This document shows positions 1 to 64,000 of a stretch of DNA of 64,000 nt, piece after piece (within the stretch, counting starts at the first letter, position 1; each line of letters opens with the position of its first letter). The stretch is from Georgenia sp. SYP-B2076. GTDB taxonomy: Bacteria > Actinomycetota > Actinomycetes > Actinomycetales > Actinomycetaceae. The position numbers and the translations under genes are program-made. The stretch covers positions 124,001 through 188,000 of the forward strand of contig NZ_RXOZ01000033.1 of NCBI RefSeq assembly GCF_003991205.1, given 5' to 3'. The notes under the pieces are model-generated. The model did not search any database and was not told the origin of the DNA. It worked only from the letters and a program-made list of their open reading frames with translations.

Positions 1-1575
1 CGCTCCTGGGGCGTCGGGGACCTGGCCGACCTGGCCGAGCTGACGAGCTTCTTCGGTGAGCTGGGCGCGGACTTCCTCCTGATCAACCCCCTGCACGCGG
101 CCGAGCCGACGGGGCACATGACGCCGTCGCCCTACCTGCCCGTGACCCGGCGCTTCGTCAACCCGCTGTACATCCGGCCCGAGCAGATCCCCGAGACCGC
201 CTACCTGCCCGGCCCGCAGCGGGCCCTCGTGGAATGGGCGGCCGAGGAGGTCCGGCCCGTCAACGCCACCACCGACCCCATCGACCGGGACGCCTCCTGG
301 ACGGCGAAGCGGCAGGCGCTGGAGGTCATCCACGCGGTGGGGCGCAGCAGGTCCCGGCAGCGCTCGCTCGCGCGTTTCCGCGCCGCGGAGGGCAAGGGGC
401 TCGAGGACTTCGCCCTGTGGTGCGCGCTGACGGAGAAGTACGCCGGCCGCCGGTGGCCCGACGAGCTGACGGACGTGCACTCCCCGTTCGTGGCGCGGGC
501 GCGCCGCGACCTCGCCGACCGCGTGGACTTCTACGCCTGGCTGCAGTGGGTGGCCGACGAGCAGCTCGCCCACGCCCAGCGGGTGGCCAAGGAGTCCGGC
601 ATGGGCATGGGCGTCATGCACGACCTGGCCGTGGGCGTGCACCCCGACAGCGCCGACGCCTGGGCGCAGCGCGAGGTCTTCGCCCAGGGCATCGGCGTGG
701 GCGCACCGCCGGACATGTACAACCAGCAGGGCCAGAACTGGCACCAGCCGCCGTGGCGGCCCGACGCGCTGGCGCGGACCGCCTACGCCCCCCTGCGTGA
801 CATGGCCCGCACGGTGCTGCGCCACGCCGGGGCGGTGCGCGTGGACCACATCATGGGCCTGTTCCGCCTGTGGTGGATCCCGGCCGGCATGGGCGCCGGC
901 GACGGCACGTACGTGCGCTACGACCACGAGGCGATGGTGGGGGTGCTCATGCTCGAGGCCGCCCGCGCCGGCGCCGTGGTCATCGGCGAGGACCTCGGCA
1001 CGGTCGAGCCGTGGGTGCGGGACTACCTCACCGAGCGGGGCGTGCTGGGCACGTCCGTGCTGTGGTTCGAGAAGGACGAGCACAACCAGCCGCGCGAGCC
1101 CGAGGAGTACCGCCACCTGGTGCTGGCCACCGTGGACACCCACGACCTGCCGCCCGCCGCGGGCTACCTCGCCGAGGAGCACGTGGACCTGCGCGAGCGC
1201 CTCGGCCTGCTCATGGACCCGGTGGCGAAGGTACGCCTGGAGGCGCGCATGGAGCGCGAGCGGATGATCGCCCGGCTGCGCGAGCACGGGCTCGTGGGCG
1301 CCGCCCCGACGGAGCGGGAGATCATCGAGGCGCTGCACGCCTACATCGTCCGCACGCCCGCCGTCCTCGTCGGGGTCTCGCTGACCGATGCCGTGGGGGA
1401 GCGGCGCACCCAGAACCAGCCGGGCACGGACACCGAGTACCCCAACTGGAAGGTGCCCCTGGCGGACGGCGCCGAGCGGGTGGTCATGGTCGAGGACCTG
1501 CCCGGCTCCGCGCGCCTCCTCTCCCTGGTCGCCGCGGTGCGGGCGGCCCTCGGCGAGGACGACCGCCTGGCGTAG
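1..1575 (+). CDS. malQ: 4-alpha-glucanotransferase (amylomaltase), 5'-truncated by the window edge
   Basis: This cytoplasmic GH77 enzyme moves maltodextrin segments between alpha-1,4-glucans in glycogen and maltose metabolism. The reading frame is open from base 1, where it reads a SWGVGDL motif followed by LINPLHAAEP, so the start lies upstream and the first annotated Met at 118 is internal. The catalytic set is visible: the nucleophile Asp in RVDHI (codon at 844), the acid/base Glu in VIGEDLG (codon at 988) and the third Asp in VDTHDLPP (codon at 1135). The C-terminus is complete (525 codons present; full-length actinobacterial MalQ is about 700 residues). It is the only gene here pointing into the upstream flank. 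The family call is firm; the missing N-terminal domain cannot be judged. Confidence 0.93.
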   Translation, partial: RSWGVGDLADLAELTSFFGELGADFLLINPLHAAEPTGHMTPSPYLPVTRRFVNPLYIRPEQIPETAYLPGPQRALVEWAAEEVRPVNATTDPIDRDASWTAKRQALEVIHAVGRSRSRQRSLARFRAAEGKGLEDFALWCALTEKYAGRRWPDELTDVHSPFVARARRDLADRVDFYAWLQWVADEQLAHAQRVAKESGMGMGVMHDLAVGVHPDSADAWAQREVFAQGIGVGAPPDMYNQQGQNWHQPPWRPDALARTAYAPLRDMARTVLRHAGAVRVDHIMGLFRLWWIPAGMGAGDGTYVRYDHEAMVGVLMLEAARAGAVVIGEDLGTVEPWVRDYLTERGVLGTSVLWFEKDEHNQPREPEEYRHLVLATVDTHDLPPAAGYLAEEHVDLRERLGLLMDPVAKVRLEARMERERMIARLREHGLVGAAPTEREIIEALHAYIVRTPAVLVGVSLTDAVGERRTQNQPGTDTEYPNWKVPLADGAERVVMVEDLPGSARLLSLVAAVRAALGEDDRLA

Positions 1576-1696
1576 CGGGACGGCGACGGAACCGTAGCAG
1601 CAAGCGCTATCCGCGCTCCGTGCCCGGGATGCCCCGGCAGTGGTCGGTCCGCCGCCCCCGGGCGCCGGCGGCCTCGCTGCTCCTCGACGTGGGTCG

Positions 1697-3142
1697 CTAC
1701 CGGACGGGCCTCCCACGGCCGTCGTCGCCCTGGGCCCGGCCGGGCGCGGCCGTCCCCTCCTGGGCGGCGACGGCGCCCGCGTCGCCGGCCGGCACGGGCT
1801 GCGACTCCTCCTCGGCGGCGCGCCGGCCGGTCGTGACGGCGGCGGCCTGCTGGGCCTCGTCGAAGACCGAGGGGGCGCCGCCACCGGCGACGTCGCCCTC
1901 CTGCTCCCGGCCGGGCGTGCGCAGGTTCCATCTCTTGATCGCGAAGCTGAAGATGAGGTAGTAGACCACCGCGTACCCGAGCCCGATGACGATCAGCCAC
2001 AGCGGCCGGGTGGCGATCCCGAAGTTCAGCACGTAGTCGATCGCGCCCGCGGAGAAGGTGAACCCGTGGTGGATGTCCAGGGCGTTGACGAGCGCCAGCG
2101 AGGTACCGGTGAGCACGGCGTGCACCGCGTACAGCGGGAACGCCACGTACGCGAAGGCGTACTCGAGCGGCTCGGTGATGCCCGTGAGGAACGCGGTGAG
2201 GGCGACGGAGACCATGATCCCGCCGGTGACCTTGCGCCGCTCCGGCCGGGCGTTGCGCCAGATGGCCAGGGCCGCGGCGGGCAGCGCGAACATCATGATG
2301 GGGAAGAACCCGGTCATGAAGGTGCCGGCGGCCGGGTCGCCCGCCAGGAAGCGGGCGATGTCGCCCTGGACCACCGCGCCGGTGTCGGGGTTGGTGAACT
2401 GGCCGAACTGGAACCACGGCAGGCTGTTGAGGAGGTGGTGAAGCCCGAAGGGGATGAGCAGCCGGTTGACCGTGCCGAAGACGAAGCCGCCGATCACGGA
2501 GTTGCCCGGGTGGGTCACCCACTCACCGAACCCGCCGATGACGAAGTTGAAGGCCGGGTAGACGAGCGCGAACAGCACGGCGACGACGACCGAGACCAGC
2601 GCCGTGATGATCGGGACCAGCCGGCGCCCGCCGAAGAACGCCAGGTAGGGCGGCAGCTTCGTGCGGTAGAACCGCTGCCACAGGAGCGCGGCGATGATGC
2701 CGATCGTGATGCCGCCAAGCACGCCGTAGTTGATGGTGGGCGTGCCGTCGGGGCCGGGCGCGCCGAACGTCGGGGCGAGCGCGTCCAGGACCGCCTTGAA
2801 GGTGAGGTAGCCGATGAGCGCGGCGAGGGCCGTGGAGCCGTCCGACTTGCGGGCGAAGCCGATCGCGACACCGATGGCGAAGATGATCGGCAGGTTCCCG
2901 ATGATGGCGGTGCCGGCGGCCGCGAGGACGTCCGCGACGGGCTGCATCCAGCCCATGCCGGCCCAGCTCGACACCCCCTTCGCCCCCAGCATGTCGGGCT
3001 GCCCGAACCGGAGCATGAGCCCCGCGGCGGGCAGGGTGGCGATCGGCAGCATGAGCGAGCGACCTACCCGCTGGGCCTGCGCGAAGCCGGGGATGTGCCG
3101 CTTCTGTCTGGCGGCCGTGACACCTGCGGCGGTGGCGGTCAT
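1697..3142 (-). CDS. PTS sugar permease, EIIC component (glucose/N-acetylglucosamine family)
   Basis: This is the membrane channel of a phosphotransferase system that imports and phosphorylates a glucose-type sugar. The protein has 481 residues with about ten hydrophobic segments and the GITEP substrate-site motif at about residue 321, typical of the Glc/GlcNAc EIIC family. There is no EIIB or EIIA domain in the chain: both are separate genes transcribed divergently at 3497 and 3724. I chose the ATG at 3142 because the upstream extension of the frame is Arg/Pro-rich shadow sequence and a strong promoter lies at 3251-3279. The C-terminal 60 residues are hydrophilic and low in complexity. Glucose and N-acetylglucosamine specificity cannot be separated from sequence alone. 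Confidence 0.9.
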   Translation of the reverse strand: MTATAAGVTAARQKRHIPGFAQAQRVGRSLMLPIATLPAAGLMLRFGQPDMLGAKGVSSWAGMGWMQPVADVLAAAGTAIIGNLPIIFAIGVAIGFARKSDGSTALAALIGYLTFKAVLDALAPTFGAPGPDGTPTINYGVLGGITIGIIAALLWQRFYRTKLPPYLAFFGGRRLVPIITALVSVVVAVLFALVYPAFNFVIGGFGEWVTHPGNSVIGGFVFGTVNRLLIPFGLHHLLNSLPWFQFGQFTNPDTGAVVQGDIARFLAGDPAAGTFMTGFFPIMMFALPAAALAIWRNARPERRKVTGGIMVSVALTAFLTGITEPLEYAFAYVAFPLYAVHAVLTGTSLALVNALDIHHGFTFSAGAIDYVLNFGIATRPLWLIVIGLGYAVVYYLIFSFAIKRWNLRTPGREQEGDVAGGGAPSVFDEAQQAAAVTTGRRAAEEESQPVPAGDAGAVAAQEGTAAPGRAQGDDGRGRPVR

Positions 3143-3250
3143 CCGTGCTCCAAGAGTGGTCGAGGAACGCCCGGCCACCGGCGAGGCACGCCGGTGCGAC
3201 GCTCCGTGGTCCCGGGCCGGGAACGGGCAGGCTCCCGCACGGTCTGGCTC

Positions 3251-3279
3251 ACTACAGCGGTCCGCCGACGCGCTGTCAA
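3251..3279 (-). promoter_or_regulatory. Sigma-70-type promoter for the EIIC gene
   Basis: Read on the minus strand, a perfect TTGACA (3274-3279) is followed after exactly 17 bases by TGTAGT (3251-3256), which keeps four of six -10 consensus bases. It points at the EIIC start 109 bases away, leaving a leader of about 100 nt. Confidence 0.7.
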
Positions 3280-3361
3280 GAGATGCCGCCGCCGCCCCCG
3301 GCCGGTGGCCGCGCCGGGCGGCCGACACCCGGGCCCGCGGGCCGGCCGGGAGCGCGCCGCC

Positions 3362-3390
3362 TTGACAGGCCCCGGTGCTGGGGGTCTGAT
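3362..3390 (+). promoter_or_regulatory. Sigma-70-type promoter for the EIIB-EIIA-HAD operon
   Basis: A perfect TTGACA (3362-3367) is followed after exactly 17 bases by TCTGAT (3385-3390), about 105 bases upstream of the EIIB start. It is back-to-back with the EIIC promoter, so the 3143-3496 gap is a bidirectional control region. I found no clear operator palindrome between the two promoters. Confidence 0.65.
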
Positions 3391-3496
3391 CAGCATGACC
3401 GGGCCAGCGGGGTCCGGTGCGGGCGCCCGACGGCGCGCGGCGGGGGCTGCCCCCGCCGTAGGAGCACGGCGTGATGCCGTGACGGAGGAGCACAAC

Positions 3497-3727
3497 ATGA
3501 GCCAGGCGGAGCAGATCCTCGCGGCCCTCGGCGGGGACGCGAACGTCCTCGACCTCGAGGCGTGCATCACCCGGCTGCGCGTCGAGGTGGAGGACCCCGC
3601 CAAGGTGGACGAGGCGGCCCTCAAGGCCGCCGGCGCGTTCGGCGTCGTCCAGCAGGGCTCGGCCGTCCAGGTGGTCGTGGGACCGCAGGCGGACACCATC
3701 GCCGAGGACATCGAGGACCTGCGGTGA
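3497..3727 (+). CDS. PTS EIIB component (glucose family), stand-alone
   Basis: This soluble phosphocarrier domain passes phosphate from EIIA to the sugar bound by EIIC. The 76-residue protein has the EIIB(glc) signature with the phosphorylated cysteine at Cys23 in EACITRLRV, and ends in the usual IAEDIEDL helix. An in-frame GTG at 3479 exists, but the Shine-Dalgarno GGAGGAG (3484-3490) lies inside that extension and 6 bases before ATG 3497, which decides the start. The stop overlaps the EIIA start by four bases (GTGA), implying translational coupling. As a single domain it must work with the divergent EIIC. Confidence 0.92.
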   Translation: MSQAEQILAALGGDANVLDLEACITRLRVEVEDPAKVDEAALKAAGAFGVVQQGSAVQVVVGPQADTIAEDIEDLR

Positions 3728-4182
3728 CGCTGAGCATCACCGCGCCCGTCGCCGGCACCGTCCTCGCGCTCGCGGACGTGCCGGACCCCGTCTTCTCCGC
3801 GGCCCTCGTCGGCCCCGGCATCGCCGTCGACCCCGGCGACGTCCCGACGGCGGAGGTGGTCGCGCCCGTGGCGGGGACGATCATGAAGTTCCACCCGCAC
3901 GCCTTCGTCATCATCGCCGAGGACGGCACGGGCGTGCTCGTGCACCTCGGCCTGGACACCGTCCAGCTCGGCGGCAAGGGCTTCACCCTGCACGCCGCCG
4001 AGAAGGACGTGGCCGCCAAGGGGCAGCGCCTCGTGACCTGGTCACCGCAGGAGGTCCACGCCGGCGGCCGCTCACCGGTCACCCCCGTCATCGTGATGGA
4101 GCGCAAGGCGGACCAGCTGAGCCTCAGCGTCGCCCCGGGGGACGTCGTCGCAGCGGGCGACGAGCTCTTCACGTGCGGGTGA
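3724..4182 (+). CDS. crr: PTS EIIA component (Crr-type, glucose family)
   Basis: This cytoplasmic EIIA takes phosphate from HPr and hands it to EIIB. The 152 residues cover the whole EIIA(glc) fold: APVAGT near the N-terminus, a His in FHPHAF (His59) and the phosphoacceptor His in VLVHLGLDTV (His74). The start is GTG 3724, overlapping the EIIB stop. In related bacteria unphosphorylated EIIA(glc) also regulates permeases; nothing here tests that. The HAD phosphatase gene begins 8 bases after the stop, so the three genes are probably one transcript. Confidence 0.93.
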   Translation: MTLSITAPVAGTVLALADVPDPVFSAALVGPGIAVDPGDVPTAEVVAPVAGTIMKFHPHAFVIIAEDGTGVLVHLGLDTVQLGGKGFTLHAAEKDVAAKGQRLVTWSPQEVHAGGRSPVTPVIVMERKADQLSLSVAPGDVVAAGDELFTCG

Positions 4183-4190
4183 GCGGCTGA

Positions 4191-4892
4191 GTGGCCGGCG
4201 ACCCGCTGGCCGCCCGGGTCGGCGCCGTGCTGCGCGCGCCCGGGGCGGGGCTGCTGCTCGACCTGGACGGGACCCTGGTGGACTCGGAGCCGACGCACCG
4301 GGCCGCGTTCCGCCGCTACTTCGGACGCCGCGGGTGGCAGGTGCCGGACGAGACGATCCGCCTCTTCGCCGGGCGCCGCGGCACGGAGGTCTTCGCCGAG
4401 CTCGACGGACCGTGGGCCGGCGAGGACCCGGCCGCGCTCACCGACGCCGTGCTGGCCAGCCTGGACGTCGCCGCCCATCCGCCGACCCCCGTCCCCGGCG
4501 CCGCCGCGGCGGTGGCCGGGTGGCGCGCCGCGGGCGTGCCGGTCGCGGTGGTCACCTCGGCGACGCGGGCCTGGGCCGGCGCCGCGCTCGCGCTGCTCGG
4601 GGTCGCCGACCTCGGCGTCGCGCTCGTGACGGCCGAGCTGACACCGGTGGGCAAGCCCGATCCCGGGCCGTACCGCCGCGGCGCGGAGGTGCTGGGGGTG
4701 GCCGCGGATCGCTGCGTGGCCGCGGAGGACACCCCCGCCGGGATCGCCTCGGCCGTGGGCGCCGGCGTGGGACTCGTCCTGGGCGTGACCACCAGCCACG
4801 GCGCCGACGCGCTCCGCGCCGCCGGCGCCCACGAGGCCGTCGGCGACCTGACGGCGCTCGTGCCGCCGGTCGCGCGGGCGGACGGGGCCTGA
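4191..4892 (+). CDS. HAD-superfamily sugar phosphatase / beta-phosphoglucomutase-like hydrolase
   Basis: This predicted cytoplasmic phosphohydrolase has 233 residues. All four HAD motifs are visible: DLDGT with nucleophile Asp24 and Asp26, the Ser/Thr motif II in VVTSATR, the motif III Lys in KPDP, and the acidic motif IV in AAEDTPAG. The helical cap between motifs I and II places it with the sugar-phosphatase/phosphoglucomutase subfamily. It is the last gene of the EIIB-EIIA operon (GTG start 8 bases after crr), which suggests it acts on a sugar phosphate produced by that PTS, possibly as an overflow phosphatase. A strong terminator follows at once. The substrate is inference. Confidence 0.85.
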   Translation: MAGDPLAARVGAVLRAPGAGLLLDLDGTLVDSEPTHRAAFRRYFGRRGWQVPDETIRLFAGRRGTEVFAELDGPWAGEDPAALTDAVLASLDVAAHPPTPVPGAAAAVAGWRAAGVPVAVVTSATRAWAGAALALLGVADLGVALVTAELTPVGKPDPGPYRRGAEVLGVAADRCVAAEDTPAGIASAVGAGVGLVLGVTTSHGADALRAAGAHEAVGDLTALVPPVARADGA

Positions 4893-4899
4893 GAGCACA

Positions 4900-4937
4900 G
4901 ACGGAGCCCCGCCCCTCGTCCGGGGCGGGACTCCGTC
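4900..4937. terminator. Bidirectional rho-independent-like terminator between HAD gene and pepN
   Basis: Two 16-base arms (4900-4915 and 4922-4937) pair with one mismatch around a 6-base loop. It lies between convergent genes 7 bases after one stop and 20 bases before the other, so it can serve both. Confidence 0.8.
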
Positions 4938-4957
4938 TTCGGCTCCGTGGCCCAGGC

Positions 4958-7552
4958 TCAGGCCTGGCGCGCGCGCCGGTCGGCCTCCTGGGCCCGCACG
5001 GCGCGGCGGGCAGCGTCGAGGTTCTCGGTCACGAGCCGGCGCAGCGCGGGCGCCGCGTCCTCGTGCTCGGCGAGCCACGCCTCCGTCAGCGCGACGACGT
5101 CGACGCCCAGGGGCTGGGCCAGCCCCGCGAGCTTGCCGGGGTAGAGCCCGATGACGATGTTCTGCGCCATCTCGCTCGTCTTCTTCTCCCACACGTCCAC
5201 CAGGACGTCGAAGTACGCACCCGCGGAGGGCGCGAGCAGGGCACGGTCGTGGACCTGGGTGAAGCCCGCGATGACGTTGGACTGGACGGCGTTGGGCAGG
5301 GCGTCGGACTCGACGACGTCCGCCCACGCCCGCGCCTTGTTCGCCGCGGTGGGAACGGCCGCGCGGGCCCGCGCCGCCTGCTGGTGGCCGCTCGCCGTGG
5401 CGTCGCGCCCCAGCTCGGCGTCGATGTCCGCCTCGCCCGCGCGCCCGCCGGCGACCAGGCCGAGGAGGAGCGCCCAGCGCAGGTCCGTGTCCACGGCCAG
5501 GCCCGGCAGGGCGGACGAGCCGTCGAGCAGGGCGGCGAGGGTGTCGAGCTGCTCGCCGGTGACGGCGTGCGCGGCCACCGCGCGGACCAGCTGGAGCTGG
5601 GTGTCCGAGCCGCCCGTCGCCGCGCGGGCCAGGTCGAGGAGGCGGTCCGCCACGGTCGCCGAGAGCTCGTCCCGGGCCTCGGGCGCCGTGTAGGAGCCGA
5701 GCGCGGCGGCGAGCTGGCGCAGCAGCACCTGGACCACCGAGGAGTCCGTCTCGGCGGCGATGGAGGCCAGCACGAGGTCGATGAACTTCCGCGCCGCCCA
5801 CTCGCCGTCGCGGGTCATGTCCCACGCGGACCCGAGCACGAGCGCCCGGGGCAGCGACTCGGCGAAGCCGCCCAGGTGCGCCACGGCCGTGGCGAGCGAG
5901 CGCTCGTCCAGCCGGACCTTGGCGTAGGCGAGGTCCTCGTCGTTGACGAGCACGAGGTCCGGGCGCCGGGTCCCGACCAGCTCGGGCACCTCGGTGCGTG
6001 GGCCGTCGACGTCGAGCTCGACGCGGACGGTGCGCTCCAGGCGCGCCTGCGGGCCCTCGCCGATGACGTCGTACCCGCCGATCACGAGGCGGTGCGGGCG
6101 CAGCGTGGGGTGCTCCGCGGGGGCCTCCTGGACCACCGTGAACGAGGTGATCGTCTCGCCGTCGCCCGCGGGCTCGGTGGCGATCTCCGGGCGCAGCAGC
6201 GTCACGCCCGCCTGCTCGAGCCAGACCTTCGACCACGAGGCGAGCTCGCGACCGGACGTGGCCTCCAGCTCGACCAGGAGGTCCTTCAGCTCGGTGTTGG
6301 AGAAGGCGTGCTTGGCGAAGTAGCGGCGCACGCCCTCCAGGAAGGCGTCACGGCCCACCCACGCGACGAGCTGCTTCAGGACGGACGCGCCCTTGGCGTA
6401 CGTGATCCCGTCGAAGTTGACCTCGACGTCCTCAAGGTCGTTGATCGTCGCGACGATCGGGTGCGTAGACGGCAGCTGGTCCTGGTTGTAGGCCCACGAC
6501 TTCTCCAGCGAGGAGAACGTGGTCCAGGCGCTGGTCCAGCGCGTGGCCTCGGCGGCGGCCAGGTGAGAGGCGTACTCGGCGAAGGACTCGTTCAGCCACA
6601 GGTCGTTCCACCACCGCATGGTGACGAGGTCACCGAACCACATGTGCGCGAGCTCGTGCAGGATCGTCACGGCCCGGCGCTCGACCGTGGCCTCGGGCAC
6701 CTTGGACCGGAAGACGTACGTCTCGACGAACGTCACGGCGCCGGCGTTCTCCATGGCCCCGGCGTTGAACTCGGGCACGAAGAGCTGGTCGTACTTCTCG
6801 AAGGGGTACGGGCGGCCGAACGCCTCCTCGTAGAACGCGAAGCCCGCGCGGGTGATGTCCATGATCTCCTCGGCGTCGAGGTGCTCGGCCAGGGAGGCGC
6901 GGCAGTACACCCCCAGCGGGATGGTGCGCCCGTCCGCGGACGTCAGCTCCCCGGTCACCCGGTGGTACGGCCCGGCGACGATCGCCGTGAGGTAGGAGGA
7001 GATGACCTGGGTGGGGGCGAAGCGCCACGTGGTGGAGGACGACCCGGCCGGCTCCGGCGCGGCGCTCGCCGTGCCCGAGACGACCGTCCAGCGCTCCGGC
7101 GCCGTGACGGTGAAGGCGAAGGTCGCCTTGAGGTCCGGCTGCTCGAAGACGGCGAACATGCGCCGGGAGTCGGCCACCTCGAACTGGGAGTAGAGGTACG
7201 CCTCGCCGTCGACCGGGTCGACGAAGCGGTGGAGGCCCTCACCGGTGTTCATGTACCGGCACGTGGCGACCACCCGCAGCTCGTTGGCCGCGGCGAGGCC
7301 GTCCAGGGCGATCCGGGAGTCGGCGAACGCGGCGATCTCCACCGGGCGGCCGTTGAGGGTGATCTCCTCGACCGACTCGGCGATGAGGTCGATGAAGGTG
7401 GTGGCGCCCGGCGTCGCGGTGAAGCGCACCGTGGTGGTGGAACCGAAGACCCGGTCCCCGCGGGTGAGGTCGAGCTCGACGTCGTAGCTCTCGGTGGCCA
7501 GGGTGGCGGCCCGTTCCTGGGCCTCGGCGCGGGTGAGGTTCTCTCCGGGCAT
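4958..7552 (-). CDS. pepN: Aminopeptidase N (M1 zinc metallopeptidase)
   Basis: This cytosolic aminopeptidase removes N-terminal residues from peptides in protein turnover. The 864-residue chain has the exopeptidase motif GAMEN at about residues 265-269 and the zinc site HELAH (His299, Glu300, His303) followed by the third ligand Glu322 in NESFAEY. The C-terminal half is the helical ERAP1-like domain. Length matches actinobacterial PepN (about 850-870). The ATG at 7552 follows an AAGGAG ribosome site; the open frame continues upstream but as Arg/Pro-rich non-coding sequence. It is a single-gene unit that ends at the shared terminator. Confidence 0.96.
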   Translation of the reverse strand: MPGENLTRAEAQERAATLATESYDVELDLTRGDRVFGSTTTVRFTATPGATTFIDLIAESVEEITLNGRPVEIAAFADSRIALDGLAAANELRVVATCRYMNTGEGLHRFVDPVDGEAYLYSQFEVADSRRMFAVFEQPDLKATFAFTVTAPERWTVVSGTASAAPEPAGSSSTTWRFAPTQVISSYLTAIVAGPYHRVTGELTSADGRTIPLGVYCRASLAEHLDAEEIMDITRAGFAFYEEAFGRPYPFEKYDQLFVPEFNAGAMENAGAVTFVETYVFRSKVPEATVERRAVTILHELAHMWFGDLVTMRWWNDLWLNESFAEYASHLAAAEATRWTSAWTTFSSLEKSWAYNQDQLPSTHPIVATINDLEDVEVNFDGITYAKGASVLKQLVAWVGRDAFLEGVRRYFAKHAFSNTELKDLLVELEATSGRELASWSKVWLEQAGVTLLRPEIATEPAGDGETITSFTVVQEAPAEHPTLRPHRLVIGGYDVIGEGPQARLERTVRVELDVDGPRTEVPELVGTRRPDLVLVNDEDLAYAKVRLDERSLATAVAHLGGFAESLPRALVLGSAWDMTRDGEWAARKFIDLVLASIAAETDSSVVQVLLRQLAAALGSYTAPEARDELSATVADRLLDLARAATGGSDTQLQLVRAVAAHAVTGEQLDTLAALLDGSSALPGLAVDTDLRWALLLGLVAGGRAGEADIDAELGRDATASGHQQAARARAAVPTAANKARAWADVVESDALPNAVQSNVIAGFTQVHDRALLAPSAGAYFDVLVDVWEKKTSEMAQNIVIGLYPGKLAGLAQPLGVDVVALTEAWLAEHEDAAPALRRLVTENLDAARRAVRAQEADRRARQA

Positions 7553-7919
7553 GGATCTCCTTCGGTGAGCGACGACGGCTTCGGGGCCGCGTCGTGGCTG
7601 CGGGTGCGTCCTGGCGTCCGTCTGCTCCGGCGGGCGAGGGCGCAGGGACCTCGATCCTCCCACGCGCGACGGTCCGGGCCGGCCTGGCACCTGCGCCGAT
7701 GCACGCGCCGCGTCGGGAGTCCATAGCCGCGACGCACGGTTCGCCCGCGTCCGACCTGTCCGGTCCGCCCATTGACGCCCGCCGTGACCACACCGACGCT
7801 GACTGGCGTCGGTGACCGTCGGCGACCCGCTGAGGCACTTGCGCGTCCACGGCTCGTCCGGGTCCATCCGGGGAGCCGTGAGGCCGACCACCGACGTCCC
7901 ACGGCCATCGGAGGCAAAC
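7553..7919. other. Intergenic control region between pepN and the cupredoxin gene
   Basis: This 367-base gap separates two divergent genes. No gene is supported. A TTGACG at 7772-7777 followed after 17 bases by GACGCT is a weak candidate promoter for the cupredoxin gene. Nothing else stands out. Confidence 0.4.
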
Positions 7920-8891
7920 ATGCTGTCACACCGGAGGGCCGGCCGCCCCAGGTCGGTCCTCGCCGTCATGACCTCGTTCCTGCTCGTGCTCCTCGTCGCG
8001 TCGCCGTCCCGGGCGGACGCCGACGACCGGGTCGCCGGTCACGCGCGGACCTGGTCCGTCGCCGTCGGGCAGGAGTCGGAGCACATGGCCATCGAGGGGA
8101 TGGCCTTCCTCCCCGACGAGATCTGGATCAACGTCGGCGACACCATCAGGTGGCGGGCCAACTCGGCAGAGATCCACACGGTCACCTTCCTGGCGCCGGG
8201 CGAGGCGCTGCCGGAGTTCAACCCCATGGACCCGCGGCACCTCAACCGGCAGGGCGGAGACAACCACGACGGCACGACCTACCTGAACTCCGGGATCATG
8301 TCGACGATGGAGGACACCGGGCTGGACGCCACGTCGGTGCACACGTACAAGCTCACGTTCACCACCACGGGCGACTTCACCTACTACTGCGTCGTCCACG
8401 GGCGGACGATGCGCGGGACGGTCCACGTGCGGCCGGCGGGCACGGCGTACCCGCACACCCAGAAGGCCTACGACTCCCAGGCGCGCAAGGCCACCGCGAA
8501 GATCCTCGCCGACGGCCGCGCCTTGCGCAGCCGTGCCGCGGAGCAGGCGACGAGCCACCGGGTGTTCATCGGCGCCGCCGACGAGACGGCCATGGTCATG
8601 CGGTTCGTCCGGCAGGACGTGACCGTCCACGTCGGGGAGTCCGTGACCTTCGACAGCAGCCTCAACAGCTACTTCGTCCCGCACACCGTGACCTTCGGGC
8701 CTGAGCCGGACTCGATCTTCGCGCCGCCGGTGGGCGACCCGACGAACTTCACCGGTGGCGAGCTCAACTCCGCCATCCTGCCCCCGGGCCAGAACTTCAC
8801 GGTCACCTTCAACAAGGCCGGCACGTTCACCTACATCTGCACCCTCCACGACGACATGGGCATGGTCGGCACCGTCGTCGTCAACCGCTGA
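7920..8891 (+). CDS. Secreted protein with two tandem plastocyanin-like copper domains
   Basis: This is a predicted exported electron-transfer or copper-binding protein of 323 residues. After a charged N-terminus there is a hydrophobic export signal (about residues 17-37). Domain 1 (about 45-170) has the type-1 copper ligand pattern: His in EIHTVTF, then Cys, His and Met in YYCVVHGRTM. Domain 2 (about 215-323) repeats it: His in PHTVTF, then Cys, His and Met in YICTLHDDMGM. Both therefore look copper-competent. The start is ATG 7920 with GGAGGC upstream. No membrane anchor or lipobox is seen. The partner is unknown; no oxidase or reductase gene is adjacent. The call is firm on domains, open on role. 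Confidence 0.85.
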   Translation: MLSHRRAGRPRSVLAVMTSFLLVLLVASPSRADADDRVAGHARTWSVAVGQESEHMAIEGMAFLPDEIWINVGDTIRWRANSAEIHTVTFLAPGEALPEFNPMDPRHLNRQGGDNHDGTTYLNSGIMSTMEDTGLDATSVHTYKLTFTTTGDFTYYCVVHGRTMRGTVHVRPAGTAYPHTQKAYDSQARKATAKILADGRALRSRAAEQATSHRVFIGAADETAMVMRFVRQDVTVHVGESVTFDSSLNSYFVPHTVTFGPEPDSIFAPPVGDPTNFTGGELNSAILPPGQNFTVTFNKAGTFTYICTLHDDMGMVGTVVVNR

Positions 8892-8984
8892 CGCGCCGCG
8901 CACGCACCGGTGTCGCCCCGCGGCCCTGCCCGCTGGGCGACACCGATGAGCGACGGCCCCGTCCGGTGGCGCAAGATGGGGGGC

Positions 8985-9614
8985 ATGAGCGAGACCACCG
9001 GAACCACGACCGCCCACACCGCAGACTTCTGGTTCGACCCCATGTGCCCCTGGGCCTGGATGACCTCCCGCTGGATCGGCGAGGCGCAGCAGGTGCGCGA
9101 CCTCACCGTCCGCTGGCACGTGATGAGCCTGTCGGTGCTCAACGAGGGTCGGGACCTGCCCGAGGAGTACGCCCGCCTCATGGAGCGCGCCTGGGGACCG
9201 GTCCGCGTGGTCAACGCCGCCCGCCAGTTCCACGGCGAGGACGTCGTCAAGCCGCTCTACGACGCCCTCGGCACCCGCATCCACCCCGGCGGCCGCGGTG
9301 ACGACCTCGCGGCCGTGATCGACGAGGCGCTCGAGGAGGTGGGCCTGCCCCGTGACCTGGCGCGATACGCCACCACCGACGAGCTCGACGAGTCCCTGCG
9401 CGCCTCCCACCAGGAGGCCATCGACCTCGTCGGCGAGGACGTCGGCACGCCGGTCGTCGCCGTCGACGGCGTGGGCTTCTTCGGTCCCGTCGTCACGCCC
9501 GCCCCGAAGGGGGAGGCCGCCGGCCGGCTGTGGGACGGCGCCGTCCTCGTGGCCACCACCCCCGGCTTCTACGAGATTAAGCGCACACGGACCTCGGGCC
9601 CGGTCTTCGACTGA
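8985..9614 (+). CDS. DsbA-family reductase resembling the mycothiol-dependent nitroreductase Rv2466c
   Basis: This cytoplasmic thioredoxin-fold protein of 209 residues has the active-site motif FDPMCPWAW with Cys21, followed by the TSRW segment typical of the Rv2466c group. The second cysteine of a CxxC pair is Ala, so it must work by a single-Cys mechanism, which fits mycothiol-coupled chemistry in actinobacteria. An in-frame ATG at 8946 would add 13 residues, but family alignment favours ATG 8985. The gene stands alone between the cupredoxin and a small membrane protein. Family placement is from motif memory; the physiological substrate is unknown. Confidence 0.75.
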   Translation: MSETTGTTTAHTADFWFDPMCPWAWMTSRWIGEAQQVRDLTVRWHVMSLSVLNEGRDLPEEYARLMERAWGPVRVVNAARQFHGEDVVKPLYDALGTRIHPGGRGDDLAAVIDEALEEVGLPRDLARYATTDELDESLRASHQEAIDLVGEDVGTPVVAVDGVGFFGPVVTPAPKGEAAGRLWDGAVLVATTPGFYEIKRTRTSGPVFD

Positions 9615-9664
9615 CATGGCGTAGCGTGACGTGGCCCGATCCCGGGGACGAGCAAGGAGAGTTG

Positions 9665-10234
9665 ATGGCACAGGCAGGGACCGGCAGGCTTCGGACGGGT
9701 GAGACGGCCGTGGTTGCGGTTTCCGCCGTGCTGGTACTCGTCTTCGTGGTGCTCCTCCTCATGCGGATGGCGGGCCCGGGCGAGGCGGCCGCGTCGGCGA
9801 GCACCGCTCCCGAGGAGCCCGCCCCCGCGACACCCAGCCCGACGGCTGCGCCGGTCGGTGAGGACCTCTCCGGCGTGGACTTCGACTTCGCCGCCCCGAG
9901 CGGGAACATCGCGTGCGCGATCGGCGCCGAGCGGGCGCTGTGCGGGATCGCCAGCTTCGACTTCGCCGAGCGGATCCCCGCCGCGGAGGTCGCGGCGTGC
10001 CCGGGCACCGTCGGGCACTTCGTCGAGGTCACCGCCGAGGGCGCCTCCCTCGTGTGCGACACCTCCGGCCAGGACCTCACGATCGATGCCACGGGCATCG
10101 CGACCCTCGACTACGGCCGGCAGCAGAGCAAGAACGGCTTCACCTGCGACTCGACCAGGGACGGCATGTCCTGCGTGCACGACGAGACCGGCTACTCCTT
10201 CTCGGTGCGCCGCGCCGGCTACACCCTCTCGTAG
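9665..10234 (+). CDS. Membrane-anchored or secreted Cys-rich protein, possibly DUF6636-like
   Basis: The protein has 189 residues: a short cytoplasmic N-terminus, one transmembrane helix (about residues 14-34), a Pro/Ala/Thr linker and an outside domain beginning with SPSGN-like APSGNIACAI. That domain has six cysteines spaced in pairs, suggesting disulfides. The APSGNI opening and Cys spacing recall DUF6636 proteins, but I cannot confirm it. The ATG at 9665 is chosen over an upstream in-frame ATG because AAGGAGA lies 5-11 bases before it. It ends 6 bases before the MFS gene, so the two may be co-transcribed. No function is assigned. Confidence 0.6.
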   Translation: MAQAGTGRLRTGETAVVAVSAVLVLVFVVLLLMRMAGPGEAAASASTAPEEPAPATPSPTAAPVGEDLSGVDFDFAAPSGNIACAIGAERALCGIASFDFAERIPAAEVAACPGTVGHFVEVTAEGASLVCDTSGQDLTIDATGIATLDYGRQQSKNGFTCDSTRDGMSCVHDETGYSFSVRRAGYTLS

Positions 10235-10240
10235 CCGCAG

Positions 10241-11467
10241 ATGACCCTCACCCGTAGCGCCTCGCTCGAGGGCGCCCTCGGCCCCCGCGCGCTCGCGGCC
10301 GCCATCTTCGCGATGGCCGTCGGCGGGTTCGCCATCGGCACCACCGAGTTCGCGACGATGGGGCTCCTGCCCCGGATCGCCGAGTCGTTCGACGCGACCA
10401 TCCCGCAGGCCGGCTACCTCGTCTCGGCGTACGCGCTCGGCGTCGTCGTGGGCGCGCCGGCGATCGTCCTCGCGCTGCCCCGCGCCCCGCGCACCGGCCT
10501 GCTCGCCGGGCTCGCGCTGGCCCTCGCGCTCGGCAACGGCCTGTCCGCCCTCGCGCCGACGCTGCCCACGGAGCTCGCCGCGCGCTTCCTCGCCGGCCTG
10601 CCGCACGGGGCGTACTTCGGCATCGCCGCGCTCGTCGCCTCGGCGATCTCCCCGCCGCAGCGCCGGGCCCGGTCCGTCTCCCTGGTCATGGTCGGGCTGA
10701 CCGTCGCGACCATGCTGGGCGTGCCCATCTCGACGGCGCTGGGCCAGGGCCTCGGCTGGCGCTCGGCGTACTGGCTCGTCACCGCCGTCGCCGTCCTCGC
10801 CTTCCTGGCCATCTGGCGCTGGGTCCCGCCGGTGGCGGTGCGCCCGGGGGCCTCGGCGCGCCGGGAGCTCAGCGCGCTGCGCTCGAGCCAGCTGTGGCTC
10901 GCGGTGGCCACGGGTGCCGTCGGCTTCGGGGGCATGTTCGCCGTCTACAGCTACATCACGCCGTCGATGACGCAGGTCGCCGGGATCAGCGAGACCGACG
11001 TGCCCTGGGTGCTCGCCGTGTTCGGCGTCGGGATGACGCTGGGCACGCTGCTGGGCGGGCGGGTCGCGGACCGGTCCCTGTTCGGGGCGATCTTCGGCGG
11101 CCTCGCCGCCATGGCGGTCACGCTGGCCGCCTTCGCCCTCTGGGCGACCGGCCCGGTGCCGGCCATCCTCCTCGTGCTGCTCGTGGCCGTGGCCAGCCAG
11201 CTGATCGGGCCCGCGCTGCAGACCCGCCTGCTGGACGTCTCCCGGCAGGGACCCTCGCTCGGCGCGGCGCTGCACCACAGTGCCCTCAACATCGGCAACG
11301 CCCTGGGCGCGTGGGTCGGCGGCGTCGTCATCGCCGCCGGGTACAGCTACCTCGCCCCGGCGTGGGCCGGGGTCGCCCTCGCGCTGGCGGGCCTGGCGGT
11401 GGCGGGCTTCGCGCGACTGCTGGAGCGGCGCGCCGGCCCGCCCGGCCCCTCGGACATGATCGGCTGA
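10241..11467 (+). CDS. MFS transporter, DHA1 (drug/sugar efflux) family
   Basis: This is a 408-residue inner-membrane proton-driven exporter candidate with twelve hydrophobic segments. The opening AVGGFAIGTTEFATMGLLP and the SYALGVVVGAP stretch in helix 2 are characteristic of the AraJ/YdeA-like DHA1 exporters. The ATG at 10241 starts 6 bases after the preceding stop. The motif A loop reads ALPRAPRT rather than a canonical Asp-Arg pair, which is common in this subfamily. The substrate is not predictable; the AraJ-like relatives export sugars or drugs. Confidence 0.85.
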   Translation: MTLTRSASLEGALGPRALAAAIFAMAVGGFAIGTTEFATMGLLPRIAESFDATIPQAGYLVSAYALGVVVGAPAIVLALPRAPRTGLLAGLALALALGNGLSALAPTLPTELAARFLAGLPHGAYFGIAALVASAISPPQRRARSVSLVMVGLTVATMLGVPISTALGQGLGWRSAYWLVTAVAVLAFLAIWRWVPPVAVRPGASARRELSALRSSQLWLAVATGAVGFGGMFAVYSYITPSMTQVAGISETDVPWVLAVFGVGMTLGTLLGGRVADRSLFGAIFGGLAAMAVTLAAFALWATGPVPAILLVLLVAVASQLIGPALQTRLLDVSRQGPSLGAALHHSALNIGNALGAWVGGVVIAAGYSYLAPAWAGVALALAGLAVAGFARLLERRAGPPGPSDMIG

Positions 11468-11525
11468 CCCGGCACCGGGGCCGGCATCCCGCACGGGGGA
11501 GCCGGCCCGGGCCGCTGCGCGGCGG

Positions 11526-13544
11526 CTACCAGATGCGCACGCGCTCCTCCGGCGGGAGGAACAGGGCGTCGCCGTCCTGCACGCCGAACGCCTCGACGAA
11601 GGCGTCCATGTTGCGCACCACGCCGTTGCAGCGGAACTCGTCGGGGGAGTGCGGGTCGATCGTCAGGAGCCGGATGACCTCGGCGTCGCGGGCCTTCTCG
11701 CGCCAGATCCGGCCCCAGGAGACGAACACCCGCTGCAGCCCGGTGAGGCCGTCGATGACCGGCGCGTCGGCGAGCCCGGCGAGGCCGCCGGCCCGCAACG
11801 CGATGTCGTAGGCCTTGATGGCGATGGACAGCCCGCCGAGGTCGCCGATGTTCTCCCCGATCGTCAGGGCGCCGTTGACGTGGTGCGAGCCGTCCAGCTG
11901 GGCGGGTGAGAACGCGTCGTACTGGCTGATGAGCGCCTTGGTGCGCTTCTCGAACTCCGCGCGGTCCGCGTCCGTCCACCAGTCGGTGAGCCGGCCGGTG
12001 CCGTCGTACTTGGAGCCCTGGTCGTCGAAGCCGTGGCCGATCTCGTGCCCGATGACGGCGCCGATCCCGCCGTAGTTCCACGCGTCGTCGGCCGCCGGGT
12101 CGAAGAACGGCGGCTGGAGGATCGCGGCGGGGAAGACGATCTCGTTCATCGTCGGGTTGTAGTAGGCGTTGACCATCTGCGGCGGCATGAACCACTCGTC
12201 ACGGTCCATGGGCCTGCCGAGCTTGGCGAGGTCGCGGCGTTCCTCGAAGAGGTTCGCGGCCCGCACGTTGCCCAGCACGTCGTCCGCGTGGACCTCGAGG
12301 GTGGAGTAGTCGCGCCACTTGTCCGGGTAGCCGATCTTGGGCGTGAAGGCGTCGAGCTTGCCCAGCGCCCGCGCCTTCGTCTCCTCGCTCATCCAGTCGA
12401 GGGAGGAGATCGACTCGCGGTAGGCGGCGATGAGGTTGTCGACCAGGCGCTGCATCGCGGCCTTGTGGTCCGGCGGGAAGTGCCGGGCCACGTACAGCTC
12501 GCCGACCGCCTCGCCGAGGGCCCCCTCCACGAGGGCGACGCCGCGCTTCCAGCGCTCCCGGAGCTCCTCCGCGCCGGTGAGGGTGCGGCCGTAGAAGTCG
12601 AAGTTCTCCTCCACGAAGGCCTGCGGCAGGTACGGCGCGCGCGCGTGGACCACGTGCCACGTGAGCCACATCCGCAGCGAGTCGACGTCGAGCGACTCCC
12701 AGGCCGCGGCGAACGCGACGAGGTACGAGGGCATCGCGACGATGAGGTGGTCGAAGGCGCCGTCGGGCACCCCCAGCGCGGCGCGCCACAGCTCCCAGTC
12801 GAAGCCGGGCGCGGTGGCGACCATCTCGTCCCACGTCATGGGGTTGTTGATGAGGTCCGCCTCGCGCGACCGGACCTTGTCCCAGTGCCCGGCCGCGAGC
12901 GCCGTCTCGACGCCCATGACCCGTTCGGCCGCGCCCATCGCCTCGCCCTCGGTCACCAGGCCGCTCAGCGCCAGCATCGAGGCCACGTGCGCGACGTAGG
13001 CCGTGCGGGTGGCCGCGTGGGCCTCCTCGCGGTAGTAGGACTCGTCCGGCAGCCCAAGGCCGGACTGCCAGAAGAACACGATGTAGCTCTCCGGGTCGTT
13101 GAGGTCGGTGTCGACCCCGTACCCGACGCCGCCGGTCACGCCCGTCGGCTGCAGGGCCCCCATGGCCCGGGTGAGCGCCTCCCGGTCGAGGGCAGCGGTG
13201 AGCAGCTCGAGGTCCGTGCGCAGCGGGGCCGTGCCGAGCGCCTCGATGCGCTCGGTCGCCATGAAGGAGGCGTAGACGTCCCCGATCTTCCTGGCGTTCT
13301 CGGGGCTGCCCTCGGCGGGCCCCTCACCGCCGGCCGCGGCGTCGATGATCGCCCGCACCCGCTCCTCGGAGAGGTCGCGCAGGGCGTGGAACGAGCCGTC
13401 ACGGGCCCGGTCTGCCGGGATGACGTGCTCGCGCAGCCACGTGCCGTTGACGTGACGGTAGAGGTCGTCCTGCGGGCGCACCGCGCGGTCCATGGCCTCG
13501 AGGTCGCTCATGGGGACGGGAGAGCTCACGTTCGTCGTGGTCAT
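11526..13544 (-). CDS. M13 family zinc metallopeptidase (PepO/neprilysin-like)
   Basis: This peptidase of 672 residues cleaves small peptides. The N-terminal large helical domain leads into NAYYNP, then the zinc motif HEIGH (His500, Glu501, His504) followed by GFDDQGSKYD, the third ligand Glu564 in ENIGDLGG, and the family-typical C-terminus ending in Trp. No signal peptide or membrane helix is seen, so a cytosolic location is likely, as in bacterial PepO and mycobacterial Zmp1. The ATG at 13544 overlaps a GGAGG; an internal Met at residue 12 is an alternative. It is a monocistronic unit convergent with the MFS gene. Confidence 0.95.
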   Translation of the reverse strand: MTTTNVSSPVPMSDLEAMDRAVRPQDDLYRHVNGTWLREHVIPADRARDGSFHALRDLSEERVRAIIDAAAGGEGPAEGSPENARKIGDVYASFMATERIEALGTAPLRTDLELLTAALDREALTRAMGALQPTGVTGGVGYGVDTDLNDPESYIVFFWQSGLGLPDESYYREEAHAATRTAYVAHVASMLALSGLVTEGEAMGAAERVMGVETALAAGHWDKVRSREADLINNPMTWDEMVATAPGFDWELWRAALGVPDGAFDHLIVAMPSYLVAFAAAWESLDVDSLRMWLTWHVVHARAPYLPQAFVEENFDFYGRTLTGAEELRERWKRGVALVEGALGEAVGELYVARHFPPDHKAAMQRLVDNLIAAYRESISSLDWMSEETKARALGKLDAFTPKIGYPDKWRDYSTLEVHADDVLGNVRAANLFEERRDLAKLGRPMDRDEWFMPPQMVNAYYNPTMNEIVFPAAILQPPFFDPAADDAWNYGGIGAVIGHEIGHGFDDQGSKYDGTGRLTDWWTDADRAEFEKRTKALISQYDAFSPAQLDGSHHVNGALTIGENIGDLGGLSIAIKAYDIALRAGGLAGLADAPVIDGLTGLQRVFVSWGRIWREKARDAEVIRLLTIDPHSPDEFRCNGVVRNMDAFVEAFGVQDGDALFLPPEERVRIW

Positions 13545-13657
13545 CCTCCGACCCTACGGCAGCGGGCCCGGGCGGGTCTCGCGGGCCGGCGGCACCCTGG
13601 CGCCCCGGCCACGGGGCCCGACGGTGGTCGCTGGCGTGAAGTGCCCGTGAACATTGG

Positions 13658-13663
13658 CACAAT
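13658..13663 (+). promoter_or_regulatory. -10 element placing the rpiB transcript start at or next to its start codon
   Basis: CACAAT lies 8 bases before ATG 13671. With a usual 6-8 base discriminator the transcript would begin on the start codon, and no Shine-Dalgarno is visible, so a leaderless mRNA is likely. Confidence 0.45.
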
Positions 13664-13670
13664 GACCCCT

Positions 13671-14126
13671 ATGCGTATCCATATTGCCGGCGACCACGCC
13701 GGGTTCGAGCTCAAGGCCGCGCTCGTCGGGCACCTCCAGGCGGCCGGTCACGACGTCGTCGACCACGGCGCCCTGACGTACGACGCCGAGGACGACTACC
13801 CCAGCATGTGCATCGCCGCCGGCGAGGCCACCGTCGCGGACCCGGGCTCGCTCGGCATCGTCCTCGGCGGCTCCGGCAACGGCGAGCAGATCGCGGCCAA
13901 CAAGGTGGTCGGCGTGCGTGCGGCGCTGGCATGGAACGTCGAGACGGCGAAGCTGGGGCGCGCTCACAACAACGCCAACGTCGTCGCCCTCGGCGGCCGC
14001 ATGCACAGCCTCGAGGAGGCCACCACGATCGTCGACGCCTTCCTCGCCGAGCCCTTCTCGGGCGAGGCCCGCCACCAGCGCCGCATCGACCAGCTCCTCG
14101 AGTACGAGGCCACCCGTACCCGCTGA
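13671..14126 (+). CDS. rpiB: Ribose-5-phosphate isomerase B
   Basis: This enzyme interconverts ribulose-5-phosphate and ribose-5-phosphate in the pentose phosphate pathway. The 151-residue protein opens with IAGDHAGFELK and has GGSGNGEQIAANKVVGVRAAL, both RpiB signatures. The position held by the catalytic Cys in E. coli RpiB is Gly here (IVLGGSGNG), as in the mycobacterial enzymes, which use a Glu base. ATG 13662 is an in-frame alternative three codons upstream. No ribosome site is visible; see the -10 element at 13658. The gene is monocistronic. Confidence 0.94.
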   Translation: MRIHIAGDHAGFELKAALVGHLQAAGHDVVDHGALTYDAEDDYPSMCIAAGEATVADPGSLGIVLGGSGNGEQIAANKVVGVRAALAWNVETAKLGRAHNNANVVALGGRMHSLEEATTIVDAFLAEPFSGEARHQRRIDQLLEYEATRTR

Positions 14127-14193
14127 GCCCGCTCGTTGTAGGCGCGCCCGCCGGGCCGGCCGTCCGGGCGCCGGCTCGACGGGCGGTCGTGCG

Positions 14194-15510
14194 TCAGAAG
14201 CCCCAGCTGGTGGCCGGCGCGACGGGCCACGCGAAGGCCGCCGACGCCGGCGCCAGCGTGCCGGGCACGAGCTCGGTGACGCGGGCGGCCAGCGCCAGCG
14301 CGCCGAGCGTCGTCCCGCCGAGGTACGCCGAGGCGAGGTCGGCGACGTCGAGCGCGAGGCCCGCCGGCTCGTCGGTGCGCTCCGCCGTCGCGCCGTCCGG
14401 TCCGCCGCGCAGCCGCCAGCGGCCGTCGTTGCTCGCCAGCACGGCGTCACGGACCTCGAGCACGACGTCGACGCCGGCCTGGTAGCGGCGCGCGGCGAGT
14501 GCCGCGGGCACGTCCAGCAGACGCAGCCAGACGTCGTCGTGCGTGATCGCCTGTGCCGCGCGGTGGTCCAGGAGGAGGCCGTGGAGCGCGTCGTCGGGCG
14601 CGAGGTGCCCGGTCTCGACGGTGCCCATGAGGTCCAGGTCCACCAGCGCGGCCCACAGGGCGCGGGCGGCGGCCGCGTCCAGCGCGACGGCCTCACGCAC
14701 CTGCACCACGCCCTGGGGCAGGTGGGAGCCCGACCAGACGGAACGACGGCGGAACAGCGCGTAGCCGCGCGGCTCGCCGGCGGGGGCGCGGACGACGGCG
14801 ATGCGCAGCGCCTCCGCCCCCCGCCGGTCCGAGGGGCGGTCCCGCAGCGGGCGGCCGCGCAGCGCCGGGCTGTCCCGGGTGATCCAGCCGGGGCGGTCCA
14901 CGGCGCGGTGCACGCCGTCCACGAGCGGCCCGTGCCGCGCCGCGTCGGCGCGGTCGAGGTCGACCACGAGCTCGTCGGCGCCGGCCACCTCGCGCATGGC
15001 CGCGCCGCGCGGCAGGGTCATGTGCAGGTGCTGGGTGGCGACGCCGTAGCCGTAGCGGCCGTAGATGCCGACTTCGGCCGCGTTCAGCGTCGAGAGGACC
15101 TCGCCGCGGGCCAGGGAACCGCGCAGGTGCGCGGTGAGCATCCCCCGCGCCAGCCCGCGGCGACGGTGGCCCGGGTGCACGCTGACCCACGTCAGCCCCG
15201 CGGTGGGGACACGCGCGCCGCCCGGCACGGGCAGCGCGAAGGCGTAGGACGAGTGAGTGGCGACGAGGCGCGGCGAGGCGCCGTCGCGCTCGTCCCACAC
15301 GCCGACGGAGCGACCCGGCTCCAGCGGCCAGACCATGACCGCGGCGTCGTCAGGCTCCGGCTCCTCCGCGAACGCCCACTCGTCGACGTCGAGCATGGCG
15401 CTGCGGTCCGCCTCGTCGTCGAGGACGGCCAGGCGGTACCCGGCGGGCAGGGAGACGTGGGGGGCGATGGCCTCGGTCGCGCCGGCGTGGGTGTTCACGC
15501 GAGGAATCAT
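14194..15510 (-). CDS. eis: Eis-family GNAT N-acetyltransferase
   Basis: This cytoplasmic acetyl-CoA-dependent acetyltransferase has 438 residues, matching the Eis family. The N-terminal GNAT domain carries the acetyl-CoA loop in VSVHPGHRRRGLARGML and is followed by a second degenerate GNAT fold (about 150-300). The C-terminal sterol-carrier-like domain ends at the free carboxylate SWGF, as in Eis, where the C-terminus acts as the base. Eis enzymes acetylate amines including aminoglycosides; mycobacterial Eis also acts on proteins. The native substrate here is unknown. The gene is convergent with rpiB and has no operon partner. Confidence 0.88.
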   Translation of the reverse strand: MIPRVNTHAGATEAIAPHVSLPAGYRLAVLDDEADRSAMLDVDEWAFAEEPEPDDAAVMVWPLEPGRSVGVWDERDGASPRLVATHSSYAFALPVPGGARVPTAGLTWVSVHPGHRRRGLARGMLTAHLRGSLARGEVLSTLNAAEVGIYGRYGYGVATQHLHMTLPRGAAMREVAGADELVVDLDRADAARHGPLVDGVHRAVDRPGWITRDSPALRGRPLRDRPSDRRGAEALRIAVVRAPAGEPRGYALFRRRSVWSGSHLPQGVVQVREAVALDAAAARALWAALVDLDLMGTVETGHLAPDDALHGLLLDHRAAQAITHDDVWLRLLDVPAALAARRYQAGVDVVLEVRDAVLASNDGRWRLRGGPDGATAERTDEPAGLALDVADLASAYLGGTTLGALALAARVTELVPGTLAPASAAFAWPVAPATSWGF

Positions 15511-15561
15511 GACATTCCGTCGCGGCCGGCCGGTGGGGCCCGCTCCTCGGGTTGGTCGCGG

Positions 15562-16296
15562 TCAGGCGCCGGCCGGGCGCACCGTCTGCCGCCGGACCGC
15601 CTGCTGGGCGGCTCCCACGGCGAGGACCATGCTCAGCGGGACGAGCACCACGACCACGACGGGCAGCAGCGCCGTCAGCCCCGCGCACACCGCCACCAGC
15701 GCGCCCTGGACGAGCCAGCGCGCGAGCTCGGGGACCCCCGCCGGCCGGCGCTGGGCGACGGCGGCGCCGCGCGCGTGCTCCCCGGCGTCACCCGGCGCCA
15801 GGAGCAGCGCCCGCCACGAGCGCGCCCGCACCCCCTCGGCCACCGCGCCGCACAGCAGCCACGCGGCCCCGGCGACGACCGCGCCCACCCATCCGCCGAC
15901 CACCAGCGCCACGGCGAGGGCCACGAGCGGCAGGAGCGCGGCCGAGGCCAGCGACCCGAGCACCAGCGCGCGGGTGTCCGACGTCCGGGCACGGGCGAGC
16001 CCGACCACCATCACCGCGACCGCGGTGGCCACGAGCCAGCCGCCGACTGTCGTCGCCAGCGCGCCGATCGCCGCCGGCGCGCCGGCGGCCGCCACCCCGG
16101 CCGTGAGGGCGGCGGCGGCGAGGACCCCGGCGACGACGAGCATCCACAGCGCGTGCCGGCGGGCGCCCTCGCGGGCGGCGTCGACCACAGCCCGGACGTC
16201 CAGGTGCTTGTGGGGGACGGAGTCGTCGCAGTGCTCGCAGCGGTAGGGGTCGTCGGCGGGGGCGGGTGCGGCGGCGTTGGTGGTGTGCTGGCTCAT
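15562..16296 (-). CDS. Multi-pass membrane protein with N-terminal Cys/His cluster, function unknown
   Basis: The 244-residue protein starts with a hydrophilic segment carrying CEHCDDSVPHKH, a possible metal-binding knuckle, then five or six transmembrane helices rich in Ala and Val. I do not recognise a family. I chose ATG 16296, with a TATGAT -10 box about 10-15 bases upstream on the minus strand; ATG 16311 is an alternative inside that box. It is divergent from the alkyltransferase-like gene at 16318 and the two share a 21-base gap, so their promoters must overlap. A role cannot be assigned. Confidence 0.7.
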   Translation of the reverse strand: MSQHTTNAAAPAPADDPYRCEHCDDSVPHKHLDVRAVVDAAREGARRHALWMLVVAGVLAAAALTAGVAAAGAPAAIGALATTVGGWLVATAVAVMVVGLARARTSDTRALVLGSLASAALLPLVALAVALVVGGWVGAVVAGAAWLLCGAVAEGVRARSWRALLLAPGDAGEHARGAAVAQRRPAGVPELARWLVQGALVAVCAGLTALLPVVVVVLVPLSMVLAVGAAQQAVRRQTVRPAGA

Positions 16297-16317
16297 CGTG
16301 CTTGCGATCATAAGCGG

Positions 16318-16701
16318 GTGCACCCAGAACGGACGGACCTGACCGAGCTCGTGCTCGACGTCGTCGAGCAGATCCCCCCGGGGCGGGTGACCACGTACGG
16401 GCTCGTCGCCGAGGCCGTCCACGCCCGCACGGGCCGCAGCCACGCGCGGCATGTGGGAACCATCATGTCGACCTACGGGGCCGAGGTGCCGTGGTGGCGG
16501 GTGGTGCGCGCCGACGGCACCCTTCCGCGGGCGCTGCGCGCCAGCGCCCTGGCGCACTACCGGGAGGAGGGCACACCCATGAGCCCGCTCGTCGGCGGAA
16601 AGGTGGAGCTGCGCCGCGCCCTGTGGGACGCGCCGGAGTGCTGGCAGGCCCCACCCGGGTTGCCCGCCCACGACGACCCGAGGGGCGGGGCCAGTGCCTG
16701 A
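16318..16701 (+). CDS. Alkyltransferase-like protein (MGMT fold without the acceptor Cys)
   Basis: ATL proteins bind O6-alkylguanine in DNA and flag it for nucleotide excision repair rather than removing the alkyl group. The 127-residue protein keeps the MGMT DNA-binding helix-turn-helix (GRVTTYGLVAEAV and RHVGTIMS). Where MGMT has PCHRV it reads PWWRVV, so the alkyl-acceptor Cys is Trp, as in other ATLs (PWHR). The GTG start at 16318 is very close to the divergent promoter, with little room for a leader. It overlaps the Nei-type glycosylase by eight bases, forming a DNA-repair pair. Confidence 0.88.
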   Translation: MHPERTDLTELVLDVVEQIPPGRVTTYGLVAEAVHARTGRSHARHVGTIMSTYGAEVPWWRVVRADGTLPRALRASALAHYREEGTPMSPLVGGKVELRRALWDAPECWQAPPGLPAHDDPRGGASA

Positions 16702-17737
16702 GGGACACACGGTCCACCGGCTCGCGCACGCGTTCGGCGAGCTCTTCGGCGGGCAGAGCCTCGCCGTCAGCTCGCCGCAGGGGCGGTTCGCCGACGGCGC
16801 CGCCCTGCTCGACGGCACGGTCCTGCGGGGCACCGAGGCGCACGGCAAGCAGCTGTTCCTCGCCTTCGCGCCGGACGGCGCGCCGCGTTCGGCCGACCAC
16901 CCCGACGGGCCCGGCGGCCACGACGTGCGGTGGTTGCGCGTCCACCTGGGGCTGTATGGGTCGTGGACGTTCGCGGGCGACGAGACGTTCCACGCGCCGC
17001 ACGCCATCGGCGCCCCGCGGCGACGGGTGGGGGAGGAGGAGACGCCGCTCGCCGCCTCACCCGACGAGGACGAGGGCATGGACCTCGCCGACGGGGGCGT
17101 GGACCTCGCCGACGCGGACGCTCCCGGCCCGTCGACGCCCGGAGTGCCTGACGGCGGGTGGCCCGGGACGGCGGCACCCTGGCACGCGCCCGACCCGCGG
17201 GGCGCGGTGCGGGTGCGCCTGCTCGGCGAGCACGGGGTCGCCGACCTCACCGGCCCGACGGCCTGCGAGGTGATCACGGACGTGGAGAAGTCCGCGGTCC
17301 ACGCGCGCCTCGGCCCCGACCCGCTGCGCGCCGACGGCGACCGCGAGGCGTTCGTCCGCGCGGTGCGTGCGCGGCGTCGCGCGATCGGCGAGCTGCTCAT
17401 GGACCAGTCGGTGATCGCCGGGGTCGGCAACATCTACCGTGCCGAGGCGCTCTACCGCGCGCGGGTGCACCCCTTGCGCCTGGGGCGGGACGTCCCCGCC
17501 GCGCGACTGCGCGCCATCTGGGACGACCTCGCGGTCCTCATGGCCGACGGCGTGGCCACGGGCCGGATCGTCACGACCCGGCCGGAGGACCGCCGCGACC
17601 CCGAGGACCGGTGGTACGTCTACCACCGCTCCGGGCGGCCGTGCCTCGTGTGTGGGAGCAAGGTGTCCGAGGCGCCCATGGCCGGGCGCCGGCTGTTCTG
17701 GTGCCCGCGCTGCCAGCGCGCACCGCGCCGGTCGTAG
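16694..17737 (+). CDS. nei: Fpg/Nei family DNA glycosylase (endonuclease VIII-like)
   Basis: This bifunctional base-excision enzyme removes oxidised bases and nicks the abasic site. After the removed first residue come Pro2 and Glu3 (MPEGHTVHR), the catalytic pair. The H2TH segment is at LLMDQSVIAGVGNIYRAEAL and the C-terminal zinc finger is CLVC then CPRC. The 347 residues exceed the usual 260-290 because of an acidic, low-complexity insertion at about residues 105-170. The GTG start at 16694 lies inside the upstream ATL gene. It is most like actinobacterial Nei2. The insertion is odd but lies between the N-terminal beta-sandwich and the H2TH domain. Confidence 0.92.
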   Translation: MPEGHTVHRLAHAFGELFGGQSLAVSSPQGRFADGAALLDGTVLRGTEAHGKQLFLAFAPDGAPRSADHPDGPGGHDVRWLRVHLGLYGSWTFAGDETFHAPHAIGAPRRRVGEEETPLAASPDEDEGMDLADGGVDLADADAPGPSTPGVPDGGWPGTAAPWHAPDPRGAVRVRLLGEHGVADLTGPTACEVITDVEKSAVHARLGPDPLRADGDREAFVRAVRARRRAIGELLMDQSVIAGVGNIYRAEALYRARVHPLRLGRDVPAARLRAIWDDLAVLMADGVATGRIVTTRPEDRRDPEDRWYVYHRSGRPCLVCGSKVSEAPMAGRRLFWCPRCQRAPRRS

Positions 17738-17775
17738 GGCGGCCAGGCGCGCGCCGAGTGGGCGGGGTGCGGGCC

Positions 17776-17847
17776 GGGACGGGCCGCGCTCCGGCGTCGG
17801 ACCCCGGGCGGGTGCGGCGCGGGGACGGGCCGCGCGCCGGCGTCGGA
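17776..17847 (+). repeat. 26-bp direct repeat, two copies
   Basis: Copies at 17776-17801 and 17822-17847 differ at one base and are offset by 46 bases. They fill the short gap between the convergent nei and cysE genes. The purpose is unknown. Confidence 0.8.
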
Positions 17848-17863
17848 ACGGCGCGGGACGCGC

Positions 17864-18451
17864 TCAGATGTACAGCGCCGGGTCCGCCCAGGGGTCGAGC
17901 TGGAGCGCGGCGGGCGCCGAGCGCGGCCGGGCCGGGATCCCCACGGCGACGGCGCCGGCCGGGACGTCCCTGACGACGACGGCGTTCGCCCCGATCTTGG
18001 CGTCGGACCCGATGGTGACCGGGCCGAGCACCTTGGCGCCGGCGCCGATGACCACGCGGTCGCCGACGGTGGGGTGGCGCTTGCCGCGGCTCATGGAAAC
18101 CCCGCCGAGGGTGGTGCCGTGGAACATCACGACGTCCTCGCCCACCTCGGCGGTCTCGCCGATGACCACGCCCATGCCGTGGTCGATGAACAGCCGCCGG
18201 CCCAGCGACGCGCCCGGGTGGATCTCGATCCCGGTGCGCGCCCGCGCGAACTGCGAGAGCAGCCGGGCCGGCAGCTTGAGGAGCGGGTTGGCGTGCCACA
18301 TCCGGTGTGCCAGGCGGTGGAGCCACAGGGCGTGCACGCCGGGATAGGCGAGCGCGACCTCCACCAGGGTGCGCGCCGCCGGGTCCCGGCGGCGCGCGGC
18401 CTGCAGGTCCTCCAGCAGCAGCTGGCGGAACGGCAGGTGAGAGTCGTGCAC
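17864..18451 (-). CDS. cysE: Serine O-acetyltransferase
   Basis: This enzyme makes O-acetylserine from serine and acetyl-CoA, the first step of cysteine synthesis. The 195-residue protein has a short helical N-terminal part and a left-handed beta-helix of hexapeptide repeats; the active-site His is in [16 protein letters not shown] and FHGTTLGG follows. It is the short form usual in Gram-positive bacteria. The GTG start at 18451 begins one base after the cysK stop, so cysK-cysE is an operon with coupled translation. Regulation probably acts through the leader upstream of cysK. Confidence 0.95.
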
Positions 18452-18452
18452 G

Positions 18453-19388
<936 letters not shown>

Positions 19389-19413
19389 GGTGTTCCTCTT
19401 CCTGGATGCGATA

Positions 19414-19475
19414 CCGGGCCGGTGGGTCTCGGCCCGAATGGTGAGATCGGTGCGTGGGACCGGCGGTGGTCCCGC
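19414..19475 (-). promoter_or_regulatory. Two leader hairpins upstream of cysK (attenuator-like)
   Basis: On the minus strand, a 6-bp perfect stem GGGACC/GGTCCC lies at 19458-19475, and a second stem GGGCC/GGCCC lies at about 19415-19435, just before the cysK ribosome site. Both fall between the leader peptide stop and the cysK start. Their order fits an attenuation or ribosome-site masking model, but no terminator U-run is visible. Confidence 0.45.
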
Positions 19476-19524
19476 GGGGGCTGGAGCGCCAGGCATGCGG
19501 GGTCGCACGCTTGAGCCGGGCGCT

Positions 19525-19590
19525 CTACAGACAGACGGGGCGGCAGGAGGACAGCACGACGACGGAACGGGCGACGAGCGTCTCGCTCAC
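19525..19590 (-). CDS. Putative cysteine leader peptide of the cysK operon
   Basis: A 21-residue frame starts with GTG at 19590 and ends with TAG at 19525, 137 bases before cysK. It ends in SSCRPVCL: two cysteines in the last seven residues. An AGGA lies 9 bases before the GTG. Small Cys-containing leader peptides upstream of sulfur-assimilation and cysteine genes are known in actinobacteria; ribosome stalling on scarce Cys-tRNA is thought to control the downstream genes. It is too short to prove by composition, so the evidence is position, cysteine placement, start signal and the following hairpins. Conservation in related genomes would decide it. Confidence 0.55.
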
Positions 19591-20236
19591 AGCGGCGTCC
19601 TCACTTCCGTGGTGGGCCGGCGGCGAACCGGCGACGGCACGCCGACATCGGTCGGCCCCCGGGCTGGCGCTGGCCGACGTGGAGCGCCGACCTTGAAGCC
19701 TCAACCACCTTAGCGTGCGACGTGCACCACACGCACGGCGCCCCGCCGGGCGTGGGCGCAGGCGCGGGCGAGCTCTGCGCACGCGCGGTCGGGTTTCTGG
19801 AGGCTGCGTGGTCGGTGAACCTGCCGGTTGCGCCATCCGTAGACCCGGAGGTGCGCCGGCGGTGGATCTGGGCGCGTCATCGATGGGCCCAGAGGTCGCC
19901 CCGCCCGCGGACCCGCAGGCCGGCGCGCGCTGCGCCCGCCGGTTTCGCCGGCCGGCCGCGCCTGCTGGCCTCGCAACTCGCCGCGACACTCCGCCGCGCC
20001 CCGCTGCGCCCGCCGTGCGCGACGGCGTCGCTGCGCGCGCCGGCCTCGCAACCTCGCCGCGTGCGGGCCTCGCTGGGCCCGCCGTGCCGGGCCCCGACAC
20101 CTTCTACTCGCGCCAGCAGAACCAGGTCCGACGACGCGGCCGCAGATGGCGACGACCGTCAGCCTGGCGGAGCGGCGGAACCGTCAGCCCGGGGGAGAGG
20201 CGGAACCGTCAGCCCCCGAGGCGCAGCCCCGGCGGC
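19591..20236. other. Gap upstream of the cysK leader: promoter area, then sequence without a supported gene
   Basis: In this 646-base gap, the part near 19690-19720 holds a minus-strand TAAGGT (-10-like) and the palindrome TTGAAGCCTCAA (19693-19704), a possible operator for the cysK transcript. The rest (19730-20140) is Arg/Ala-coding in every frame with no domain, ribosome site or consistent GC3, and I see no gene. It ends with a 25-bp tandem repeat. Confidence 0.5.
20150..20220 (+). repeat. 25-bp tandem repeat, about three copies
   Basis: The core ACCGTCAGCC recurs with its CCGTC beginning at 20156, 20181 and 20206, a strict 25-base period, with surrounding GGCGGA also repeated. It lies just beyond the 3' end of the DUF1648 gene. 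Confidence 0.8.
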
Positions 20237-21247
20237 TCACCGGGCGCCGGCGCGGGAGCGCTCGGCGAAGGTGTTGAGCAGCGCCGCGCCCGTCGCGGCG
20301 TCGTCAACGGTGACGACGAAACGGCGGCCGCCGGTGCGGTGCACGGCGATGGCCTCGCCAGCACGGACCACCACGCCGACCGTGCCGTCCAGGGAGATGC
20401 GCAGCCCCCAGCCGCCGAACTGGCGGAACGGCCTGACCTCCGTGACCTCGGCTCGCTCGATCTCGGCCGAGGGGACGTGCTGGCGGGGCCAGCCCAGCGC
20501 CCCCTTGGCGGTGAGGCCCGAGGCGTCCACGCGGACGTCCCACACGAACATCGTGAGCACGGGCGGCAGCACCGCCACGAAGATGACGAAGACGAACCAG
20601 CTTTCCGCCGCGACGCCGAGGGCGATGCCGAGGGCGACGTACAGGGCGCCGAGCGCCCAGGCCCACCGTTGCACGCGATGGCCGGCGCTCACGCGGTGCG
20701 CCCACACCGCCCGTTCGTGCGCGCCGAGCGTGGCCCGGCTGGCGCCGTCGGGCACGGGGGCGGTCGTGGGACGCTCCGGGTCGGCGCCGGCGAGCAGGCC
20801 GGCCGCGAAACCGGCGAGTACGGCGGCCGCGGTGGCCAGGGCGAGGCCGAGGTCGGGGACGGCCGCGCGGTGGGGGTCGTCCAGCCCCAGCTGTGCGGCG
20901 GCCTGGGCGACGAGGATGCCCGTGAAGTACACGGCGGTCCCGGTCGCCAGCGCCAGCACCATGCGGCGCGTCAGCGCGGTACGACCCACGGTCAGCGACA
21001 GCACCGCCAGGACGACGAAGCTCGTCCCGCTGATCACGCCGGTGGTGATGAACAGCTCTCGGACGGGGCCGACCCGGTCCACGCCCCCGACGCCCCAGTG
21101 CAGCGCCACCTGCTCGGGCAGGCGCGGGACCCACCTCAGGACGAGGCCCCACCCCGCCGCGATCACGGCCGCGGGGACGACCACACCGAACAGCCACGCC
21201 CGCGCACGATGGGGCAGGGGCGCGCGGGTGGTGTCGGCCACGCTCAT
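20237..21247 (-). CDS. DUF1648-domain membrane protein
   Basis: The 336-residue protein has an N-terminal DUF1648 segment (first helix followed by LPEQVALHWGVGGVDRVG, the usual Pro...HW motif), then several transmembrane helices in two groups and a soluble PH-like beta-rich C-terminus (about 240-325). DUF1648 proteins often sit with GntR or ArsR regulators and relate to SdpI-type membrane proteins; the biochemical role is not established. Its ATG overlaps the GntR stop by four bases, so it is the second gene of a two-gene operon under the palindrome at 21613. It is probably the GntR regulon's main target. Confidence 0.8.
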   Translation of the reverse strand: MSVADTTRAPLPHRARAWLFGVVVPAAVIAAGWGLVLRWVPRLPEQVALHWGVGGVDRVGPVRELFITTGVISGTSFVVLAVLSLTVGRTALTRRMVLALATGTAVYFTGILVAQAAAQLGLDDPHRAAVPDLGLALATAAAVLAGFAAGLLAGADPERPTTAPVPDGASRATLGAHERAVWAHRVSAGHRVQRWAWALGALYVALGIALGVAAESWFVFVIFVAVLPPVLTMFVWDVRVDASGLTAKGALGWPRQHVPSAEIERAEVTEVRPFRQFGGWGLRISLDGTVGVVVRAGEAIAVHRTGGRRFVVTVDDAATGAALLNTFAERSRAGAR

Positions 21248-21603
21248 CGCTTCTCCTCGGGTGTGTCGATCATCGTGGCGACCGCCGACAGGGGCATGTT
21301 CAGCTCCCGTGCGACGTCGCGCACCTGGCTGATCGCCCGGCGCAGCTGTTCGTAGCGCTCGGCCGCGTGGGCCGTGATGACCGCACCGCGGCCGCGGCGC
21401 AGCTCGAGCAGGCCCTCGTCGCGCAGCACCTGGTAGGCGTGCAGGACGGTGTGCTGGTTGACCTCGAGGGACGCGGCGAGATCGCGCGCGGAGGGCAGCC
21501 GGTCGCCCGAACGGGCGTCGCCGGAGACGACGGCGGTGCGCACCTGCCCCGCCAGCTGCTCGAAGAGCGGTTGGGGCGAGGTCGGGTCGATGCGGAGCAA
21601 CAT
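21244..21603 (-). CDS. GntR-family transcriptional regulator, YtrA subfamily
   Basis: This 119-residue DNA-binding protein has the GntR winged helix at residues 10-75 (PLFEQLAGQVRTAV, then SARDLAASLEVNQHTVLHAYQ) and only a short helical tail, which marks the YtrA subgroup. ATG 21603 is ten bases from the palindrome at 21613-21641, so it very probably represses its own operon. It is translationally coupled to the DUF1648 gene. The effector is unknown; YtrA-like regulators respond to cell-envelope stress in Bacillus. Confidence 0.9.
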   Translation of the reverse strand: MLLRIDPTSPQPLFEQLAGQVRTAVVSGDARSGDRLPSARDLAASLEVNQHTVLHAYQVLRDEGLLELRRGRGAVITAHAAERYEQLRRAISQVRDVARELNMPLSAVATMIDTPEEKR

Positions 21604-21612
21604 ACGGACAGA

Positions 21613-21641
21613 GTATTGCTCTAGCGCAACTAGAGCAATAC
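21613..21641. promoter_or_regulatory. Perfect palindromic operator upstream of the GntR gene
   Basis: Arms GTATTGCTCTAG (21613-21624) and its exact reverse complement (21630-21641) flank the spacer CGCAA. Twelve of twelve bases pair. It is markedly AT-richer than its surroundings and sits 10 bases before the GntR start, as expected of an autoregulatory GntR site. Confidence 0.85.
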
Positions 21642-21658
21642 GCTTCCGGCCCGGTCGG

Positions 21659-22459
21659 TTATGCCGGCCGCAACCGCGGGTCCGGCACCGCGTCGCGGAC
21701 CCAGTGGCGGACGACGTCGTTGAACAGCCCGACGTCCTCGACGTTCCACGCGTGGTGCATAGCGGGCGCGATACGGCACAGGGCGTGCGGCACGGCGCGA
21801 AGCAGGTCGGGGAACGAGCGCCGGACCGACGCGGGCTCCTTGCCGCCGGCGACGGCGAGCAGCGGCCCGCGGTAGGCACCCAGTCCCGCCGGTGTGCCGC
21901 CGTCGAACACCTCTCTCATCATGCGCACGGCGTTGTCCTTGGTGACGGTGAGGCCGTGGTCGACGAAGAGGCTGCGGGAGTCCTCCGGCAGGCCGAAGGC
22001 GCGGGACTGGGCGTGCCAGAACCATCTCTTGTCCCACAGGTTCAGCTGCGCGTTCCCCAGCCGCCGCGTGCCTCCGTGCACCCCGGTGAGCGGCACCCCG
22101 CTGATCAGCCCGGACTCCACCACCTCCGGGTGCTCGGCCAGCAGGCGTGTCGCGACCACCCCGCCGAGGGAGAGGCCGACGACGTGCGCCCGCCCCCCGC
22201 GTGCGTGCGCGGCGATGGTCCGCGCGACGTCCGCGGCGGTCGCCGCCAGGCTGTCCCAGCGCTCGTGCGCGCGGTCGCCGAACCCGGGCAGGTGCGGCGT
22301 GAGGATGTGGAAGTCCGCGAGGCCGGTGACCTGCGGGTCCCACATCCAGTTGGCGACGTTGCCGCCGTGCAGGAAGACGATCGTCGTGCCGGCGTGCGCA
22401 CCGGATGAAGGATGCTCGACGGGGTAGCCGCCTGGTCGGGCCGAGGCGTGGGCGGTCAT
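21659..22459 (-). CDS. Alpha/beta-fold hydrolase
   Basis: This 266-residue soluble hydrolase has the oxyanion motif FLHGGNVANWMW, the nucleophile elbow GLSLGG with Ser97, and a late His in APAMHHAWNVED as probable catalytic base. No signal peptide is visible. The substrate is unknown. Its ATG overlaps the PadR stop by four bases (ATGA), so it belongs to the padR operon and may degrade or modify the compound the regulator senses. An upstream in-frame ATG would place the start inside padR and is less likely. Confidence 0.85.
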   Translation of the reverse strand: MTAHASARPGGYPVEHPSSGAHAGTTIVFLHGGNVANWMWDPQVTGLADFHILTPHLPGFGDRAHERWDSLAATAADVARTIAAHARGGRAHVVGLSLGGVVATRLLAEHPEVVESGLISGVPLTGVHGGTRRLGNAQLNLWDKRWFWHAQSRAFGLPEDSRSLFVDHGLTVTKDNAVRMMREVFDGGTPAGLGAYRGPLLAVAGGKEPASVRRSFPDLLRAVPHALCRIAPAMHHAWNVEDVGLFNDVVRHWVRDAVPDPRLRPA

Positions 22460-22983
22460 GGCAGGTTCCTCTCGACGGTGTCCAGCCATTCGAGCTCGGC
22501 GCGGACGTGGGTGAGCCCGTTCTCCAGGGTGGCGAGCATGAGATAGCCGCCGCGGTCGTGGGCCTCGGCGTGGCGCGCGCGCCTGGCCGTGAGCTCCGTG
22601 AGCAGGACCTCAGCCTGTGCGCGACGCTCGCGAAGGAGGTCGAGCACCTGCTCCCTGCCCAGGCTCCCCGCGAAGAAGATCCGCGCGAGGAACGGTTCCC
22701 GCTCGGCGTGGGGCGTGAGGTCGGAGGCGAGCCACTCCGTGAGCGCGCGGCGGCCGGCCTCGGTGATGTGGTGCTCCTGGCGGTCGGGAAGGCCGACCCC
22801 CGGGACCACCTCGACGGTGGCGTAACCGTCCCTCACCAGGCCGGCGAGGGTGCGGTAGACCTGGGCTTTGTCCGCCGCCCAGAAGTGGCGGATGGTCGAG
22901 TCGACGTGCTTCTTCACGTCGTAACCGGTCATGGGCGCGATGTTGAGCAGGCCGAGGATCAGTCGTGCAAGCACCATGCGCAT
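22456..22983 (-). CDS. PadR-family transcriptional regulator
   Basis: This 175-residue repressor has the PadR winged helix (LARLILGLLNIAPMTGYDVKKHV, then AQVYRTLAGLVRDG) and a C-terminal helical dimerisation region, the Vir/PadR-s2 length class. I chose ATG 22983; GTG 22995 and ATG 22977 are alternatives, and none has a good ribosome site. A TATTAT -10 box lies on the minus strand at 23005-23010, giving a short leader. The arms TAGAC and GTCTA flanking the start region could be part of the operator. The gene is translationally coupled to the hydrolase downstream. Confidence 0.88.
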   Translation of the reverse strand: MRMVLARLILGLLNIAPMTGYDVKKHVDSTIRHFWAADKAQVYRTLAGLVRDGYATVEVVPGVGLPDRQEHHITEAGRRALTEWLASDLTPHAEREPFLARIFFAGSLGREQVLDLLRERRAQAEVLLTELTARRARHAEAHDRGGYLMLATLENGLTHVRAELEWLDTVERNLP

Positions 22984-23198
22984 AGTAGACCACACAACTA
23001 GTCGATAATACGTCTATGCGCGTTCCCCGCGCTGAGGCTCGCGTCCCGGTGCCTGCGCGCGCTCGCTCGCGCTCGCGGTGCCTGCGCCCGCCGTCGCTCG
23101 CGCCTGCGCTCGCGTTCCCGGCGCCGCGCGGCCGCTGTCGGCGGCGGCGGGGGAGGTGGCGGCGGATCGGGCGAGGCGGCGGGAGAGCGGGCCTGCGG

Positions 23199-23840
23199 TC
23201 AGCGGACCGGGTGCTCGACGACGGTGGTGCCCGCCGGCCGGGGTGCGGCGGCGCCCGAGGTCAGGGAGGCGAGCAGAGACGTGAGGGCCTCGCCGTCGTC
23301 GGCGGCCAGAGTGAGCCGGACGGCGGACGCGCCGTGCGCGACGTCGTAGACGCTCACCCCGCGCGCGTGCAGCTCGGCCTCGATCCGGCCTGCGGCGGCA
23401 TGGGGGAGGTCTACCTCCCACAGCCCGAGGCGCTCGAGGGAGACCACCGGGGCGACTTCCAGCGCCCTCTGGACGGCGTCGGAGTAGGCCCGCACGAGCC
23501 CGCCGGTGCCGAGCTTGACCCCGCCGAAGTAGCGCACGACGACGGCCCCGACGTCGCTCAGTCCCGACCCGCGCAGCGTCTCCAGCATGGGCATCCCCGC
23601 GGTGCCGGCGGGCTCGCCGTCGTCCGAGGAGCGCTCCACCCGGTTCGCGCCGGGGACCTCGACGACGAACGCGGAGCAGTGGTGCCGCGCGTCCGGGTAC
23701 CGGCCGCGCGCGTCGGCCACGAGACGCCGCGCGTCGCCCTCGTCGTCGATGCGGCGCAGTACGGTGAGGAAGCGCGAGCGGCGCACCTCCGTCGTCGCGG
23801 TCACGTCGTCGCCGCGGGCCAGCCGGAGGTCGCTCACCAT
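23199..23840 (-). CDS. yigZ: YigZ/IMPACT family protein
   Basis: This 213-residue cytoplasmic protein has the IMPACT-domain signatures [23 protein letters not shown] and [21 protein letters not shown], followed by a ferredoxin-like C-terminal domain. Eukaryotic IMPACT regulates GCN2; the bacterial protein's role is unsettled, with proposals in translation. The start is at 23840. The gene ends before a 215-base stretch of low-complexity CGCTCG/CGCCTG sequence (22984-23198) in which I see no gene. Confidence 0.92.
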
Positions 23841-24014
23841 CCGAGTATCCCGCCGCGCGCGCCGACCGGCCCCAACCTACGGCTACCGCGACCGCGCCGA
23901 CCCGCGACCACCGTGACCGCCGCGATCCCGGCGTGGGAATGTCCCGCCGCGCCCCGCGTTCTACAGGCGTCGGGAACGACCCCGGCACCCGTTCAACAGA
24001 GAGGGGACGCGCCG

Positions 24015-24182
24015 ATGGCCAAGAGCACCGAGCTGCGACCCGTGATCAAGCTGCGGTCCACCGCCGGGACCGGGCACACCTACGTCACCCGCAAGAACCG
24101 GCGGAACGAGCCCGACCGCCTGGTCCTGCGGAAGTTCGACCCGGTGGCCCGTCAGCACGTGGAGTTCCGCGAGGAACGGTGA
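24015..24182 (+). CDS. rpmG: Ribosomal protein L33, zinc-free (C-) form
   Basis: This 55-residue large-subunit protein begins [20 protein letters not shown] and has no cysteine at all, so it is the zinc-independent paralogue. It leads a group with L31B and L32, both also Cys-free. In actinobacteria such C- paralogues are usually repressed by Zur and induced by zinc starvation so that zinc bound to ribosomes can be spared. I looked for a Zur-type palindrome in 23841-24014 and did not find one. The start has GAGAGGGG upstream. Confidence 0.93.
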
Positions 24183-24248
24183 CGACGTCGCGACGGCGAC
24201 CCGGAGGGGCCGGCGTCGCCCTTGCACCCGTATCGACAAGGACAGGTC

Positions 24249-24506
24249 ATGAAGAAGGACATCCACCCCGCATACGCCCCGGTCGTCTTCCGTGACTCCT
24301 CGGCGAACTTCGCCTTCCTCACCAGGTCGACCCTCACCTCGGGGAAGACCATCGAGTGGGAGGACGGCAACACCTACCCGGTGGTCGACGTCGACATCTC
24401 GTCGGCCTCGCACCCCTTCTACACGGGCCGCTCGCGCGTGGTCGACACCGCGGGCCGCGTGGAGAAGTTCCGTCAGCGCTACGGCAAGCGGCCGGAGAAC
24501 AAATAA
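24249..24506 (+). CDS. rpmE2: Ribosomal protein L31 type B (zinc-free)
   Basis: The 85-residue protein begins [18 protein letters not shown] and has the type B length and the FLTRST segment, without the CxxC of type A. It contains no cysteine. AAGGA precedes the ATG by 5 bases. It is 66 bases downstream of rpmG in the same direction, with a possible stem GGCGAC/GTCGCC in the gap. Type B L31 replaces type A under zinc limitation in many bacteria. Confidence 0.95.
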
Positions 24507-24671
24507 CTGGCGACCCGCGCCGCGCCCGGCGGGCCGCCCGACGGCTTTCGGGGGGCATGCGCGGCCAATGTCACACCCGGTGTAGGCTGTCCAGGTTGGC
24601 TAGACGGTCCTTCCACGTGGGAGGGTAGTCGTCGGCAACATCCCTCTACGTACGGAAGGAGCGGCAAGGGC

Positions 24672-24839
24672 ATGGCAGTTCCGAAGCGCAAGATGTCCCG
24701 CAGCAACACCCGCTCTCGCCGGTCCCAGTGGAAGGCGGCGCTCACCGAGCTCGTCGTCATCCGCGTCCAGGGCCGCGAGGTCAAGGTGCCGCGGCGACTG
24801 GCCAAGGCTTACCAGAAGGGCATGCTGGTCGAGGGCTGA
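24672..24839 (+). CDS. rpmF: Ribosomal protein L32, zinc-free form
   Basis: The 55-residue protein begins [18 protein letters not shown], the L32 signature. The C-terminal half, where zinc-binding L32 has two Cys pairs, contains none. It is preceded by GGAAGGAG and followed by a terminator at 24862. With rpmG and rpmE2 it makes a cluster of three Cys-free ribosomal proteins. Its own upstream gap (24507-24671) could hold a separate promoter. Confidence 0.93.
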
Positions 24840-24861
24840 CCCTCACCAGTGCCTGACGACG

Positions 24862-24893
24862 GGCCCCCCCACCGACTCGGTGAGGGGGCCTTT
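24862..24893 (+). terminator. Rho-independent terminator after rpmF
   Basis: Thirteen-base arms (24862-24874 and 24878-24890) pair with one mismatch around a 3-base loop and are followed by TTT. Confidence 0.85.
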
Positions 24894-24941
24894 CGCTTGC
24901 CCGGCGGCGGGCCGTCCGGACGCGACCGCGGCCCGGAGAAC

Positions 24942-24977
24942 GACGAAGCCCGAACCCAGGAGGGTTCGGGCTTCGTC
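24942..24977 (-). terminator. Terminator after tRNA-Gly
   Basis: Perfect 16-base arms (24942-24957 and 24962-24977) flank a 4-base loop. It lies 17 bases beyond the 3' end of the minus-strand tRNA-Gly. Confidence 0.85.
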
Positions 24978-24994
24978 GTGGATGTCGTGCCAGA

Positions 24995-25068
24995 TGGAGC
25001 GGGTGACCGGGATCGAACCGGCACCATCTGCTTGGAAGGCAGAGGCTCTACCATTGAGCTACACCCGC
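24995..25068 (-). tRNA. tRNA-Gly (anticodon TCC)
   Basis: The 74-base cloverleaf starts GCGGGTGTAGCTCAATGGTA and ends with the pairing acceptor strand, a T discriminator and an encoded CCA. The anticodon loop reads CTTCCAA, giving TCC. D, anticodon and T arms all pair; the T loop is GGTTCGATCCC. Confidence 0.96.
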
Positions 25069-25244
25069 GGGGGATCCCGCACGAGGATTCTAACCAGATC
25101 TGACGGGTACCTCCGCACCGGCGCACGACGGCGACCGGGATGGCCCCCGTGGTCTCCGCGGGCCGTGCGGACGTGCCGGGGCCGGACGGCGCGGGGGACG
25201 CCCGTCGGACCCGTACAATCTCGGTGGCGCCGTCACCGGCGCGA

Positions 25245-25318
25245 CGGGATGTGGCGCAGGTTGGTAGCGCGTCCGCTTTGGGAGCGGAAGGTCGTGGGTT
25301 CGAATCCCGCCATCCCGA
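25245..25318 (+). tRNA. tRNA-Pro (anticodon TGG)
   Basis: The 74-base cloverleaf has acceptor CGGGATG pairing with CATCCCG, a D arm GCGCAGGTTGGTAGCGC and the anticodon loop TTTGGGA (TGG). CCA is not encoded (the genome reads CCG). A TACAAT -10 box lies at 25214-25219, 26 bases upstream. Confidence 0.96.
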
Positions 25319-25540
25319 CCGCTGTGAAGTCGCAAGACACCGCCTACAGCCCGGACCCTCAGCTCGAGGCGCGCGCTGCGAGGTGCACCGGCCAGGTGCA
25401 GGCAGGTCGCCAGGCACCGCCAACTCGGCCGGACGCCGGCATCGTCGCCGGCGCCCGTGTCGCAAGCGGCCGGCTACGCAGGCGAACCGATCTGCCGGGT
25501 CGCGCGCGGACAGCGCCGCCGTGTCGCCGCGAGCCCGGTG

Positions 25541-26419
25541 TCACGCGTCCCTGCGCCTCAGCACCACGGCGCCGGCTCCGAGAGCCACGACGGCGTAGGC
25601 GCCCACGACTCCCACGCCCTCCCACGCGGCGAGCGGTGACGCAGCCGAGAACGCGTTGCTGACCGACAGGAACGACGTCGCCGCAGGCAGTGGCAGGTAG
25701 GTCATGGCGTCCTGGACCCAGTCGAGGTTGACGAACTGCAGGACGCCCGGCAGCAGCAGGAGCACGGTCACGACAGCGGTGATCGTCCCAGCGGTGCTGC
25801 GGATGATCGCGGCGAGACCGAGGGCGAACAGGCCGGCCACCACAAAGAAGTACGTCATACCGCCGACGACCTGCCACGTCCGGGCGTCGTCCAGTGCCGG
25901 CACGAGGTCGTGGCCAGACAGGAGGGGCGCCGAGACCAGGGCCGCAACCACGAGGCCGACGACGCTGACACCCACCGTCACCACCGTGATGGTCAGTGCC
26001 TTGGCGGCCAGCATGCTCAGCCGGCGAGGCACCGCGCTCAGGGTCGACCTGATCATGCCGGTGGAGTACTCCCCTGTGAGCAGCAGGGCGCCCAGCACCG
26101 CGACCGTGAGCACCCCGACCTGGTACCCCCCGGTGACGACCTCTGCACCGATGATCTCGAACGAGGCGGCTTGCTCACTCGTGGCGCCGGGCGCTCCGGC
26201 GGGGATCCGACCATCGAGCATGAGCCCCACCCCGTAGGCCTGCAGGAGGGCGAAGCCCGACATGAGGACGACGGTCAACCCCAGCGTCCACCACGTCGAG
26301 CGCAACGAGAAGAGCTTGATCCACTCCGAACGCAAGGTCCCGCCGAAGGTGAGACGAGGATGAACGTCGCGGAGGTGCCGGCGCGACGCGACGGCCGGGG
26401 ATGTGGTGACGGGGCTCAT
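25541..26419 (-). CDS. ABC-2 type transporter permease, without an adjacent ATPase
   Basis: This 292-residue membrane protein has an N-terminal soluble part ending SEWIKLFSLRSTWW, typical of ABC-2 permeases, then six hydrophobic segments, with the conserved GEYSTGMIRSTL after helix two. The start ATG 26419 has AGGAAGG upstream. Such genes normally follow an ATPase gene; upstream on this strand there is only a 427-base gap with no Walker motifs, so the partner is lost or elsewhere. Its codon bias is a little less GC-rich than its neighbours. The substrate is unknown. Confidence 0.85.
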   Translation of the reverse strand: MSPVTTSPAVASRRHLRDVHPRLTFGGTLRSEWIKLFSLRSTWWTLGLTVVLMSGFALLQAYGVGLMLDGRIPAGAPGATSEQAASFEIIGAEVVTGGYQVGVLTVAVLGALLLTGEYSTGMIRSTLSAVPRRLSMLAAKALTITVVTVGVSVVGLVVAALVSAPLLSGHDLVPALDDARTWQVVGGMTYFFVVAGLFALGLAAIIRSTAGTITAVVTVLLLLPGVLQFVNLDWVQDAMTYLPLPAATSFLSVSNAFSAASPLAAWEGVGVVGAYAVVALGAGAVVLRRRDA

Positions 26420-26846
26420 CGGATCAGGCCTTCCTGTAACCGACGGCGTAGTACCGAAGGTGTGTCCCTCCGCGTCCCGCGTGAGGTTCAAACGGGCATC
26501 CTCGAGGCCCGGCGTGCTGCGGGTGAACGCACGCAGCCCCCTGGAACGAACTGCGAAAGGGCCACATGAACAGCGATCATGGGCCATTTCCGGTCCAGAA
26601 AGCGCCAAATACTCCGATATCGTCGATCGGGTTTCCCCAGAACCGTGATCTCAGCCCTATCCGCGTTCGATCCACATGCCCGGCCGGCGCGGGTCACACG
26701 ATCGAGGTGCCGGTCTCGTTGACCGTCATCTCGCCGGTCGTGGCGTTGCCGCCTGACCTGGGTCCGCCCGCGGGTGGACGCCGGCCCGCTCCGTGCGGAC
26801 CAGGGCGGTCCTGGGCGGGTCGGGCGACCGCGCACGCCGTCGCGCA
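26420..26846. other. Gap upstream of the orphan permease, AT-richer than average
   Basis: In this 427-base gap, 26560-26660 is distinctly AT-richer than the flanks. I checked for remnants of an ABC ATPase (Walker A, LSGGQ, Walker B) on the minus strand and found none. No gene is supported; the permease promoter is presumably here. Confidence 0.5.
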
Positions 26847-27353
26847 CTAACCGCCCCGGTGGACCTCGATCGTCGGCGGCGTGGCCAGGCTCTGGCCGAC
26901 CACGCAGTAGCGCTCCGTCAGCGTCCCCAGCTTCTCGAGCTGCTCGTCGGTCGCGTCGGTGTCCAGCGTGACGGTGAGGACGACGTCGGTGACGCCGACG
27001 GGTGCGGCCCGGTCCACGCCGAGCGTGCCCCGCGCGTCGAAGCGTCCCTCCGCGACCAGCTCCGCCGCGCGGACGTCGACCCCGAGGGCGGTGGCCACGC
27101 TGCGCAGGGTGACGCCGGCGCAGGCCAGCAGCGCCTCGAGCAGCATGTCCCCCGAGCACGCGTCGGAGCCGTCCCCGCCGGTGGCCCGGTGCAACCCGGC
27201 CCGTACCGGTCCCGCCCAGCTGCCGACCGTCGCGGTGATCCCGCCGTCCGCGAACGTTCCGTGCGCGCGCAGCGGCGTGAGCGCGGCCCGCGGGTCCTCG
27301 CGGTAACGGTCCTTGAGCGGCCGCTGCCGCTCCCTGAGCTCCGCGGCGTCCAT
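26847..27353 (-). CDS. OsmC family peroxiredoxin-like protein
   Basis: This 168-residue cytoplasmic protein belongs to the OsmC/Ohr fold that reduces hydroperoxides with paired cysteines. The first Cys lies in DACSGDMLLEALLACAG and the second in ERYCVVGQSL, both where the family has them. The start is ATG 27353; the frame continues upstream but without coding character. There is no ohrR gene adjacent, and the pattern fits the YhfA-like branch better than Ohr itself. The peroxide substrate is unknown. Confidence 0.85.
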   Translation of the reverse strand: MDAAELRERQRPLKDRYREDPRAALTPLRAHGTFADGGITATVGSWAGPVRAGLHRATGGDGSDACSGDMLLEALLACAGVTLRSVATALGVDVRAAELVAEGRFDARGTLGVDRAAPVGVTDVVLTVTLDTDATDEQLEKLGTLTERYCVVGQSLATPPTIEVHRGG

Positions 27354-27556
27354 GGCGCCAGTATCCGCGCGGGTCTGCGGGTGGGCCAGCCTCAGGGGCG
27401 CCCGTGTCCGGAGGCGTGGCACCTCGGCCACCGCCCACCGCGCCGGCGGACTCACCGGCCGCGGCGCGGGGGCGTGCTTGGTTGGGCTGGGCGGCGTGCT
27501 CGCGGGCCCATTGTCCTCGCCGTGCGCATGTGACCGTCCTCACACATGATGTGGCG

Positions 27557-27757
27557 ATGACGAGAGTGATCAGCCCGACGACATGTGAACGGTGCACAGG
27601 CGAGCTGGGGCGCCATCGGCATGTCCAGCTCGTGACGCCGCCGAGGGGCGGGCGCGCCGAGCACGTGTGCTGCGCCTGCCACGCCGCGGCGCTGGGCCTG
27701 CCGGAGGTGGACCTCGCCTGCCGCCCGCCGAGCCGGGCGCTCGGCCGGGCGGCGTAG
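27557..27757 (+). CDS. Small Cys-pair protein, function unknown
   Basis: The 66-residue frame from ATG 27557 has a CERC pair at residues 10-13 and a CCAC cluster near residue 38 with nearby histidines, resembling a miniature zinc ribbon. GC3 is high, which supports coding. No good ribosome site is seen, and a CATGTG/CACATG inverted pair (27527-27548) sits just upstream. I do not recognise a family. It could be a real zinc-binding small protein or a chance frame. Confidence 0.4.
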   Translation: MTRVISPTTCERCTGELGRHRHVQLVTPPRGGRAEHVCCACHAAALGLPEVDLACRPPSRALGRAA

Positions 27758-27966
27758 GCGCCGCAGCACCCGGACGGCGGGTCCGTTGACCGCCGTGACC
27801 GGACGGCTTCTGGCCACCGATGGTGCTCGAACTTGCCCTCGTGACCTAGGATTGGTCGGTCTGCCCACTGGGCAACCCGGCGAGGTGCCACGAGCAGGCA
27901 TGACCTTCCCCGTCGTCCTCCGGCGGGAAAACCCGACCGTCCATCCGATGAGTGGAGAGCACCGCA

Positions 27967-29550
27967 GTGAAGAGCGCCGTCGAGAACCTTGAGCCCACCC
28001 GGGTCAAGCTGACCGTGGAGGTGTCGTACGACGAGCTCAAGCCGAGCCTCGACCACGCCTACTCCCACATCGGGGAGCAGGTCAACGTGCCTGGCTTCCG
28101 CAAGGGCAAGGTCCCGCCCCGCATCCTCGACCAGCGCGTGGGGCGCGGCGCCGTCATCGAGCACGCCGTCAACGACTCCGTCCCCGGGTTCTACAACCAG
28201 GCCGTCGCGGAGACGGACATCAAGCCCATGGGCCAGCCGAGCATCAACGTCACCGAGATCCCCTCGGTCACCGGGGCCCCGGGCGGCCAGCTGATCTTCG
28301 AGGCCGAGGTCGACATCCGGCCCGAGATCACGCTGCCCGCGCTGGACGGCATCGAGCTCACCATCGATGACGTGACGGTGACCGACGACGACGTCGCCGA
28401 GCGCCTGGACGCCCTGCGCGAGCGCTTCGGCTCCCTGGTGGGCGTGGACCGCCCCGTGGCCGACGGCGACTTCGTCGTCATCGACCTCACCGCCAAGGTC
28501 GGCGACGAGGAGGTCGACTCCGTCTCCGGCGTCTCCTACCAGATCGGCTCGGGCAACATGCTCGACGGGCTGGACGAGGCACTGACCGGCGCGAGCGCGA
28601 ACGAGACGAAGGTCTTCACCGCGGCCCTGGCCGGCGGCGAGCACGCCGGTGAGGACGCCGAGGTCACCGTGACCGCGACGGCTGTCAAGGAGCGGGACAT
28701 GCCCGCCGCCGACGACGACTTCGCCCAGCTGGCCTCCGAGTTCGACACGATCGAGGAGCTCCGCGAGGACCTGCGCGCCCAGGTCGCCAAGGACAAGGCC
28801 GCCGACCAGGCGGTCCAGGCCCGTGACCGCCTCCTCGAGCGCCTGCGCGAGGCCACCGACTTCCCGGTCCCGGCCGGCGTCGTCGAGGCCGAGATCAAGC
28901 GCCACCTCGAGGCCGAGGGCAAGGAGGAGGGCGACGAGCACGGCGAGGAGGTGCGTGAGGAGATCACCGACCTCATGCGCGACCAGCTGCTGCTCGACAC
29001 CCTCGTCGAGGAGCTCTCCGTGGGCGTCACCCAGAACGAGCTCCTCGAGTTCCTCATCTCCAACGCCCAGCAGTACGGCATGGAGCCCAACCAGTTCATC
29101 CAGGCCGCGTCGCAGACCGGCCAGCTCCCGGCGTTCATGGGCGAGATCGCGCGCAACAAGGCCCTCGCGGTCGCGCTGCGCAAGGTCGTCGTCAAGAACG
29201 GCGCCGGCGACGTCGTCGACCTGAGCGAGTTCATCGGCTCCGACGAGCTCGACGCCGCCGGCCCCGAGGACGCCGCTGCGTCGGCCGAGAGCGCCGAGTC
29301 GGCCGAGTCGGCCGAGTCGGCCGAGTCCGCGGACTCGCCCGAGAGCCCCGAGTCCGCCGACTCGCCCGACGAGGCCGGCGAGGCGACGGCCGAGAAGCCC
29401 GCCGCCAAGAAGGCCCCGGCCAAGAAGGCCCCGGCCAAGAAGACGGCGAAGGCCGACACCGAGGCGAAGGCCGAGGAAGCCCCCGCCAAGAAGGCCCCGG
29501 CCAAGAAGGCACCCGCGAAGAAGGCGGCCGCCAAGGCGGACGAGGCGTAG
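27967..29550 (+). CDS. tig: Trigger factor with a long acidic-then-basic C-terminal tail
   Basis: This ribosome-bound chaperone and prolyl isomerase has the ribosome-docking motif GFRKGKVPP in the N-terminal domain, an FKBP domain at about residues 150-245, and the helical C-terminal chaperone domain. The GTG at 27967 has GGAGAG 7 bases before it and matches the family start (KSAVENLEPTRVKL); GTG 27952 is a weaker alternative. The protein has 527 residues, against about 430-470 for the core. The last 95 are a Ser/Glu/Ala/Pro acidic repeat (ESAESAESAE...) followed by AKKAPAKK repeats like a histone H1 tail. It precedes the clpP genes, the usual arrangement. A TAGGAT -10 box lies at 27847. Confidence 0.96.
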   Translation: MKSAVENLEPTRVKLTVEVSYDELKPSLDHAYSHIGEQVNVPGFRKGKVPPRILDQRVGRGAVIEHAVNDSVPGFYNQAVAETDIKPMGQPSINVTEIPSVTGAPGGQLIFEAEVDIRPEITLPALDGIELTIDDVTVTDDDVAERLDALRERFGSLVGVDRPVADGDFVVIDLTAKVGDEEVDSVSGVSYQIGSGNMLDGLDEALTGASANETKVFTAALAGGEHAGEDAEVTVTATAVKERDMPAADDDFAQLASEFDTIEELREDLRAQVAKDKAADQAVQARDRLLERLREATDFPVPAGVVEAEIKRHLEAEGKEEGDEHGEEVREEITDLMRDQLLLDTLVEELSVGVTQNELLEFLISNAQQYGMEPNQFIQAASQTGQLPAFMGEIARNKALAVALRKVVVKNGAGDVVDLSEFIGSDELDAAGPEDAAASAESAESAESAESAESADSPESPESADSPDEAGEATAEKPAAKKAPAKKAPAKKTAKADTEAKAEEAPAKKAPAKKAPAKKAAAKADEA

Positions 29551-29576
29551 CCCTCCCTCCAGACCCGGCGTCACAG

Positions 29577-29608
29577 ACGGGCCCGACCCCCACGGGGGCC
29601 GGGCCCGT
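29577..29608 (+). terminator. Terminator after tig
   Basis: Nine-base arms ACGGGCCCG (29577-29585) and its complement (29600-29608), with further C/G pairing inside, form a strong hairpin 27 bases after the stop. Confidence 0.8.
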
Positions 29609-29651
29609 CCGCGTACCGGGGCGGCCGGCGGTGCACCGCTCGGTGAACGTG

Positions 29652-29662
29652 CGCCGTGAGCG
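29652..29662 (+). promoter_or_regulatory. Candidate ClgR site upstream of clpP1
   Basis: CGC-CGTGA-GCG followed by AAAA fits the actinobacterial ClgR core CGC-N5-GCG, with deviations from the extended consensus. It lies 112 bases before the clpP1 GTG and upstream of TTAGTGT, a -10-like box near 29702. ClgR activates clpP operons in Streptomyces, Corynebacterium and Mycobacterium. Confidence 0.4.
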
Positions 29663-29773
29663 AAAAGGGCGGTCGGGAGAAAGGATCTGGTGGGTGGCGG
29701 CGTTAGTGTCCAGACACGGACCAGAACCGGTCGAGACGCCGGGGTCGACACCCGGGCAAGAAGGAGCATGCAC

Positions 29774-30394
29774 GTGAGCGAGCAGATGCCGCAGGCCAGG
29801 ACCGAGACGACAGGCATGGGCCTGAACGACAACATCTACAACCGGCTGCTCAAGGAGCGCATCATCTGGCTCGGCTCGGAGGTCCGCGACGAGAACGCGA
29901 ACGCCATCTGCGCCCAGATGATGCTGCTGTCCGCCGAGGACCCGGACAAGGACATCTACCTGTACATCAACTCGCCGGGTGGGTCGATCACCGCCGGCAT
30001 GGCGATCTACGACACGATGCAGTACATCCAGCCCGACGTCTCCACCGTCGCCATGGGGATGGCCGCCTCGATGGGGCAGTTCCTGCTCTCCTCCGGCACG
30101 AAGGGCAAGCGCTACGCCACCCCGCACGCCCGCGTCCTGATGCACCAGCCGTCCGGCGGCATCGGCGGCACGGCCACGGACATCCGGATCAACGCCGAGC
30201 TGATCCTCCACATGAAGCGGACGCTGGCGGAGCTGACCGCGGAGCAGACCGGCAAGACGGTCGAGCAGATCAACAAGGACTCCGACCGGGACCGCTGGTT
30301 CACCGCCCCTGAGGCCCTGGAGTACGGCTTCGTCGACCACGTCGTCGAGAGCTCCTCCTCCGTGCCCGGCGGCGGCGGCACCAACACGAAGTGA
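29774..30394 (+). CDS. clpP1: ATP-dependent Clp protease proteolytic subunit 1
   Basis: This serine protease ring subunit degrades proteins fed by ClpX or ClpC. The 206-residue protein has the catalytic Ser in [11 protein letters not shown], His in LMHQPSGG and Asp in NKDSDRD. I chose GTG 29774, not ATG 29768: AAGGAG at 29761-29766 is 7 bases from the GTG but only one from the ATG. It is 41 bases upstream of clpP2, so the two are co-transcribed and in actinobacteria form one mixed ClpP1P2 tetradecamer. Confidence 0.96.
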
Positions 30395-30435
30395 CGCCCC
30401 CGAGCCACGTCGACCCTCTCACCCCAGGAGTTCCC

Positions 30436-31116
30436 TTGAACAGCCCATTCCTCGCCCAGACCGGTGCCATGCCGGCGTCCACCGCCCCGGCCATGCCGTC
30501 CTCGCGGTACGTGCTCCCCCAGTTCGAGGAGCGCACGGCCTACGGGTACAAGCGGCAGGACCCGTACACCAAGCTCTTCGAGGACCGCATCATCTTCCTC
30601 GGGGTGCAGGTGGACGACGCCTCCGCCGACGACGTGATGGCACAGCTCCTCGTCCTGGAGAGCCAGGACCCGGACGGCCTGATCACGATGTACATCAACT
30701 CCCCGGGCGGCTCGTTCACGGCCATGACGGCGATCTACGACACGATGACGTACATCAAGCCGCAGATCCAGACGGTGTGCCTCGGCCAGGCGGCCTCGGC
30801 CGCCGCGGTGCTGCTCGCCGCCGGCTCGCCGGGCAAGCGCCTGGCGCTGCCCAACGCGCGCGTGATGATCCACCAGCCCTCCCTCGAGGGCGGCGGCTAC
30901 CTGCAGGCCTCGGACATCGAGATCCACGCCAACGAGGTGCTGCGCATGCGCACCTGGCTCGAGGACACCATCGCGATGCACTCCGGCACGCCCGTCGAGC
31001 AGGTCCGTCTCGACATCGAGCGCGACAAGATGCTCACGGCCGAGCAGGCCAAGGAGTACGGGCTCGTGGACCAGGTGCTCGAGTCGCGCAAGACGCCGGT
31101 GCTCACGAAGGCCTGA
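30436..31116 (+). CDS. clpP2: ATP-dependent Clp protease proteolytic subunit 2
   Basis: This second ClpP ring subunit has 226 residues, with the catalytic Ser in GQAASAAAVLL, His in MIHQPSLEGG and an Asp in LDIERD. I chose TTG 30436 because AGGAG ends 5 bases before it; ATG 30469 is an in-frame alternative that has no ribosome site. The N-terminus is longer and more hydrophilic than that of ClpP1, as in other actinobacteria. clpX follows after about 190 bases. Confidence 0.95.
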   Translation: MNSPFLAQTGAMPASTAPAMPSSRYVLPQFEERTAYGYKRQDPYTKLFEDRIIFLGVQVDDASADDVMAQLLVLESQDPDGLITMYINSPGGSFTAMTAIYDTMTYIKPQIQTVCLGQAASAAAVLLAAGSPGKRLALPNARVMIHQPSLEGGGYLQASDIEIHANEVLRMRTWLEDTIAMHSGTPVEQVRLDIERDKMLTAEQAKEYGLVDQVLESRKTPVLTKA

Positions 31117-31309
31117 GCGGGTCGCTCCGGGGGTGACGCCCGGGCGCGTGCCGTCCGGATTCGGGCGCGCACGCGGCCCGGGCGTCTCCGCACCCGGGAT
31201 GTCCGCGCGGCGGGCAGGACAGACATGTGCCGCGTGGTGTGGAATGGTGAGGTACGGCCGGCGCGGCCGCACGTTGTAGGTGGACGAGACGAGAGGGTGG
31301 TGGGGCCCG

Positions 31310-32587
<1,278 letters not shown>

Positions 32588-32600
32588 CCGCAGCATCGAC

Positions 32601-32639
32601 GCCTGGCCGGGCCGCCCATTCTGGGCGGTCCGGCCAGGC
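32601..32639 (+). terminator. Terminator after clpX
   Basis: Seventeen-base arms (32601-32617 and 32623-32639) pair with a single mismatch around a 5-base loop, 14 bases after the stop. Confidence 0.85.
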
Positions 32640-32684
32640 GCGTTCGGGGGCCGGGACCGGCCCGGGAGTGCGCCCGGGAACGCT

Positions 32685-32713
32685 CCAGGGGCGCCCCGGG
32701 AGAGCGCCCCTGG
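32685..32713. repeat. Inverted repeat in the clpX-baeRF gap
   Basis: Ten-base perfect arms (32685-32694 and 32704-32713) flank a 9-base loop. The surrounding 32640-32830 is low-complexity GGGAGC/GGGGCGC sequence with no gene. Confidence 0.7.
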
Positions 32714-32908
32714 GGCGCCCCGCGAGCGGCGCGGGAGCGGCCAAGCATCGGCGCGGGAGCGGGCCGAGGGGCCCCGCGGTGCGGGCCGACGGCGCGGCCG
32801 TGGCACCAAGTGACCATGAGGACAACTGCCGCCGGGGCGGTCTAGCCGTGCCCCGCACAGTGGGGCACAGTGGTGCCCACCACTGGTCCCGACAGAGTGA
32901 GGTTCCTG

Positions 32909-34126
32909 ATGCGACTTGACCGGATCACGGCCGACCTGCCCACCGACGTCCCGTTCGCGACCGTCGTGCTCGACGCGACCCGCGAGAGCGAGACGGGGGA
33001 GCAGGCCGTGCTGACGCGGTGGAAGGACCTGCGCCGCTCGCTCGAGGGCCAGGGGGCCCCGGAGGACGCCCTGGAGGCGCTCGAGGAGCGCGTCCGGGTC
33101 ATCAGCCGCGCCGGCGGCCAGCACGGTCGCGTGCTGGTGGCTGCGGGTGGCGAGATTCTCCTGGATTGTTCCCTCGCCGAGCCCCCCGCGGCCGACGAGG
33201 CCCTCTTCGCCGAGGGGCCGAACGCCTTCGCCCTGGCGCGGGTCGCCGACGAGCACGTCCGCTACCTGCTCGTGGCCGTGGACCGGTCCGGTGCCGACCT
33301 CACCCTGCACGACTCGGCCCAGGCGGCCGCCGCGAAGAACGGGACCACCTCGCTGGAGGGCGGCCACGACGTGCTGACAAAGGCGGGCGCAGGCAGCCGC
33401 GCGCAGGGCGGCTTCCGCACCGGGGGCCGCGCCCAGCGCCGGTTCGAGACGCGCGCGGAGGACTCCTGGGAACGCAACGCCGAGGCGGTAGCCGCCGAGC
33501 TGGATCGCATCGTCGGTCAGCGGCACCCCGAGCTGGTCGTGCTCACCGGCGACGTCCGGGCACGCGCGCTGGTCGTCGACGCCGTGGGGCCCGCCACCCG
33601 TGAGGCCCTCGCCGTGGTCGAGGGCGGCTCACGCGCCGACGGCGTGAAGGAGGGCGTGTTCGCGGCGCGGGTCCGCGACACGCTGCAGGAGTTCCGTCTG
33701 CGCCGCCGCGAGGTGGTCCTGGACCGGTTCCGGCAGTTCCAGGGGCAGGACGGCCCGGCGCTGACCGGACGGATGGACGTCCTGGACGTGCTGCGCCGCG
33801 GCCAGGTGGCCGAGCTCATCGTCACGGAGGCCGTCGCCGGGCCGCCGTCGTCGCTCGCGGGGAAGAACCTGTGGGTGGGCGACACGCCGCTGGAGATCGG
33901 GCTGAGCGAGCAGGACGTCGCCGACCTCGGCGTCTCCACGCCGCGGAAGATGCGCGCCGACCTGGCCCTCGGCCGGGCGGCGCTGGCCCAGGGGGCCGGC
34001 ATCACCGTGGCCGACGAGGCCAGCATCGCCCTGGCCGACGGCGTCGGTGCGCTGCTGCGGTGGCACGACGCCGCGACCCCGAACGACAGGGTCTTCAGCC
34101 AGAGCGCCGACGCGCACCGGGTCTGA
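32909..34126 (+). CDS. Bacterial archaeo-eukaryotic release-factor-like protein (baeRF family 2, Rv2629-like)
   Basis: This 405-residue cytoplasmic protein matches the baeRF_family2 layout: an N-terminal domain (about 1-140), an eRF1-domain-2-like segment around HPELVVLTGDVRAR (about 200-215), and a C-terminal eRF1-domain-3-like region that ends with ASIALADGVGALLRW. The group is related to eRF1 and to the Vms1 peptidyl-tRNA release factors and is thought to act on stalled ribosomes or be induced under hypoxia in mycobacteria; the function is not proven. No GGQ motif is visible. ATG 32909 has GTGAGG upstream. Confidence 0.8.
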   Translation: MRLDRITADLPTDVPFATVVLDATRESETGEQAVLTRWKDLRRSLEGQGAPEDALEALEERVRVISRAGGQHGRVLVAAGGEILLDCSLAEPPAADEALFAEGPNAFALARVADEHVRYLLVAVDRSGADLTLHDSAQAAAAKNGTTSLEGGHDVLTKAGAGSRAQGGFRTGGRAQRRFETRAEDSWERNAEAVAAELDRIVGQRHPELVVLTGDVRARALVVDAVGPATREALAVVEGGSRADGVKEGVFAARVRDTLQEFRLRRREVVLDRFRQFQGQDGPALTGRMDVLDVLRRGQVAELIVTEAVAGPPSSLAGKNLWVGDTPLEIGLSEQDVADLGVSTPRKMRADLALGRAALAQGAGITVADEASIALADGVGALLRWHDAATPNDRVFSQSADAHRV

Positions 34127-34361
34127 CCCCGGGCGGCGGGGCGGGGCGGACGAGGCGGGCGGGGTGACGCCGCTGCACCGCCTCGTCCGCCGGCGCCGGT
34201 CCCGGCCCGGCCACGCGGGTTCCGGCCGGCCAGCGCGGGTTCCGGTCCGCCCCGCGGTCGCGGCGGCGCGGGCCGCGTCCCGAGCCCGGCGGCGCGGTCC
34301 CCGCGGTGGCCGGTGGGTGGACGCCGCTGGGCGCGCCCGCCCCCGCACGTAGGATCGGGCC

Positions 34362-34733
34362 ATGACTGAGGGGATCCACCGCAGCAACGAGCCCGCCGAG
34401 GTGCCCGGCGAGCTCCGGGAGGCTCGGGCCACCATCGACAACATCGATGCGGCCCTGGTCCACCTGCTGGCCGAGCGGTTCCGGTGCACGAAGAAGGTCG
34501 GGGTCATCAAGGCGCACCTCAACCTGCCGCCGTCCGACCCGGGCCGCGAGGAGCGGCAGGTCGCCCGCCTGCGCGCGCTCGCCGAGGAGGCCGGCCTCGA
34601 CCCGGTCTTCGCGGAGAAGTTCCTGAAGTTCATCGTCGAGGAGGTCATCCGCCACCACGAGGACATCGCCGGCACGATGGCCGAGGACGGCGCCCAGCAG
34701 GCCGTGCCGGGCGCGGTAGGCCCCCGGGCCTGA
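34362..34733 (+). CDS. Chorismate mutase, AroQ class
   Basis: This enzyme converts chorismate to prephenate in phenylalanine and tyrosine synthesis. The 123-residue all-helical protein has the active-site series Arg (RATIDNID), Arg (AERFRCTKKVG) and Lys (KKVGVIKAHL), then the SDPGREERQVARLRALA helix and the EVIRHHEDIA helix. No signal peptide is present, so it is the intracellular type. It stands alone between the baeRF gene and an intergenic gap. Confidence 0.9.
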   Translation: MTEGIHRSNEPAEVPGELREARATIDNIDAALVHLLAERFRCTKKVGVIKAHLNLPPSDPGREERQVARLRALAEEAGLDPVFAEKFLKFIVEEVIRHHEDIAGTMAEDGAQQAVPGAVGPRA

Positions 34734-35284
34734 GTGGCCCTGTCGCCCCCCGCGCCTTCGCGCCGGTGAGCGCCCTCCTGCCGTGCCGGTCTATCCCGTT
34801 GGCTCAATCCACGGAGGGTCGGGACCTTTCCGCAGCGCCGACGGCCACGCGGTTCTGGTGGCGGACGCGCGGAGCCCTCGGGGTGGGCGTGGTCGCCATG
34901 GTTGCCGTGGCCTTGCCCCACACGCGAGGCACGGCGCCGCGCCACCCGGTCGGCGAGGTAGAACCTCTCCGGCGAGCCAGCACATCTCGGCCTTCTATCT
35001 CGCCGCAGTTGTTCTACCTCGGACGGTCTCCCCTCAGAAGGGGGGACCTGGCCGCGGATCTCACGCCGGTTCCCGGTGGTCCCAGGCGGTGCGACGAACA
35101 GGCGGGCGGTCCTCGGCGGTCTCCCGCCCGCCGAAGCGGGCCCCGGGGAAGGCGTCCGAGGAGATGACCGGTCGCCGCGGCAGGGGGCGAGCGCCTGGAC
35201 AGGGCGCGCCCCTCCGCCAGTCCCTGTTAGTAGATGACCGCTCGCCGGCAGAAAGCGCTCGCCGGCATGGGGGAGGCGCGCCGA
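34734..35284. other. Gap between chorismate mutase and the acyl-CoA ligase gene
   Basis: This 551-base gap between convergent genes holds no supported gene. It contains the diverged copy of a dispersed palindromic repeat (34954-35021) and, near 35240-35275, two close copies of GCTCGCCGGCA. The rest is featureless GC-rich sequence. Confidence 0.5.
34954..35021. repeat. Diverged copy of the GAGGTAGAAC palindromic repeat
   Basis: CGAGGTAGAAC (34954-34964) and its complement at 35011-35021 end a 68-base element. The right arm (34993-35021) matches the right arm of the element at 40026-40054 at 26 of 29 bases; the left arm has lost pairing in the middle. It lies between two convergent genes. Confidence 0.8.
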
Positions 35285-37123
35285 TCAGCCGTAGATCGAC
35301 TCGACGTCCGCGGCGAAGTCCTTGAGCACCAGCGCGCGCTTGACCTTCATCGAGGGGGTCAGGTAGCCGTTCTCCTCGGTGAAGTCCGTGGTGAGCACCT
35401 TGACCTTGCGGATCGACTCGGCCCGCGAGACCACGTCGTTGGCGCGGGTGACGGCGCGGTCGAGCGCCGCCAGCACGCGCTCGTCGGCCGCCGCCTCCTC
35501 GACGCTCATCGCGGGCAGGTGGTGGTTGGCCAGCCAGCCCGGGAGCATGTCCGCGTCGAGGGTCACCAGGGCGCCGATGAACGGCTTGCCCTCGCCCACG
35601 ACGACCACCTGGGAGACGAGCGGGTGGCCGCGCAGGCGGTCCTCCAGGACGGCGGGGGCGACGTTCTTGCCGCCCGCGGTCACGATGATCTCCTTCTTGC
35701 GGCCCGTGATGCGCAGGTAGCCGTCGTCGTCGAGCGTGCCCAGGTCACCGGTGACGAACCAGCCGTCGGCGTCGAAGGCCTCCGCCGTCGCCGCCGGGTT
35801 GTTGTGGTAACCGCGGAAGACGTTCCCGCCCTTGACCAGCACCTGGCCGTCCTCCGCGATGCGGACCGACGTGCCCGGGTAGGGCGGCCCGACGGTGCCG
35901 ATCTTGACCAGGCCCGGCCGGTTGACGGTGGTCGGGGCGCCGACCTCGGTGAGGCCGTAGCCCTCCAGGACGACGACCCCGATGCCGCGGTAGAAGTGAC
36001 CCAGCCGCTCGCCCAGGGGCCCGCCGCCCGAGACGGCGTAGACGAGGCTGCCGCCCATCGCGGTGCGGATCTTGCCGTAGACGAGCCGGTCCGCCAGCGC
36101 CCGCTGGGCCTTGAGGGCGGCGGACGGGCCCGCGGCGCTCTCCAGCGCCCGGGAGTACTCGATCGCGACCTTCGCGCCCCAGCGGAAGATGCGCTGCTTG
36201 GTGCCGGAGCCGGCCTTCGCGTCGGCGGCGTTGTAGACCTTCTCGAACACGCGCGGGACGGCGAGGAGGAAGGTGGGCTTGAACGCGTCGAGGTCGGCCA
36301 CGAGGTTCTTCGCGTCCGGGACGTGGCCCATGACGGCGCCGGAGTACACGCACAGCACCTCGACGAACCGGGCGAAGACGTGCGCGAGCGGCATGAACAG
36401 CAGCGTGCGCTTGTTCCCGCCGCGGACCACCTGGCTGAAGTTCGGGTCGTCGCTGCCGTTGACCACGAGGGAGACGAAGTTCCCGTGGGTCAGCTCCACG
36501 CCCTTGGGCCGGCCGGTGGTGCCGGAGGTGTAGATGATCGTGGCGAGGGAGTCCATGCCGAGGGCGGCGGTGCGGTCCGCGACCTCATGGTCGGCCACGT
36601 CCGCGCCGGCCTCGACGAGCTGCGCGACGGCGCCGTCGTCGATGACGAAGACGCGCTCCAGGCCCGGCACCTTCCCGATCAGGGCCCGCGCGATCTCGGC
36701 CTGCGCCCGGGTCTCGGCGAAGACGACCTTGACCTCGGCGTCGGACACGATCCACTCGACCTGGGCGGCCGAGGACGTCTCGTAGACGGAGACGGGGACG
36801 GCGCCGGCGGACCAGGCCGCGAAGTCGAGCACGGTCCACTCGTAGCTGGTGCGGCTGAGGATGGCCACCCGCTCGCCCGGGGCGACGCCGAGCGCGACGA
36901 TGCCCTTGGCGACGGCCGCGACGTCGGCGGCGAACGCCCGGGTGGTGACCGGCACGAACTCGGTGCCCAGCGCCGACTTGCGCTCGAAGATCGTGCCCTC
37001 GGGCGACTTCGCGAGCCGGTCGGTGAGGATCCGGGGGATGGACATCTCCGGGCTCAGGCGCCCCACGCCGGGGGTGCTCGCCTCACGTCCCGCGCTCAGC
37101 TGGTGCGTGCCTGTCTCGTCCAT
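35285..37123 (-). CDS. fadD: Long-chain fatty-acid-CoA ligase (AMP-binding, FadD15-like)
   Basis: This enzyme activates fatty acids to acyl-CoA with ATP. The 612-residue protein has the P-loop-like YTSGTTGRPKGVELTH, the VLEGYGLTE A5 motif, GWFVTGDLG (A7) and GRKKEIIVTAGGKNVAP (A8), with a C-terminal catalytic Lys in PSMKVKR. There are no membrane helices. ATG 37123 follows GGAGGG by about 7 bases. The FadD15 group in actinobacteria acts on long-chain fatty acids. It is followed in the same direction by nothing; valS upstream is on the same strand 84 bases away and could share a transcript. Confidence 0.93.
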   Translation of the reverse strand: MDETGTHQLSAGREASTPGVGRLSPEMSIPRILTDRLAKSPEGTIFERKSALGTEFVPVTTRAFAADVAAVAKGIVALGVAPGERVAILSRTSYEWTVLDFAAWSAGAVPVSVYETSSAAQVEWIVSDAEVKVVFAETRAQAEIARALIGKVPGLERVFVIDDGAVAQLVEAGADVADHEVADRTAALGMDSLATIIYTSGTTGRPKGVELTHGNFVSLVVNGSDDPNFSQVVRGGNKRTLLFMPLAHVFARFVEVLCVYSGAVMGHVPDAKNLVADLDAFKPTFLLAVPRVFEKVYNAADAKAGSGTKQRIFRWGAKVAIEYSRALESAAGPSAALKAQRALADRLVYGKIRTAMGGSLVYAVSGGGPLGERLGHFYRGIGVVVLEGYGLTEVGAPTTVNRPGLVKIGTVGPPYPGTSVRIAEDGQVLVKGGNVFRGYHNNPAATAEAFDADGWFVTGDLGTLDDDGYLRITGRKKEIIVTAGGKNVAPAVLEDRLRGHPLVSQVVVVGEGKPFIGALVTLDADMLPGWLANHHLPAMSVEEAAADERVLAALDRAVTRANDVVSRAESIRKVKVLTTDFTEENGYLTPSMKVKRALVLKDFAADVESIYG

Positions 37124-37207
37124 CAACGTCCCTCCAGTGTGGCCGCCCGGGGCGGCCGCGGACGTCGCCGCCGGCGGGGATGCCCCGGCCGACGGCGACG
37201 CGTGGTC

Positions 37208-39886
37208 TCAGCGGCGCGGCTCGGCCTCGTCGAGCTCGTGCCCGGTCACGTCGGCGTGCTCGGCGGCGGACGACCCGACGATCTCCAGGTCGCCGCGGAC
37301 CCGCCCGGCCGCGCGCAGGTCGCCCAGCGCCTGCTGGAGGTACGCGACGGCGGCCGCGGGCACCTCGAGGCGGGCCCGGGCGAAGGTCGTGCGCTGGGAC
37401 ACCTTGGCCTCGGACTTGACCTTGCGCAGCGCGGCCAGGGCCTGGCCGGTGGCGCCGATCAGGGCGGGGTCGCCACCCGCCGCCGCGGCGCGCAGCGGCT
37501 CCGCCGTCGGCCAGGCCGCCTGGTGCACGGAGCCGGCGCGGTACCAGCTCCACACCTCCTCGGTGGCGAAGGGCAGGACCGGGGCGAACAGGCGCAGCAT
37601 CGTGTCCACGGCGATGGCCAGCGCGGCACGGGCCGAGGCGACCTCGGCGTCCGGCAGCGTGCCCTCGCGGTTGTAGGCGCGGTCCTTGACGAGCTCGAGG
37701 TAGTCGTCGCAGAAGGTCCAGAAGAACGTCTCGGTCGTCTCCAGGGCCCGGGTGTGGTCGTAGGCGTCGAGGGCGGCCGTGGCGGCCTCGACGACGTCGG
37801 CCAGGCCCGCGAGCATCGCCCGGTCGATCGGGGTGGTCACGGCCGCGGGGTCGAGCACGATCGGGGCGTCCCCGCCCATGGTGAGCGCGAACTTGCTGGC
37901 GTTGAGGATCTTGATGGCCAGCCGCCGGCCGATCTTCATCTGCCCGACCTCGAACGCGGCGTCGGTGCCCAGGCGGGCCGAGGCCGCCCAGTAGCGCACG
38001 GCGTCGGAGCCGTGCTCCTCGAGCAGGCCCATCGGGGTGACGACGTTGCCCTTGGACTTCGACATCTTCTTGCGGTCGGGGTCGAGGATCCAGCCGCTGA
38101 TGGCGGCGTGGCGCCACGGGAGCGCCCCGAATTCCAGGTGCGCCCGGACCACGGTGGAGAACAGCCAGGTGCGGATGATGTCCTGGCCCTGGGGGCGCAG
38201 GTCCATGGGGTAGACGCGCTCGAACAGGTCGGGGTCGCGCAGCCACCCGCCGGCGATCTGCGGGGTCATCGACGACGTCGCCCAGGTGTCCATGATGTCG
38301 ACCTCACCGACGAAGCCGCCGGCGACGCCGCGCTGGTCCTCGGTGTAGCCCGCCGGCACGTCGATGCTCGGGTCCACCGGGAGCGCGGCCTCGTCGGGCA
38401 CGAGCACGCGGTCGTAGTCCGGCTCGCCGTCGGCGTCCAGGGCGTACCAGACGGGGATCGGCACGCCGAAGAAGCGCTGGCGGGAGACCAGCCAGTCGCT
38501 GTTGAGGCCGCCCACCCAGTTCTCGTAGCGCACGCGCATGAACGCCGGGTGGAAGTCGAGCTCCTGCCCGCGCTCGAGCAGCTCCTCGCGCAGGTCCTGC
38601 CCGGAGCGGCCGGTGTACGGGCGCCCGCCGTTGCGGATGTACCACTGCCGCGACGTGACGATCTCCAGCGGCTTGTCGCCCTTCTCGAAGAAGTTCGTCT
38701 TGCGCTGGGTGGGGGTCGGCTCGCCGTCGAGGTCCCCGGCGTCGCGCAGCGCGTCGACGACGGCGGTGCGCGCGGAGAACGTCGTCTTGCCCGCCATCTC
38801 GGCGTAGAGGGCGCGCCCGGTCTCGTCGGTGATCCAGTCCGGCGTCTCGCCCAGGATGCGGCCGTTGCGGCCCAGGACCGGACGGGTGGGCAGGTCGAGC
38901 TCGCGCCACCACTGGACGTCGGTGAGGTCGCCGAAGGTGCAGCACATCGCGATGCCGGCGCCCTTGTCCATCTCGGCGGCCGGGTGGGCGAGGACGGGCA
39001 GCTCGACCCCGAACAGCGGCGAGGTCACGGTGGTGCCGAAGAGGGCCTGGTAGCGCTCGTCGTCGGGGTGGGCGATGAGGGCCACGCAGGCGGCCAGCAG
39101 CTCGGGGCGGGTCGTCTCGATGTAGAGCGCCTCGCCGCCCGGCTGGTGGAAGGCGACCTTGTGGTAGAAGCCGGGGTAGTCGCGCGCCTCCAGCTCGGCC
39201 TGGGCGACGGCGGTCTGGAAGGTGACGTCCCACAGCCCCGGCGCGGCGGCCTGGTAGGCCTCCCCGCGGGCGAGGTTGCGCAGGAAGCCGGCCTGCGCGA
39301 CGAGCTGGGAGTCCTTGCCGATGGTCTGGTAGTGGTGGTCCCAGTCCACGCTGAGGCCGAGGTGGCGCCACAGCGCCTCGAACTGCTGCTCGTCCTCGGC
39401 GGTGAGGCGCTGGCACAGCTCGATGAAGTTCTTCCGGCTGACCGGGATCTGGTCCGCGGCCTTGACGGACTTGCCCTCGCCGCCGATGTGCGGGGGCGTG
39501 AAGTCCGGCTCGTAGGGCAGCGACGGGTCGCAGCGCACGCCGTAGTAGTTCTGCACGCGCCGCTCGGTGGGCAGGCCGTTGTCGTCCCAGCCCATCGGGT
39601 AGAACACCGACTTGCCGCACATGCGCTGGTAGCGGGCGACGACGTCGGTGTGGGTGTAGCTGAACACGTGGCCCACGTGCAGCGACCCGGAGACCGTGGG
39701 CGGCGGGGTGTCGATGGAGTAGACCTGCTGGCGGGTCGCGGTGCGGTCGAAGGCGTAGGTGCCGGCCTGCGTCCACGTGGAGTTCCAGCGGTCCTCGAGG
39801 CCGTCGACGCTCACCTTGTCCGGTACCGACGGGGCCGGGAGGGTCTCGGCTTCGGGGACGGTTCCGGTCAGGGGTGCTTCGCTCAT
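37208..39886 (-). CDS. valS: Valyl-tRNA synthetase
   Basis: This class I synthetase charges tRNA-Val and edits Thr. The 892-residue protein has the HIGH-type motif SGSLHVGHVFSY, the KMSKSKGN motif, WDDNGLPTERR and the CP1 editing domain including IETTRPELLAACVAL. The C-terminal anticodon-binding domain is followed by a short tail. ATG 39886 is the family-like start; the ribosome site is weak. It may be co-transcribed with fadD. The dispersed palindrome at 39975-40066 lies 90 bases upstream, between valS and the iminopeptidase region. Confidence 0.97.
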   Translation of the reverse strand: MSEAPLTGTVPEAETLPAPSVPDKVSVDGLEDRWNSTWTQAGTYAFDRTATRQQVYSIDTPPPTVSGSLHVGHVFSYTHTDVVARYQRMCGKSVFYPMGWDDNGLPTERRVQNYYGVRCDPSLPYEPDFTPPHIGGEGKSVKAADQIPVSRKNFIELCQRLTAEDEQQFEALWRHLGLSVDWDHHYQTIGKDSQLVAQAGFLRNLARGEAYQAAAPGLWDVTFQTAVAQAELEARDYPGFYHKVAFHQPGGEALYIETTRPELLAACVALIAHPDDERYQALFGTTVTSPLFGVELPVLAHPAAEMDKGAGIAMCCTFGDLTDVQWWRELDLPTRPVLGRNGRILGETPDWITDETGRALYAEMAGKTTFSARTAVVDALRDAGDLDGEPTPTQRKTNFFEKGDKPLEIVTSRQWYIRNGGRPYTGRSGQDLREELLERGQELDFHPAFMRVRYENWVGGLNSDWLVSRQRFFGVPIPVWYALDADGEPDYDRVLVPDEAALPVDPSIDVPAGYTEDQRGVAGGFVGEVDIMDTWATSSMTPQIAGGWLRDPDLFERVYPMDLRPQGQDIIRTWLFSTVVRAHLEFGALPWRHAAISGWILDPDRKKMSKSKGNVVTPMGLLEEHGSDAVRYWAASARLGTDAAFEVGQMKIGRRLAIKILNASKFALTMGGDAPIVLDPAAVTTPIDRAMLAGLADVVEAATAALDAYDHTRALETTETFFWTFCDDYLELVKDRAYNREGTLPDAEVASARAALAIAVDTMLRLFAPVLPFATEEVWSWYRAGSVHQAAWPTAEPLRAAAAGGDPALIGATGQALAALRKVKSEAKVSQRTTFARARLEVPAAAVAYLQQALGDLRAAGRVRGDLEIVGSSAAEHADVTGHELDEAEPRR

Positions 39887-39974
39887 GGTGGGAGATTCTT
39901 TCACGTCGGCGGCAGTGGGCGCCGTCACGGTCCGCGGACGCCGGCGGGCCGGCTCGCCGGCGGCCGCCACGGAG

Positions 39975-40066
39975 GTAGAACAAGGACGAGGTAGAACAGT
40001 TGCGGCGAGGTAGAACGCTCAAACCTTCTACCTCGCCGCAACTGTTCTACCTCGCCGCTGTTCTAC
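39975..40066. repeat. Long perfect palindrome of the GAGGTAGAAC repeat family
   Basis: Twenty-nine-base arms (39987-40015 and 40026-40054) are perfect reverse complements around a 10-base loop. Each arm holds two copies of CGAGGTAGAA separated by CAGTTGCGG. An outer pair, GTAGAACA (39975-39982) and TGTTCTAC (40059-40066), extends the symmetry. A diverged copy lies at 34954-35021. No terminal duplication or open frame is present, so it resembles a REP/MITE-like element or a very large terminator. Confidence 0.88.
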
Positions 40067-40109
40067 ATCGCCGCGCGGGTGACGATCGGCCGCGCGGGCA
40101 GTCGCGCGC

Positions 40110-40336
40110 TCAGGCCATCCGGTCCACGAGCATCCCGGCGAAGGTGCCCAGGGCGTCCTTGATCTTCCCGGCCGGCACGGGCTCGAGCTCGGCGACTGCG
40201 ACGGCGGCCCAGGTCCCGGCGACCTCGCGGGCCTGCGCGACCGACGTCGTGGTTGCGCAGGCCGGTGACGACGGGGCGCAGGGTGTCGTTGGAGTGGAGC
40301 GCGGCGCCGAGCCGGCCCAGCACGGCGGCGCCGTCA
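40110..40336 (-). pseudogene. Frameshifted C-terminal remnant, resembling a polyprenyl synthetase tail
   Basis: On the minus strand one frame reads AAVLGRLGAALHSNDTLRPV then VTGLRN (to about 40250), and the next frame continues AQAREVAGTWAAVAVAELEP, PAGKIKDALGTFAGML and VDRMA to the stop at 40110. Joined by a one-base shift they make about 75 residues with the rhythm of a trans-polyprenyl synthetase C-terminus (A..WA..AV..L..LP.G..K.AL..FA..VVDR). No DDxxD domain precedes it: the iminopeptidase gene overlaps its 5' end. High GC3 in both pieces supports recent coding. The family match is from memory; that it is a broken gene tail is better supported than which gene. Confidence 0.5.
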
Positions 40337-41626
40337 GCGTCGCGCGATGGTGATCAGCCTGTCGAGGATGTGCTCGCCGTCGGTGCGGATGCCGTCGTGC
40401 TGGTAGTCGTTGGTGATCCACGGGCGCAGGCCCTTGATCGCGCGGGCGGTGGCGAGGGACAGCTCCAGGGGCACGAACATGTCGTCGACGTAGATCGCCG
40501 CCGCCACCGGCACGGTGTTCGCGGCGAGCACCTTCGGGTCGTACAGCGCGGGGAAGTCCTCCTTGGCGGCGAGGAGGTCGGCGGCGTCGGCCAGCGGCCG
40601 CAGCGCCGGGTCCTCGCGCAGCTGCCACGGGTAGATGTGCTCGCCCGTGAGGTAGTACGGGGTGGCCGGCCAGGCCGGGTCGGCGTCCTCGGCCATCGAG
40701 GCGAACTCCCCGCGCACGCGCTCCGCCGCCCAGTGCGTGGCCGACCCCTGCGCGTAGATGGCCTCGTGCAGGACGGCGTAGAGCGGGTTGCCCGCGTAGC
40801 TGACCAGGGCGCCGACGTCGGCCAGGAATGACCGGGTCAGCCGCCGGGCGCCGCCGACGCTGACGAAGGGCTCCTCGAGGACGTAGTGCAGCGCGTCGAA
40901 GCCGAGGTCCGCGCCGAGCCGGATCCCGATCTGCCGCAGCCGGCGGGCGGAGAGCCGCTCGCCCGTGGGGAGCAGCTCCTCCGTGCCGGCCAGGTGCTGG
41001 GCGACCTCCCGCAGGCGCGCCTGGTCGTCCGGGTAGCGGGCGAAGTACTGGTGGTTGCGCCGGGCCGTCTTGGCGTAGGTGAGGCGGTAGACCTCCTCGG
41101 CGGTCGCCGTCAGGCCGGGGAGCCCGGCGACGACGAACGCCTCCCGCAGGCCCTCCGGGGCGCGCGAGAGGTACGCCGTGATGACGAACCCACCGAAGGA
41201 CTGCCCGAGCACCGACCAGGGCCGGCCGCCGGCGAGCTCGCGGCGCAGCGCCTCGGCGTCCGCGACGATGGCATCCGCCCGGAAGTGCGCGAGGTAGTCC
41301 GCCTGCGCGGCCGCGTCGCCGCGGGCCGTGACGGTCACGGCGTCCGCCGGGCTCGAGTGCCCGGTGCCGCGCTGGTCGAGGAGGACCACCCGGTAGTCCT
41401 CCAGGGCCCGGTCGACCCAGCCGGTGATGCGCGCCGGCCGGTCCCCGCGGCTGCCGGGGCCGCCCTGGAACCAGACCAGATGGGGGCGCTCGGCGCCGCC
41501 GTCGCGCACGATCTCCCGCGCGAAGAGCTGGATGGTCTCGCCGGCCGGGGCGGCGGGGTCCAGCGGGACCGCCAGGCGGTGCTCGTAGACGTCGTGCCCG
41601 TCGATCCGGTAGCGGGAGGTGTCCAT
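40334..41626 (-). CDS. Prolyl iminopeptidase-like alpha/beta hydrolase (S33 family)
   Basis: This enzyme would release N-terminal proline from peptides. The 430-residue protein has the oxyanion segment FQGGPGSRGDRP, the nucleophile in VLGQSFGGF, an Asp in VDDMFVPLE and a late His in NDYQHDGIRTDGEHIL. DQRGTGHSS is the family's conserved loop. No signal peptide is visible, so it is cytosolic. ATG 41626 is the start; the frame continues far upstream without coding character. The stop overlaps the remnant at 40110-40336 on the same strand. Confidence 0.92.
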   Translation of the reverse strand: MDTSRYRIDGHDVYEHRLAVPLDPAAPAGETIQLFAREIVRDGGAERPHLVWFQGGPGSRGDRPARITGWVDRALEDYRVVLLDQRGTGHSSPADAVTVTARGDAAAQADYLAHFRADAIVADAEALRRELAGGRPWSVLGQSFGGFVITAYLSRAPEGLREAFVVAGLPGLTATAEEVYRLTYAKTARRNHQYFARYPDDQARLREVAQHLAGTEELLPTGERLSARRLRQIGIRLGADLGFDALHYVLEEPFVSVGGARRLTRSFLADVGALVSYAGNPLYAVLHEAIYAQGSATHWAAERVRGEFASMAEDADPAWPATPYYLTGEHIYPWQLREDPALRPLADAADLLAAKEDFPALYDPKVLAANTVPVAAAIYVDDMFVPLELSLATARAIKGLRPWITNDYQHDGIRTDGEHILDRLITIARR

Positions 41627-41700
41627 GGACCGATTCTGCCCTCCCCGGCCGGGGCCCGGACCCCGGCCGGGGTCCGGATCCCGCCCGGTGTCGCGGCCGT

Positions 41701-42834
41701 CTACCGGGCGCGCATCATGGGCGCCGTGCTGGCCGGGGCCCCGCCGGACTGGGCGTCGGAGAGCCGGGCGACCGTGGCCTCGGCGCGCCGCACCCGGGCC
41801 AGGGCGTGGCCGGGCAGGGCGTCGGCGAGGAACTCGTACGCGTCGGCCGTCTCGCGGGCCGCGCGGTCGCCGGTGCGCGCGGCACCCACGGTCGCTCCCC
41901 ACCAGTCGGCGATGTCGCCCCAGCCCGGCGCGGCCAGCGAGCCGCCGAAGTGCTGCACCGCCAGGGCGGAGCACAGCACCGCGAACCGCAGCCGCTGCTC
42001 GAGGGCCCAGCCCTGCAGGGTCCCGGTGACCAGCGCGGCGGCGAAGACGTCCCCCGCGCCGGTGGCGTCGATGGCGTCGACGCGCAGCGGCTCCACCTGG
42101 ACCTCCTGCCCCGTCGCTGAGTCGACGGCGAGGGCGCCCTCCGCGCCCAGGGTCACCACGGCCAGGGGCACGTGCTCCGCCAGCAGCCGGGCCGCGGCCG
42201 CGGGCGAGTCCGCGCGGGTGTACGCCATCGCCTCCACCGCGTTGGGCGTGAACGCGTAGCAGCCCGTCAGCCGGTCCAGGTGCGCCGCGTCCCAGACCTC
42301 GGTGGGGTCCCAGGCGGCGTCGGCGAAGACCAGCGAGCCGGCGTCCGCCACCGCCCGCCACCACGGCACCTCGTCCCGTGCGGTCTCGGTCAGCTCCGCC
42401 ACGACGGCGCGGGCCGGCGGGGCGGCGGCGATGAGGTCCGTGGCGGCGTCGGGGTCGGGATGCCCGTGGGTGACCATCGCCCGGTCGCCCCCGGAGGCCA
42501 TCGACACGGTCACCGAGGTGTGCCAGTGCTTGTAGCGGCGGGACGCGGACAGGTCCACGCCCTCCTGCTCGCCGAGCACGGTCCACAGCCAGTCCGCGTA
42601 CGCGTCGTCGCCGAAGCCCGCCGCGAGGCCGGTGCGCAGCCCCAGCCGCGCGGCCGCCACCGCGAGGTTCGCGATGCCGCCGGGGGCGGAGCCCATGCCC
42701 TCGGCCCACACCTCCGTCCCGGCGCGCGGGGTGCTGGGCAGCCCCGTGAAGACGATGTCGAAGAAGACCGGCCCGGCGACCAGCAGGTCCAGGGCGGCGT
42801 CGGCGGGCTCGGGGCTGGGGGGCTGGGTGCTCAT
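41701..42834 (-). CDS. PfkB-family carbohydrate kinase
   Basis: This ribokinase-fold sugar kinase of 377 residues has the N-terminal sugar-binding signature GGIANLAVAAARLG and the C-terminal ATP/catalytic signature DATGAGDVFAAALV with the catalytic Asp. The C-terminal 70 residues after the kinase fold are extra. It is divergent from the GH4 glycosidase gene across only 37 bases, so the two probably belong to one sugar-use unit; a sugar or sugar phosphate released by GH4 is the likely kinase substrate, but this is inference. Confidence 0.88.
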   Translation of the reverse strand: MSTQPPSPEPADAALDLLVAGPVFFDIVFTGLPSTPRAGTEVWAEGMGSAPGGIANLAVAAARLGLRTGLAAGFGDDAYADWLWTVLGEQEGVDLSASRRYKHWHTSVTVSMASGGDRAMVTHGHPDPDAATDLIAAAPPARAVVAELTETARDEVPWWRAVADAGSLVFADAAWDPTEVWDAAHLDRLTGCYAFTPNAVEAMAYTRADSPAAAARLLAEHVPLAVVTLGAEGALAVDSATGQEVQVEPLRVDAIDATGAGDVFAAALVTGTLQGWALEQRLRFAVLCSALAVQHFGGSLAAPGWGDIADWWGATVGAARTGDRAARETADAYEFLADALPGHALARVRRAEATVARLSDAQSGGAPASTAPMMRAR

Positions 42835-42871
42835 GGTGAGGACGATCCTCCCATCCCGCTAGCGTGGCCTG

Positions 42872-44209
42872 GTGATTCTCACCATCCTCGGCGGCGGCGG
42901 GTTCCGCGTGCCGCTCGTCTACCAGGCCGTCGCGGCCGCCCGGGCACGCGTCGACGTCGACCAGGTCGTCCTGCTCGACGACGACCCCGACCGGCTCGCC
43001 ACGATGACGCGCGTCCTCGCCCAGCTCGCCGACGAGGCCGCCGACGCGCCGGCCGTGCGCGCCACCACGGACCTCGACGACGCCGTCACCGGGGCGGACG
43101 TGATCTTCTCCGCCATCCGCGTGGGCGGGACGGCCGGGCGGACCCACGACGAGCGGGCCGCGCTCGGCGAGGGCCTCCTGGGTCAGGAGACCGTCGGGCC
43201 CGGGGGTCTCGCCTACGCGTTGCGCACGGTGCCGGTGGCCGACCGGGTCGCCGCGCGCATCGCCCACCTGGCGCCGGCCGCGTGGACGATCAACTTCACC
43301 AACCCGGCGTCCATCGTCACCGAGGCCATGCGCGCACGCCTGGGCGGGAGGGTGCTGGGCATCTGCGACACCCCCATCGCCCTGGTGCGCCGGGCGCTGC
43401 GGGCCGTCGGGCGGGACCCCCTCGCCTTCGACCGCGGCGACGTCGAGGTCGACTACGCCGGGCTGAACCACCTCGGCTGGCTGCGGGCGCTGCGCGCCGA
43501 CGGGCGGGACCTGCTGCCGGGGCTGCTCGCGGACGACGCCGCCCTCGCCGGCCTGGAGGAGGTCCGGCTCATGGGCGCCGACTGGGTGCGCGCGCTCGGC
43601 GCGCTGCCCAACGAGTACCTGTACTACTACGACTTCACCCGCGAGGCCGTGGCCGCCATCGCGGGGCAGGAGAGCACCCGCGGGGAGTTCCTCGCCGTCC
43701 AGCAGGGCGGCTTCTACGCGGCGGCCGCCGCCGAGCCGGGCCGGGCGCTGGCGCTGTGGCGGGAGGCCCTGGCCGTGCGGGAGGCCACCTACATGGCCAC
43801 CGAGCGGGAGAGCGCCGACGCCGGGGCACGCGAGTCCGAGGACCTGGGCGGCGGCTATCACGAGGTGGCCGTCGACCTCATGGCCGCGCTGCTCGGCGCC
43901 GAGGAGCACCGCATGATCCTCGACGTCGCGAACCGCGGCGACGACGGCGCCGCGATCCTCCCGGGCCTGCCGACCGACGCCGTCGTCGAGGTGCCGGTGC
44001 GCGTGGACGCCACGGGCGTGCACCCGCTGGCGCTGCGCACGTCCCTGGCGCCCGCGATGCTCGCCCGGGTCGCCGCGGTGAAGGCCAGCGAGCGGCTGAT
44101 CATCGAGGCCGCCCGCACCCGCTCGCGCGAGACGGCGTGGAAGGCGTTCGCGGCGCACCCGCTCGTCGACTCCGCGGCGGTCGCCCGGCGGCTCGTCGAC
44201 ACGCTCTGA
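42872..44209 (+). CDS. Family 4 glycoside hydrolase (6-phospho-beta-glucosidase group)
   Basis: GH4 enzymes hydrolyse glycosides by NAD- and metal-dependent redox elimination. The 445-residue protein starts with a Rossmann motif ILGGGGFRVP, has the NAD pocket NFTNPASIVTEAM, the Cys-Asp-Pro-type metal site ICDTP and the catalytic region VDYAGLNHLGWL. The GTG 42872 has no ribosome site; a TAGCGT -10 box at 42860-42865 predicts a transcript starting on it. The subgroup is near 6-phospho-beta-glucosidases; whether the substrate is phosphorylated cannot be read from sequence. No PTS gene is adjacent. Confidence 0.9.
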   Translation: MILTILGGGGFRVPLVYQAVAAARARVDVDQVVLLDDDPDRLATMTRVLAQLADEAADAPAVRATTDLDDAVTGADVIFSAIRVGGTAGRTHDERAALGEGLLGQETVGPGGLAYALRTVPVADRVAARIAHLAPAAWTINFTNPASIVTEAMRARLGGRVLGICDTPIALVRRALRAVGRDPLAFDRGDVEVDYAGLNHLGWLRALRADGRDLLPGLLADDAALAGLEEVRLMGADWVRALGALPNEYLYYYDFTREAVAAIAGQESTRGEFLAVQQGGFYAAAAAEPGRALALWREALAVREATYMATERESADAGARESEDLGGGYHEVAVDLMAALLGAEEHRMILDVANRGDDGAAILPGLPTDAVVEVPVRVDATGVHPLALRTSLAPAMLARVAAVKASERLIIEAARTRSRETAWKAFAAHPLVDSAAVARRLVDTL

Positions 44210-44312
44210 GGCCGGCGATCGCCCGGCCGATTCGCCTGCACGGCACGGCCCGCTGAGGGACGCTATGCGGGTGCACCGGCGCGCCCGCGACCGGGCCGAG
44301 AGGGGGACGACG

Positions 44313-44711
44313 ATGACCATCCGACTCTGGTCACGCGAGGCCGAGCCCGAGGCCTCCGCGGAGTTCCGGCGCGTGCTGTGGACGGGCGAGCACAGCCAGC
44401 TCGTGATCATGACGATCCAACCGGGCGGTGACATCGGCGAGGAGACCCACTGGGACAACGACCAGATCCTCAGCTTCGTCTCCGGGTCCGGGAAGGCCGT
44501 GGTCGAGGACGACGAACAGTTCGTGACCGCCGGCGACATCGTGGCGGTCCCGGCGGGCACCCGGCACAACTTCATCAACGTCGGCCCCAACCCGCTCGTG
44601 CTGTACACGATCTACGGGCCGCCGCACCACGCCGACGGCGCCGTGCACGCGACCAAGGAGGACGCCGAGAAGGCCGAGGTGTCCGGGCAGGACGAACCGC
44701 CGCAGGGCTGA
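44313..44711 (+). CDS. Cupin-domain protein
   Basis: The 132-residue single-domain cupin has ETHWDNDQILSFVSGSGKAV (motif 1 with His and Asp/Gln) and PAGTRHNFINVG (motif 2 with His), so at least one metal site is plausible. I chose ATG 44313 with AGGGGGA upstream, over ATG 44265, whose extension is Arg-rich and atypical. The HWDNDQ pattern recalls cupins annotated as mannose-6-phosphate isomerase-like, but no catalytic role can be asserted. Downstream is a repeat-rich segment and the GlnD remnant. Confidence 0.85.
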   Translation: MTIRLWSREAEPEASAEFRRVLWTGEHSQLVIMTIQPGGDIGEETHWDNDQILSFVSGSGKAVVEDDEQFVTAGDIVAVPAGTRHNFINVGPNPLVLYTIYGPPHHADGAVHATKEDAEKAEVSGQDEPPQG

Positions 44712-44730
44712 GCGCGGGCGCTCTCCGGCC

Positions 44731-44796
44731 GGGCGCGCGTGGGCGGCGGGCCGGGCGCGCGTGGGCGGCGGGCCGGGCGCGCGTGGGCGGCGGGCC
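44731..44796 (+). repeat. 22-bp tandem repeat, three perfect copies
   Basis: Three identical 22-base units at 44731-44752, 44753-44774 and 44775-44796 each contain GTGGGCGGCGGG. Because 22 is not a multiple of three, the GTG falls in a different frame in each copy (44739, 44761, 44783). Only the third is in the frame of the GlnD-like domain. A GGCCGGC-rich stretch continues to 44860. Confidence 0.92.
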
Positions 44797-45262
44797 GGCC
44801 GGCGCCGGCCGGCCGGCAGGTGGCGGCGGGCCGGCCGGCGCTGGCGGTCCCGCGGGCGCCACGCCCCCGCCGGTCCGCGAGGACCTCCTCCTGCTGGCGG
44901 CGATCTTCCACGACATCGGCAAGGTCCCCGGCGGCCGCCACCACGCCGAGGCGGGCGCGCGCCTCGTGGGCCCGATGATGGACCGCCTCGGCCTGGCGCC
45001 CGCGGACCGGGACACCGTGGTCCTGCTCGTGCGCGAGCACCTGCTGCTCGCCGAGACCGCCACGACGAAGAACCTGCGCGACCCGGTGGTCATCGCGCAC
45101 GTGGCCGACGCCGTCGACGAGCGCCCCGAGGTCCTGGCGATGCTGCGGCGCCTGACCGAGGCCGACGCGACGGCCGCCGGCCCGCAGGCGTGGACGTCGT
45201 GGCGGGCGGGGCTGGTCGACACCCTTACCGCTCGGGTGGCCGCCACTCTCGCGTTACCCTGA
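44783..45262 (+). pseudogene. glnD: Remnant of GlnD: HD domain only ([protein-PII] uridylyltransferase)
   Basis: GlnD senses nitrogen by uridylylating PII; its HD domain removes the UMP. Here about 130 residues (from REDLLLLAAIFHDIGKVPGG to the stop) follow the GlnD HD domain closely: VREHLLL, ETATTKNLRDP and TEADATAAGP. The N-terminal nucleotidyltransferase (GSxxR...D-D) and both C-terminal ACT domains are missing, against about 800 residues in full GlnD. The position directly upstream of ffh is the normal actinobacterial glnD position, so this is a deleted gene, not a transfer. Upstream, a Gly/Pro-rich segment from the 22-bp repeats supplies the only start. It may still encode a small HD protein of 159 residues. 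Confidence 0.7.
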
Positions 45263-45299
45263 CCTACAGTCCTTCTCCCTGCCGACCCGAGGTACCGCC

Positions 45300-46850
45300 T
45301 TGTTCGCCAACCTGTCCGACCGGCTCACCGCCTCCTTCAAGCAGCTCCGCGGCAAGGGGCGCCTGTCCGAGGCTGACATCGACGCGACCGTCTCGGAGAT
45401 CCGTCGCGCCCTGCTCGAGGCCGACGTCGCCCTCCCGGTCGTGCGCTCGTTCACCGCCAACGTGCGCGAGCGGGCCAAGTCCGCCGAGGTCTCGGCCGCG
45501 CTGAACCCGGCGCAGCAGATCATCAAGATCGTCAACGCGGAGCTGGTCGAGATCCTCGGCGGCGAGGCGCGCGACCTGCACTTCGCCAAGCACCCGCCGA
45601 CGGTCATCATGCTCGCGGGCCTCCAGGGCGCGGGCAAGACGACCCTGGCCGGCAAGCTGGGCAGGTGGCTGCGCGAGCAGGGCCACACGCCGCTGCTCGT
45701 CGCCTCCGACCTCCAGCGGCCCAACGCCGTCACCCAGCTCCAGGTGGTCGGCGGGCAGGCCGGCGTGCCGGTGTGGGCGCCCGAGCCCGGCAACGGCGTC
45801 GGCGACCCGGTCGCCGTCGCCCGCTCCGGCATCCAGCACGCCCGCGACAAGCTCTACTCCGTCGTCGTGGTCGACACCGCCGGACGCCTCGGCATCGACA
45901 CCGAGATGATGCAGCAGGCCGCCGACATCCGCGACGCCGTCGACCCGGACGAGATCCTCTTCGTCCTCGACGCCATGATCGGGCAGGACGCGGTCACCAC
46001 CGCCAACGCGTTCGCCGAGGGCGTCGGCTTCACCGGCGTGGTCCTGTCCAAGCTCGACGGCGACGCCCGCGGTGGCGCCGCGCTGTCCGTGCGCGGCGTG
46101 ACCGGCAAGCCGGTGCTCTTCGCGTCCACCGGCGAGAAGCTCTCCGACTTCGAGCGCTTCCACGCCGACCGGATGGCCTCCCGCATCCTCGACATGGGCG
46201 ACATCCTCACCCTCATCGAGCAGGCCGAGCGCACGTTCGACGCCGCGCAGGCCGAGGAGATGGCCAACAAGATCGCCGGCGACGGTGACTTCACCCTCCA
46301 GGACTTCCTGGCCCAGCTGGCCCAGCTGAAGAAGATGGGCTCGATGAAGAAGATGCTCGGCATGCTGCCGGGCATGGGCCAGATGCGTGAGCAGCTGGAG
46401 AACTTCGACGAGCGCGAGGTGGACCGCGTCGAGGCGATCGTCCACTCGATGACGCCGGCCGAGCGCACGAACCCCAAGATCCTCAACGGCTCGCGCCGCC
46501 AGCGCATCGCCCGGGGCTCGGGTACCACCGTCACCGAGGTCAACGCGCTCATGGAGCGCTTCGAACAGGCCAAGACCATGATGCGGCAGATGGCGCGCGG
46601 CGCCGGCAAGGGCATGCCCGGCATGGGCATGCTGCCCGGCGGCGGGAAGAAGGCGAAGGGCCGGATGGCGCCCCCGCCGAAGAAGGGCAAGAAAGGCAAG
46701 TCCGGGAACCCGGCCAAGCGCGCCCAGCAGGAGCTCGAGGCCTCCCAGCAGGTGGCGCCGCAGGCGCGGGCCGGCTCTGCGTTCGGGCTGGGCCAGCCGA
46801 AGGCGCAGGAGGTTCCCGACCTCGAGGAGCTGCAGAAGTACCTGCGCTGA
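45300..46850 (+). CDS. ffh: Signal recognition particle GTPase
   Basis: This protein binds signal peptides on ribosomes and delivers them to FtsY. The 516-residue chain has an N-domain, the GTPase P-loop GLQGAGKTTLAGKLG, DTAGRLGID, and the Met-rich M domain with SGTTVTEVNALMERFEQAKTMM. The C-terminal 60 residues are Lys/Gly/Pro-rich. The start is TTG 45300, after GAGG at 45288; no ATG or GTG fits the family start FANLSDRL. It lies 37 bases after the GlnD remnant, as ffh follows glnD in other actinobacteria. Confidence 0.96.
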   Translation: MFANLSDRLTASFKQLRGKGRLSEADIDATVSEIRRALLEADVALPVVRSFTANVRERAKSAEVSAALNPAQQIIKIVNAELVEILGGEARDLHFAKHPPTVIMLAGLQGAGKTTLAGKLGRWLREQGHTPLLVASDLQRPNAVTQLQVVGGQAGVPVWAPEPGNGVGDPVAVARSGIQHARDKLYSVVVVDTAGRLGIDTEMMQQAADIRDAVDPDEILFVLDAMIGQDAVTTANAFAEGVGFTGVVLSKLDGDARGGAALSVRGVTGKPVLFASTGEKLSDFERFHADRMASRILDMGDILTLIEQAERTFDAAQAEEMANKIAGDGDFTLQDFLAQLAQLKKMGSMKKMLGMLPGMGQMREQLENFDEREVDRVEAIVHSMTPAERTNPKILNGSRRQRIARGSGTTVTEVNALMERFEQAKTMMRQMARGAGKGMPGMGMLPGGGKKAKGRMAPPPKKGKKGKSGNPAKRAQQELEASQQVAPQARAGSAFGLGQPKAQEVPDLEELQKYLR

Positions 46851-46935
46851 CGCCCCCCTCCCTCGCCGAGCGGTCAAGTACTGACCGGGCGGCCATCAGC
46901 GCTGCCGTGGTGAGCCGGCGGGCGGCGCCGACGTC

Positions 46936-47015
46936 GCCGCCCGCCCCCGGGAACAGCCGCCCGCCCCCGGGAACAGCCGCCCGCCCCCGGGAACAGCCGC
47001 CCGCCCTTGGGAACA
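46936..47015 (+). repeat. 20-bp tandem repeat, four copies
   Basis: Units GCCGCCCGCCCCCGGGAACA begin at 46936, 46956, 46976 and 46996; the fourth has two changes (TT for CC). It lies between ffh and a hairpin. Confidence 0.9.
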
Positions 47016-47023
47016 CGGGGAAG

Positions 47024-47050
47024 ACTTCGTACGGATAGTCAGTACGAAGT
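47024..47050. other. Hairpin or operator-like inverted repeat, AT-rich
   Basis: ACTTCGTAC (47024-47032) and its exact complement (47042-47050) flank a 9-base loop, with TTTT starting at 47050 on the plus side. It lies between convergent ffh and the broken gene at 47116. It may be the ffh terminator or a regulator site; the low GC is notable. Confidence 0.6.
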
Positions 47051-47115
47051 TTTCGGCGTGCGAGCGGAGCCGGCGAAGCGCCGAGGTTGGGAGAGCGCCG
47101 TCAGCGTCGTCAGGC

Positions 47116-47474
47116 TCAGCCGCCCCGTGAGGCCAGCTCGATAGCCCACGCGCGGGCGCGCGCCTGGGCGGTGTCGGACGGCGGAGGGCCGGCGTTGACG
47201 GGCGCGCGCGGCGGCACCGCCCCGGTTCCGGGGTCAACCGAGGCCCCGGGGTCAACCGGGGCCCCTGGGCCATCCCCGGCCCCTGGGCCAACCCCGGCCC
47301 CTGGGCCATCCCCGGCCCCCGGGCCAGCCCAGGCCCCCGGGCCAACCCGGGCCCCGCCGGCTGCTCCGAGATCAGCCCGGGCGTCGGCCCCGGCGCCGCG
47401 GTACCGGTCCGCGGCCAGCCGCGGGCGGCGGCGGCCACGAGGTCTGGCGGCAACGCAGGGCCCATGGCGGTCAT
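47116..47474 (-). pseudogene. Broken or frameshifted repeat-rich gene, function unknown
   Basis: A minus-strand frame starts at ATG 47474 after GGGAGGAG and reads MTAMGPALPPDLVAAAARGW, then about 70 residues of Gly/Pro repeats (GPGLARGPGLAR, GPGMAQ) built from an 18-bp DNA repeat. Near 47225 GC3 moves to another frame, which reads AVPPRAPVNAGPPPSDTAQA then RARAWAIELASRGG and stops at 47116. The good start signal and natural-looking end suggest one gene split by a one-base shift inside the repeats: a real pseudogene, a sequencing error, or slippage. I recognise no family. Confidence 0.42.
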
Positions 47475-47590
47475 CTCCTCCCGCTCACTCCCGTGCACAC
47501 ACGCGACCACGCACCCACGCAGCCAGACACGCAGCCGCGGCCTCCCTACCTGCCCATGCTGGCACGCCGGCGCGTGAGAACGTAGGGCGC

Positions 47591-48685
47591 ATGAGTGACG
47601 TGCTGCACCTCCAGGGGACCGTCGTCGTCGACGACCGCACCGAGCTGCCCGAGTGCTGGGTGACGGACGGCCGCCTGAGCCTGACCCTGCCGGCCGGGGC
47701 GGAGACGGCCCGCACCCTCACGGGCTGGGTGCTGCCCGGGCTCGTCGACGTCCACTGCCACATCGGCCTCGGTCCCGACGGCGAGGTCGACTACGAGGAG
47801 GCGCTCCTCCAGGCGAAGGCCGACCTCGACGCCGGGACGCTGCTCGTCCGTGACGCCGGCTCGCCCATGGACAACCGCTGGGTGCAGGAGCGCACGGACC
47901 TGCCGGTCCTCATCCGCGCCGGGCACCACCTCGCCCGGCCCAAGCGGTACCTGCGCCACTACGGCCTCGAGCTCGACGACGTCGCCCAGCTGCCCGAGGC
48001 CGTGGCCGAGCAGGCGAGGTTCGGGGACGGCTGGGTCAAGATCGTCGCCGACTGGATCGACAGGTCCGACGGCGCCGACTCCGACCTGCGCCCCCTCTGG
48101 CCGGCCGACGTCCTGGCCGACGCGGTCGCCGCAGCCCACGAGAACGGCGCGCGCGTCACCGCCCACACCTTCGCGCACGAGACGATCGACCCCCTCCTCG
48201 ACGCCGGCGTCGACGGCATCGAGCACGGCACCGGCATGGACGCCGACCACATCGCGGAGGCGGCCCGCCGGGGCATCCCGGTGACCCCCACCCTCCTGCA
48301 GGTCGGCTACTTCGCGTCCTTCGCCACGCAGGCCGGCGCCAGGTACCCGCGCTACGCCGCCCGGATGTCCCGGATGCACGCCCGCCGCTACGAGCAGGTG
48401 CGCGCGTTCCATGACGCCGGCGTCCCGCTGCTCATGGGCTCCGACGCCGGCGGCACCATCGCCCACGGCTCACTCCCCGCCGAGCTGGCCGAGGTCGTCC
48501 GCGCCGGTGTCCCGGCCCGCGACGTCGTCGCCGCCGCGAGCTGGCGGGCCCGCGCCTTCCTCGGTGCCCCGGGGATCGCGGACGGCGCGAGCGCCGACGT
48601 CGTCATGTACGACGCCGACCCCCGCGACGACGTCGCGGTGCTGACCCAGCCCTCCGCCGTCGTCCTGCGCGGTCGGCTCGTCTGA
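47591..48685 (+). CDS. Amidohydrolase family metal-dependent hydrolase
   Basis: This 364-residue TIM-barrel hydrolase has the HxH metal motif PGLVDVHCHIG, a Lys in GWVKIVADW at the bridging position, His in VTAHTFAHETID and GIEHGTGMD, and the Asp in LMGSDAGGTIAHG. It resembles imidazolonepropionase/prolidase-like amidohydrolases of unknown substrate. ATG 47591 is chosen; upstream in-frame sequence is the antisense of the repeat-rich gene. There is no signal peptide. It is a single-gene unit convergent with the GPP34 gene. Confidence 0.88.
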   Translation: MSDVLHLQGTVVVDDRTELPECWVTDGRLSLTLPAGAETARTLTGWVLPGLVDVHCHIGLGPDGEVDYEEALLQAKADLDAGTLLVRDAGSPMDNRWVQERTDLPVLIRAGHHLARPKRYLRHYGLELDDVAQLPEAVAEQARFGDGWVKIVADWIDRSDGADSDLRPLWPADVLADAVAAAHENGARVTAHTFAHETIDPLLDAGVDGIEHGTGMDADHIAEAARRGIPVTPTLLQVGYFASFATQAGARYPRYAARMSRMHARRYEQVRAFHDAGVPLLMGSDAGGTIAHGSLPAELAEVVRAGVPARDVVAAASWRARAFLGAPGIADGASADVVMYDADPRDDVAVLTQPSAVVLRGRLV

Positions 48686-48696
48686 CCGCGGAGGCG

Positions 48697-49380
48697 TCAG
48701 GAGCCTGCGACGACCGCCGCCGACGTCGCGGCCGTGACGGCGGCGGACGTGGCGGCGGTGACGGCCGCGACGGCCTTGCGCACCGCCTCGCCGGCGAACT
48801 CGCCCGCGGCGATGGCCCGAGCCCGACGGCGTAGCTCGCGCTTGTCGAGGCCCGAGCCGGCCATGACCCTCGGGACCTGGTCCACGGCGCCCAGCAGCGA
48901 CACGAGCGCCGCCTCGCGGGGGGTCGGCGTCCGGCCGAGCGCGAGCACCTCGACTAGGCCCCGGCGCACGTCGCGCTCGTGCGCCGAGTCCACCGCGGGC
49001 CACGAGCGGGTGGGGAAGATGCCGAGCACGCGGCCCTGCTCGGCCCGCAGGATCCCGCGCCCGACGAGGCGGTCCAGCAGGCCCGGCCGCAGCTGCTTCG
49101 CCAGGCCGGGCAGGTGGTCCTGAGGCTTGCCGGGCCGCCGGGTGCCGATGCGCCGCAGCGCCTCGTCCAGCACGCCGTCACCCGTGGGGGAGGGGTCGCG
49201 CACGACGAGACGGCCGGGGCGCACAGCCCCGCCGGGCTCGGACACGACGACCCGGCCGGCCGTGGCCAGCTCGAGCACGACGGCGCCGGCCAGCGCCAGG
49301 TCCAGCCGGGTGCCGTCCAGCGCGGCCCGGCCGCTGGAGTCGTCGGTCAGCAGAAGCAGCAGGTCCTCGGCGAGCAGCAT
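48697..49380 (-). CDS. GPP34 (GOLPH3) family protein
   Basis: The 227-residue helical protein begins LLAEDLLLLLTDDSSGR, the typical GPP34 opening, and has DRLVGRGIL and a long helical body. Eukaryotic GOLPH3 binds phosphatidylinositol-4-phosphate at Golgi membranes; the bacterial role is unknown. The C-terminus carries a short duplication AVTAATSA twice, encoded by a DNA tandem repeat. The gene is divergent from the GntR-ABC operon and its start is about 60 bases from the palindrome at 49443, so it might share control. Confidence 0.85.
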   Translation of the reverse strand: MLLAEDLLLLLTDDSSGRAALDGTRLDLALAGAVVLELATAGRVVVSEPGGAVRPGRLVVRDPSPTGDGVLDEALRRIGTRRPGKPQDHLPGLAKQLRPGLLDRLVGRGILRAEQGRVLGIFPTRSWPAVDSAHERDVRRGLVEVLALGRTPTPREAALVSLLGAVDQVPRVMAGSGLDKRELRRRARAIAAGEFAGEAVRKAVAAVTAATSAAVTAATSAAVVAGS

Positions 49381-49442
49381 GACGACACCGTACCGAGGCC
49401 CGGGCGCGGGCTTCCCGGGAATCCCTTGCGCCTTCCGCGGTT

Positions 49443-49474
49443 CCGTGGTTCATTGGTCCAGTAATGAACCACGG
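49443..49474. promoter_or_regulatory. Perfect palindromic operator of the GntR-ABC operon
   Basis: CCGTGGTTCATT (49443-49454) and its exact complement (49463-49474) flank an 8-base loop. Twelve of twelve bases pair. It ends at the ribosome site of the GntR gene and is AT-richer than its flanks. Confidence 0.85.
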
Positions 49475-49484
49475 AGGGGGTCGG

Positions 49485-49856
49485 ATGTTCGAGGGACGTG
49501 AGCCCATCTACGTGCAGATCGCCCAGCAGATCCGCGCCGAGATCCTCGCCGGGACCCTGCCCGAGGAGGGCCAGGTCATGTCGACCACCCAGTACGCGAC
49601 GACCTACCGCATCAACCCCGCCACCGCCGCCAAGGCCTTCGCCGAGCTGGTCGACGAGGGCCTGCTCTACAAGCGCCGGGGCGTCGGCATGTTCGTCGCG
49701 ACCGGCGCCCGGGAGCGCCTGCTGGGCCAGCACCGCCAGTCGTACTTCACCGAGGTGCTCGACCCCGCCCTCGCCCAGGCCGAGCTGCTCGGCATCGGCG
49801 TCGAGGAGCTGGTCGAGCACCTCACCCGCAACCACCCGAGGAGGGCCGCGCGATGA
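49485..49856 (+). CDS. GntR-family transcriptional regulator, YtrA subfamily
   Basis: This 123-residue regulator has the GntR winged helix (PIYVQIAQQIRAEI, then INPATAAKAFAELVDEGLLY) with the short YtrA-type tail. ATG 49485 is preceded by GGAGGGGG (49473-49480); ATG 49464 lies inside the operator. It probably represses the operon through the palindrome at 49443-49474. The stop overlaps the ATPase start by four bases. YtrA-type regulators typically control such ABC operons in response to envelope stress or antibiotics. Confidence 0.9.
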   Translation: MFEGREPIYVQIAQQIRAEILAGTLPEEGQVMSTTQYATTYRINPATAAKAFAELVDEGLLYKRRGVGMFVATGARERLLGQHRQSYFTEVLDPALAQAELLGIGVEELVEHLTRNHPRRAAR

Positions 49857-50749
49857 GCGCACTGCAGGAGACAGCCGGGTTCGACGTCGCCGTCCGCGAC
49901 CTGACCGTGCGCTACGGCCGCACCACGGCGCTCGACGGCGTCACGTTCGACCTCCCCGCCGGCGGCATCTACGGGCTGCTCGGCCGCAACGGCTCCGGCA
50001 AGACGACGCTGCTGTCCGTGCTCGCCGCCATGCGGCGGGGGGCGTCGGGGCAGGTGCGCGTGGACGGCGAGGACCCGTTCGAGAACGCCCGCGTCATGGG
50101 TGGCACCAGCATCACCCGCGAGGGCGGCGACGTGCTGGCCCACGAGCGGGGCAAGGTCAACCTCAGGTATGTCGCCGCTATGCGTCCCGGGTTCGACGCC
50201 GCCTGGGCCGAGGAGCTCCTCGACGCCTTCGCCGTCGACGGTCGCAAGGCCCCGGACAAGCTCTCCCGCGGGCAGCGCTCCGCGCTCGGCGCCGTCATCG
50301 GCCTCGCCACCCGCGCGCCGCTGACCATCTTCGACGAGGTCCACCTGGGCATGGACGCCCCGTCGCGTCAGCTGTTCTACGACGTGCTGCTCGCCGACGT
50401 CATCGCCCACCCCCGCACCGTGATCCTCTCCAGCCACCTCATCGGCGAGATCGAGCACCTCCTGGAGCGGGTGGTCATCCTCGACGGCGGCACGGTGCTC
50501 CTGTGCGAGGAGGTCGACGTCCTGCGCGCCAAGGGCGTGACCATCACCGGGCCGGCCGACCGCGTCGCCACCGCCGTCGCCGGCCTCGGCGTCGTCGGCA
50601 CCCGCGACCTCGGCCGGACCCGGCAGGTCACGATCTTCGACGACCTCGACGACGGCGCCCTCGACCGGGCGGCCGCTGCCGGCCTCGAGCTCGGCGGCGT
50701 CCCCCTGCAGGACCTGTTCATCCACCTGACCGCGAGGGAGTCCCGATGA
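49853..50749 (+). CDS. ABC transporter ATP-binding protein
   Basis: This 298-residue ATPase has Walker A GRNGSGKTT, a signature-like LSRGQRSALGAVIGLA, Walker B TIFDEVHLGMD and the H-loop SSHLIGEIEH. The signature is LSRGQ, close to canonical LSGGQ. It is translationally coupled to both neighbours by ATGA overlaps, so GntR, ATPase and permease make one operon. The Walker B Glu is followed by Val rather than Pro, as in YtrB-like ATPases. Substrate unknown. Confidence 0.9.
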   Translation: MSALQETAGFDVAVRDLTVRYGRTTALDGVTFDLPAGGIYGLLGRNGSGKTTLLSVLAAMRRGASGQVRVDGEDPFENARVMGGTSITREGGDVLAHERGKVNLRYVAAMRPGFDAAWAEELLDAFAVDGRKAPDKLSRGQRSALGAVIGLATRAPLTIFDEVHLGMDAPSRQLFYDVLLADVIAHPRTVILSSHLIGEIEHLLERVVILDGGTVLLCEEVDVLRAKGVTITGPADRVATAVAGLGVVGTRDLGRTRQVTIFDDLDDGALDRAAAAGLELGGVPLQDLFIHLTARESR

Positions 50750-51492
50750 CCACGCTCACCACCATCAGGCCCGTCCGGGCGCCGTGGCTGCGCGCCGCCC
50801 GCTGGCAGCTGCGGTCCCAGGCCGCCGTGGGGGCGTGGCTGTGGGCCACCATGGCCGTGGCCGCCACGGTCGTCGTCGGCCTCCTCAGCCGCTTCGCCGA
50901 CGTCGAGGTGTCGATCTTCCAGTTCAGCAGGCACGGTGCCCTGTGGACGGGCTTCGCGATGGCGGTCATCTTCTGCACCGCCGGCCTCGCCGCCCACGTC
51001 GCCAGCGGCCTCACCCGTGCCGCGTTCGTGCGGGCCACCGTCGTGGTCGGCGTCGTCGTCGGTGTCGTCTACGCCCTCCTCGCCGGAATCGGGCTCGAGC
51101 TTGAGGGGCTGGTCTACGGCGCCAACGGGTGGAGCCACGTCGGGTCGGGCGGTGGCGTCGACCCGCAGCACGGCTTCGACCCCCCTTCGGGGCTCGGGGT
51201 CGTCCCCGGGCTGGCGCTCTCGTTCGTCGCCGGCCAGCTCAGCGGCCTGCTCGTGGGGATGGCCTACTACCGGCTCGGCGGCTGGTGGGGCACCGTCGTC
51301 CTGCCGCTGACCCTCGCACCGATCTACCTCGTCGGCTCTCCGAGCCTGACCACCGGTCAGCTCCAGCTGCTCGCGCCGCTGGACCTGTCCGCCCCCGCCG
51401 CCGCCATCGTCTCCGTGGCCGTGCTCGCCGCGGCCGCGCTGGCCTACTACCTCCTCGCCCGGCACGTCCCGATCCGGAGCGTCCAGTCATGA
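50746..51492 (+). CDS. Membrane protein, probable permease of the GntR-ABC operon
   Basis: The 248-residue protein has six hydrophobic segments and an external loop between helices three and four rich in Gly. No family motif is certain. Its start overlaps the ATPase stop by four bases, so it very probably forms the transporter with that ATPase. The composition and length resemble small YtrC/D-like permeases. Substrate unknown. Confidence 0.78.
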   Translation: MTTLTTIRPVRAPWLRAARWQLRSQAAVGAWLWATMAVAATVVVGLLSRFADVEVSIFQFSRHGALWTGFAMAVIFCTAGLAAHVASGLTRAAFVRATVVVGVVVGVVYALLAGIGLELEGLVYGANGWSHVGSGGGVDPQHGFDPPSGLGVVPGLALSFVAGQLSGLLVGMAYYRLGGWWGTVVLPLTLAPIYLVGSPSLTTGQLQLLAPLDLSAPAAAIVSVAVLAAAALAYYLLARHVPIRSVQS

Positions 51493-51594
51493 ACCCCGTC
51501 GTCGAGGCGCCGGCCCGGCATCCAGCTCCAGGACCTGGGGCGGCGGGCGAGGACCGCCCGGTGACCGTGGCGCGTCCCACATCGCAGGGTTTCT

Positions 51595-51619
51595 TTGACG
51601 CCCCGGGATCTGGCAGAAT
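51595..51619 (+). promoter_or_regulatory. Candidate rpsP promoter
   Basis: TTGACG (51595-51600) and CAGAAT (51614-51619) lie upstream of rpsP. Their 13-base spacing is short, so one of the boxes may be misassigned (TTCTTT at 51591 gives 17). About 125 bases of leader follow; the 253-base gap holds nothing else. Confidence 0.35.
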
Positions 51620-51745
51620 GACCCGCTGTACTCAGCGCGGCCGGCCCTCTCACCGTCCGAGGCTGTGTCCTGCGACCAACCGAGACGCCGAAACCCACCG
51701 GGGTCCTGCGCGGTCCACCGACATCGAACCAGGAGTGACCACCTA

Positions 51746-52219
51746 GTGGCAGTCAAGATCCGTCTCAAGCGCATGGGCAAGATCCGCGCGCCGTACTACC
51801 GCGTCGTCGTGATGGACTCGCACACCAAGCGCGACGGCCGGGCGATCGAGGAGATCGGCAAGTACCACCCCACCGAGGAGCCTTCGCTCATCGACATCAA
51901 CTCGGAGCGGGCGCAGTACTGGCTCTCCGTGGGCGCCCAGCCCTCCGACCAGGTCGCCGTGCTCCTCAAGATCACGGGTGACTGGCAGAAGTTCAAGGGC
52001 CTGCCGGGCGCCGAGGGCACCCTGCGGACCAAGGACTCCTCCGCGGAGACCGCCGCCGAGACCAAGGCCGCCGCGGTCAAGGCCGCCGAGCAGGACGCGG
52101 AGAAGCGCAAGGCCCGCGCCGCCGAGGACAAGGCCGCCAAGGCCGAGTCCGACAAGGCTCCTGCCGAGGCGCCCGCCGAGGCCGAGGGCGACGCCGAGGC
52201 TCCCGCACAGGACGCCTGA
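51746..52219 (+). CDS. rpsP: Ribosomal protein S16 with a long Ala/Glu/Lys tail
   Basis: The small-subunit protein S16 core ([20 protein letters not shown] to about residue 85) is followed by a 70-residue tail of Ala, Glu and Lys, a charged likely-helical extension absent from the 80-90-residue S16 of most bacteria. GTG 51746 has AGGAG 10 bases upstream. It leads the rpsP-khpA-rimM-trmD-rplS block. Part of the tail may be disordered. Confidence 0.96.
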
Positions 52220-52224
52220 TCCCC

Positions 52225-52464
52225 GTGCTGGCTGACGCTCTCGAGCACCTGGTGCGCGGCATCGTCGACCACCCGGACGACGTGCACGTCTCCGCCCGTT
52301 CGCTGCGCCGCGGCGAGCTGCTGGAGGTGCGCGTTCACCCGGAGGACCTGGGTCGCGTGATCGGCCGGGCCGGGCGCACCGCCCGGGCCCTGCGCACCGT
52401 CATCGGCGCGCTGTCGACCACCGGTCCCGTCCGGGTCGACGTCGTGGACACCGACCGGCGCTGA
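52225..52464 (+). CDS. khpA: KH-domain RNA-binding protein KhpA
   Basis: This 79-residue single-KH protein, with the GxxG-type loop in GRVIGRAGRTARALR, binds RNA and usually partners KhpB. It starts with GTG five bases after the rpsP stop, the normal actinobacterial order. A terminator at 52478 suggests that rpsP-khpA can end there, with rimM partly separate. Confidence 0.93.
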   Translation: MLADALEHLVRGIVDHPDDVHVSARSLRRGELLEVRVHPEDLGRVIGRAGRTARALRTVIGALSTTGPVRVDVVDTDRR

Positions 52465-52477
52465 GCTCGTCCGCCGC

Positions 52478-52511
52478 AGACCCGGCCCCCGCCACGGCGC
52501 GGGCCGGGTCT
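52478..52511 (+). terminator. Terminator-like hairpin between khpA and rimM
   Basis: Perfect 11-base arms (52478-52488 and 52501-52511) flank a 12-base loop. It may partly attenuate transcription into rimM-trmD. Confidence 0.75.
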
Positions 52512-52564
52512 GCGCGTATCCGGGGGCAGCTGCCCCACCACCCATCTGCATCAAAGGAGCCGGC

Positions 52565-53146
52565 GTGCTGCTGACCGTCGCGATCATCGGAGCGCCCCAC
52601 GGTCTGCGCGGGGAGGTCCGTCTGGATCTACGCACGGACGACCCGCGCCGCCGCCTCGCCGAGGGCAACGTGATCGAGACCGAGCCGGCCGACGCCGGCC
52701 CGCTGACCGTGGCCCGCACCCGCAACGTCCAGGACTCCTGGTACGTCGTCTTCGACGAGGTGCACGACCGCACGGGCGCGGAGTCGCTGCGCGGGGTCCG
52801 GCTCGTCGTCGAGAGCGACGAGGACGAGGGCGACGACGACGAGGGCTGGTACCCCCACGAGCTCGTCGGCCTGCGCGCCGTCCACGTCGACGGTCGCGCG
52901 CTCGGCACCGTCAAGGACCTCGAGGTCCTGCCCGCCCAGGACGTCCTGGTCATCGACGAGCCCGACGGCGCCGAGGCCCGCGTGCCCTTCGTCGCCGCGT
53001 TCGTCCCCGACGTCGACGTCGAGGCCGGCACGATCACCCTCGACCCGCCCCGGGGGCTCTTCGCCTCCGACCCCGCCGACGACGAGGACGAGGAGCCGCG
53101 GCGCACCGGGCCCGGCACCGACGGGGCCGGCGAGCAGGAGGGCTGA
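52565..53146 (+). CDS. rimM: Ribosome maturation factor RimM
   Basis: RimM assists 30S assembly by binding S19. The 193-residue protein has the opening [17 protein letters not shown] and the PRC-barrel segment with [13 protein letters not shown]. The C-terminus is an acidic tail after FASDPADD. The GTG at 52565 follows AGGAGCC. It ends one base before the trmD GTG. Confidence 0.95.
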
Positions 53147-53147
53147 C

Positions 53148-54641
53148 GTGCGGCTCGACGTCGTCACCATCTTCCCCGGCTACCTCGACGCGCTGGACCT
53201 CTCCCTGGTCGGCAAGGCCCGGCGCGACGGGCTGCTCGACCTGCGCGTGCACGACCTGCGCGGCTGGGCCACCGACCGCCACCGCACCGTGGACGACACG
53301 CCCTTCGGCGGCGGGGCCGGCATGGTCATGCGCCCCGACGTCTGGGGCGTGGCCCTCGACGACGTGCTCGGGCTCTCCGCCGACCCGTCCGGCGCGCCGG
53401 ACGCCCCCGACGCTCCCGGGACGCCGGACGCCCGTGGGGCCGACGCGCCCGGCGCGCCCGACGCCGGCGCGGCGGCCCACCGCCGCGTCCTGCTCGTCCC
53501 GACCCCCTCCGGCGACCGGTTCACCCAGGCCATGGCCGAGGACCTCGCCGCCGCCGACCAGGTGGTCATCGCCTGCGGGCGCTACGAGGGCATTGACGCC
53601 CGCGTGGCCGAGCACTACCGCGCGGAGCCGGGCATCGAGGTGCACGAGATCTCCCTCGGCGACTACGTCCTCAACGGCGGGGAGGTGGCCGCCCTCGTGG
53701 TCGTCGAGGCGGTCGCCCGCCTCCTGCCGGGCGTCATCGGCAACCCCGAGTCCCTCGTGGAGGAGTCGCACGGGGCGGCGGGGCTGCTGGAGTACCCCGT
53801 CTACACCAAGCCGCCGGTCTGGTCCGGGCTGGAGGTGCCCGACGTGCTGGCCTCGGGCCACCACGGCAGGGTCGCGCGCTGGCGCCGCGACCAGGCGCTG
53901 GCGCGCACGGCGGAGCGGCGCCCCGACATGCTCGCCGCCCTCGACCCGGGTGCCCTGGACCGCGCCGACCTCAAGGTCCTCGCCGCCCACGGGTGGTTCG
54001 TGCCCGCGCCCCGCGCCCCGGGGACGCCCGTCGCCCCGACCCGCGTGCGCGTGCGGCGCGCGACGGGGGCCGACGTCGCCGCCCTCGCGGCGCTCGCCGC
54101 GGCCACCTTCCCGCTCGCCTGCCCGCCCCACATGGCGCCCGCGGACGTCCAGGCCTTCATCGACACGCGCCTGTCCGAGCGGCACTTCGCCGCCTACGTG
54201 GCCGACGACGCCCGCTACCTCGTGCTGGTGGCCGAGGCCGCGGGCGAACTCGTCGGCTACACCCTCCTCGTGCTGCCCAGGGAGCCCGGGGAGCCGCCGT
54301 ACGCCCCGGACGTCGCCGACGCCGTCGGCGCCCGGCCCGCCGCGGAGCTGAGCAAGTGCTACGTGCTCCCGGCCTACCAGGGCACCGGCGTCGCGGGTGT
54401 CCTCCTCGAGGCGACCCTGGACACCGCCCGGACGCTCGACGTCGCGGGGGAGCGCCTCGCCGTCGTCTGGCTCGGCACGAACCAGGGCAACCGGCGGGCG
54501 CAGCGCAGCTACAGCCGGCACGGCTTCACCGTCGTCGGCACCCGCCGATTCCGGGTGGGGGACAGCCTCGAGCAGGATCTGGTCATGGCGCGGGCGCTGC
54601 ACGTGGCGGACCCCACAGCACAGCACGACGGCGGCCGTTAG
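53148..54641 (+). CDS. trmD: tRNA (guanine-37-N1) methyltransferase fused to a GNAT acetyltransferase domain
   Basis: TrmD methylates G37 next to the anticodon and prevents frameshifting. Residues 1-275 are a full Trm[36 protein letters not shown] and [15 protein letters not shown] (the trefoil-knot AdoMet site), with a 32-residue Pro/Ala/Gly/Asp insertion at about 80-112. From about 290 to 485 there is a second domain with the GNAT acetyl-CoA motif [22 protein letters not shown] and [19 protein letters not shown]. No stop or start separates them, so they form one 497-residue chain. The target of the acetyltransferase part is unknown. Confidence 0.93.
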
Positions 54642-54816
54642 GCCGGCCGTGGCGGCTGTGGCAGACTAGGGAGGCCGTGCGTCGCGAGACAGCGCCCGTC
54701 GGACCTGCCGCAGGGGGTCCACAAGGCCCGCAGACGCCGAGCGACCCAGATACCACGGTGGCCCCGGCCGCCCCGAGAATCGCGCGTGACCTGTGGCACG
54801 GGCGGGAAGAGATCAC

Positions 54817-55173
54817 ATGCAGACCCTGGACATGGTCGACGTCGCCTCGATGCGCGACGACATCCCGAAGTTCTGGCCCGGTGACACCCTCAAGGTCAAC
54901 GTGAAGGTCGTCGAGGGCACCCGCTCCCGCATCCAGGTCTTCCAGGGCGTGGTGATCGCCCGCTCCGGCGCCGGGGTGCGCGAGACCTTCAAGATCCGCA
55001 AGGTCAGCTTCGGCGTCGGCGTCGAGCGCACGTTCCCCGTGCACTCCCCGTCGATCGAGTCGATCGAGGTCGTGACCCGCGGTGCGGTCCGTCGCGCGAA
55101 GCTGTACTACCTGCGCAACCTCCGCGGCAAGAAGGCCAAGATCAAGGAGAAGCGCGACACCGTCGCGCGCTGA
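54817..55173 (+). CDS. rplS: Ribosomal protein L19
   Basis: This 118-residue large-subunit protein carries [40 protein letters not shown] and the C-terminal RRAKLYYLR. The ATG at 54817 has GGAAGAGA upstream. A 175-base gap after trmD, containing no gene, probably holds its own promoter or leader. A terminator follows. Confidence 0.97.
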
Positions 55174-55191
55174 CCGACCGCGTCAGCCGTC

Positions 55192-55226
55192 CGCTGCCCG
55201 GTACACCTCTCGTGTACCGGGCAGCG
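55192..55226 (+). terminator. Terminator after rplS
   Basis: Perfect 15-base arms (55192-55206 and 55212-55226) around a 5-base loop, 18 bases after the rplS stop. Confidence 0.85.
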
Positions 55227-55242
55227 GTGTGTCAGGGGCTTG

Positions 55243-55248
55243 TATGGT
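55243..55248 (+). promoter_or_regulatory. -10 element for lepB
   Basis: TATGGT, with TTG just before it (TTGTATGGT), lies 17 bases after the rplS terminator and 86 bases before the lepB start. No good -35 is seen. Confidence 0.4.
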
Positions 55249-55333
55249 CGTCCCCGAGGCCGCCGCACCGTCCGTGTGCCCGGTCCCTCGACCAGCGCAC
55301 ATCTGCATCGCACGAGGGAGCTGAAGCACCGAC

Positions 55334-56257
55334 GTGAGCACCAGCAGCACCGGCACGCCCGACTCTGCACCACAGGATCCGGGGCGGGAGGGCCGCGCGG
55401 AGCTCGGTGCCGACGCGCGCGAGGCTATGCCGCCGACCTACCCGCCGAGCCACGAACCCGCCTCGACGGCGCCCGCCCGGCCGCCCGCCGCGTCGGGCAA
55501 CGGCCGGTTCCGCGGCACGCCCGACCGCCTCGGCGGCGCGCCAAATCACGCCGGCAGCGAGAAGGCGCCCCGCAAGGGCGGGTGGTTCCGCGAGAGCGTG
55601 ACCGTGATGGTCTCCGCGCTCGTGCTCTCAATCCTCATCAAGACCTTCCTCGCGCAGGCGTTCTACATCCCCTCCGGGTCCATGGAGAACACGCTGGCCG
55701 TGGGGGACCGGGTGATGGTCAACAAGCTCGCCCCGGGGCCGTTCGACCTCGAGCGAGGGGACATCGTCGTCTTCGTCGACCCGGGCGGCTGGCTCGGCGA
55801 GCTGCCCCCGGACACCAGGCCGCAGTGGCAGCAGACCATGAGCCAGGTCCTCACCTTCGTCGGCCTGCTGCCCCAGAACGCCGGGCACCACCTCATCAAG
55901 CGCATCATCGGCGTGGGCGGGGACACCGTCGCGTGCTGCGACGACCAGGGGCGGCTCACCGTCAACGGGACGTCCATCGACGAGCCCTACCTCAAGGCCG
56001 GGACCAGCCCCAGCGACGTCGCCTTCACCGCCGAGGTGCCCGAGGACCACGTGTGGCTCATGGGGGACAACCGCTCCAACTCCGAGGACTCCCGCGCCCA
56101 CCTCGGCGACCCGGGTGGCGGCATGGTGCCGGTGAGCAACATCGTCGGGCGCGCCTTCGTGGTGCTCTGGCCGGCCGAGCGCATCAAGCTCCTCAACAAC
56201 CCCGAGGCGACCTTCGCCAAGGTGACGGACCCGCCCGTGAAGGAGCCGGTGCCGTGA
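55334..56257 (+). CDS. lepB: Signal peptidase I
   Basis: This membrane serine protease cleaves signal peptides outside the cytoplasmic membrane. The 307-residue protein has a long hydrophilic N-terminus (about 1-85), one transmembrane helix, the catalytic Ser in IPSGSMENTL, the Lys in LIKRIIGVGGD and the box GDNRSNSEDSR. The GTG at 55334 starts the first gene of lepB-rnhB; the rnhB start overlaps its stop. The N-terminal extension is Pro/Ala-rich and typical of actinobacteria. Confidence 0.95.
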   Translation: MSTSSTGTPDSAPQDPGREGRAELGADAREAMPPTYPPSHEPASTAPARPPAASGNGRFRGTPDRLGGAPNHAGSEKAPRKGGWFRESVTVMVSALVLSILIKTFLAQAFYIPSGSMENTLAVGDRVMVNKLAPGPFDLERGDIVVFVDPGGWLGELPPDTRPQWQQTMSQVLTFVGLLPQNAGHHLIKRIIGVGGDTVACCDDQGRLTVNGTSIDEPYLKAGTSPSDVAFTAEVPEDHVWLMGDNRSNSEDSRAHLGDPGGGMVPVSNIVGRAFVVLWPAERIKLLNNPEATFAKVTDPPVKEPVP

Positions 56258-57159
56258 CCCGTGCCCAGGCGACCGGGCGTGCCCCGGCCCGCGCCCAGGC
56301 CCCGGCACGCCCCGTGCCCTCCCGGGAGCTGGAGTCCTCGCTCCTGCGCGCCCTCGGCCCCGGCGCGCTGCTGGCCGGGATGGACGAGGTCGGCCGCGGC
56401 GCCCTGGCGGGACCGGTGAGCGTGGGCGTCGCCGTCGTCCACGCGGGGACCTCCGACGACGTCCCCGACGGCCTCGCCGACTCCAAGCTGCTCACCGCCC
56501 GGGCGCGCGAGGACCTCGTGGACCCCGTCCGCGCCTGGTGCGCGGGCTCCGCCGTCGGGCACGCCGGCCCCGACGAGATCGACGCGCTGGGGATCATCGC
56601 CGCGCTGCGGCTCGCCGGGCGCCGGGCGCTGGCCGAGCTCGCCGCCGTCGGCCTCGCCCCCGCCCTGGTCGTCCTCGACGGCGTCCACGACTGGCTGAGC
56701 GAGCCGGCCCAGGCTGACCTGTTCGCGCCCGAGCCGCCCGTGGTGCTCGTGCCGGGGACGGGCACCGGCGTGGTGACGCCCCCGGTGCGCACCCAGGTCA
56801 AGGCGGACGCGAGCTGCTCGGTGGTGGCGGCCGCCAGCGTGCTCGCCAAGGTGACCCGGGACGCCATCATGGTGGGGCTCGACGCCGAGCACCCGCAGTA
56901 CTGCTGGGCGGGAAACAAGGGCTACAGCTCGGCCGAGCACGCGGCCGCGCTGCACGAGCACGGTGCGACGGTCCTGCACCGGCGCTCCTGGCACCTCCCC
57001 GGGTTGGAGGCGGGGCCCGACGACGGCCCGGACGGCGCGCGCGACGGTGGCCCGGACGGCGGGCCCGCGGAGGCCGCGGTCGACACGAACCCGCAGGTGG
57101 GCGACTTCGCGGACCCGTGGACCGCCGGGTCCGCGGGCGTCCTCGCAGGCAGGGCATGA
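56254..57159 (+). CDS. rnhB: Ribonuclease HII
   Basis: RNase HII cuts RNA in RNA-DNA hybrids and starts removal of misincorporated ribonucleotides. The 301-residue protein has DEVGRGALAGPV, DGVHDWL and KADASCSVVAAASVLAKVTRD. It has N- and C-terminal extensions of about 40 and 50 residues. GTG 56254 overlaps the lepB stop (GTGA). It ends 7 bases before the DUF2469 gene. Confidence 0.94.
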   Translation: MTRAQATGRAPARAQAPARPVPSRELESSLLRALGPGALLAGMDEVGRGALAGPVSVGVAVVHAGTSDDVPDGLADSKLLTARAREDLVDPVRAWCAGSAVGHAGPDEIDALGIIAALRLAGRRALAELAAVGLAPALVVLDGVHDWLSEPAQADLFAPEPPVVLVPGTGTGVVTPPVRTQVKADASCSVVAAASVLAKVTRDAIMVGLDAEHPQYCWAGNKGYSSAEHAAALHEHGATVLHRRSWHLPGLEAGPDDGPDGARDGGPDGGPAEAAVDTNPQVGDFADPWTAGSAGVLAGRA

Positions 57160-57166
57160 TTGACCT

Positions 57167-57469
57167 GTGAGCGCTGAGGACCTGGAGAACTACGAGACCG
57201 AGCTGGAGCTCGACCTCTACCGTGAGTACCGCGACGTCGTGGGGCTCTTCTCCTATGTCGTCGAGACGGAGCGACGCTTCTACCTCGCCAACGGCGTGGA
57301 CGTGCAGGTGCGCTCGGCTGGGGGAGAGGTCTTCTTCGAGCTGACCCTGACGGACGCGTGGGTGTGGGACGTGTACCGGTCGGCGCGCTTCGTGAAGTCC
57401 GTGCGCGTCGTGACCTTCAAGGACGTAAACATCGAGGAGCTCGCCAAGCGCGACCTCGAGCTGCCCTGA
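57167..57469 (+). CDS. DUF2469-family protein
   Basis: The 100-residue acidic protein beginning SAEDLENYETELELDLYREYRDV is the near-invariant actinobacterial DUF2469 protein (Rv2901c type), always next to rnhB. Its function is unknown; a nucleic-acid link is inferred only from context. GTG start at 57167. A 133-base gap with a weak hairpin precedes yraN. Confidence 0.95.
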   Translation: MSAEDLENYETELELDLYREYRDVVGLFSYVVETERRFYLANGVDVQVRSAGGEVFFELTLTDAWVWDVYRSARFVKSVRVVTFKDVNIEELAKRDLELP

Positions 57470-57602
57470 CCGCGCGCCTCGTCCCCGAGGGTGCCGCGCC
57501 CGTCCACAGGCGTCGCGTCCTGCCACCCCCCCCACAGCCCGGTCCCTGAGCCGGGCCCGATGACACCCAGCCCCGCCACGCTGGTGGCCGGAGGTGGTCG
57601 CC

Positions 57603-57965
57603 GTGAGGGCGAAGGACGCGGTGGGGGCGTACGGGGAGCGGGTCGCCGCGCGGATGCTCGCCGACCACGGGCTGGAGGTCCTCGAGCGCAACTGGCGGTG
57701 CGCCGCCGGGGAGATCGACCTCGTCGCCCTGGACCGCGCCGCCGACGAGATCGTCTTCGTCGAGGTCAAGACCCGCCGCGCTACGTCGTACGGCCACCCC
57801 GCCGAGGCCGTCACCCGCATCAAGCTCGCCCGGCTGCGCCGCCTGGCGGGGCAGTGGCTCGCGGAGCACGACGTCCACGCCGGCGGCGTGCGCCTGGACG
57901 TCGTCGCGATCCTCGCCCGCTGCCCGGGCCCCGCCCTCGTCGAGCACCTGCGGGGGGTGGGCTGA
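57603..57965 (+). CDS. yraN: UPF0102 family nuclease-fold protein YraN
   Basis: This 120-residue protein has the restriction-endonuclease-like fold motifs GAYGERVAARML, NWRCAAGEIDLVALD and VFVEVKTRR (Asp, Glu-x-Lys). GTG 57603 has GGAGG 8 bases before it; GTG 57594 overlaps that ribosome site. yraN, yifB and dprA form the usual DNA-uptake and recombination cluster; the YraN role is unproven. It ends directly at the yifB start. Confidence 0.93.
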   Translation: MRAKDAVGAYGERVAARMLADHGLEVLERNWRCAAGEIDLVALDRAADEIVFVEVKTRRATSYGHPAEAVTRIKLARLRRLAGQWLAEHDVHAGGVRLDVVAILARCPGPALVEHLRGVG

Positions 57966-59540
57966 GTGGGGCTGGGACGCACCTGGACGGTCTGCCTCGT
58001 CGGGCTCCAGGGCCACCTCGTGGAGGTGGAGGCCCACCGCAGCCCCGGCCTTCCCACCTTCACGCTCGTGGGCCTGCCGGACACCGCGGTGAGCGAGGCC
58101 CGTGAGCGCGTCCGCGCCGCCGTGACGTCCAGCGGCCTGCCGTGGAACGCGCGCCGCATCACCGTCAACCTCTCCCCGGCGTCGCTGCCGAAGACTGGCA
58201 CGAGCCTCGACCTGGCGCTCGCCGTGGCCGTCCTCGTGGCCGACGGGCTGCCCGCCGCCGGGCCGGCCGCGGGCACCGTGCACCTGGGCGAGCTGGGCCT
58301 GGACGGCCGGGTCCACGCCGTCCGCGGCATCCTGCCCGCCGTGGCGGCCGCCGTCACGGCCGGGCGCCGCGACGTCGTGGTCCCGGCCGGGAACGCCGCC
58401 GAGGCGGCACTGGTCCCGGGCGCCCGGGTCCATGCCGTCCGGCACCTGGCCGAGCTCGTGGTCCACTACGGCGGCCGCGCCGGCGTGCCCGAGCCGCTGG
58501 CGCCCCCGGACGATCCGGCCTCGGGTGACCCGGCCACGGGCGAAGCGGCCCCGGCGGCGCGGGGCACCGGCCCGGGACCCGACCTCGTCGATGTGCTCGG
58601 TCAGGACGAGGCCCGCTTCGCCCTCGAGGTCGCCGCCGCGGGCGGCCACCATCTCTTCCTCGTGGGCGCCCCCGGCGCCGGCAAGACGATGCTCGCCGCC
58701 CGGCTCCCGGGCCTGCTGCCCGACCTCTCGGACGCCGAGGCGGTGGAGGTCACCGCCGTCCACTCGGTCTCGGGCATGTTCGACCCCGCGGGCGGCCTAA
58801 TGCGGCGGCCGCCCTTCGAGGACCCGCACCACACGGCCACGCCGGCGGCGGTCATCGGGGGCGGCAGCGGCATCCCGCGCCCCGGTGCGGCCACCCGCGC
58901 CCACCGCGGAGTCCTGTTCCTCGACGAGGCGCCGGAGTTCTCGCCGAGGGTGCTCGAGACGTTGCGTCAGCCCCTCGAGCACGGCGAGCTCGTCCTGCAC
59001 CGGGCGGCGGGCTCGGCGCGGTACCCGGCTCGGTTCCAGCTCGTCCTGGCCGCCAACCCCTGCCCGTGCGGCAAGGCCGTCGGCAAGGGCCTGCGGTGCA
59101 CGTGCAGCGCGGCGGAGCGCCGGCGGTACCTGGGGCGCCTCAGCGGCCCGCTGCTCGACCGCATCGACATCCAGGTCGACGTCGAGCCGGTCACCCGCGC
59201 GATGCTCGCCCTCGCCGGCGCCCCGGAACGGTCCGCCGACGTCGCCGCCCGGGTCGCCGCGGCGCGGGAGCACCAGCACGCCCGTCTGGCGGGCACGCCG
59301 TGGCGCACCAACGCCGAGGTGCCCGGCTCCTGGCTGCGCGGCCCCGACGGTGGTCTCCCGGCCGACGTCCGCGGGTCCCTCGAGCGGGCCATGGACCGCG
59401 GCTCGCTGAGTATGCGCGGGCTGGACCGGGTGCTGCGCCTGGCCTGGACGCTCACGGACCTGGGAGGCCGGGACCGGCCCACGATCTCCGACGTAGGCAC
59501 CGCCATCGGGCTGCGCACCAGGGGAGCGAACGATGCCTGA
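57966..59540 (+). CDS. yifB: YifB/ComM-family magnesium-chelatase-like AAA+ ATPase
   Basis: This AAA+ helicase-like protein (ComM drives branch migration in natural transformation) has 524 residues: an N-terminal Lon-like domain, Walker A GAPGAGKTM, Walker B GVLFLDEAPEF and the Cys cluster in ANPCPCGKAVGKGLRCTC. Its Arg finger region RRYLGRLSGPLLDRIDIQVD is intact. It overlaps dprA by eight bases. Confidence 0.95.
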   Translation: MGLGRTWTVCLVGLQGHLVEVEAHRSPGLPTFTLVGLPDTAVSEARERVRAAVTSSGLPWNARRITVNLSPASLPKTGTSLDLALAVAVLVADGLPAAGPAAGTVHLGELGLDGRVHAVRGILPAVAAAVTAGRRDVVVPAGNAAEAALVPGARVHAVRHLAELVVHYGGRAGVPEPLAPPDDPASGDPATGEAAPAARGTGPGPDLVDVLGQDEARFALEVAAAGGHHLFLVGAPGAGKTMLAARLPGLLPDLSDAEAVEVTAVHSVSGMFDPAGGLMRRPPFEDPHHTATPAAVIGGGSGIPRPGAATRAHRGVLFLDEAPEFSPRVLETLRQPLEHGELVLHRAAGSARYPARFQLVLAANPCPCGKAVGKGLRCTCSAAERRRYLGRLSGPLLDRIDIQVDVEPVTRAMLALAGAPERSADVAARVAAAREHQHARLAGTPWRTNAEVPGSWLRGPDGGLPADVRGSLERAMDRGSLSMRGLDRVLRLAWTLTDLGGRDRPTISDVGTAIGLRTRGANDA

Positions 59541-60669
59541 GCTGCCCTTCGACGCCTCCGACCCGCGGCTGGCCGCAGCGGCCTGGAGCGGGCTCGCCGA
59601 GCCGGGGGACCCGGCGGCCGGCACCCTCGTCGCGCACCTGGGCGCGGTCGAGGCGCTCGACTGGCTCACCCGCGCCGCGCGCGGCCCGGCCGGGGCCGGT
59701 GCGGGGTCCCGGCCGTGGGAGCAGGCCGTGGCCCGGTGGGCGCCCCGGCTCGAGAACCTCGACGTGCGGCGCGAGCTCGACATGCTCGACCGGCTCGGCG
59801 GGCACCTCGTCCTGCCCACGGACCCTGCCTGGCCGGCGGGGCTCGACGACCTCGCGGACACGCGGCCGTTCGCGCTGTGGGTGCGCGGCGCGCTGCCGCC
59901 CGGCGCCGCGGTCGCCGTCGTCGGCTCGCGCGCCGCCACCCCCTACGGCCAGCGGGTGGCCGCGGACCTCGCCGTCGGGATCGCCGAGGCCGGGACCGGC
60001 GTGGTCTCGGGGGGCGCGTACGGCATCGACGCCGCGGCCCACCGCGGGGCGCTGGCCGCGGGCGGGCCCACCGTCGCGGTGCTGGCGGGCGGCGTGGACC
60101 GCCCCTACCCGACGGGCAACACGGCCCTCCTCGAGGCGGTCGTCGCGTCGGGAGCGGTCGTCGCGGAGGTCCCGCCGGGCTGCGCGCCGAGCCGGTCCCG
60201 GTTCCTGGCCCGCAACCGGCTCATCGCGGCGCTCGGGCGCGCGACCGTCGTCGTGGAGGCCGCCTGGCGCTCGGGCGCGCTCAGCACCGCCGCCCACGCC
60301 GCCGGCCTCTCCCGACCGGTGGGGGCCGTGCCGGGACCGGTGACCTCGATGGCCTCGGCCGGGTGCCACCGGCTCCTGCGCGAGCAGGGCGCGGTGTGCG
60401 TCACGGACGCGGCCGAGGTGCTCGAGCTGGCCGGGCCCGCCGGCACGCACCTGCCCGCCGAGCCGCCGGTGCAGCCCGGCCTGCTGGACGGGCTGGACCC
60501 CCGCGCCGCACGGGTGCTCGACGCCCTGCCGGCACGCGGCTCGGCGCCCGTCGCCAACCTGGCCCGCACCGCCGGGCTGCCGCTGGCGGACGTGCGGGCC
60601 GCGCTCGGCGCCCTCGAGCTGGAGGGCAGGGCCGAGCGGGCGGGCAGCGCGTGGCGGCGGCGCCGGTGA
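59533..60669 (+). CDS. dprA: DNA-processing protein DprA
   Basis: DprA loads RecA onto incoming single-stranded DNA. The 378-residue protein has the Rossmann-like core VAVVGSRAATPYGQRV, VVSGGAYGIDAAAHRGAL, the Arg/Asn motif FLARNRLIAALG and the C-terminal winged helix. The start lies inside yifB. In actinobacteria it occurs without known competence; it may act in general recombination. The N-terminal SAM-like domain is intact. Confidence 0.95.
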   Translation: MPELPFDASDPRLAAAAWSGLAEPGDPAAGTLVAHLGAVEALDWLTRAARGPAGAGAGSRPWEQAVARWAPRLENLDVRRELDMLDRLGGHLVLPTDPAWPAGLDDLADTRPFALWVRGALPPGAAVAVVGSRAATPYGQRVAADLAVGIAEAGTGVVSGGAYGIDAAAHRGALAAGGPTVAVLAGGVDRPYPTGNTALLEAVVASGAVVAEVPPGCAPSRSRFLARNRLIAALGRATVVVEAAWRSGALSTAAHAAGLSRPVGAVPGPVTSMASAGCHRLLREQGAVCVTDAAEVLELAGPAGTHLPAEPPVQPGLLDGLDPRAARVLDALPARGSAPVANLARTAGLPLADVRAALGALELEGRAERAGSAWRRRR

Positions 60670-60709
60670 GGCGCCGCCGGTCCGGGCCGGTCGGTCGTAC
60701 CGTGGGGGC

Positions 60710-61762
60710 GTGACCGGAAGCGCGCGGGCAGGGACCCAGGACCGACTGCTCGAGGCCTTCGCCCGGTTCCTGACGCTCCAGCGCGGGCTCAGCGCGCACA
60801 CCGTGCGCGCCTACCTCACGGACGTGGGCCAGCTCCTCGACCACGTCACCGCCGGCCGGGACACCGACGCGCCCGATGACGACGTCGAGGCCGCCGGCGA
60901 CGGCGGGGAAGCGCCCGGTGACGGTGCCGCACCGACCCGCGACGACGCCGGAGCGCCGGGAGCCGACGACGGGCGGGACGCCGCGGGCGCGGTCGACCTG
61001 ACGGGGCTGGACCTCACCACGCTGCGCAGCTGGCTGGCGGACCAGCAGCGCCGCGGCATGTCCCGCGCCACCCTGGCCCGCCGGGCCGCCGCCGTCCGCA
61101 CCTTCTGCGGCTGGGCGTACCGCGCCGGCTACCTCCCGCACGACGTCGGCGCGCGGCTGCGCAGCCCCAGGCCGGACCGGCACCTGCCCACGGTCCTGGC
61201 TGTCGACGACGCCGCCCACCTGCTCACCACCGCGCAGGAGCGTGCCGCGGACGACGACCCGGTGCACCTGCGGGACTGGGCCGCCCTCGAGCTCCTCTAC
61301 GCCACCGGCGTGCGGGTCAGCGAGCTCGTGGGCATCGACGTTTCCGACGTCGACGCCCGGGAGCGCACGGTGCGCGTGACCGGCAAGGGCGACAAGCAGC
61401 GCGTCGTGCCCTTCGGCATCCCGGCTCAGCGCGCCCTGGACGCGTGGCTGGTGCGCGGGCGCCCGACGCTCGCGACGCCGGCCTCGGGCGGCGCCCTGTT
61501 CCTCGGGGCACGCGGCGGCCGCCTCGACCCGCGGACCGTCCGCGGCGCCCTACACCGCCTCACCGCGGTCGCCGGCGTGCACGACCTCGCCCCCCACGGG
61601 CTCCGGCACTCCGCCGCGACCCATCTCCTCGCCGGCGGCTCGGACCTGCGCACCGTGCAGGAGGTGCTCGGCCACACCTCCCTGGCCACCACACAGCGCT
61701 ACACCCACGTGACGCCGGAGCGGCTGCGCGCCTCCTACCTCCAGGCCCACCCGCGCGCCTGA
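60710..61762 (+). CDS. xerC: Site-specific tyrosine recombinase XerC with enlarged N-terminal domain
   Basis: XerC resolves chromosome dimers at dif. The 350-residue protein has the catalytic Arg in TGVRVSELVG, Lys in GKGDKQR, His-x-x-Arg in HGLRHSAATHLL, His in LGHTSLATTQ and the Tyr in QRYTH. The N-terminal core-binding domain contains an Asp/Ala/Gly insertion of about 60 residues (about 50-100), against 300 residues in typical XerC. GTG start at 60710. Its 3' end overlaps the convergent M23 gene by 28 bases. Confidence 0.94.
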   Translation: MTGSARAGTQDRLLEAFARFLTLQRGLSAHTVRAYLTDVGQLLDHVTAGRDTDAPDDDVEAAGDGGEAPGDGAAPTRDDAGAPGADDGRDAAGAVDLTGLDLTTLRSWLADQQRRGMSRATLARRAAAVRTFCGWAYRAGYLPHDVGARLRSPRPDRHLPTVLAVDDAAHLLTTAQERAADDDPVHLRDWAALELLYATGVRVSELVGIDVSDVDARERTVRVTGKGDKQRVVPFGIPAQRALDAWLVRGRPTLATPASGGALFLGARGGRLDPRTVRGALHRLTAVAGVHDLAPHGLRHSAATHLLAGGSDLRTVQEVLGHTSLATTQRYTHVTPERLRASYLQAHPRA

Positions 61763-62457
61763 GCGCGCGCCGCCGCGGCGGCGGGCGGCAGCCCGACGGC
61801 GGAGGGCAGCAGCCGCACGACCGCCGTGGCGCCGACGAGGGCGAGCGGGTCGAGATAGGTCGTCCGGTCGGTGCGGGCGCCCCAGTGCAGGCACGCCGGC
61901 TTCCACGCCGGGCAGTGGCCGGCCACGAGGTGGCCGAGCACGTCACCGGCGCGGACCCGCTGGCCGGCCGCCACCGCCGGCTCGACCGGCTCGTAGGTGG
62001 TGCGCACGCCGTCGACGTGCTGCACGGAGACCACGGGCCGGTTCACCACGGGCCCCGCGAAGGCCACGACGCCGTCAGCCGCCGCGAGGACGGGCGCGCC
62101 GACGGCGAGCGCGAGGTCGACGCCCCGGTGCCCGGCGTCCCAGGGCTGGCCGGGCCTGTCGAAGGCCCGGACCACCTCGGCCGGGCCGCCGGTCGGCCAT
62201 GCGTACTCCACGTCGCCCGGGGCGGGCGCGCCGCCGGGCGGCCCCGTGCCCTCGAGGAGCGCCGCCGGGCCGCCCCGGCCGGCAGGGTCGCCTGCCCCCG
62301 CCGGCGGGGCCGCCGTCGCCACGCCCGAAGCCGAGGCGGGCGCCGCGCGCGGCTCACCAGCGGGCGCCGTGACGGTGCCGAGGACGCCGAGGGAGACGGC
62401 CGCCAAGGCGGCGAGACCGGCGACGAGCGGGAGACGCGAGGCGTGCGCGAGGACCAT
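61735..62457 (-). CDS. M23-family peptidase or peptidoglycan hydrolase, secreted
   Basis: The 240-residue protein has a signal peptide (SRLPLVAGLAALAAVSLGVL), a Pro/Ala linker and an M23 domain with the zinc pair in HRGVDLALAVG (His and Asp) and ACLHWGART (the second His). The first residue of the HxH motif is Cys, as in other actinobacterial relatives upstream of rpsB; activity is therefore uncertain. ATG 62457 is the start. It would act on cell-wall crosslinks or bind peptidoglycan. It is divergent from rpsB across a 469-base gap. Confidence 0.87.
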   Translation of the reverse strand: MVLAHASRLPLVAGLAALAAVSLGVLGTVTAPAGEPRAAPASASGVATAAPPAGAGDPAGRGGPAALLEGTGPPGGAPAPGDVEYAWPTGGPAEVVRAFDRPGQPWDAGHRGVDLALAVGAPVLAAADGVVAFAGPVVNRPVVSVQHVDGVRTTYEPVEPAVAAGQRVRAGDVLGHLVAGHCPAWKPACLHWGARTDRTTYLDPLALVGATAVVRLLPSAVGLPPAAAAARAQARGWAWR

Positions 62458-62926
62458 GGGCACCACGGTGGCGGGCCCGTCGCCCGGCCGCCCCGCGCGC
62501 CGGCGGGCGATGTGGACGCGGGGGCACCATCGCCGCCTGTGGACGGCCCGGCCCGTCGGCGATCCCAGGCCCCGCACCCGCGCGAGGTCACGGGCGCCGC
62601 ACGAGGTGACGGGCGCCGCACGAGGCGGGAGGCCGGGCGCCACGGCCCATCGGCTACGATGAGACCTGCAACCGGCGTCAGTCGGTTGACAACGCGTGCC
62701 CGCACATCGTCGTACCAGCCCGCCCGGCCTGCCGGGCGAGTCGCGGTCGGCGAGGCGAACAGCGGCGGTCCTCTCCTCGCGAGGGGTGCTGTCACCGCGG
62801 GCACCAGGGTCCGCGGCCACCCGGCCGACGGGCAGACAACCGAAACACGGGCCACGACGCGCCACGCGAGAACGCGGCGCGCGGGGCCCCTTGCGTGCGG
62901 GTGACCGCACCACGAAAGGACGTGCC
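62458..62926. other. rpsB upstream region
   Basis: This 469-base gap holds the divergent promoters of M23 and rpsB. TACGAT (62655-62660) is the best -10 candidate for rpsB, giving a 260-base leader; TTGACA at 62686-62691 is a second possible promoter start with a poor -10. A long leader on rpsB is common, but I see no clear S2-binding fold. No gene is supported. Confidence 0.5.
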
Positions 62927-63946
<1,020 letters not shown>

Positions 63947-63980
63947 GAACTAGCACCCGAGGATCTGGAGAGGATCATCA

Positions 63981-64000
63981 ATGGCGAACTACACCGCCGC
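63981..64000 (+). CDS. tsf: Elongation factor Ts, first codons only
   Basis: ATG 63981 begins MANYTA, the start of EF-Ts, with GGAGAGGA upstream. The rest lies beyond the window. The position after rpsB makes the identity near certain. Confidence 0.9.

Follow-up and report, generated by a model that had tools for sequence, protein, structure and literature searches.

What is the long perfect palindrome that lies in an intergenic region of Georgenia sp. SYP-B2076, and why does a diverged copy of it lie 5 kb away? The whole stretch of DNA that was analysed, a 64-kb window of contig NZ_RXOZ01000033.1 (positions 124,001 to 188,000), was originally predicted to include a palindrome with perfect 29-base arms, a second copy keeping 26 of 29 bases of one arm, and possibly a REP- or MITE-like family or an RNA hairpin with a function. 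In order to examine this, we first reanalysed the palindrome itself. The two arms are complementary in 29/29 positions and are separated by a 10-nt loop, and the right arm of the second copy keeps 26/29 of the right arm of the first. Four CGAGGTAGAAC-type motifs form two 19-bp-spaced pairs that face each other. Motif matches in the window (up to two mismatches) number 40 against 11 expected, and none of 100 shuffles reached 40. The palindrome is the best inverted repeat in the window, and the 116-nt region that includes it folds at z = -13 to -14 against dinucleotide shuffles. Chance was thus rejected. Matches to Rfam families were all below the gathering score and were mostly to miRNA models (among them mir-6, let-7 and MIR9776), look-alikes that are explained by the long perfect stem and by GAGGTAG.

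In order to find further copies, we searched the genome by BLAST with the 116-bp region and with a covariance model built from the aligned copies. Exactly six copies were found, each 68 bp long: two in the window (designated W40 and W35), two on contig 37 (C37), one on contig 12 and one on contig 8. The six score 74-95 bits, and the next match scores 16.6 bits against 73.9 for the weakest copy. The copies lie on four different contigs with unrelated flanks, which argues against an assembly artefact, although this was judged without read mapping. None was found in eight congeneric genomes, and a motif-pair pattern had no hit in 98 relatives, congeners included. An exact arm pattern found nothing in viral contigs or in about 85,000 species genomes (a set from which records very near the window's own may be left out), and a looser pattern gave 52 genome and 5 viral hits, none of them palindromic. 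A search of the literature for the short sequence retrieved no relevant paper. The prediction of a REP- or MITE-like family is therefore supported, as the copies are six, dispersed, intergenic and private to this species among nine congeneric genomes.

Table 1 Features of the palindromes in the 64-kb window and of related sites elsewhere.
Feature	Position	Strand	Remarks
W40, 68-bp palindromic element, solo copy 1	39987-40054	-	29-bp perfect arms, 10-nt loop; orientation from the family's GGTTTGA loop; 94.6 bits
Left arm of W40	39987-40015		
Right arm of W40	40026-40054		
Motif unit, outer left	39987-39997	+	CGAGGTAGAAC
Motif unit, inner left	40006-40016	+	CGAGGTAGAAC; 19 bp from outer
Motif unit, inner right	40025-40035	-	CGAGGTAGAAG; one mismatch
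Motif unit, outer right	40044-40054	-	CGAGGTAGAAC
Extra outer unit, outside the 68-bp element	39971-39981	+	GGAGGTAGAAC; one mismatch; 16-bp spacing
Extra outer unit, outside the 68-bp element	40060-40070	-	CGATGTAGAAC; one mismatch
Region scoring against microRNA models	39985-40056		below gathering scores
W35, 68-bp palindromic element, diverged solo copy 2	34954-35021	+	between convergent chorismate mutase and acyl-CoA ligase genes; 75.6 bits
Insertion containing W40	39949-40332		~384 bp, between valS and the alpha/beta-hydrolase gene; absent from 8 congeners (in congener G005, 39948 joins 40333)
3'-terminal fragment of a polyprenyl synthetase gene	40110-40341	-	between the hydrolase gene and the hairpin
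Intergenic interval containing W35	34735-35284		several hundred bp longer than in congeners
Different palindrome at the W35 site, congener G002	L218:~2078-2146		CGGCCGCTACAGGACACGGCGAGCGCCACAGG...; 68 bp
Different palindrome at the W35 site, congener G004	L217		
Apparently frameshifted relative of the C37 gene	C23:226845-227700 (L147, L152)		same genome as the window
Remnant at the site of a G085 solo palindrome	L249 (G101:C1:2800150-2800700)		CGAGATCGATCTCG

Interestingly, the two C37 copies flank a gene. They lie about 141 bp upstream of the start and about 42 bp downstream of the stop of a 366-aa open reading frame that matches the AbiEi models of PADLOC, as do all 22 members of an alignment of its homologues. 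The C-terminal part is probably a Vsr/REase-type domain. Several members match REase_MTES_1575, a family described as a Vsr-type REase (PMC3710099), and DUF559, but below the curated cut-offs (MTES_1575 20.9 vs 38.2 bits; DUF559 18.7 vs 20.6). Residues E215, D246 and E269-x-D-G-x-x-K275 are invariant in the 22 proteins, although which of these are catalytic is inferred. The nuclease assignment is therefore likely but not proven. No solved relatives were found, and no homologue was found in phages or plasmids. A second, apparently frameshifted relative of this gene (59-64% identical) is present in the same genome without CGAGGTAGAAC palindromes, and is a likely relic.

Comparison with the congeners revealed empty sites. 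In six congeners the polyprenyl synthetase gene directly abuts the EamA transporter gene, so the ~1.56-1.59-kb stretch of palindrome, gene and palindrome on contig 37 is an insertion in this genome. The insertion that includes W40 also holds the 3' end of the polyprenyl synthetase gene, copied together with the hairpin from a C37-like locus (81% over 365 bp with the hairpin), and the homology ends exactly at the hairpin's outer base, 39987. No relic of the AbiEi-like gene was found inside the W35 insert. Both window copies sit in insertions larger than 68 bp, so exact movement of the palindrome alone was not seen in this genome. Interestingly, at the same chorismate mutase/acyl-CoA ligase site as W35, congeners G002 and G004 carry a different palindrome, also with a 19-bp internal period, indicating either a hot spot or replacement of the motif in place. 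It is very unlikely that the palindromes are ordinary transcription terminators or mRNA-stabilising hairpins that happen to share sequence. W35 does lie between convergent genes and the RNA fold is very stable, but the copies have no U tract, share sequence with a precise ~68-bp boundary and a four-motif 19-bp architecture, are absent from congeners at orthologous sites, and in one case (contig 8) lie between divergent genes.

We next asked whether the pairing of gene and palindrome recurs. Homologues of the gene were found in 85 of 396 Actinomycetales genomes and 31 of 110 genera, in a search that drew on the window's order. In 43 loci, 36 of 86 flanks of 450 bp hold a strong hairpin (score ≥14) against 0 of 129 background windows of the same loci, and upstream and downstream flanks share repeats in 27 of 43 loci against 0 of 86. 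About a third of the homologues in this set show no clear shared flanking repeat. In a second set of 20 loci, 18 had a palindrome and 13 had one on both sides, with a background of 5 of 40; most of these came from genomes already known to hold palindromes and are not a random sample. General tiles gave 21 of 1236, three of which are this family's own copies. The motif sequence differs from gene to gene, but the two motif copies within an arm are 19 or 20 bp apart in 25 of 26 hairpins with a detectable internal repeat, where about 0.07 were expected.

The palindrome families tested in other genomes are also dispersed. A query of 17 different palindromes against 20 genomes found them mainly in the genomes that hold the gene, with 75 matches in genome G010, 71 in G212 and 40 in G085; both strands were counted, so copies are roughly half as many, up to roughly 35-40 per genome, and these counts are approximate because few candidates per genome were scored. 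None of the 17, which are foreign to G000, matched that genome. In genome G001 the palindrome also has solo copies and is absent from the other eight genomes of the genus. G085 has two such families, each next to its own gene copy, and its aligned copies keep similarity over about 68-69 bp and lose it outside. Orthologous sites are filled in some species and empty in others.

Across 39 loci, palindrome similarity follows protein identity (Mantel r 0.63, none of 2000 permutations as high) and not the genome, and paralogues inside one genome have unrelated palindromes. Orthologous genes at the same site were not separated from genes that moved, so part of this correlation is plain common descent. 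In 13 copies from G085 and a further genome, G101, the motif columns are nearly fixed while spacer columns change on both sides together (10 cells against 3.8 shuffled, 0 of 500). Two constraints are visible, motif sequence and base pairing. Covariation within the six window-family copies alone, which are too few to show this, is not significant.

These data bear on two further explanations. The palindromes could be operators of an AbiEi-like transcription regulator without nuclease activity, which autoregulates its gene and a regulon marked by the solo copies. AbiEi represses its own promoter through 11-bp inverted repeats (PMC3985639), one palindrome usually lies 60-210 bp upstream of the start codon, and the motif bases are fixed. 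However, we consider this unlikely, as a second copy lies just after the stop codon, solo copies often sit after stop codons or between convergent genes rather than at promoters, spacers covary as paired bases, which operators do not need, copy numbers approach 40 with site turnover between species, and catalytic-type residues are invariant. Alternatively, an unrelated enzyme (a RAYT/IS200-type or other transposase) may move the palindromes, the AbiEi-like gene being cargo or a defence gene captured between two copies. Dispersed hairpins are typical substrates of IS200/IS605-type enzymes (PMC2817692). This too seems improbable, although the genome was not searched for a RAYT or other transposase, since palindrome sequence tracks this protein across species, no transposase domain was found among the homologues, no other gene was found in the cassette, and the association recurs across many genera.

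The explanation that we favor, with moderate confidence and without biochemical evidence, is that the two window hairpins are solo, non-autonomous copies of a palindrome that is recognised, and probably mobilised, by the AbiEi-like protein. In this model, the winged-helix region reads the 10-11-bp motif, present four times per palindrome with a 19-20-bp period, and the probable Vsr/DUF559/MTES_1575-type nuclease domain cuts at or beside the palindrome, perhaps in cruciform or single-stranded hairpin form. Repair or copying then places the palindrome, alone or with neighbouring DNA as in W40, at new intergenic sites. Palindrome-gene-palindrome would be the autonomous unit. Binding, cleavage and mobilisation are inferred. 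It is about as likely as not that this represents a previously undescribed class of prokaryotic mobile element, in which an AbiEi-type winged-helix/Vsr-type nuclease rather than a transposase spreads a four-motif 68-bp palindrome, with or without its own gene, through actinobacterial genomes, each gene lineage carrying its own diversified palindrome. We found no description of this pairing in the open-access papers searched. Dispersed palindromes are common in bacteria, but the only enzymes tied to them in the papers read here are tyrosine transposases. The pairing would add a new kind of enzyme-repeat pair, suggest a function for a gene family that matches AbiEi antitoxin and DUF559 models in Actinomycetales, and offer dozens of natural protein-motif pairs for learning how a small winged-helix nuclease changes specificity.

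The closest known systems were compared in turn. REP elements with RAYT genes (REPtrons) also include a gene flanked by palindromes, the same palindromes dispersed between genes, lineage-specific sequences, and co-evolution of palindrome and protein (PMC2817692, PMC3733652), a functional parallel and not homology. However, their palindromes are 20-40 bp long with a GTAG (or GTGG) tag at the foot of the hairpin, while the elements found here begin with CGAGGTAGAAC or, in other genomes, with CGAGATCGAC, GGTCGTACC and so on, and in the window family GTAG falls inside the stem. A Pfam scan of 22 homologues found AbiEi, MTES_1575 and DUF559 but no Y1 transposase (PF01797), and Actinobacteria are not among the phyla listed for GTAG repeats in PMC3733652. 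MITEs and Rickettsia palindromic elements are likewise short non-autonomous palindromic repeats, but no transposase-bearing relative was found here, and the only gene found between the flanking copies is the AbiEi-like one. No target-site duplication could be read in empty-site alignments, which were too diverged at the junctions. The AbiE type IV toxin-antitoxin system shares the AbiEi-related N-terminal region, but the C37 gene has an extra nuclease-like C-terminal domain and palindromes on both sides that are dispersed genome-wide, and its neighbours are the polyprenyl synthetase and EamA genes, with no adjacent AbiEii nucleotidyltransferase. The MTES_1575 example named in PMC3710099 is a domain of a large conflict protein, and no flanking palindromes are mentioned there. 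By these criteria the pairing is not a member of any of these families. A defence or RNP system, in which the flanking palindromes act as RNA or decoy DNA for the nuclease and dispersal is a by-product, is suggested by the AbiEi kinship and by perfect stems that could be transcribed, but it is doubtful given that no AbiEii or other partner gene lies next to the C37 gene and that no phage or plasmid homologues were found, and it hardly explains dispersal.

Interestingly, at the site of one G085 solo palindrome, G101 has only a short remnant, CGAGATCGATCTCG, as if the inside of the hairpin had been deleted.
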